From a virus, in the IMG/VR virus record IMGVR_UViG_3300042565_000604, positions 1 through 29,063 of that record: a stretch of 29,063 nt of DNA; one strand, given 5' to 3'. Shown one piece after another: positions 1 to 29,063 of this stretch. How positions within the stretch are numbered: the first letter of the stretch is position 1; each line of letters begins with the position of its first letter. A program made the translations under genes and the position numbers. A model generated the notes under the pieces. The model was not told where the DNA came from. It saw only the letters and a program-made list of their open reading frames with translations, and did no database searches.

Positions 1-318
1 TACTTCAATAAAGCAGTTTGCTGTTGTTGCCGGATTGGTAAAGCTCAAATACAGCTTGCTGGTGCTGATATTGCTGATCGAGAATCCTTTGCGGTTGGCG
101 TTTGCCGCAAGGATCGTTACGCTGCTGGCGCTGCTGGCAACCCTGGTTGTGGTGGGGGTTCGGCTAGGGACCTCCATCTCTATGGGCCTGAGTCCAAAGT
201 AAGTGGTGTCGTTGTCCCGACCAATCTTGGTCCTATACCAGCCTTGGGTGCCGTAGGTGTACTCAGTGTCGAACTCTGTATGAGTGTCCCCAATGGAGGG
301 GTTAGAGGGAAAAGCCAT
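1..318 (-). CDS. Probable virion-associated protein, N-terminal part (cut by window edge)
   Basis: This is an open frame from an ATG at 318 that runs off the window with no stop, giving at least 106 residues starting MAFPSNPSIG. The N-terminal part (GDTHTEFDTEYTYGTQGWYR) resembles short phage collagen-like or fibre-associated repeats. Residues from about 75 on (ANRKGFSISNISTSKLYLSF) resemble the NRKGLxIxNxSxxxLYI pattern common in small phage beta-sandwich virion proteins. It lies downstream of the tail fibre on the same strand, where T7-like cyanophages carry extra tail genes, so a structural role is inferred. No good Shine-Dalgarno is visible: the leader is pyrimidine-rich (CCCCCTACCC), with GCAAG just before the ATG. 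The exact function is unknown. Confidence 0.7.
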   Translation of the reverse strand, partial: MAFPSNPSIGDTHTEFDTEYTYGTQGWYRTKIGRDNDTTYFGLRPIEMEVPSRTPTTTRVASSASSVTILAANANRKGFSISNISTSKLYLSFTNPATTANCFIEV

Positions 319-644
319 CTTGCAAAAGGGTAGGGGGTTAATTGCTTAAAACTTGGTCGTGAGTCCCTTGGCTACATGAAGCTTCCAGAGCGAATGTGAA
401 CGGGTTGGAACGATTCACGGTTCAGTCTTGATTACGGTGTCCACATTCCAGATGGTGGTTGTGATGCTCCGAAGTAAGTGCTCATTGAAGGTACTCCTTA
501 GTCTTGGTTGGCGGGTTGAAAGAGAGGGTCGCGTTTTGTTTACGAGGGAAATGGATGGGTCGGACAAAGCAGAAGCAGCAGGGGACAGTAAAACCATCCC
601 CTCCCACCCCTAGCTAGTTCGACCACTTCGGGTGAACCACGAAA
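319..644. other. 326-bp intergenic spacer between tail fibre and next virion gene
   Basis: There is no convincing conventional gene. The minus strand holds a 60-codon open frame (415-597) without recognisable features, and a 17-codon frame with a strong ribosome site (listed separately). Just after the fibre stop the minus strand is G-rich (AGGGGTGGGAGGGGATGG, about 595-612). It can form a 5-bp hairpin GGGGA/TCCCC with an 11-nt loop, but no T-run follows, so it is not a canonical terminator. CCGCCAACCAAG near 505-516 repeats the ACCAAC-type motif seen before many genes here. Confidence 0.6.
432..485 (-). CDS. Possible 17-residue leader or micro-peptide
   Basis: This is a minimal frame, ATG at 485 to TAA at 432, reading MSTYFGASQPPSGMWTP. 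What makes it notable is a full AAGGAG Shine-Dalgarno eight bases before the ATG, better than most genes in the window. It is probably either a real micro-peptide, the remnant of a longer gene, or a chance site. No homology is recognised and size alone gives little coding signal. Confidence 0.22.
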   Translation of the reverse strand: MSTYFGASQPPSGMWTP

Positions 645-2816
645 TCACTCAAATAGTCCAACTTCCTTAAGGTCATCAATCATTGCCTTAACTCGCTCAG
701 CAAGCCCCGCAAGGGTGACGGATGACGTGGCGAACGTGGTTCTTGTTGCCGTGCCAGTTGGGGCTCCGTAGTTATTCCTGGTCACAGGGGGTTTGCCGTA
801 GAAGCTCATCCCTGTATTTGTAAGCGTGAGACGCTCATCACCGGCACACAGACCCAGTTTGTTAGTACCGAAGTACATACCAACCGAGGGCTGCGCTGCA
901 CGAGACAAAGCCGGAGCAGTTTCACTTCCGTCGTTGAAGTAGACGGGGTTCCTGAAGGTGCGAATCCCGTTTGTAGGATCAACACGAACCTCGTAAGCGG
1001 AGGTTCCGAGGGCTGTCATGTTGGGCGAACTCGTGGAGTCGAACATGACATTCTCGATGAACTGGTTGCTAGTACCAGTGTCAACGCCTGCGGAAGCTAG
1101 TTCGCTTCCTTGGTTGCCAATCCAAGTGACGAAGGTGGACTGTACGGATGCAGTGTTAGCAGTGCAGAATATCAGGCGACGAGAGCTGAGAGCGTATGTC
1201 GTTGCCAGCCCAGCGATAGCACCAAAGCAAGTGTTGTAACGCACCGAACCCTTGGTGCATCCACGGGTGACAATAACATCAGCACCCCCTTTGTCTTCGA
1301 TGGTCGTACCATCTGCAAGCAGTGTTCCGAGGTTTCTGAAATGGTTATCAGAAATGCTGAATCCATTGCAGTCGTCCGCACGGATCATGATGCCGCACTG
1401 ACCGCCTGTGTTCCCTGTGATTTCTAGGCTGATGTTGCCATTGCCTATTAGTGTCTCGGCCAGGTAGCCTCTGACACAACCTTGAGCATGGTTGCCAGCA
1501 ATCTTGGAGAATCCAGTGGAGCGCTTGATAGCATTGCCATGGAAGCAGTTGATATGCACATTTCCTTCAACCAGGCTTCTGCATCTGAGGACTCCCGTAG
1601 AGTCGCCACTGACGTAGATACCCAGGTCGCGGCTACCAACGTTTCGGCATCGGAGTACATGCTGCTCCTCGCAGCCATCGACGTAGATCCCTGTATCTCC
1701 GCCTGCGGTTTCCCAGTGAACACCTGCAATTGTGGTAACTTCACTGACTACACAAAGCTTCACACCAGACACAGGGGCGCCGAGCACGGTGTAAGCACCA
1801 CGTATGGATAGACCATCACATGTACCACTACCACCCTGAGTGCCAGCAGGAGCCGGGTACTCAGTACGAAAGGGCACCGAAGTGGATTGCTTCTGGTTCC
1901 TTTGGTCGAATGTGCCGCCTGTCCAAGCGAAAACGATACCATCGGCAGGCACACCTACCCCGTCAGCGGGGACCTGAAAACGTATGATGTCGTTATCCAA
2001 GTCGGATGCAATAAAGACCGCCTCTGGGTCGCATACTACTCTGGTTGATTTAGTGAGGGGAATGAAGACACCCCCCGAATCAACCCCAGTCCCCACGACT
2101 CGATACAGCCCCTTTGGCACAAAGATGTAACCGCCAGTGCTGAATGCTGCAGTCAAAGCCGCAGTATCATCTGCAACCCCATCACCCGCAGCTCCGAAGT
2201 CCTTGATGACGTTTTTGAGATAACGAGTCTCGGGATCCGTTGCGTAATACTGCAGGAAAAGGTATTCCCCAGTGGAGTCGTTGTACTGCAGGCGGAAGGT
2301 TAGACCTTGGCTGCCCACCAGACCCGCCGTGATCCCCGTGATAAGAGGACTTGTTTCAGCTCCAGTTGAATCCTGTAGCTCAAACAAATCATTGTCGTCG
2401 GGGGTTAGCAGGGCCAGTGCCGCCAGATCTACAACCGGCGTGTAGTCCAGAACGAAGGAAACAGCTGCCAACGCAGATTGAGAGAGCGTGACAGCGGTAT
2501 CCACGTCCCCTTGGATGATTTCACTTAGCTGCAACGCCTGTCGAAAGTTCTCATTGAGACTCGTAGGCGTTATGACACTTGCTGTGTAGGTGTTGAGAGG
2601 TTCATCGCCGGGGGGTATCCGACTGATCTCAATGGTCACACCCGCTCCAGGTGCATTGTTGAAGCGGATGACTTGATCATTGAACCACGAGTAAGCCAGC
2701 GTCGGAACACCGTTTACCTTGACTTTGATGTGGTTTTTCCGTATGTAGCCGGGGACCACCGTATAGTCGGTAGTCGTGCCATTGCCTACATAGGTGATTT
2801 GGTAGGGAGTTGTCAT
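645..2816 (-). CDS. Tail fibre / tailspike with beta-helix domain (T7 gp17-like N-terminus)
   Basis: This 723-residue protein probably binds and may degrade host surface polysaccharide. Residues 1-120 match the T7 gp17 N-terminal domain that attaches fibres to the tail: a short beta domain (YQITYVGNGTTTDYTV, IEISRIPPGDEPL) followed by a helix with SLNENFRQ. Around 205-225, DFGAAGDGVADDTAALTAAF is the classic start of a pectate-lyase-3 type right-handed beta-helix, which continues with many G/N/V-rich turns to about residue 600. The C-terminus (TGTATRTTFATSSVTLAGLAERVKAMIDDL) ends in a short helix of a kind common in cyanophage tail proteins and likely used for trimerisation. The start overlaps the stop of the upstream ejection gene by ATGA. 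Catalytic residues were not identified, so enzyme activity is an inference. Confidence 0.88.
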   Translation of the reverse strand: MTTPYQITYVGNGTTTDYTVVPGYIRKNHIKVKVNGVPTLAYSWFNDQVIRFNNAPGAGVTIEISRIPPGDEPLNTYTASVITPTSLNENFRQALQLSEIIQGDVDTAVTLSQSALAAVSFVLDYTPVVDLAALALLTPDDNDLFELQDSTGAETSPLITGITAGLVGSQGLTFRLQYNDSTGEYLFLQYYATDPETRYLKNVIKDFGAAGDGVADDTAALTAAFSTGGYIFVPKGLYRVVGTGVDSGGVFIPLTKSTRVVCDPEAVFIASDLDNDIIRFQVPADGVGVPADGIVFAWTGGTFDQRNQKQSTSVPFRTEYPAPAGTQGGSGTCDGLSIRGAYTVLGAPVSGVKLCVVSEVTTIAGVHWETAGGDTGIYVDGCEEQHVLRCRNVGSRDLGIYVSGDSTGVLRCRSLVEGNVHINCFHGNAIKRSTGFSKIAGNHAQGCVRGYLAETLIGNGNISLEITGNTGGQCGIMIRADDCNGFSISDNHFRNLGTLLADGTTIEDKGGADVIVTRGCTKGSVRYNTCFGAIAGLATTYALSSRRLIFCTANTASVQSTFVTWIGNQGSELASAGVDTGTSNQFIENVMFDSTSSPNMTALGTSAYEVRVDPTNGIRTFRNPVYFNDGSETAPALSRAAQPSVGMYFGTNKLGLCAGDERLTLTNTGMSFYGKPPVTRNNYGAPTGTATRTTFATSSVTLAGLAERVKAMIDDLKEVGLFE

Positions 2817-5800
2817 TTCGGTGCCTGTAGCAGAGAGTTCAAATCGTTAGAGAAGGCCGAGTTTCGGGTAGCGGTTTCGCCTCGCCTAAAGCTTTGACGA
2901 GCCTCCTTCTGCTGAGTAACGCTCTCAGCAAAGACGGGATCTCGATCAAAGAGGATTCCAATCGCCTGCTGCCTGACCTTGTTCCACTGCCGCTGAAGAA
3001 CAGCGAGGTGGGGAGGAGCTTCGCTCGGTTCATCTGGGTCGAATGATCTCTCATCCCAAACGTCCGCCACTTCCCGATACCTAGGATCGGTCACAGTTGT
3101 TTCCATGACTTCACGCAGGCCAATGTCAAACATGATCTTGTGGATCTTCTGTTGATCCTCGGGCGTTAACTTCAGGCCATGAGGTCCCTTCTTGTTGTTG
3201 ACGTAGCCAAACCCATCCTTTTCAAGTTGCCACTTAAGGGGGTCCATGTTTTCAGGAGCCACTCGAATCGGACTGTTTGCGTTGTAGAACCCGCCGAGGT
3301 AGCTGAGTTCGGGTTGACCAGTCAGGGGATCAATAAAGACCGAGCCCTTGTCCACAAGTCCAGCAGTAGCCACCGCCCAAAGCCTATGAGTCTGAGACTC
3401 ATACTCTTTTCGGATGGGGTTGAACATGTAATAGAGGGATCGACGCAAACCAGAGCTGGGAAGAGTGTTGTTGACAAGACCAAGCAACACGCCCCTTGCT
3501 GTTTCTGGATCGCTACGTGGGTCGAGAACCGTCATCAGATCATTCAGGCTTCTCAGGGCGAGCTTGTCCGTAAACGTTGCTGCTCCTGTAAAGGCCAACT
3601 GAGCCATGAGGTTATGCCCAGCGTCAGCCACGCCCGTGTTGATAAGCATGGCAGCATCCCCGGCGACACCCAAAAAGGTGGACACCATCGGAATGGAGCT
3701 GTAGTCATACCAAGTATCACCAATACGGATGTGCATTGGCTTCTTGTTGGTAAGTTGCCATGCTCGCCATTCCCTGCTTCCAGGGGGAGGGCCAAACCCG
3801 GTGAGGTTCCCAGACATGGCGTAGACGAACCCAGAGCCAGCAACTATCGTGCCAAGACCCACTCGACCGTCATAAACAGCCTTTTTGGCCTGAGCACTTA
3901 AGTCGCCCATCTCAGCTTTCGATGCAACGTCCCGATAATCAGCAAGCACCTTCTTGTTGATACCAGGGGCAAACGAAAGCTCATAGCGAAGGATCTCCGC
4001 TGGTGTGTTTACCACGGGAACGAACCATTTGAGGATGGGGACTGAGTTCAGGAATCCAGATAGGTCTTGAACAAATTGCCAGGGCTCCGTTTGGAAGGTG
4101 GAGTTTGAGACCCATTTCTTGAGTTCAGGATCAATGATCCGCCCATCGGGTGCAAACTTCGTGGTGTCAAACTCACGAGTGAACTTCTCGTAGGCCTCAC
4201 GAGTGCTACCAGTAGTAGAAGAAGCCTTATACATGCTGTCCATTGCCGCCCATTGACGAGCTGCTAGGTGTTGGAAGGCTTCGTCTCCTGATGTAAGCAG
4301 TCGTGTGCCGTAGTCGAAGAGAGGGTTCGTAGTGATGAACTTGTGCTGAAGGTTCAGGAAGTTCGCTGCTGCCTTTTCAGCAGGAGTGTTAGCCCGAGCC
4401 AGTAGCTCTTTCAGGGAATCGACCGTGTTAGCCTCAAGCCTGACGTACTTACCCGTGTCCGTATAGCGAAGGTCGCTGGTGTCTTGGCCTCTCATTGCAG
4501 CTTTGGCTAGTTGCCAGGCTTCGGGGAGAGCTTGAACAGCTGCCCTGTAACCGGAAAGAGCCATACGAGCGGAATGAATGTCGCCCTTCATCATCGAGTA
4601 AATCAATGCGGAGGTCGGTCTTTCTATTGCCGTGTAGCTGTTACCTACCAAGTTACGGGTCTGAGTCACAGTACCACTGAAGATACTTTGAATCATGTTT
4701 GTTCCCATATCCTTGATGCCAACGGTGCGTGCCAACTTCCAGAAGGACAATACCTTTTCCGGGTTGCCATCGCTTGCACGAAGCATTGCACCGAGAATGT
4801 TCAGGTCATCACGGACCAAATCTTCTCGACCAGCCGTAATAGCTTCCTGAATGCTGCGAACCTTTGAAATAGCTTCATCGAATCCGCTGGTGCCATTGAC
4901 CTCTGTTGCAAGACTGGTAGTTCCCTTCGCTTGGTCGAGGGGGAGCCCCCATGCCCTTGAAGTGCCCTGACTCATCTCCTGAGTACGCTTACCAAGCTGA
5001 AGCATTCCGATCAGGGAATCCAGCATCTTGTCGGTGGTGTTACCCATCGGCTTGCCTTCTTCTGCAAGATCGGCCATCTGCTTGGACAAACGCCAAGCGC
5101 GATCACCGAGGTCTCGGAAGAAGATACGGGAAGCGATGATACCAGGGTCAGAGAAGATTCGGGTTTCAGTGTCGTCTTTGTTTTTGACGATCTTGATCAA
5201 ACCCTGCTCTTCAAAGCTCTTCGTTGGGTCAGGTACTGCGTAGAAGTCCTTCTCACCTGAAGCCTCCTTGATGCGATTCATCGCCTCGTAAGCTTCGCTG
5301 ATGATCTGCTTGTCTTCAGGACCTGGGTTGGCCAGGGTCTCCCTAACCTTGGGGTTGCTTCCGAAGTCACTGATAGTGTCCTCCACCTTGTCATCCCAAC
5401 GGAGCCATTTAACTTGCGCGTCGGTCAGGCTGGTAGTTGGGTAGTCAGACTTCAGAGCAACATCAAACGATGTGGGATTGAAAGAAGCAGCACGCTCCTG
5501 TGGAAGAAGCGAAAAGTCCTGTGGAGAGTAACCCAGATCAATCCTTTCTTGTATTCCAGCCTGAATATCACGCTGGGTGAAGCCAGGGGTTTGGGTGGTT
5601 CCCTGGGCAGCTCCCCTGACCGAGGGCCAAGTAGGCTCCGTGGTCGAGGGCACAGCCTCTCCCGGTTCAGGCCTGACCGTCTCCGGGGCCTCTGGAGCCC
5701 GTGGGGCCTCAGTAGGACGGGCGGTGACTTCCTCTGTCCCCCCACGGAATGGGGCCGTTTCTAGGGCCTGTGGGCCTGTAGCCTCGTCGGCAGCCCGAGC

Positions 5801-7147
5801 AGCCGCAGGAGCCACAGGAGCAGCAGGAGCACCCTCTTCAGTAGCGCGAGCAGGAGGAACGCCCTCAGCAGCAGCAGAAGGCTCTTCTTGTGGCCTTCGC
5901 AAGGTCTGCGGTTGACCAGCATCGAGGTCTGCATCTGTGTCACGGGGAGCAGTAGCAGCATCAGCAGCTTCTATATCCAGTGGACTCCCAGGAGCCTCAA
6001 GCTCCGCATCGTCAAGGAGACGCAGGTTGATCTCGTCAAAACGTCCCGCCTCTTTTGCGGCATTGTCGAGATTTACGTTTGCATCCTGGTCGATGTATCG
6101 GTTGTAGATTTCCGTGCGAAGAGACAGCTCTTCTTCTGGGGTGACTTTACCCTCTGGAATTTTCTTGGCGATCTCCTCACCACCTGGCAGCTTGCTAACT
6201 GCTTCGCGTGTAAGAGGAGTGTTTTTTGCCACACGAAGACCTGCAAGGCCCCCCATCAGGAAGCCAAGCCCAGCGCCCTCAAGAGCGTTCTTCAGTCGAG
6301 CTGATACTGCTGTGTCATCTTTATCAGATGCCAAGAAGAAAAGAACACTGTCCTGCCACTCTTCGGGCATTACATCCCGAACCAGAGCGGTCAGGTTGCT
6401 GTCCCCCTTCCGGGTCATCAAAAGATCAGCAACAACACCTCCTACTTCTCCGCGAACGAGAGCGCCGACCTTGGTTGTGGCCTGAGGAAGTCGAGCCGTA
6501 ACCCAAGCTCCCGTGCCAATTAGGGATATGAGGCCTTGGCCTAATCGACCACCCGCAGTATTGGGAACCGCAATTCCCGTATCGAGACGCGGTTCGACGT
6601 ACTTGGGGTGGAAGGGATTTCGACTGGGATCCGTGGGGCGACGAAGAACCTTGTCGGTTTTCATCTGGATCAGATCCCCAAGGAAGGCACCCCCTCCAAT
6701 AACACCCTCGGCGCTGCGAACAACACCACCCCCGATAGCTTTCTTCAGGTCAGAAACTGGCCTGGTGATCGTGTTGATCTTGTCGGGGATGGTTTGCTTG
6801 CCTGTGGCCCTGCGCTGTCTCTCGGCTTGTTCAGCTTGTTCAACAGTTACAGGCGCTTTTCCTGCTGCACCACGGATGACGTTGCCCAGCGCGTTACCGG
6901 CGGTTTTCGTGGCCCACTGATACTCATTGTTGATTTTCCTGACTACACGCCCAGCCCCTTCTAAAGGGTTTTGGGTGCGAGCGGGACGTGGCTGAAAACC
7001 CTTGAAGCCCTGAGAAGATTTCTCTGGAAGCTTGGGTCTCGGCTTGAGTTCAGGTTTTTGCCTGAGGGATGCTTTCTCCTCTTCAGACATGCGATCAATC
7101 GGTGCAGGCGCTCCACCAAGACGCAGGAGGGTGTTGATGTTGGACAT
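2813..7147 (-). CDS. Internal virion protein D, gp16-like DNA ejection protein
   Basis: This 1444-residue protein sits in the T7 gene 16 position, between the gp15-like gene and the fibre, and is similar in size to T7 gp16 (1318). In T7, gp16 is stored in the head core and is ejected to form part of the channel across the cell envelope. Visible features are a basic, proline-rich N-terminus (1-65), glycine-rich hydrophobic stretches near 138-160 and 286-305 (GAGLGFLMGGLAGL) that could touch membrane, an acidic Ala/Pro/Glu-rich flexible linker at about 380-525, and a long, mostly helical C-terminal half. The N-terminal lytic transglycosylase domain of T7 gp16 is not visible. A muramidase-like domain lies in the upstream gene instead. 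The start shares one base with the upstream stop (TAATG), which suggests coupled translation. Assignment rests mainly on position, size and composition. Confidence 0.8.
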   Translation of the reverse strand: MSNINTLLRLGGAPAPIDRMSEEEKASLRQKPELKPRPKLPEKSSQGFKGFQPRPARTQNPLEGAGRVVRKINNEYQWATKTAGNALGNVIRGAAGKAPVTVEQAEQAERQRRATGKQTIPDKINTITRPVSDLKKAIGGGVVRSAEGVIGGGAFLGDLIQMKTDKVLRRPTDPSRNPFHPKYVEPRLDTGIAVPNTAGGRLGQGLISLIGTGAWVTARLPQATTKVGALVRGEVGGVVADLLMTRKGDSNLTALVRDVMPEEWQDSVLFFLASDKDDTAVSARLKNALEGAGLGFLMGGLAGLRVAKNTPLTREAVSKLPGGEEIAKKIPEGKVTPEEELSLRTEIYNRYIDQDANVNLDNAAKEAGRFDEINLRLLDDAELEAPGSPLDIEAADAATAPRDTDADLDAGQPQTLRRPQEEPSAAAEGVPPARATEEGAPAAPVAPAAARAADEATGPQALETAPFRGGTEEVTARPTEAPRAPEAPETVRPEPGEAVPSTTEPTWPSVRGAAQGTTQTPGFTQRDIQAGIQERIDLGYSPQDFSLLPQERAASFNPTSFDVALKSDYPTTSLTDAQVKWLRWDDKVEDTISDFGSNPKVRETLANPGPEDKQIISEAYEAMNRIKEASGEKDFYAVPDPTKSFEEQGLIKIVKNKDDTETRIFSDPGIIASRIFFRDLGDRAWRLSKQMADLAEEGKPMGNTTDKMLDSLIGMLQLGKRTQEMSQGTSRAWGLPLDQAKGTTSLATEVNGTSGFDEAISKVRSIQEAITAGREDLVRDDLNILGAMLRASDGNPEKVLSFWKLARTVGIKDMGTNMIQSIFSGTVTQTRNLVGNSYTAIERPTSALIYSMMKGDIHSARMALSGYRAAVQALPEAWQLAKAAMRGQDTSDLRYTDTGKYVRLEANTVDSLKELLARANTPAEKAAANFLNLQHKFITTNPLFDYGTRLLTSGDEAFQHLAARQWAAMDSMYKASSTTGSTREAYEKFTREFDTTKFAPDGRIIDPELKKWVSNSTFQTEPWQFVQDLSGFLNSVPILKWFVPVVNTPAEILRYELSFAPGINKKVLADYRDVASKAEMGDLSAQAKKAVYDGRVGLGTIVAGSGFVYAMSGNLTGFGPPPGSREWRAWQLTNKKPMHIRIGDTWYDYSSIPMVSTFLGVAGDAAMLINTGVADAGHNLMAQLAFTGAATFTDKLALRSLNDLMTVLDPRSDPETARGVLLGLVNNTLPSSGLRRSLYYMFNPIRKEYESQTHRLWAVATAGLVDKGSVFIDPLTGQPELSYLGGFYNANSPIRVAPENMDPLKWQLEKDGFGYVNNKKGPHGLKLTPEDQQKIHKIMFDIGLREVMETTVTDPRYREVADVWDERSFDPDEPSEAPPHLAVLQRQWNKVRQQAIGILFDRDPVFAESVTQQKEARQSFRRGETATRNSAFSNDLNSLLQAPK

Positions 7148-10100
7148 TAGTTACTCGGAACTAGGACAAAGATGTGGGAAGTTGCGGCTCCGTAAATAGA
7201 GTCGCCATTGTAAGTGCCATTGAATAGTCGGGATCCGCCTGAGCGTGCAATAGCAACGTCGTACCCCCTAGAGCCGGAGTTTGTACCATTCCAGCTGCTA
7301 TGTCTAGTTTGGAACACAACTGCTCCCGATGGGATCTGACCTCTGCCAACCGCCGCCTTGTATTGCTGGAGGGACATCTGATTGACAACTGCCTTGCCAT
7401 ACGGGCTATCAAGTTTGACCTGACGGCTACCTGGGATGGGTAAGGACTTCCAGCCAAAGCTGTTGATGAATTGAACAGCAGCTCCTCGCGGATTGTTGCC
7501 TTCATCATTCCCAGTTGCGTAAGGCTGTGGTATTCCATTGGCAGCCAGGGTTTTCAACACGTTGGTCGTACAGCGCCCTGGTAGCACCTTACCGTTTGCA
7601 TCCTTTTCGGAGCTGTAAGTGATTTCTCCACCAAGCTTTTGCAGGGTTGCATTCGTTCGGAATCCCGTGGAGCTATTGCTGGTCTGCTGAGACGATCTGG
7701 AGTCCAAGTAAGAACGACGTGCCTGTTGGAGAGTCTGTCGAACTCGACCACTGCTGATGGTGGCCTTGTTGACTCCATCATTGTCATACTGACCAACTCC
7801 TTTCACGCCTTCAAGGGCGGCCCATTCCCATCCAGCATCATCCACAGCAGCATCAAGGTTGCTGCTTTCACCTTTTATGTAGGCTGATAACGCTTTCCGC
7901 TGTCCGCCAAGGATCCAAGCAGCAGCCAATTTGTCCTGATTCTCGGGGGAGAATTTATCAGACATCTTGAGCCCTGCCTTCTCCATTGCAGCTTCCATGG
8001 TTCCGGGTATGAACTGGTAGCGACCAATGGCATTATTGCCGGCTTTGGCTCTTGCTTGTGCAAAAGTCATCTGACTGAGACCAGCAATACCAGTCCTGCT
8101 TCCTGCTACGGCGTTGTAACCACCAGAGGATTCGCTTTCGCCACTTGCAATCAGGTTCAGGAATGGTCGAAGAACCGATACGGAATCACCCGTACCGCCT
8201 TCTGTTCCTTGATTCAGGCGCTGCTCCCGGTCGAGTGCCGCTTGACGTGCTTCGGCTGCCCGCTCTGACTGGATGCTGCGCAGCCTCTCGATCCGTAACC
8301 GGGACCGACTGACCCTCTGTTGGGGGACATTCGGATGGTTCAGGAGGGAGGCCTCTTGGGGGGCGACGGGGCGGGCTGCACTGGCTGCCGGGTTGCCGAC
8401 ATCAGGGCCTGCAGGGGCCGTCTGGGTGCCTCTGCTGGCGTTCTCCTGTGACCGGACTACCTCAGCCGCTGGGATGCCGCTGGCGGTCGCCACAGCCGTG
8501 ACTCGATCTGGGAGAGGAGTTCCATTACGCAGAGCAGCAATAGAATCATCAATCTCCTTGTCGTTCAAGATCACGTCATTGCGTGTCATGAAGCCATTCA
8601 CGACATCAGGACGCTCACCACGTAGATCCTCGGAGCGACTAGCGGGAACCCTGTTGTTAGGAGCACGAACAGTGATTCGACTTTTGAGATCCCCAGCCGG
8701 CCCCTCAAAGATGAGCTGAGGAGGTTTACCGATACCTTCGACACCGGGAACAGGAACTTCACGAGTGCGAATTTGATAGGCCCTGGACTGGATAGCCTCT
8801 CGCGCATAGCGCGAAGCCTCTTGTCTGATACCGGGGGTTGTAACCGTACCAGGCGGCTGCCTGTTAATCCAATCGACAAGGTGTAACGCGGTTTCCTCGC
8901 CTAGGGTTTCAATCGCATTCTGACCGAAATCTCCAAGCTTTTGGACCGAATTGAATCCAGCCTTTTGGACGATTTCCGTGACGAAGACCTTGCTTGCAAT
9001 CCCCTTAATCGAGGGATACATCTCTTTCACCGTTTTGGAGCCAGCATCAACCCCGCGACGATTCTGGAGATCCCTGGCTTCAGAGCCGGTCAGGATGCCT
9101 TTGGCTTCCATCTCTCCCAGTTCTTCATCGTTTGGGATGAATCCTGTTCTTTGATGGTTCCGCAGGAGGACATCGTACCCATTCTTGGTGTAAGTCAGGG
9201 GACGAGTCTTCAGCTCCATCAGCTGCTCGTTGGCCTTTTCGTTACCAGTGGTCTCGACAATAGATTGCAGACGATCAATCCTGGTTTTATTGGCCTTTTC
9301 GATAGCAGCTGGATCTGCTCCGGCTTCTGTTAGGTCATTCAGGTGATCTACTTCGATGCGGTCAATCAGCTTGTTGACATCATCGGTCTGGGCTTGGTCT
9401 TCAATCCCCTCCTCTTTGGCGATCATGTCAGCAGCAGCTTTGAACGCGGGTGCGTTTTCGCCGTCGCCAACTCGACCAACGCCTGGGTCCGTAGGAGACC
9501 TATCAGCCACCTCCAAACCAGCAAGCATGTCAACGTTACCGTCCGCAACTGCAATGTTTAGCAGCTGCTGAGCAACGATCTTGTTCGCTTCACCCTTACC
9601 ACCTACGAGAGGGGCCAGGAACTGAACTTGACTGTTGTAATACTCGGTCACTTGAGTGGGATTGTTCCAGTCCACCCCCCGGTAGCTAGTGCTCATCCGG
9701 TTAGTGATGTCATCAATCTCGTTCTGCTTCTCGATCTTTCGATCTTCTGTGATGATGTTCCGAGCAAGGGAAGATGTTATACCTCCAATGGACTCCCCCA
9801 GCTCCTCTTGAACGAGCACAGGGTTGATACCTTCTATCCCGAACTTTTCAAAAAGGAAGGCGTTACCGGCCTGCAGAGCTGCCATTGTCCCTGCCGGGCC
9901 TCGTCGGGCCAATGCACGGGGGCTGATCAGCTCGGCGGGGTTCTCGGGGTCGGGGATGACGGGATCTTCTGAGTGGATCCAGACATCGAGCGCCGTGGCC
10001 CAGTTGCCCTTGGCAGCCTGGAGGCGACCCTTCGCCCGCCCGTATGCCCTCCACCCGGCCAGAAGGGGGTTGCCGCGCCTCTGATCCGCCGCTTGGACGG

Positions 10101-10719
10101 GATCGCTGACGGCGAGAGCATCGTTGGAGATGCCCTCCTGCTCAGCAGCATCAGCAAGCGTCCCAGCGGTCGCCTGCATCTGCGCCCGTTGTGTCGGGGT
10201 GAGGTCGATCTGAGAAGCTTCGATAAAACTAAGCGCTGCCTCTTGTTTGACAGCCCCCTCAACCGCCCTCTTTGCAACATCCTGAGTGAGTTTGAGAGCA
10301 GTCTCAGAAATATCCAAGACGTTCTTGAGATTTCTTTCCCTGACTACAGCTTTGTACTGGCGAAGGTTCGACTGAATTGCATCAGATGTCTGACGATCTT
10401 CCTGTCGTTGCTTTAGGCCGAGTGACTGGTTGCGCTGAAACTGCTGATTCTCAAACTTGCGAACCTCTTCAAACTGTTCAATGCGAGATCGAAGAAACTT
10501 TTCATTCGCAGCGTCAGTCTGTTGAGTTACTCGGGCGATGTTCTCAAAGCGAAACTGACTAGCAGCAGCAGCGGCTTCCTGGACGGAATCGGTAGCCCTT
10601 TTGTCTGTTCTTTCTACGAACCGAGCAGTTTGCTCAAGGGACTTGTTAGCAGCCTCTTGCTGCCTGGCAACCACCCCCTTTCGGCTGGGAGCGGCCACCG
10701 TGATTTTGCCTGTTGCCAT
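7147..10719 (-). CDS. Internal virion protein C, gp15-like, with C-terminal muramidase domain
   Basis: This 1190-residue protein is in the T7 gene 15 position. Residues 1-150 are long charged helices, probably coiled coil, and residues 150-800 are mainly helical with no recognised motif. Residues about 853-1010 look like a lambda-endolysin-type (GH104) muramidase or lytic transglycosylase: LNLIASGES with candidate catalytic E861, then GRYQFIPGT, FSPENQDKLAAAWIL and GVGQYDND, in the same order as in lambda R. Residues about 1040-1190 form a second globular domain with GRCTTNVL (C1050), GAVVFQTRH and DVAIARSGG, loosely like a CHAP or NlpC/P60 cysteine hydrolase, though the usual histidine is not in its standard place. 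The likely role is local peptidoglycan opening during DNA entry. A GAGGTG ribosome site lies about 12 bases upstream, and the 48-bp leader contains CAACCAACCCGCAACACA. Confidence 0.85.
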   Translation of the reverse strand: MATGKITVAAPSRKGVVARQQEAANKSLEQTARFVERTDKRATDSVQEAAAAASQFRFENIARVTQQTDAANEKFLRSRIEQFEEVRKFENQQFQRNQSLGLKQRQEDRQTSDAIQSNLRQYKAVVRERNLKNVLDISETALKLTQDVAKRAVEGAVKQEAALSFIEASQIDLTPTQRAQMQATAGTLADAAEQEGISNDALAVSDPVQAADQRRGNPLLAGWRAYGRAKGRLQAAKGNWATALDVWIHSEDPVIPDPENPAELISPRALARRGPAGTMAALQAGNAFLFEKFGIEGINPVLVQEELGESIGGITSSLARNIITEDRKIEKQNEIDDITNRMSTSYRGVDWNNPTQVTEYYNSQVQFLAPLVGGKGEANKIVAQQLLNIAVADGNVDMLAGLEVADRSPTDPGVGRVGDGENAPAFKAAADMIAKEEGIEDQAQTDDVNKLIDRIEVDHLNDLTEAGADPAAIEKANKTRIDRLQSIVETTGNEKANEQLMELKTRPLTYTKNGYDVLLRNHQRTGFIPNDEELGEMEAKGILTGSEARDLQNRRGVDAGSKTVKEMYPSIKGIASKVFVTEIVQKAGFNSVQKLGDFGQNAIETLGEETALHLVDWINRQPPGTVTTPGIRQEASRYAREAIQSRAYQIRTREVPVPGVEGIGKPPQLIFEGPAGDLKSRITVRAPNNRVPASRSEDLRGERPDVVNGFMTRNDVILNDKEIDDSIAALRNGTPLPDRVTAVATASGIPAAEVVRSQENASRGTQTAPAGPDVGNPAASAARPVAPQEASLLNHPNVPQQRVSRSRLRIERLRSIQSERAAEARQAALDREQRLNQGTEGGTGDSVSVLRPFLNLIASGESESSGGYNAVAGSRTGIAGLSQMTFAQARAKAGNNAIGRYQFIPGTMEAAMEKAGLKMSDKFSPENQDKLAAAWILGGQRKALSAYIKGESSNLDAAVDDAGWEWAALEGVKGVGQYDNDGVNKATISSGRVRQTLQQARRSYLDSRSSQQTSNSSTGFRTNATLQKLGGEITYSSEKDANGKVLPGRCTTNVLKTLAANGIPQPYATGNDEGNNPRGAAVQFINSFGWKSLPIPGSRQVKLDSPYGKAVVNQMSLQQYKAAVGRGQIPSGAVVFQTRHSSWNGTNSGSRGYDVAIARSGGSRLFNGTYNGDSIYGAATSHIFVLVPSN

Positions 10720-10767
10720 GAGAAGTTACACCTCTGGAGTGTGTTGCGGGTTGGTTGCTTTTGCTTG

Positions 10768-12117
10768 CTAGCCAGGTGGCTTGAAGGCTGTGTAATTGCC
10801 TACGGCGCTTTGAATGCCTTGAAGGATTCCGCTTGCGAGAATACTTCCACCACCAGAAGGAAGCTTCGGAATACTCGATCCCAGACGGGGCCTGGGCGCG
10901 GACATCGGCCTCGATGGAATGAGCGGCTGTAGACCTGGGGTTGCCTGTATCGGCATCGGTTGCAGGAACGGTTGAGGAATCACCGTCCTTGCAACTGGCA
11001 GAGGCTCAGGCAGCTTCAGCGGAACCATCGGGCGAAGCTCACGGTTGGAGCGGGCTTCATTCATCTGGCTTCTGGCTTGGAGGCCGATGTCATCCAGCTG
11101 GTTATTGCTCTGCCAGATAGCCTGACGTTCCTGAGTATTAAGGGATTCAAGGTTCAGGTTGGTCATTCGTGCAGAAGTATCCAAGGAGTTGTAGATCCTT
11201 GCACGATCCATATCTGCCATTTGACCTGCAAGACCTGTGGCATCAGCCAACTTGAATAGCTCAACCTGCTGCTCGCTTCCAAAGAATGCGAGTTCAACAC
11301 CCATCGACCCCAGCATCAGATCCGATCTGTTGAAGGGATCTGCCATCATCCGGGTTGCCGTTGCCCCACTCCTGCCGGAAGCGGCCACCTGAGAGGACTC
11401 GCTGAGCGCCTCTCGACGGGCAACATCCTGCTTGGCCGTGAACTGCTGCATCCGCTTCTCGACCTCCATCTGGAGGGCCTCACCGGAGAAACCAGCCTGC
11501 CTCAGCTCACCTCGGTAGCGGGCCTCCACCTGTTTCGCCTGGATGCGGGCCTGATCCGCCTCAGCATTGAACCGAGCCCGACCTTCCTCTGCTTGAATGT
11601 TGATCCCAGCTCTTTCAAACCTGAGCCGGTCCTTTTCAAAGGAGTAGGCGTTGGATGCGGCTTGTGAAATCAGTCGGGTGTTTTCACTGAAAGTGCGCTC
11701 AGAGGCCTGATACACCCTCAGCTGTTGACTGTAATCCGCCGCTTGCAGGAGTTGGGTTATTTGATAATCCCGCGCCTGAACAGCGTTTTCAGATTTGAAC
11801 TGGATTTCAGCGTTCGTGTCCGCAGCGAGGTAACGAGCCTGCTCCAGTCTGTTCGCCGTATTCCAGTTTTGCAGAGCTATCGACTGATCAATCTTGTGGG
11901 ACAGCCGTGCCGAGTTGACAGCGAAATCGAAATTGAGATTCGAGATCGCCTCGTTGTACTCCCAGTCTTCCAACTGAGAAGCGTAAGTAGAAAGTTGCTG
12001 CCTTTCTGCTGAACGCCGCTGGGCTTGAGCTTGGTCTTCTGCCTGGTTTCTTCCGAGAATACCGGAAGCGACTCCACTGGCAAGACCAAGGCCCGCCATA
12101 ACTACGGGTAGGACCAT
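10768..12117 (-). CDS. Internal virion protein B, gp14-like
   Basis: This 449-residue protein is in the T7 gene 14 position, longer than T7 gp14 (196). The first 25 residues are a small hydrophobic Gly/Ala stretch (VVMAGLGLASGVASGILG). Residues about 25-260 are a very long Gln/Ala/Arg-rich amphipathic helix region, followed by ASGRSGATATRMMADP, a motif style common in gp14-like core proteins. The last 90 residues are proline-rich and end in GILQGIQSAVGNYTAFKPPG. In T7, gp14 leaves the head and enters the outer membrane as part of the ejection channel, and the hydrophobic N-terminus fits that. A good AGGAG site lies inside the end of the tail tube B gene, only 3 bp upstream, so the two are probably translated together. 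Function is inferred from position and composition. Confidence 0.78.
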   Translation of the reverse strand: MVLPVVMAGLGLASGVASGILGRNQAEDQAQAQRRSAERQQLSTYASQLEDWEYNEAISNLNFDFAVNSARLSHKIDQSIALQNWNTANRLEQARYLAADTNAEIQFKSENAVQARDYQITQLLQAADYSQQLRVYQASERTFSENTRLISQAASNAYSFEKDRLRFERAGINIQAEEGRARFNAEADQARIQAKQVEARYRGELRQAGFSGEALQMEVEKRMQQFTAKQDVARREALSESSQVAASGRSGATATRMMADPFNRSDLMLGSMGVELAFFGSEQQVELFKLADATGLAGQMADMDRARIYNSLDTSARMTNLNLESLNTQERQAIWQSNNQLDDIGLQARSQMNEARSNRELRPMVPLKLPEPLPVARTVIPQPFLQPMPIQATPGLQPLIPSRPMSAPRPRLGSSIPKLPSGGGSILASGILQGIQSAVGNYTAFKPPG

Positions 12118-12120
12118 GGT

Positions 12121-14787
12121 TTAACTACTCCTGAGACCTTTAGTTGTGTAAGTACCTTTCCATGTCACCTCTTGAATGTTTACAGGAAGTGGACATGAGC
12201 TGAGGATCCTGAGATCCATGTCATCGCCATCGCAAAGAGTCGGCACTGTCACCTCTCCGATGCGTTTCATGATCAGTTGGCCCAAGGTGTGATCACGAGG
12301 TAGAGCCTGTCCGCAATCCTTTGTGTAAGGATCTCGACCAGGAACAGTGATTGAGGCGCCAAACCCTCCACTGCGGAAGGATCGAATCATCACTCTTCTT
12401 ACCTTGGGCGCATTAGCGACTATCGCCTCTCCATTGCCACCACGTAAGTAGATGTGTTGCATGAGAGCTTCGGCCATAAAGTCATAACCAAGCACCACAT
12501 CGGTTGACCCGACATTCCCAGGAAGGATGAGGTTGCCGCCCTGGTACTCGGGTTCGTAGTAGACAAACTTGTTGGGGCCACTGAGTACAAACACTTTCGG
12601 CGGCTGGCTTGGCGTGTCGTAAAGCGTCCCGGCTACTTGAATGGTAGTTTGGTCTGTCGTCTGGCTGTAGTTCACGTTGAGCGTGAAGTCCATTAGATCC
12701 AGGCGCGGGTTGAAAAGAAACCCTTCAAACTCCACACGACCTGCTGGATCACTGACACCCATGGGGATCCTTAGAAGAATTCTCCTGCTGTTGAAGCGGC
12801 CCACGGCAAACAGAACACTGTCTTCAAAGTACAAGTGCTCGATGTCCATGGGAAGAGTTATCCTGCTCCACGCGGACAACAGACGCTGCCTGCTCTGATC
12901 CTTCCACTGCCAGACGTAGATAGCCTTCGGGTTCTGTCTGCTAGTCAACACAGCAAAACCAAGTTCTTCTTCGATGTCAGCAGTGAAGACACCGCGAGGG
13001 ATGTAGGTTGGAACTTGCAGGCTTACTGAGTTGGGTCGAGCCAGGTTTGGATCATCGTCTGCATTCGGGAACATCTCGACTAATTCGACCCCTGTATTGC
13101 TCTCCACAGCAAGCAGCCAGCTCACTTGGGTTGCCAGGGGTTTCAAGACGGTAGATGTCTTTACCCTTGACGAGACTGTGAGTTTCGCACTGGTAGGGGT
13201 AAAGCCGTCATCGCCTCCACGTAGAGAAAACTGTCGGTCTTCAGCGATGCAGATCAGCCTATCGTTGTAGTCGATTGCGTGTCGAAGAACCGTTCTTGTC
13301 GTCTCACCTGTGTTTACGTCAATCGGGTCGTCAGCGAGAACCTGAATAGCAGTAGTAGGAAAGAAGTTCAGATAGTCACCGGCCTTGCTGGAGATTACGC
13401 TGTCCTCGCTCAACAGTGTGAGTCGATTCAAGTAAAACCCGATTCCAGTGATCTTTCTGTCTACGAACGTCGGCCAAGGCACGGAGGCCAAGGATCCCAC
13501 GGTTCGATCTGTCCACCTTTCGTTGGCGTAACTGGGATTGCTGTAAGTAACGGTGGCCACACTTGTAACAGTGAAGCTGTCGCCGTTGTTTGCAAGAACA
13601 ATGTTCCCATTAGTAAACCCGGATCCAGGGCGGATTGGTTCAACAGCAGTAGGGTGACTGTCGTTGTCTATAGCGAGAACACGCAAACGTAATCCCTTGC
13701 CAGTACCGCCACGAACAAAGAAGGTCTGACCAAGCCAGTAGCGTCCGTTGAACGGACCTGTAGTAGAAACCGAAGTGACGACCCCGGTAACGTTTACAGT
13801 CACAGGAATAGGAGAGATACCATCAAGCGGTCTTACGATCCAAGACCCATCGCCAAGACGCACTATAGCGTGAGGCATTGTGGCGGGTTGAATGGCGTAC
13901 TGCTCTGAAGGTTGGAGGGTTTCAGACCAAGTACCTGCTACTTCGTCGATGGCGGACACACCGTTGTATTCCACCCAATACCCTTCACCTGTGGAGTTGG
14001 TAGGCTTAACCAGCACCGGACGTTGAGCGTAGTAAACGGATGGCAGCTCTTCCACGCTGGAAACTCTGCCGCTGTACCCAACGATTGCATTAGCTGCACG
14101 ACCACCGGAGACCTCTACCAGGATGGGTCGAGTGTCCGTAGGGTCAGTCCATATAATGCTGATGATGTTACCTGTAACCTGTACTGTCCAAGGTCCGCCA
14201 GATGGAAGTGTTGCCACCAAGCTAACAAGGACACCACGGACATTAAGAGATCCAGAAGCAGGAGTAGTGTGCTCCATCACCAAAGTGGAAGCACCTGATG
14301 CCCTGATGGCTACGCGGTAGGTGGTTTCATAGCTCAGAGCCCTCAGCTCGACCCAGGCATGTTTCACCCGGTCTGGAGATGTTGCTGCTGCTTTTGCTGC
14401 TGTGACCGTCCTGTTCAAGACGAAAACAAAGTCACCAGTCTGGAGAACTTCAAGTTCCCCCGGTGCTTTGTGAGTCAGGTAGGTCGAGGCCTGTTGTCCA
14501 ACGGTGTATTGCTCACCGGACAAGGCATCGGAAACGGATGTGATTCCATTTGTGCCTATGTGGATCAAGTAGTTCTCTTGGTCGCCCAACTTGACATTGA
14601 AGTAGGACCCAGTGTTCGACCCAGGTACTTCGGAGATAAACTCAGACCCAGAGCGCTTACTGAGCCCCCATACAAGGTCTGCCATGAAGTTGTCGCAGAC
14701 CCTAACGCTGTTGGGTGATGCTTGGGAATCGATGGCCTCGGACACTCCACCAATGAGAGGCGGAAGTGTTTGTTGAATAGCGCTCAT
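12121..14787 (-). CDS. Tail tubular protein B (gp12-like nozzle)
   Basis: This 888-residue protein forms the tail nozzle below the adaptor ring (T7 gp12 is 794). The N-terminus MSAIQQTLPPLIGGVSEAID, with RVCDNFMADLVWGLSKRSGS soon after, follows the T7 gp12 opening pattern (QSIKNLKGGISQQPD ... GLQKRP). The remainder is beta-rich with repeated short sheets, including TFVDRKITGIGFYLNRLTLL and a long C-terminal beta region, as expected for a propeller-like nozzle protein. It starts 2 bp after the tail tube A stop, with a strong GGAGG site 9 bases before the ATG, so the two tail genes are coupled. No unusual features were seen. Confidence 0.9.
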   Translation of the reverse strand: MSAIQQTLPPLIGGVSEAIDSQASPNSVRVCDNFMADLVWGLSKRSGSEFISEVPGSNTGSYFNVKLGDQENYLIHIGTNGITSVSDALSGEQYTVGQQASTYLTHKAPGELEVLQTGDFVFVLNRTVTAAKAAATSPDRVKHAWVELRALSYETTYRVAIRASGASTLVMEHTTPASGSLNVRGVLVSLVATLPSGGPWTVQVTGNIISIIWTDPTDTRPILVEVSGGRAANAIVGYSGRVSSVEELPSVYYAQRPVLVKPTNSTGEGYWVEYNGVSAIDEVAGTWSETLQPSEQYAIQPATMPHAIVRLGDGSWIVRPLDGISPIPVTVNVTGVVTSVSTTGPFNGRYWLGQTFFVRGGTGKGLRLRVLAIDNDSHPTAVEPIRPGSGFTNGNIVLANNGDSFTVTSVATVTYSNPSYANERWTDRTVGSLASVPWPTFVDRKITGIGFYLNRLTLLSEDSVISSKAGDYLNFFPTTAIQVLADDPIDVNTGETTRTVLRHAIDYNDRLICIAEDRQFSLRGGDDGFTPTSAKLTVSSRVKTSTVLKPLATQVSWLLAVESNTGVELVEMFPNADDDPNLARPNSVSLQVPTYIPRGVFTADIEEELGFAVLTSRQNPKAIYVWQWKDQSRQRLLSAWSRITLPMDIEHLYFEDSVLFAVGRFNSRRILLRIPMGVSDPAGRVEFEGFLFNPRLDLMDFTLNVNYSQTTDQTTIQVAGTLYDTPSQPPKVFVLSGPNKFVYYEPEYQGGNLILPGNVGSTDVVLGYDFMAEALMQHIYLRGGNGEAIVANAPKVRRVMIRSFRSGGFGASITVPGRDPYTKDCGQALPRDHTLGQLIMKRIGEVTVPTLCDGDDMDLRILSSCPLPVNIQEVTWKGTYTTKGLRSS

Positions 14788-14789
14788 GC

Positions 14790-15386
14790 TCAGGACCTCC
14801 AGACAGCATCAAATGGGGTGTAGCCTCTGTGGCTGTTTCTGCCGTTCCAGTCTTGAAGCATGTTCACCTCGGGGACATCACCTTCGTAGGCAAGGCAATC
14901 AGCTCTCAATCGTTCTTCATCGATGGAGATGAGCTGAACAACCTCCCTAGAGCCTTGACTGCGAGTAGCGAAAACCCGACATGCACGAGCAGCAATATAA
15001 GCCCTGAAAGGAAGTGGAAGTTCCTCAAAGGGAAACCGCCAGACTATGTTGACTGTCACTGTGTCGGTGAAGATGAATGAGTGACTGTGGGTGTCGTAAA
15101 GCTTGCCCTGTCGCTCGACCAAGTTATACAGCCTGTCACGTTGATTGCTTTGGTTTTGCGTGATGTAGAGGGCGTTGGTGGGAACGATCAGGTTTCCGTT
15201 GCTGTCAGGGACAATCGGATAGTTTTCTTCTCGGTTGAAACGCCACCGCTCCTGTTGGACCTCGCGTGTCACCTGATCAAGAGTCAGAGCAGCAGTATCA
15301 ATTTCAGGGTTTCCAGCGGTTACTTCGGTAACAGGGGCCTCACCGATACTGACAAGCATCTGGTTGATAGCGTCAAGAGTGGTCAT
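14790..15386 (-). CDS. Tail tubular protein A (gp11-like adaptor)
   Basis: This 198-residue protein is close to T7 gp11 (196). It forms the ring that joins the portal to the nozzle. Diagnostic stretches are LDAINQMLVSIGEAPVT (T7: LSAVNDILASIGEPPVS), REVQQERWRFNREENYPIVP (T7: QIQSRGWTFNIEEGITLLP), VTVNIVWRFPFEELPLPFRA with the ITVNI-type strand, YIAARACRVF, and the C-terminal CLAYEGDVPEVNMLQDW (T7: CMEYEMDYGGYNMLDGD). It is the first gene after the capsid terminator, with AGGA about 13 bases upstream and ACCAACC immediately before the ATG. Confidence 0.92.
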   Translation of the reverse strand: MTTLDAINQMLVSIGEAPVTEVTAGNPEIDTAALTLDQVTREVQQERWRFNREENYPIVPDSNGNLIVPTNALYITQNQSNQRDRLYNLVERQGKLYDTHSHSFIFTDTVTVNIVWRFPFEELPLPFRAYIAARACRVFATRSQGSREVVQLISIDEERLRADCLAYEGDVPEVNMLQDWNGRNSHRGYTPFDAVWRS

Positions 15387-15412
15387 GGTTGGTATGTATC
15401 CTGTCTAGGTAC

Positions 15413-15450
15413 AAAAAAGGAAGGCCCCACACCCATAAAAGAGTGTGGAG
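15413..15450 (-). terminator. Intrinsic terminator after the capsid gene
   Basis: On the minus strand a 10-bp stem (CTCCACACTC with GGGTGTGGGG, including two G-T pairs) closes a 6-nt loop TTTTAT and is followed by CCTTCC and six T residues. It begins about 30 bp after the capsid stop and ends about 27 bp before tail tube A. This matches T-phi, which lies just after gene 10 in T7, and would lower tail gene transcripts relative to capsid. Confidence 0.9.
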
Positions 15451-15482
15451 CCGACCGAGAGAGGTGGACGTGAAAGAACTCG

Positions 15483-16556
15483 TCAGGAGATGGTGTCGCG
15501 GTTGTCGAAGGAACCAGCCACGGACACGCGCACAGGAGCACAGCCCATAGACAGTTTGCCAACGATCAGGTCGCCCTGATACACAACGCGGGTGTCTTCA
15601 CCAGTGGTTTCCACGGTGGGACCGATTGCAGTGACACAACCAGCAGCTTCTTGGTGGTAAACCAGACCGCACATGTTAGCGAAGTCTGCGGCTTGGCCGT
15701 AGTTGTTCCGCTCACCAAAGGAGGGGCCGGTCACACCAGCAGCCAGGGCGCCGTTGGCGATCACTTCGCCGGTGGGCGAGCCATAGCGACCCAGGAAGGG
15801 CACGTTGTTGCTTTGGCGGATCTTGATGCCAGCGATCTCATAGAGGCCAGTACCGCTGTTCATGTCGCCTTGGCTGTTGCCGTAATCCCGGTTCAGGATG
15901 TTGGTATCGACTTGGCTCAGCAGGGTGTAATACTGACGTGGAGATAGAACGGAGAAACGACCGTCCTTGGGAGCACTGATTTCGTCGAGACGAGCAGCAG
16001 CTTCAAAGTGGGCATCCACCAGAGCTTGAGCGTCGTACTGGTTGCCAGTACCTAGTGCAATGCGGAAACCACCGGGTTCGCCGGACACAGCATTAGCGAG
16101 GGTGGAAGCGCGGCCCAGCACACGACCAACGATGCGGTCGTAGCGTTCAGCCAGGGCTTGACCAATCTGACGGGCGATAGGAGCACGAGTGCTGTATTGC
16201 GCCAGGATTTCATCCAGGTTGTAGAGGAAGGCCTGGGAGGTCAGAAGGTCGTCAACGGTCACAGTGGTCTCGGCCACTTTCAGCTTCTGAGCCGTATCCA
16301 GCAGGCTGGTGCCAGGGACGTGGTAGGAGCTGGTCATGCGGCCAGTGTGGATGAACTGATGAGAGACCGCGCCACTGATCTCAGCGTTCATCACGGTTTC
16401 CTTGAAGATCAAGGAGTTGTTGAAGGCTTGATAAATCTCGCCTCGGAAAGTCTTGAGGTAAAGGGCACGCTCAGAGTTTGCGCCGTTTACCTGGCCCTGC
16501 CATTGGATACCCGCAGAAGCGGTCCCCGCAGGGGTATTGGACATTGTTCCAGCCAT
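15483..16556 (-). CDS. Major capsid protein (gp10-like)
   Basis: This 357-residue HK97-fold-type capsid protein follows the scaffold gene, as in T7 (gp10A is 345). Typical stretches are LYLKTFRGEIYQAFNNSLIF, HQFIHTGRMTSSYHVPGTSL, LDEILAQYSTRAPIARQIGQ, LSPRQYYTLLSQVDTNILNR and YEIAGIKIRQSNNVPFLGRY, which resemble T7-like cyanophage capsids. Two in-frame ATGs are possible, at 16556 (MAGTMSN) and 16544 (MSNTPAG). Neither has a clear Shine-Dalgarno, and the leader holds a long pyrimidine tract instead. A strong terminator follows. There is no obvious slippery heptamer or extension frame like T7 10B. Confidence 0.93.
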   Translation of the reverse strand: MAGTMSNTPAGTASAGIQWQGQVNGANSERALYLKTFRGEIYQAFNNSLIFKETVMNAEISGAVSHQFIHTGRMTSSYHVPGTSLLDTAQKLKVAETTVTVDDLLTSQAFLYNLDEILAQYSTRAPIARQIGQALAERYDRIVGRVLGRASTLANAVSGEPGGFRIALGTGNQYDAQALVDAHFEAAARLDEISAPKDGRFSVLSPRQYYTLLSQVDTNILNRDYGNSQGDMNSGTGLYEIAGIKIRQSNNVPFLGRYGSPTGEVIANGALAAGVTGPSFGERNNYGQAADFANMCGLVYHQEAAGCVTAIGPTVETTGEDTRVVYQGDLIVGKLSMGCAPVRVSVAGSFDNRDTIS

Positions 16557-16568
16557 TTTCGGTTACTC

Positions 16569-16601
16569 GGGAGGAAGGAAGAAAAAAAAAAGGGGGGGGG
16601 G
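16569..16601 (+). repeat. 33-bp oligopurine tract with A10-G10
   Basis: The plus strand is entirely purine for 33 bases and contains ten A followed by ten G. The transcribed minus-strand RNA therefore has C10 then U10 directly in the capsid leader. It starts only 12 bp upstream of the first capsid ATG. Such tracts can adopt triplex structures and are prone to polymerase slippage or sequencing error. Confidence 0.85.
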
Positions 16602-16619
16602 TGAAGGTGGGACCGCAGT

Positions 16620-16633
16620 GCCAAGCGCTTGGC
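16620..16633. promoter_or_regulatory. 14-bp perfect palindrome in capsid leader
   Basis: GCCAAGCGCTTGGC is fully self-complementary. As RNA on the minus strand it gives a 5-bp stem with a GCGC loop about 64 bases before the capsid ATG. TTTT follows only on the plus strand, so it is not a terminator for the phage genes. It could be an RNA processing or stabilising hairpin, or a protein-binding site. Confidence 0.35.
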
Positions 16634-16738
16634 TTTTGGGTCCTTTGAAGAAGCTTCGCAGATCAGAGGGTTGTCCAACGCATCGGGCCAACTAATCCAC
16701 AGGCGCCTGGTTTTTTTGATGTGAGGTCCAGCCCTCGA

Positions 16739-16809
16739 TAGCACCAAAGGGAGTCGAACCCTCATTGCCTCCATAAGAAAGAGGCGTCATCCCGTTAGAC
16801 CATGGTGCA
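16739..16809 (-). tRNA. tRNA-like gene, probable tRNA-Lys (anticodon CTT)
   Basis: The minus strand folds as a cloverleaf. The acceptor has six pairs, GCACCA with TGGTGC. T8 is followed by a D arm GTC...GAC with GG in its loop. The anticodon stem CCTCT/GGAGG (last pair T-G) has loop TTCTTAT, placing anticodon CTT. The T arm GAGGG/CCCTT has the conserved loop TTCGACT. Oddities are that positions 1 and 72 would be T and T, no CCA is encoded, and a run of ten T precedes the 5' end. It lies between scaffold and capsid on the coding strand, so it would be cut out of the late transcript. It may be functional, a decayed tRNA, or a host-derived fragment. Confidence 0.75.
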
Positions 16810-16892
16810 AAAAAAAAATGACCCACCTGTGGTTGCACTTGAAGTACAGCCAGGGAGATGGGCTCTATCCGTAGAACGGCTTCTAAGGTTTC

Positions 16893-16901
16893 AAGGTATT
16901 A
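16893..16901 (-). promoter_or_regulatory. TAATACCTT motif, candidate phage promoter element
   Basis: The minus strand reads TAATACCTTGAAACC just after the scaffold stop. The 9-mer TAATACCTT occurs again in the spacer at 28914-28922, and TAATAC is also how T7 promoters begin. Two spacer copies are suggestive but too few to define a promoter. Confidence 0.25.
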
Positions 16902-16902
16902 C

Positions 16903-17673
16903 CTAGAGAAGGTTGTCAGGGCTCACAGCAATGCGAGCCATAACATCACTGCGATAAGCCGGATCGCGTTCATAACGGCGATCAGACATCGCTGCAGCCA
17001 CTTCCTGTCTTGAGCGGAAGGGCCTTGCTCCAGGCTCGGTGGATCCGGGTCGGCCTCGGAGGGGAGACCCTTGGAAGTCTGCATTGGCTCTGAAGCGGGC
17101 CATGAGGCCCTCGGTGGCCAGCTTGATGGCGGACACGTTGCCAGATGCCAGGACGGCGTTGTAGGCCTCCTGATCGGCCTCTGGGAGGTTCTGGTTTCCC
17201 CAGGTGATCATGGCGTCGAAGCTCGCCTGTCCACCCACGGATTCAAGGATGGCATTGGCATCCTCTTGGGTTAGCTGTACTGCCTCTTGGTCGCCTTGCT
17301 CATCTTGGCCTGGGCCTTGGTCTGAGCCTTGGTCTTGGGCTGGGCCTTGGTCTTGGCCTTGGTCTTGGCCGCTTTCTTGGCTGCTTTCTTGGCCATCTTG
17401 GCCGCGCTGTTCATCTGAGGCATCATCATCGGAGGACTCCGTTTGCGGGGTGGATTCGGTCTTGTCTTTGGGCTGGCCTAGTTTCTTTTCAAGCTCAAGG
17501 TAGGCCTTTTCAAGATCCTCGGCGGTGCGGAACTTACCGGCGAACTGGAGACTATTTTGTTCAGTCTCCTGAGCGTCTTTGTAAGCTCGGGCGCTTTGCT
17601 CTCTCTCCTGCTGTTCGAGACGTTCCCCGATTGCAAGAGATTCTTTTTCTGCTGGTGTGAGTTCAGTTGCCAT
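16903..17673 (-). CDS. Capsid assembly scaffold protein (gp9-like)
   Basis: This 256-residue acidic protein lies between portal and capsid, the T7 gene 9 position (gp9 is 307). It guides procapsid assembly and then leaves the head. The likely start is ATELTPAEKES at 17673, as upstream codons overlap the previous gene. The order is a charged helical N-terminus (1-60) with FRTAEDLEKAYLELEKKLGQ, which is typical of phage scaffolds, then a disordered Q/D/S/G-rich tract (about 75-135), then a helical region LTQEDANAILESVGGQASFD, and a C-terminal segment AAMSDRRYERDPAYRSDVMA resembling the capsid-binding tail of scaffolds. No clear Shine-Dalgarno is present: the leader is CAGCACCAACCGACA. Confidence 0.88.
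   Translation of the reverse strand: MATELTPAEKESLAIGERLEQQEREQSARAYKDAQETEQNSLQFAGKFRTAEDLEKAYLELEKKLGQPKDKTESTPQTESSDDDASDEQRGQDGQESSQESGQDQGQDQGPAQDQGSDQGPGQDEQGDQEAVQLTQEDANAILESVGGQASFDAMITWGNQNLPEADQEAYNAVLASGNVSAIKLATEGLMARFRANADFQGSPLRGRPGSTEPGARPFRSRQEVAAAMSDRRYERDPAYRSDVMARIAVSPDNLL
17287..17403 (-). repeat. In-gene degenerate repeats encoding Q/D/G/S tract
   Basis: Short units of 6-12 bp related to CAAGACCAAGGC and GGCCCAGG are repeated inside the scaffold gene. They encode QDQG, QESGQ and GPGQD-like units. The pattern points to slippage-driven expansion of a disordered linker, so its length is likely to vary between related phages. Confidence 0.8.
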
Positions 17674-17953
17674 TGTCGGTTGGTGCTGTGTAGAAGACCT
17701 TGGTTGTCCCAGGGCGAGGTGATGTGACCTTTTTGGGGGCTCCCTTTGAGGGACCGATTTTCCGCCGACTGACATCTAATGTCACAGGGCGGCCTTTAAT
17801 GGGTGGAGACTGATTAGCTTGGGCCTTGTCCCCCGTATCACGTTCACGCTCAGGAGATTCAATGGGTTTCGATGACCCTTCTGTTGGACGCGGACGTGGG
17901 GGAGTTGAGGCTTTACCCGCCAGAGGCGGGCTGCTGTTCTGCTGCTGCGGCAT
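17663..17953 (-). CDS. Nested proline-rich small protein between portal and scaffold
   Basis: This 96-residue frame begins MPQQQNSSPPLAGKA at 17953, with AGGAA ten bases upstream. It overlaps the portal end by 41 bp and the scaffold start by 11 bp. The composition is basic and Pro/Ser/Lys-rich, probably disordered (STPPRPRPTEGSS, KGAPKKVTSPRPGTT), with no recognised domain. Without it the portal and scaffold genes would be about 240 bp apart in an otherwise tightly packed genome, which supports it as a real gene. T7 has no equivalent. A head-assembly accessory role is possible but unproven. Confidence 0.6.
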   Translation of the reverse strand: MPQQQNSSPPLAGKASTPPRPRPTEGSSKPIESPERERDTGDKAQANQSPPIKGRPVTLDVSRRKIGPSKGAPKKVTSPRPGTTKVFYTAPTDNGN

Positions 17954-19556
17954 TTTGTTGGATTTCCTGAGATTTGACTTCGGCGTTGGCCAGTTGACCA
18001 ACCTGATTCAGCATCGACTGTTTCTCCATTTCCTCCTGACCCCGAGCGCTCTCCTGCTGTAGCTCTTCTGCTGTCTTGACCAGGCCAAGACCATCGACGC
18101 CTACAGAAGCGAGAAGACGATTTACAAACTCTGTGGGGTGCAGGTAGGTAGAGAGAGCTTGTGGCCCCAACGTTTGAGCCACGGTGGTAGCGAAGATCAG
18201 AAGGGCTTCACGATCTTGACCGCGACCAATGCCATCCAGTCCGGTAACAATCGTCGGAAGAACCAGTCCTTCAGGAAGGGGAGGCAGCTGCTTATTCTGA
18301 CGGAGAAGGAACAACTTACGGCGTAGGTAGGGCTGCAGTAGATCCACAGTGATGTTGCTCATGTTCCCACCAAGTTGCTCATTGAGTTCCTGTTGGGTCG
18401 CTCTGATCTCTTCGGCTGTAGTCCTTTCAGATTGACGCGGACTGAAGACAAGGAAAGCCTCGTCAAGTCGCTGGGTCAACCGTTGGATCATTGCTTCTGC
18501 TACTGCTAGATCAGCCGCCTTCTGAGCTTGCACCACACTGACATCATCTCTACGACCAGTGATGATGGCATTGTTCTTACACGCTGCCAAGGTGTTGGGA
18601 GTAACAGTAGCAGAAGGGCTAATCATCCAGATCAGCTTGGCGCTACCGGCGGCACCTTCGACCAGGGATTGCATGAGGCTGTCCAGAGAACGGAGATCCC
18701 CTAGGTACTCTTCAATACGCCCCCGTCCATAGTCCTCACCATCGACTCGATTGAATCGCAGGGGAAGCCAAGGACATACTTGGTCTTTTGCTTGGCCTTC
18801 GGTGTTGGGAATCTTTTGACCAAGGGCCTCTTGATGCCACCGCCACATTTCATCCCTTGTGTCGTACCTGACCCAAGTGAAAACCTCCACTTCATCATCC
18901 GACATAGGGGTTTCACTGATGACACCAGCGCTTTGCTGATTGTTGGAGCGACTTGAAACCCCGACTGGGCCTGGCAGGTTTAGCTCAGAACGCTTGACCA
19001 CTTCTACCGTGAGAATTTCGTGTGCCTTTTCACCTCCCTCTCGATCCACTACATAGCGGTTGAGCGGGTAGATCCTCAGGCTTTCGTTATCCGGCATGAA
19101 AGCCAGTACGTTCCCCGTGGTTACTAGGTGCTTGAAGGCCCCGAACAGCACAGCCCGGTCCTGTGTTTCCGAGATGTGCTGGTTCACGATCCGCTCAGAG
19201 CGAGCCAGTACCTGATCAACCTCCGACTTGATTGCGGCGTTCAATTCAGGATTGTTGACGAACTCGCCGTCATTGATCTGGAGCTTGAAGAAGCTCGTAC
19301 TAGGAGGCATCACACTCAGAAGGAGTTTCGATGCCATGACGTTTACCCCCCTTGCACCAACGCTCTGCCAAGGCTCTCTGAGGGTTGCATTTTCAGATGT
19401 CCCTGATCGAGTGAGGAGGTAAGGGATCGTCATCTCGGCACATCTACGTGCCATGTCAAGAAAGGTTTGCCTACGGGTAGCAAGCTCCAGATACCGTGTC
19501 ATGGCACCTGATACAACCATCTCTTCTTGGTTCTCTGATTTCTTGGTGGGTTTCAT
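17913..19556 (-). CDS. Portal protein (gp8-like head-tail connector)
   Basis: This 547-residue protein (T7 gp8 is 536) forms the dodecameric ring through which DNA is packaged and ejected. Diagnostic stretches are RRCAEMTIPYLLTRSGTSEN, LREPWQSVGARGVNVMASKL (T7: TPWQAVGARGLNNLASKL), LLSVMPPSTSFFKLQI, the LPLRFNRVDGEDYGRGRIEE region, and SERTTAEEIRATQQELNEQL near residue 370. The C-terminus is Gln/Ala-rich. The start overlaps the upstream stop as ATGA, with AGGAG nine bases upstream, so translation is coupled and strong. No terminase lies next to it, as expected for the T7 layout where terminase is near the far end. Confidence 0.95.
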   Translation of the reverse strand: MKPTKKSENQEEMVVSGAMTRYLELATRRQTFLDMARRCAEMTIPYLLTRSGTSENATLREPWQSVGARGVNVMASKLLLSVMPPSTSFFKLQINDGEFVNNPELNAAIKSEVDQVLARSERIVNQHISETQDRAVLFGAFKHLVTTGNVLAFMPDNESLRIYPLNRYVVDREGGEKAHEILTVEVVKRSELNLPGPVGVSSRSNNQQSAGVISETPMSDDEVEVFTWVRYDTRDEMWRWHQEALGQKIPNTEGQAKDQVCPWLPLRFNRVDGEDYGRGRIEEYLGDLRSLDSLMQSLVEGAAGSAKLIWMISPSATVTPNTLAACKNNAIITGRRDDVSVVQAQKAADLAVAEAMIQRLTQRLDEAFLVFSPRQSERTTAEEIRATQQELNEQLGGNMSNITVDLLQPYLRRKLFLLRQNKQLPPLPEGLVLPTIVTGLDGIGRGQDREALLIFATTVAQTLGPQALSTYLHPTEFVNRLLASVGVDGLGLVKTAEELQQESARGQEEMEKQSMLNQVGQLANAEVKSQEIQQNAAAAEQQPASGG

Positions 19557-20341
19557 ACTCTGTTACTCCTGAATCCGGTGAGACCCTGCATTTGACGTGC
19601 TCTGCTTGCTTGCTGGGCAGTGCTGAATCCAGTGAGAGCTGGAGCCGCGTTTACCCGAATTGGAGCTTGCTGAAGTCCAATCTGTTCAAAGGGATCGCCA
19701 GCGGTAACACCATCAATCCTGCTGCTGATTTGTTCAGTTCTGCTTGGGCGCTGAGGCAGGCTAGCGATTTGTGACTGAGACCGTGCTATAGCTGCTTCGG
19801 CTTGCTGATTGCTGCGGGCTATAGCAGCCATCTGCCTATCTGTAGAACGGGTCAATCGACCCATGCTTTGATCAAGTAGCCGGTTGTAGGTGCTCAGCGA
19901 TCTCTGGGATTCAGCAGTCATCGTCCTCAACATCTCGTCCATCCCTCCGAGGCTTCTCTGAAGGGCAAGATCGATAAGTCCCGACTGCTGCTGTCTGAAC
20001 CCCTTCATCTCTCCACTCTGTCGTGAAATGAAGTCCTTGTATTGACTTCTGGTTATCAGGTTTTGGAGAGTGTCAGAACGGAGTTGTGCTTCAAAAGGCT
20101 TCCGAGCAGGAGCAGTAGCAGCAAAGCTCTCGATCTTTGTGAGGTCCTTTTCCCCTAGCTTTCCATCCTTCGCCAGTTTCCTGATTAGGTCTGCAGTACC
20201 TTCAAGGGACTCTTCATTGAGTCTCTCACCCGGTCGCATTGCCTCGGTCACTGATCTGACTTCTCTTACGAGGGGCTTGATCAGTTTTTTCTTCGCATTG
20301 ACGGGCTTGTTGAACCCGGCGATCTTGACTTTTTTGCTCAT
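19553..20341 (-). CDS. Unknown protein upstream of portal, positional counterpart of T7 gp7.3
   Basis: This 262-residue protein has a basic N-terminus (MSKKVKIAGFNKPVNAKKKL), a charged helical region to about 90, a Ser/Gln/Arg-rich amphipathic helix with heptad character (LDQSMGRLTRSTDRQMAAIA), and a C-terminal tail with short LTGF-type repeats (ALTGFSTAQQ, QGLTGFRSNRV). T7 gp7.3 (99 residues), a small virion protein involved in tail assembly and adsorption, also lies directly before gp8 and also begins with a Lys/Val-rich segment. That suggests a related role here, but similarity is positional and compositional only. It is coupled by ATGA overlaps to both neighbours. Confidence 0.62.
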   Translation of the reverse strand: MSKKVKIAGFNKPVNAKKKLIKPLVREVRSVTEAMRPGERLNEESLEGTADLIRKLAKDGKLGEKDLTKIESFAATAPARKPFEAQLRSDTLQNLITRSQYKDFISRQSGEMKGFRQQQSGLIDLALQRSLGGMDEMLRTMTAESQRSLSTYNRLLDQSMGRLTRSTDRQMAAIARSNQQAEAAIARSQSQIASLPQRPSRTEQISSRIDGVTAGDPFEQIGLQQAPIRVNAAPALTGFSTAQQASRARQMQGLTGFRSNRV

Positions 20342-20502
20342 TGCAGGGGACCGTCACGTAGTAATCGTAGGTGATCGATGACTTCCAATGCACCAGTTCT
20401 TACGCCTTGCTCGTACTCGGAGAGGAATTGCCGAGGGAATTTGTCTGGATACATTGTTTCAAGTTTTTGGATTGCGTCTTGCAAGGTGACAGGCGTAGCC
20501 AT
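20338..20502 (-). CDS. Small 54-residue hypothetical protein
   Basis: An ATG at 20502 gives MATPVTLQDAIQKLETMYPD and continues to TGA at 20338. The sequence looks like a compact two-helix protein with alternating charged and hydrophobic residues (FPRQFLSEYEQGVRTGALEV, IDHLRLLRDGPL). It fills the space between the exonuclease (25 bp away) and the next gene, which it overlaps as ATGA. These points make it a real gene despite its size. No clear Shine-Dalgarno is present, but GACCAACCCACA lies about 18-30 bases upstream. Function is unknown. Confidence 0.72.
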   Translation of the reverse strand: MATPVTLQDAIQKLETMYPDKFPRQFLSEYEQGVRTGALEVIDHLRLLRDGPLQ

Positions 20503-20527
20503 GGTAGAAAAGACTAATGTGGGTTGG

Positions 20528-21298
20528 TCAGAGATGCAGCTTGTTGGGCATCCAGAGTAGGGGTTTGCCTGAATCGAAATCGTACTCGCCAGGTCGAAGG
20601 ATTCGGGCTAGTCGAGCAGTGCGAAGAGCGTCATCACGGGTCATTCCAGCCTTCTCATAGGCAGTAACGATTGTATCCCATGGATTCTTTGCTTCTTCAA
20701 GGATTTTCTGGGCAGTGAATTCCCCTACACCGGGCACCCCTTTGTATCCGTCAACCTGATCGCCAGTAAGCACCTGTGTGTAGAAGAAGTCGTCTGCTTC
20801 TTTCAGGGTTACATTGAAGTCAACTTCGTTGTTGTAGTGACGACAGGCGATTTGCTTCATGTCCTTGTCGGGGGACACCAAGATAAAGTCCGACATGTCT
20901 TGGTGACAATGCAGCCCTAGGGCATCATCCGCTTCCAGTTGGGGGTAGCGAATGACTTTGTATTTGGACTCGCACCATTGAACCAGTTTGCGGTAGCCAA
21001 CAGGCTTTCGTCTGATTCTGCGACCTTTGTAGTCGGGGTCGATTTTCTTTCGGAAGTTGTCCGAAGACGAGAAGTAGAGGGTTACTTGGTTCGTCTCGAA
21101 TTGACATTTGAGGCTGGTGATTGTTCGCTCAAATGTTTTAACCACTTCCCTGAAGTTAGAGGAGATCGTGGTCAGGTCGTCACCCCAGTCCAACTCTTCT
21201 TCGTTTTGCTGGCAAGCCCTGTAGGCGTAAAAGTCGGCATCAAGTCGAAGCTCAGTGACAGTCTGCCCAATTCGATCCCTCTTGTACTTCGGCGGCAA
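20528..21298 (-). CDS. 5'-3' exonuclease (T7 gp6-like, FEN family)
   Basis: T7 gp6 removes RNA primers and degrades host DNA for nucleotides, and this frame carries the family pattern: LRLDADFYAYRACQ (first metal aspartate), SSSDNFRKKIDPDYKGRRIR, KKPVGYRKL-like RRKPVGYRKLVQWCE, EADDALGLH (metal acidic cluster), ILVSPDKDMKQI, TGDQVDGYKGVPGVGEFTAQ (helix-hairpin-helix), and ARILRPGEYDF near the end, as in T7 (ARILRVEEYNF). The start is uncertain. The only ATG (21373) would overlap the polymerase gene by 122 bp. A TTG at 21298 with AAGG six bases upstream is chosen here. An ATT at 21271 behind AGAGGG is another option. The conserved domain begins at about 21243. Confidence 0.93.
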   Translation of the reverse strand: MPPKYKRDRIGQTVTELRLDADFYAYRACQQNEEELDWGDDLTTISSNFREVVKTFERTITSLKCQFETNQVTLYFSSSDNFRKKIDPDYKGRRIRRKPVGYRKLVQWCESKYKVIRYPQLEADDALGLHCHQDMSDFILVSPDKDMKQIACRHYNNEVDFNVTLKEADDFFYTQVLTGDQVDGYKGVPGVGEFTAQKILEEAKNPWDTIVTAYEKAGMTRDDALRTARLARILRPGEYDFDSGKPLLWMPNKLHL

Positions 21299-23033
21299 GG
21301 GGGACCTTGAGTTGGAGTTCTGTGCCAACGGCTGGCATGGTTTCTTTAAGGATTTTTTTGATGGAGATTGCATGAGTTGGCGTGGCTGCTAGTTGTTGTT
21401 CGTCGTGGATGAATCCGAGAGGCTGATAGTCAACCCCGAGACGGAGACCCAGGCTTTCAATGTTCTGGTGAGTCTTTGTGACCCAGTTCTTGCAAACGAT
21501 TGCTCCTGCCGACTGGAGCAGGTAGTTCAGAGCAGCGTGCTTCGCGCCTTGGAGGCGGATTGGACGGCCATCGAGACCCTTGAGCACACCCGTCTGAGAC
21601 TTTTCTTTTACAGCTTTGAGGAGCTGACTAAGGCCTGGGATCGCTTGTAGGAACTTTCGACGGACGCTGGCCCCAAGCTTTGCGGCATCTTTGCCCTTGA
21701 GCAGTGGGTTGACCGTCATGCCGATTTTTTCGTCACCCGCTCCGTAAATGAAAGCGTAGGTAATCGCCTTCACTGCTTTACGACTAACACCAATTGCGTC
21801 TGCATTGATCTGATGGATGTCGCCATTGACCGCAATGCTTGCAAATCTTCCCCCGTCAAAGAATGCGAGGTAGTGTCCCAGCATCCGCAGCTCAAGGCCG
21901 GAAGCATCGGCTCCTATCTGAACCATTCCCTGTGGGGGTAGGAAGAGAGCACGACAACGAGGATCGCTAGGAACTTGGGCAAGGTTTGGCCTGCTATGGG
22001 TGTTGCGTCCTGTGTTTGTAGCAAGTTGACAACTGTGATGGATCCTTCCAGCCGATGTCACCTGCTTAAGCCAGGCGTTCTTCCCCTCACTCAGTTGGCC
22101 GATTGTTTTCTGCAGCTTCAGCAGACGACCAAGGGCTTGACTCTCCTCTGTGCCGATGGACATCAGAATCGAATCGTTGATACTCGGCTTGCCTGTTTTA
22201 GTGAACTCTTCTGGAGTCCAGTCCCGCCACGTCTTAAACGCCCAAGTGATGTGATCCCTTGAGGTTGGGTTGAATTCGACCAGCCTGGTAAAGGGTGCGT
22301 TTTTGATGTAGCCATATCCACGGTGATCCTTTTTGGGACGCATCATGTCTCCAGCAACGTAAGGGAATGTGGCTCGCATTGCATCTGCTAGCTGTTCCGA
22401 TTCACCCCTGAGAACTCCTTCGAGTCTTTCTGCTGCTGCTACGTCAAAGGGCCAACCAAGTCTTTCCTGTTGAGTCATGATTCTGGCGCACTCATGCTCG
22501 GTCCTGATAGACTGTTCATAAGGTGCGATCTGATCTTCAAACACACGGAAGAGCCTTTCTGTCACTGAAACGTCCTGAGCGCAGTAGTCTTCCATCTCTG
22601 GAGACCACGCAGCCCAGTCAGTCATTTGACCGAAATCGCCTTTGTGCTTTTTCAGTCGATACCCCCAGGCTTCAAGCGTGTGACGACCATAGGCTTTAAG
22701 GGGCATGTGAACCAGCTTCCTGCGGAGGTCTCGATACCGGATGTCCGGGTAGAAGAGACGACTCAGGATCAGGGTGTCAATCACCTCTCCCTTGTATTCA
22801 AGGGTTGGGTAGAACTGTTGAATCACTGGAAGGTCAAAGCCGACTATGTTGTGTCCAACTAGCAGCTTGGCCTGGGCAAGGAGATTCACACCTTCTTCGA
22901 TGGGTCGATCCCTACCTGTGCTGTTAAACCTGAACACTTGATTGGTGTCCAAGTCCATCACAACAAGGCAGTGGATGCGGTCGAGACCTTGACGTGGTAG
23001 GCCGTTTGTCTCGATGTCGATTACGAGCCTCAT
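21252..23033 (-). CDS. DNA polymerase, family A (T7 gp5-like)
   Basis: This 593-residue replicative polymerase has an active-looking 3'-5' exonuclease: D6 and E8 in VIDIETNGL, D67 in GHNIVGFD, and D154 in YCAQDV. Polymerase motif A is GADASGLELR with D376. Motif B is RKAVKAITYAFIYGAGDEKIG with R418, K422 and Y426, the last at the position of T7 Tyr526 that permits dideoxynucleotide use. Motif C is GFIHDEQQ with D544. It is shorter than T7 gp5 (704), and a full-length thioredoxin-binding loop is not obvious, so its processivity factor is unclear. A GGAG site is seven bases before the ATG, in a 46-bp spacer after the primase-helicase. Confidence 0.97.
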   Translation of the reverse strand: MRLVIDIETNGLPRQGLDRIHCLVVMDLDTNQVFRFNSTGRDRPIEEGVNLLAQAKLLVGHNIVGFDLPVIQQFYPTLEYKGEVIDTLILSRLFYPDIRYRDLRRKLVHMPLKAYGRHTLEAWGYRLKKHKGDFGQMTDWAAWSPEMEDYCAQDVSVTERLFRVFEDQIAPYEQSIRTEHECARIMTQQERLGWPFDVAAAERLEGVLRGESEQLADAMRATFPYVAGDMMRPKKDHRGYGYIKNAPFTRLVEFNPTSRDHITWAFKTWRDWTPEEFTKTGKPSINDSILMSIGTEESQALGRLLKLQKTIGQLSEGKNAWLKQVTSAGRIHHSCQLATNTGRNTHSRPNLAQVPSDPRCRALFLPPQGMVQIGADASGLELRMLGHYLAFFDGGRFASIAVNGDIHQINADAIGVSRKAVKAITYAFIYGAGDEKIGMTVNPLLKGKDAAKLGASVRRKFLQAIPGLSQLLKAVKEKSQTGVLKGLDGRPIRLQGAKHAALNYLLQSAGAIVCKNWVTKTHQNIESLGLRLGVDYQPLGFIHDEQQLAATPTHAISIKKILKETMPAVGTELQLKVPLAAEVQEGSNWADCH

Positions 23034-23079
23034 AGGTATCTCCGTTGGGTCGTGCTAGATAACCGAGAGCTTGCCATGA

Positions 23080-24690
23080 TCAAAACGGATCTGCATCTGA
23101 TGCAATCGGGTTCTGGCGGATGGAAGCAGTGGAATCCTCCTCCAGTCTGCCCGTCAGCACGTTGTAACGGAGCCCACAGGCTGGCCCAGTCTTCCCATTG
23201 AAACGATTCTTAAGAACCCGCACGAAGCTGTGGTCCTCCCCAGCGCTCAGATTGCGCTCAAGGGCGATCACCATATCCGAGAGCTGGACAATCGAGTGCG
23301 AGCCCCTGAGGTGCCCCAGGCTGACCTGCTGGCCGTCCTCGTGCCCCCTGTCGCCCTGAGGACGCCGGAGGTGGCTGATGAGGAGCATCCCTACCCCTGT
23401 CTCCTCCACGAAAGACCGCAGGCGGGTCATTGTGACATCGATCAGTTTGCGCTCGTCATGGGTCTCGTTGCCAGACATGAGGATTGAGAGGTGGTCGAGG
23501 ATGATCCACTTCACCTCCTTGGCTAGGGCCATGAATCTGCAGTCTGCAATAACTGCATCTGGATCCACCGAGCCAAAGCCGTCACGCAAGAACACCCGAC
23601 CAGTTCCTAGAGATACATCAAAGGCATCTCGCAGTTCAGATTCGGGAAGGCTGTTGTCAATGTGAAGAGGCCTATTGGCTTTCACCGACATCAGCCGCAG
23701 AGTTGTTCTTTGCAGGCTTTCCTCAAGAGCGATGTAACCGACACTCTGGTTTTGATCGACCAAGTATTGGGCTACTTCTCCGCAGAACGTGGACTTACCA
23801 ACGCCGGAGCCAGCCGTGACTGTGACAAGCTCCCTGTACCTAAGACCGCCAGTAACACTGTCGAGACCAGCGTAAGGCCAAGAAGCGTCCCTACCACGTA
23901 ATGGGCGAATTGCCAGATCAAATAGCTCTCTCCCGTCGATGACGGTTTTAGGGCTGTACTGCTTTTTGTTGAAGAGGGCCTGTCGAATCGCTTCTGTGTC
24001 TTTTTTGACAAGGGCCTCATTGGCGTCTTTGTAGGTATCGATTCGAGCAATGTAGAGTTTGTCGTGCGGGAACAAGGTCGCACAGTCTTGCACTGCCTCG
24101 ATACCTGCCTCGTCATTGTCGAAGAAGAGAACGATCTCTTCAAAGCCCATTAGCCACTTCAACTGATGCTGAAGCGCTTTCTTGGCTGAGTTTGCTCCAC
24201 CCGGAAGGGACACAACGGGCCATGTATTCCTTGTCTGATAGACGGAGAGGCAGTCGATCTCCCCTTCCGTGATGACAATGGCTTTACCTTGGCCCCAGAG
24301 CTGCTGACCAAACAACGTGTGATCAGTGTTCTTTCCGTACCACTTGAACTCCTTCTTGGTATCTCTACTTTTGAAGGCGACCAGTTGACCGGCTGTTGTG
24401 TAGTAGGGGAATCCGATTGTTCGAGTGTCTGAATCAACGCGGACATTGAACTTCTTGCAAGTCTCCTCTGTAATGCCTCTGGTCCTTAAGGGAATAATTT
24501 CACCAGGGAAATCCATGGACAAAGATGCGTTGGTGTACTTGAGGCTTGTGGAGTAATCGTCTGTGGCTGCTGTATGACGACCACAGCTGTAACAGTGTTC
24601 ATGACCATCGGAGTAGAGAGAATTGGCATCGCTGCTTCCGCACTCAGGACATGCCTGATGGCAGATGAATTCTGAGGTCGATTCTCTCAT
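23080..24690 (-). CDS. Bifunctional primase-helicase (T7 gp4-like)
   Basis: This 536-residue protein (from the ATG at 24690) unwinds DNA and makes RNA primers. A four-cysteine zinc motif (CPECGSSD ... HCYSCGRH) lies near residues 14-37. The TOPRIM primase core has IVITEGEIDCLS with the metal-binding Glu and FFDNDEAG with the DxD. The RecA-like hexameric helicase domain has Walker A TAGSGVGKST, LEESLQRT, Walker B WIILDHLSIL, and ISHLRRPQGD. The acidic-aromatic C-terminus ends DADPF, like the T7 gp4 tail that contacts the polymerase. The ATG overlaps the upstream fusion gene as ATGA. An upstream in-frame GTG at 24699 is possible. Confidence 0.96.
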   Translation of the reverse strand: MRESTSEFICHQACPECGSSDANSLYSDGHEHCYSCGRHTAATDDYSTSLKYTNASLSMDFPGEIIPLRTRGITEETCKKFNVRVDSDTRTIGFPYYTTAGQLVAFKSRDTKKEFKWYGKNTDHTLFGQQLWGQGKAIVITEGEIDCLSVYQTRNTWPVVSLPGGANSAKKALQHQLKWLMGFEEIVLFFDNDEAGIEAVQDCATLFPHDKLYIARIDTYKDANEALVKKDTEAIRQALFNKKQYSPKTVIDGRELFDLAIRPLRGRDASWPYAGLDSVTGGLRYRELVTVTAGSGVGKSTFCGEVAQYLVDQNQSVGYIALEESLQRTTLRLMSVKANRPLHIDNSLPESELRDAFDVSLGTGRVFLRDGFGSVDPDAVIADCRFMALAKEVKWIILDHLSILMSGNETHDERKLIDVTMTRLRSFVEETGVGMLLISHLRRPQGDRGHEDGQQVSLGHLRGSHSIVQLSDMVIALERNLSAGEDHSFVRVLKNRFNGKTGPACGLRYNVLTGRLEEDSTASIRQNPIASDADPF

Positions 24691-25652
24691 TGGAACCACT
24701 CGTTAGGAACGAAGTTGTAATGAGCCCATTCAAACCCATGTGCCTCGGCCCACTCCGCATAGGTTGTTTCCGAATCCTTGCTAAGCAAGTTGCGGGGGTT
24801 CTGGAAGACCAGGCGAATGTCAAGCTCGGGATGCGCTTCTTTGACCGCCAGCATTTTACGACGATCTTCTGGCTTGAACCAACCCTTGGTCTCAAGGATC
24901 ACACCGTTAGGCAGAACGAAATCAGGGATGTACTCCGATTGAATTGTGTAGGGCAGCTTGAGTGATTCGTACTCAAAGGAGTGGTCGTTAAGATCCAGCC
25001 ATTTGGCAACCCTTTCTTCAAGCTTGGACCTGTAGCGACTATCGGGCGATGCCACTGAAAGGTCCTCCTCCATGCCCGCAGTAGCAGGAGATTCACCAGA
25101 AGGCTCTGATGCTGCTACTGCTGCTGGTTTGGCTTGAACAGGCTCTTGATTGCCCTCCTCGGTGCCATTGAAGATAGAAGCAACAGTCCGTGACGTTATC
25201 TCCTCAGCTTCCTTTTGAGGCCCAGACACCAGCTTGAGGATCTGAGCACCCATCACCTTCATGCTGCAGCCAACCTTATTCCCGTAGATATAGGGCTTCA
25301 GGTCGATGATGAGCTTGACCTCGGTGCCCGCCCAGATGCCGGTGTGTATGTCGATGGGATTCCCTTCCGTATCGACCCAGGGGAACATCGGGGGGTTGTT
25401 AGGCCCGGCGTAGCCGTATTTCACGAAGCCGTTCTCTTCCCACTTTGGAAGTGCTTTTTCGTGACGCTTGCCCTCAAACTTGGCTTCACCCCATGCGAGA
25501 CCTTTTTCGTAGTATTCGTTGAAGGTGGAAAGATTCTCCCGTGGGATCTTGAAGCAGATGGTGCAGTTGTTGTATCTGCCACGAGGCTTAAGGGCGTTGG
25601 TGTAGCCCTCAAGGGTTGTGGTGATTACGAATCGGTTGGAATTGGAAGACAT
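24687..25652 (-). CDS. Fused SSB (gp2.5-like) and endonuclease I (gp3-like)
   Basis: One open frame of 321 residues carries two proteins that are separate in T7. Residues 1-148 resemble gp2.5 SSB: NNCTICFKIPRENL, then GTEVKLIIDLKPYIYGNKVG and CSMKVMGAQILKLVSG, aligning with the gp2.5 stretch that reads KLKVKYSLVPYKWNTAVG and continues similarly. Residues 149-204 are an acidic, Ala/Ser/Pro-rich linker. Residues 205-321 are endonuclease I, the Holliday-junction resolvase: SKLEERV, LPYTI, YIPDFVLPNGVILETKG, HPELDIRLVFQNPR. The predicted catalytic residues E212, D244, E254 and K256 match T7 E20, D55, E65 and K67. An internal ATG at 25073 (M194) lacks a good ribosome site. The leader is C/A-rich without Shine-Dalgarno. 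Confidence 0.92.
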   Translation of the reverse strand: MSSNSNRFVITTTLEGYTNALKPRGRYNNCTICFKIPRENLSTFNEYYEKGLAWGEAKFEGKRHEKALPKWEENGFVKYGYAGPNNPPMFPWVDTEGNPIDIHTGIWAGTEVKLIIDLKPYIYGNKVGCSMKVMGAQILKLVSGPQKEAEEITSRTVASIFNGTEEGNQEPVQAKPAAVAASEPSGESPATAGMEEDLSVASPDSRYRSKLEERVAKWLDLNDHSFEYESLKLPYTIQSEYIPDFVLPNGVILETKGWFKPEDRRKMLAVKEAHPELDIRLVFQNPRNLLSKDSETTYAEWAEAHGFEWAHYNFVPNEWFQ

Positions 25653-25680
25653 GGTGTTGGTGTGGTGATTGGTGGTTAGC
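25653..25680 (-). promoter_or_regulatory. C/A-rich leader before SSB-endonuclease gene
   Basis: The minus strand reads AACCACCAATCACCACACC then AACACC directly before the ATG, with no Shine-Dalgarno. It closely resembles the leaders at 25970 and 28873, so it is probably a shared translation or transcription element. Confidence 0.4.
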
Positions 25681-25969
25681 GGCTGGCGCTTAGCTCAAGG
25701 GATTCGGTGATTGAATCCTCGGTGTTGGCTGCTTTCTCTGTCAGTAGCTCGATAGCAATGTCTTGTGCCATGAGGCAGCCCGAAAGGTCGAGACCCTGAT
25801 TAGCTGCGATAGAGAAACCAGAATGCCCGTAGCAAGCAACCACAAACTCGTCGAAACTTAGTTCCGCCATTTCTTGGTAGAACCTGAAGAGGTGTTCGAC
25901 GACATCACGCTGCCAGCCTGTGAGCTTGATAACTCGGTCGATAGGTGTTGAATCGGTGAGGATGGACAT
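25676..25969 (-). CDS. Hypothetical protein, 97 residues
   Basis: This frame lies between RNA polymerase and the SSB-endonuclease fusion, 43 bp and 23 bp from them. The ATG at 25969 is preferred over a GTG at 25999, because CAGGG lies a few bases upstream and the first residues of the longer form (TTTNTT) are just the translated C/A-rich leader. The product begins MSILTDSTPIDRVIKLTGW and is helical with WQRDVVEHLFRFYQEMAELS and FDEFVVACYGHSG, ending in an acidic Ser/Glu tail. No family is recognised. T7 encodes several small host-takeover proteins in this interval, so a similar role is possible. Confidence 0.7.
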   Translation of the reverse strand: MSILTDSTPIDRVIKLTGWQRDVVEHLFRFYQEMAELSFDEFVVACYGHSGFSIAANQGLDLSGCLMAQDIAIELLTEKAANTEDSITESLELSASR

Positions 25970-26000
25970 GGCCCTGATGGTGGTGTTGGTGGTTGTCACT
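25970..26000 (-). promoter_or_regulatory. C/A-rich leader before 97-residue gene
   Basis: The minus strand holds AACCACCAACACCACCATC followed by AGGGCC and the ATG. It shares ACCAACACC with the leader of the next gene. Confidence 0.4.
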
Positions 26001-26012
26001 AAAAGCAGCTAA

Positions 26013-28343
26013 TCAGCAGAATAAGTGCGGTGAGCACCTAGAGCTGTTGATGTCCAAAGTGTTGATCATTACTGACTCATCGAAAGATGCGCCAATCTGA
26101 TCTGCCCACTGTTGGAGTACGGGTTGACCGTAAAGGTCTGCAAACACCTCGCGGATCCGGTTGTTAATCGAATCCATATCACAGGAGCGCATCAAGACAC
26201 AATCGTGGATGACCGTGAATGGACGTGACTCCCTCTCAAAGACGAGGTGAAGCAATGTTGCATCGAGGCTATGGATCAAGTTAGGAGCAGAAGCCCCTTT
26301 ATGGTGGGAGATGTCCGGTTCATCAACCTCGTATTGAAGGTTGGACTGGACGTGTTTACCCAAGAGAGTAGTCTTGACCCTTTCCACCTGGACCTTCCGC
26401 AAGTCTTGAACGACTGTGAAACCGGAAGGAGTGACCCATGAAATCTTGGTACTACCAGACTCCTTGATCACTTGTGCGACGGACTTCTGGATGAAGCCCA
26501 TTGCCCTGATTGGCCCCGGAATGACGGCAGGGATCGCCTTTGTGTAGATGGCCCTAACGATCTCAGACAGCGTAACATCCTCGGGCAGCTCCTGGGGGAG
26601 TTCCTGTCGGATGTAGTCCCTGGCTGACTTCAGGGTGACGCCATAAGGGACTGTCATCACTGTCCGTTTTGTTACCTTGCGATTAAGTAGGGGGTGAACC
26701 GACTTAGGCAGGTAATCCTTGGCTTTGTTAGCCACTACAGCATAGGCATCTGTAGGACTTTCTGTTGGAACTACGTTGACCAGCCCAGCGGCAGACTTAT
26801 CAAGAGTCAGGGCACTGAGATGCTGCAAGCCGGAGCAAGTAGCATCAACGGAGATTGGAAGACTTGACCAATCCCTGCTTCTCTGGATAACACACTCGTT
26901 GTACTCGATGCAAGCTGCAAGAAAGCACCAAGGCTCACTTACACCTGCCCAGTCATTACGATGAGTGAATGGGTCGTCTGCTATTAACGAGATCAGCCTG
27001 TGGTTTTCCTTTACCCACTGCTGCCGCTTTTCCATTGAAGCTTTGTCGAGCCCGTAAGTAGTAGCCACCTGAAAGGCGAGCCAATACTCATTCACCGGAC
27101 CTCTCTCTGCAAACAGGAAAAGCGCCCTTTCAAAGTCTGTGCCTTGAGGGCTGAGGCTAGTGACCAATGGATAAACCCTACCTCGGTAGTCAAACGACCA
27201 AGGGATCCAGAACACATCGTCAAGGATCTTCCTAACCACGAACAAGCACTCGTCTGAGCGGTAGTTCTTTTGAGACAGCGTGTGGTTGTAGTCCTCGATC
27301 CGCGTCCTTTCCCGCCTGTACTGGATCTTGGCGTCGTCTGAAGCCGTGTCCCAGTCAGGTTTGGTAGGGGGTTCAACAGGTCTCTCTTGGGAGAAGGCAC
27401 CGACTGAGATACCAGTTTGCTGGCACTCCAGCGCTACCTCGTACACAACCCTGTTCACAACGTAAGGCACCCGCTGCAACGTGTTGAGCATCGCCAGAGC
27501 CGGGGTCCCATTGAGTTCTGGCAATAATGCACCACTTCTCCGCGTGCGGATCATTCTTGTGGTAGAGCGCAGCTCTTCCGTGAGGTAGCCGCCTCGTCGA
27601 GAGTCGCTCCAAGGCAGCGGTTCACAAAGCATGGGCCAGTTGCACCAAGCCAATTGCTCGGCCTGTTCCAGAAGGGCCAAGCGAGCCTCCATGAACTCGT
27701 CAGTAGCCACAACCAAGAGGCCCCTCTTTTTGGGGCCAAACTGATGGAGCGTTGTACGTGCCCAACCAGTAGTGGTGATAAGGCGGTCAAACAACCATGC
27801 CCCAATCTTGTGCTTGGTCTTAGGTGTCCACTTAGGGATGGGGCATCCCAGTTTCTTCATGCGTGCCCGGTACTCGCAGACTGCGTAGAAGTACCCTTTC
27901 CGCTTCTGCTTCTGATCCTGCTGGATGAAGTAGAAGATGTCAGGATGCTTCTTCTGAAACTCCTGCAGCACGTACTCGTCGTAAACTGCTCGACCAATGA
28001 TGTTGCACAAGACTTGGTAGGTGTTCCTAGGCCACTGCAGCTTTGTATGGTCGAGGACCATCTTGGCTGTAATCAAGGCGAGGACGGCTGGTTCCATGTC
28101 CTTGACGAAAGCAACGGACTCTCCGTACTCAGTTGCACTTCCCTGGGAGACAGCGGAAATCTTTTTAGCGATCTCCTCTGTGATGCTCCTTAGGCCGTGG
28201 CTGATGAACTTTCTGCCATAGATAGTGACACTTCCTTGCCCGCGCTCCTCAGAGCGTTTGGTACGTTCCCGAAGCCGGGTAAGGGCTTCTTCTTTGGCGG
28301 AACACTCAAGGTTCCATTGTCTTTGAACAAGTGAGTCGTTCAT
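26013..28343 (-). CDS. Single-subunit phage RNA polymerase (T7 gp1-like)
   Basis: This 776-residue enzyme transcribes the middle and late phage genes. Motif A is SVDATCSGLQHLSAL with D500 (T7 D537), motif B is TKRTVMTVPYGVT with K559 and Y567 (T7 K631, Y639), and motif C is VIHDCVLM with D714 (T7 D812). SFDYRGRVYPL and GASAPNLIHSLDATLLHLV are further signature stretches. It is shorter than T7 gp1 (883), mostly in the N-terminal and recognition regions. It ends RCSPHLFC rather than the T7 FAFA foot. The specificity-loop region (about 640-675) differs from T7, so a different promoter is expected. AGGAAA lies just before the ATG, preceded by a CACCA-rich leader. Confidence 0.97.
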   Translation of the reverse strand: MNDSLVQRQWNLECSAKEEALTRLRERTKRSEERGQGSVTIYGRKFISHGLRSITEEIAKKISAVSQGSATEYGESVAFVKDMEPAVLALITAKMVLDHTKLQWPRNTYQVLCNIIGRAVYDEYVLQEFQKKHPDIFYFIQQDQKQKRKGYFYAVCEYRARMKKLGCPIPKWTPKTKHKIGAWLFDRLITTTGWARTTLHQFGPKKRGLLVVATDEFMEARLALLEQAEQLAWCNWPMLCEPLPWSDSRRGGYLTEELRSTTRMIRTRRSGALLPELNGTPALAMLNTLQRVPYVVNRVVYEVALECQQTGISVGAFSQERPVEPPTKPDWDTASDDAKIQYRRERTRIEDYNHTLSQKNYRSDECLFVVRKILDDVFWIPWSFDYRGRVYPLVTSLSPQGTDFERALFLFAERGPVNEYWLAFQVATTYGLDKASMEKRQQWVKENHRLISLIADDPFTHRNDWAGVSEPWCFLAACIEYNECVIQRSRDWSSLPISVDATCSGLQHLSALTLDKSAAGLVNVVPTESPTDAYAVVANKAKDYLPKSVHPLLNRKVTKRTVMTVPYGVTLKSARDYIRQELPQELPEDVTLSEIVRAIYTKAIPAVIPGPIRAMGFIQKSVAQVIKESGSTKISWVTPSGFTVVQDLRKVQVERVKTTLLGKHVQSNLQYEVDEPDISHHKGASAPNLIHSLDATLLHLVFERESRPFTVIHDCVLMRSCDMDSINNRIREVFADLYGQPVLQQWADQIGASFDESVMINTLDINSSRCSPHLFC

Positions 28344-28374
28344 TTTCCTGTCTGGTGTGGTGTGGTGCGGTCAA
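28344..28374 (-). promoter_or_regulatory. CACCA-repeat leader before RNA polymerase gene
   Basis: The minus strand reads GACCGCACCACACCACACC, then AGACAGGAAA and the ATG. Three tandem CACCA/CACAC units occur here, with a short AGGAAA ribosome site added. Confidence 0.35.
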
Positions 28375-28388
28375 AGCAGGGGCCTCAT

Positions 28389-28658
28389 TTAGTCATCGGG
28401 TACGCCCTCGCCCTCCATGTCTAGGCAGAACTCCAAGAAAGCAATGACCAGCTTGTTGTAAGCTTTTTGCAAGGACTTTCTCACTTTGGGGTCGGCGTGA
28501 AGGTCCTTGTTCTTGACAACATACTCAATAGCTTCATGTTCTTTCTTGATCATCTTACTAGGTCCAAGCTCTCTGAGTCTTTTGATTACGTCGAGGTAGA
28601 TCCTCCCGTCTCCCCCTTCTTCGTCTGAAGAATAGGTAAGGCGAACTCTTAGGGACAT
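28389..28658 (-). CDS. Small acidic early protein, 89 residues
   Basis: The chosen ATG at 28658 (SLRVRLTYSSDEEGGDG) lies one base after the upstream stop, with GAGG about nine bases before it. A longer frame to 28709 would overlap the upstream gene. The product is a charged helical protein (LDVIKRLRELGPSKMIKKEH, KSLQKAYNKLVIAFLEFCLD) with an acidic end MEGEGVPDD. No family is recognised. Its position just before the RNA polymerase matches the T7 early region, where small host-interacting proteins are encoded. Confidence 0.68.
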   Translation of the reverse strand: MSLRVRLTYSSDEEGGDGRIYLDVIKRLRELGPSKMIKKEHEAIEYVVKNKDLHADPKVRKSLQKAYNKLVIAFLEFCLDMEGEGVPDD

Positions 28659-28659
28659 C

Positions 28660-28872
28660 TCACCATTCCTCCTCACGAGAGACGTTGATAATGGTTGCAT
28701 TGGGGCCACTCAGTTCAAGGGCTGTCGAGTAGGCCTGTTCGGTGGAAACTGCTTGCAGGTGAAAGACTCCCTTGGATGTTTGGATCACGTAAGGCAGGGG
28801 CATCAAGAGAGTAAGAGCAGCAGCAGCAGCAGCGGTAACAGCAGTAGTAGAAACAGCGGTGAGGTGGGACAT
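28660..28872 (-). CDS. Small protein with N-terminal hydrophobic segment, 70 residues
   Basis: The ATG at 28872 (SHLTAVSTTAVTAAAA) follows a CCAACACC leader identical in style to that of the SSB-endonuclease gene. Residues 9-28 (TTAVTAAAAAALTLLMPLPY) could form a membrane or signal segment, and the rest is a short soluble domain ending IINVSREEEW. An (AGC)6 microsatellite at 28816-28833 encodes the poly-alanine run and could vary in length. It is tightly linked to the next gene. Function is unknown: an early membrane-associated peptide is possible. Confidence 0.6.
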   Translation of the reverse strand: MSHLTAVSTTAVTAAAAAALTLLMPLPYVIQTSKGVFHLQAVSTEQAYSTALELSGPNATIINVSREEEW

Positions 28873-28903
28873 GGTGTTGGATGGTGTGTGGTGTTGATGT
28901 GCG
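28873..28903 (-). promoter_or_regulatory. C/A-rich leader before 70-residue gene
   Basis: The minus strand reads ATCAACACCACACACCATCC then AACACC and the ATG. No Shine-Dalgarno is present. CAACACCATGTC is shared with the start of the SSB-endonuclease gene. Confidence 0.4.
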
Positions 28904-28922
28904 TAATACCCTGAAGGTATTA
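28904..28922 (-). promoter_or_regulatory. Hairpin with TAATACCTT in early spacer
   Basis: The minus strand TAATACC-TTCAG-GGTATTA is a 7-bp stem with a 5-nt loop and no T-run. It contains the same TAATACCTT seen after the scaffold gene. It could be a phage promoter element, an RNA processing hairpin, or a weak terminator of the upstream gene. Confidence 0.3.
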
Positions 28923-28947
28923 GCAATAAAGCCCAATCCTACGACAG

Positions 28948-29063
28948 TTAAGAACAAAACTGCCTGACGATCTTGGCTACCTCTTCCGAGGTGTGCGAGT
29001 GAGCGATGGTAAAGGCCTCCCATTCGTGGGGATGCGTGGCCCTGTTCTGGTAACGGGCTAGTA
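28948..29063 (-). CDS. C-terminal end of an unidentified upstream gene (cut by window edge)
   Basis: A frame open from the window edge to TAA at 28948 encodes at least 37 residues, ending HTSEEVAKIVRQFCS. The last 15 residues form a plausible amphipathic helix, and HEWEAFTIAHS precedes it. A competing 102-codon frame in the same place overlaps the 70-residue gene for most of that gene's length and is therefore less likely. The family cannot be told from this fragment. Confidence 0.5.
   Translation of the reverse strand, partial: LARYQNRATHPHEWEAFTIAHSHTSEEVAKIVRQFCS

Follow-up and report, generated by a model that had tools for sequence, protein, structure and literature searches.

The gp15-position protein of a T7-like phage ends in two consecutive domains, a lambda-R/GH104-type lysozyme domain (D1, residues 848-1012) and, behind it, a domain (D2, residues about 1027-1190) whose predicted fold is papain-like, of the peptidoglycan-peptidase type, and whose family, phrog_13530, is unnamed. 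The best explanation of the whole, to which we give an even chance, is that this protein is ejected, and that D1 cuts the glycan while D2 grips wall peptides. Our argument builds on computed domains, fold families, residue conservation, and architecture and gene context, from which we infer ejection, location in the virion, the tunnel, the substrates and the activity. How podoviruses get through the wall of cyanobacteria is poorly understood, and in T7-like cyanophages, e.g., Syn5 and P-SSP7, the enzymes acting on the wall are often unassigned. With this finding, one lineage has a lysozyme assigned to its probable tunnel protein.

Gene context

The window, i.e., the complete IMG/VR record IMGVR_UViG_3300042565_000604 of 29,063 bases, has a T7-like gene order. 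On the minus strand it runs from RNA polymerase and DNA metabolism over portal, capsid, tail tube and nozzle to the gp14-like, gp15-position and gp16-like genes and the tail fibre. Since no terminase was identified among the window proteins scanned, the record is probably a fragment. The tail nozzle gene (T7 gp12-like; 12121..14787, minus strand) served as synteny marker, and the gp14-like gene lies at 10768..12117 (minus strand). The gp16-like gene (2813..7147, minus strand) encodes an internal virion protein of 1444 aa matching phrog_6651 at 1.3e-111. Nearly all relatives of this protein are from marine T7-like cyanophages, and in 34 of 41 records the name starts with Synechococcus, Cyanophage or Prochlorococcus; the host of the window phage would be a cyanobacterium.

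The gp15-position gene (7147..10719, minus strand) is a single open frame of 1190 aa. Like T7 gp15 it is located between gp14 and gp16 homologues, the T7_gp14 match being weak (E 0.0085), and its synteny with the gp14-like, gp16-like and nozzle genes marks it as an ejection (internal virion) protein. By analogy to T7, the product is probably ejected into the host. The whole protein found no match as an IMG/VR query and none in NCBIfam, and a phmmer search with its N-terminal 845 aa returned the window itself as the sole match among the collected loci. A count of cysteines in the gp14-, gp15- and gp16-like proteins gave a single one, Cys1050 in D2.

The lysozyme domain D1

A preliminary description of this DNA had placed a lambda-R-type domain at residues 853-1010, and D1 (7684..8178, minus strand) proved to be real. 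It is 44% identical to the C-terminal end of the protein at the gp15 position in S-SRP02, its closest named relative, its family profile finds lambda lysozyme at 8e-6 (hmmsearch), and its AlphaFold model (pLDDT 94.2) superimposes on lambda lysozyme with VIA Z scores of 11.3 (rmsd 3.6 over 138) and 10.0, so that we do not regard the match as chance. Foldseek finds lambda lysozyme 1am7 at 7.5e-3, and Slt-type enzymes reach a Z of 6.1 or lower, clearly under the lambda lysozyme scores. The best structural match is the baseplate hub of cyanophage A-1(L) (8kea; Foldseek 2.7e-5, Z 13.9, rmsd 4.1 over 164). Members of the D1 family occur as stand-alone lysozymes, in tail proteins and at the C-termini of podovirus gp15 proteins.

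Glu861 (codon 8137..8139, minus strand), which had been predicted as an active-site residue, sits in a GESES motif. It aligns with the catalytic Glu19 of lambda lysozyme and is invariant in both alignments (13/13 and 53/53). With the fold of the GH104/lambda-R enzymes and the Glu in the expected place, D1 would cut glycan strands via Glu861. We consider it very improbable that D1 is instead a degenerate lysozyme retained for binding: the invariance of Glu861 in all 53 sequences argues against it, even if the pertinent passages of the A-1(L) paper attribute activity to the endoglucanase domain and the peptidase domain and not to the lysozyme domain (PMC10966104).

According to the preliminary description, a peptidoglycan-cutting domain had moved from gp16 to gp15. 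The part concerning gp16 stands. Pfam found no SLT domain in the gp16-like protein of the window, while the same library recognised SLT in T7 gp16 at 1.7e-31, and the only SLT match in a search of the whole window was sub-threshold and located inside the gp15 lysozyme domain. On these searches, with the positive T7 control, an SLT domain hidden in the gp16-like protein was rejected, and no transglycosylase is recognisable in the 2813-7147 product. Since no SLT matches were found in gp16 of Syn5 and P-SSP7 either, this absence is common to relatives. The gp15- and gp16-position proteins of both phages showed no domain above the Pfam cut-off, and Syn5 gp44 gave a sub-threshold Phage_lysozyme2 match (0.013).

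The transfer itself has to be given up, since the SLT of T7 and GH104 are different families and a GH104 domain at the gp15 C-terminus is common in relatives. Of 29 nozzle-bearing loci, which came from D1 or D2 searches (for D1 in IMG/VR, the best 80 matches) plus three reference phages and whose proportions are therefore no census, 18 carried only D1 at gp15, seven only D2 and three neither (Syn5, S-CBP42 and P-SSP7); the window alone had both. As a domain of the GH104 type, a family of lytic transglycosylases, D1 may catalyse the same reaction as the T7 enzyme although the family differs. There is also a precedent in K1-5, whose gp15-position protein has a Phage_lysozyme domain at the C-terminal place matching that of GH104 in the window (Pfam), and hydrolase swapping between gp16 and gp15 has already been described (Swanson et al. 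2022; PMC8954989).

Fold and conserved residues of D2

D2 (7150..7641, minus strand) matches phrog_13530 at 2.9e-30. No Pfam family exceeded the cut-off for the window domain, and an assignment to a Pfam or NCBIfam family was rejected, because the matches of 32 members to Big_3_5, G-patch and similar families are sub-threshold and look like chance. Structure prediction groups D2 with papain-like hydrolases. Its model (pLDDT 87.6) matches the endolysin Lys2972 (VIA Z 10.5, rmsd 3.0 over 125), a Bacteroides N-acetylmuramoyl-L-alanine amidase (4h4j, Z 8.8) and, at Z 6-7.4, Tse1, Tae4, CHAPK and RipA, thus mostly papain-like proteins, with a Z near 8 being attainable by unrelated models. This last point counts against the fold assignment, as do the weak Foldseek result (alone, no match in PDB at E<=0.001, best E 0.019) and an hhalign comparison with Lys2972 that found nothing. 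In BFVD, Foldseek gave one strong match, a syn9 family member. CHAP and NLPC_P60 were not detected by Pfam in the window, where positive controls were recovered, and are not among the Pfam families listed for the 32 members at E<=1.

The preliminary description had likened D2 to cysteine peptidases or amidases on the basis of three motifs, all of which are in place (GRCTT at 1048, containing Cys1050; GAVVF at 1132; DVAIARSGG at 1154). The likeness holds for the papain-like fold and for Cys1050 (codon 7570..7572, minus strand; model residue 39), which begins the core helix (39-49) as does the nucleophile of CHAP, NlpC/P60 and Amidase_5 enzymes such as Lys2972, LysK and RipA. It does not hold for the His, and D2 also differs from these enzymes in having no profile match. 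Five residues, Cys1050, Asp1072, Arg1078, Trp1143 and Asp1154, are invariant in all 46 distinct full segments that were left after removal of duplicates and of fragments shorter than 135 aa, in phage and bacterial members and even amid changing neighbours.

The catalytic His of CHAP and NlpC/P60 enzymes is located on a following strand, beta-3 in RipA (PMC6628586) and beta-strand C in CHAPK, where it is essential (PMC4126393). We take the YDVAIA strand of D2 as the equivalent, and here no His is conserved. Asp1154 (codon 7258..7260, minus strand) occupies the place where the His is usually found or the one beside it, and strand parity argues for the former, since Asp1154 and the small Ala1156 share one face, as do His and Gly in Lys2972. 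In pairwise alignments of the 46 sequences, His101 of Lys2972 was paired with Asp in 20, Asn in 12, Ala in nine, His in two and Ile in two, one having no motif. As to whether residue 1153 or 1154 is the counterpart of His101, the alignments are split, and either way no His is conserved. Residue 1153 is Y, N or F, and His in 5/46. His occurs at 1140 in 29/46 (the best His column of an earlier 32-member alignment reached 18/32). H1140 and H1153 are not complementary, several members having neither, and a replacement His was therefore rejected. Lacking a conserved His, D2 is not one of the canonical Cys-His hydrolases.

Less likely than not, but the strongest of the alternatives, is a D2 that works as a true thiol enzyme, its non-standard site being formed by the five invariant residues, so that gp15 would cut both glycan and peptide. 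Such an enzyme would explain why these residues never vary, why Cys1050 begins the core helix and why peptidoglycan peptidases and amidases are the closest folds. A pure binder would have no need of an invariant Cys, and Cys1050, the only Cys in gp15, speaks against pure binding. We know of no papain-fold enzyme that works with Cys and Asp alone. We consider it rather unlikely that D2 stands for a novel class of peptidoglycan enzymes on the papain fold, working with Cys and Asp but no His, found in the entry proteins of cyanophages as well as in a wall enzyme of bacteria, and giving gp15 two cutting activities. In the CHAP domain of LysK, exchange of His117 to Ala abolishes activity (PMC4126393), which weakens the second wall-cutting activity that had been proposed for this protein.

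Distribution of the D2 family

Among 50,697 phage records D2 was found in 17, every one named Synechococcus phage or cyanophage. Seven of these, whose regions were inspected, belong to the Kyanoviridae; their D2 is part of a large protein encoded next to gp26/gp51 genes. Two overlapping scans of IMG/VR gave 45 and 53 loci, and a tape-measure-like protein also carries D2. In a collection of genomes from 84,980 species D2 occurred at two loci, both in Myxococcaceae MAGs, one combining SLT, PG_binding_1 and D2 (L149), the other two PG_binding_1 domains and D2 (L148); a search of the plasmid collection at E<=1e-3 found no D2. A single-origin clade of the podovirus D2s received an AU p of 0.083.

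D2 is shared by ejection proteins, the cyanomyophage proteins encoded next to gp26/gp51 and the tape-measure-like protein, a range that would also fit a structural or assembly part of the ejection apparatus or baseplate that makes no wall contact. We regard this as improbable, since both myxobacterial proteins pair D2 with peptidoglycan-binding domains, one of them also with SLT. The domain ahead of D2 is Glucosaminidase in S-BM3, GH104 in P-TIM40 and Phage_lysozyme2 at three further loci (L022, L174 and L189). Such wall-type neighbours (SLT, PG_binding_1, Glucosaminidase, Phage_lysozyme2 and GH104) favour a wall role.

D2 does not always stand behind a glycosidase. A recognised glycan-cutting domain was found in at most 9/39 stretches upstream of D2, a figure that sums Pfam tallies and two GH104 rows whose members may overlap; this counts against our best explanation and defeats such a rule. 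In seven podovirus-like gp15 proteins D2 is the sole recognised wall-type domain, and the D1 profile found no glycan-cutting domain in any of these D2-only proteins (7/7). Pfam likewise detected none in the full-length gp15-position proteins of L014, L017, L018 and L157, nor in the gp16-like proteins of the D2-only loci L014 and L018. At such loci D2 as the cutter would fit, and its standing alone there is a further point for a thiol enzyme.

On balance, binding of stem peptides by D2 is the most likely function, non-standard thiol chemistry being the main alternative; we slightly favour a wall-peptide gripper over a Cys-Asp enzyme. A precedent exists in RipD, whose papain-like domain has turned into a peptidoglycan binder (PMC6628586). 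As a mere binder, D2 would be a module for targeting the wall; as a catalyst without His, it would add a new type of active site to a thoroughly studied fold. Either way, a strongly conserved family connects podoviruses, cyanomyoviruses, a tape-measure-like protein and myxobacterial MAG proteins.

Proposed entry mechanism and related systems

In the T7 model, gp15 assembles a tunnel in the periplasm (PMC8954989). By analogy, copies of the gp15-position protein would enter the periplasm after adsorption and assemble a tunnel. D1, as its fold and Glu861 suggest, would then open the wall by cutting the glycan around this tunnel, while D2, located directly behind, would engage stem peptides and keep D1 on the wall. 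Retaining the thiol without the Cys-His machinery, D2 would not act as a standard CHAP/NlpC cutter.

A wall enzyme on gp15 is known already, as is a virion protein with two wall activities. The gp15 hub of A-1(L) combines several wall domains, two of them with shown hydrolytic activity (PMC10966104), which also lends some support to a second activity in D2. However, this hub belongs to a myovirus and is not among the D2 fold matches listed. To our knowledge, what is new is the combination of D1 with D2 in an ejection protein, together with the D2 family and its site without a conserved His, and no description of D2 was found in the open-licence literature.

The freshwater cyanopodovirus S-SRP02 (MW822601) has at the same gene position ORF45 (968 aa), which shares the C-terminal GH104-type domain but lacks D2; the original description presents this ORF as a lysis gene for an N-acetylmuramoyl-L-alanine amidase (PMC8790148). 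P-TIM40 gp020 resembles the window protein in having GH104 ahead of D2, whereas SBM3_00043 of S-BM3 has Glucosaminidase instead, and both cyanomyophages are contractile-tailed, with the D2 gene next to gp26/gp51. Lambda lysozyme R shares the fold of D1 and the position of the catalytic Glu, but is a free endolysin instead of being part of an ejected protein. In K1-5/K1E gp35, reviewed as a case of domain swapping (PMC8954989), a wall enzyme is likewise found near the C-terminus of the gp15-position protein, but it is a Phage_lysozyme (PF00959) and not GH104, and gp35 matches neither the D1 nor the D2 profile.

The papain-like-fold domain that lies directly behind the GH104-type lysozyme domain in the gp15-position protein of the window (phrog_13530, hereafter D2) also occurs outside podovirus-like gp15 proteins. 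In two Myxococcaceae MAGs it follows PG_binding_1 (L148:6522-8420) or SLT and PG_binding_1 (L149:3449-4903). It is likewise found close to the C-terminus of the 1289-aa product of L023:2737-6606 and of the corresponding proteins of loci L024 and L025, all three on contigs of 58-130 kb. The L023 protein contains long hydrophobic stretches rich in glycine and alanine and resembles a tape-measure protein.

Among other gp15-position proteins, Syn5 gp44 (L002:4446-6956) has a sub-threshold Phage_lysozyme2 match close to its C-terminus (E 0.013), a hint that marine T7-like cyanophages, too, retain a wall enzyme on gp15. S-SRP02 ORF45 (L005:6586-9492) has been described in print as an N-acetylmuramoyl-L-alanine amidase lysis gene (PMC8790148). 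Since ORF45 occupies the gp15 position and carries a GH104-type domain at its C-terminal end, this annotation looks mistaken. The 1215-aa gp15-position protein of L070:4568-8215 has ∼240 extra residues after the lysozyme domain, which are not D2.

While the ssDNA-binding protein and endonuclease of T7 are encoded by two separate genes, a single 321-aa frame of the window (24687-25652, minus strand) unites a Gp2.5-like ssDNA-binding region (residues 4-191; phrog_112, 8e-9) and an endonuclease (residues 204-320; phrog_945, 4e-47). In the tail fibre of the window (645-2816, minus strand), the N-terminus is of the T7 type and a pectate-lyase-like domain comes after it.
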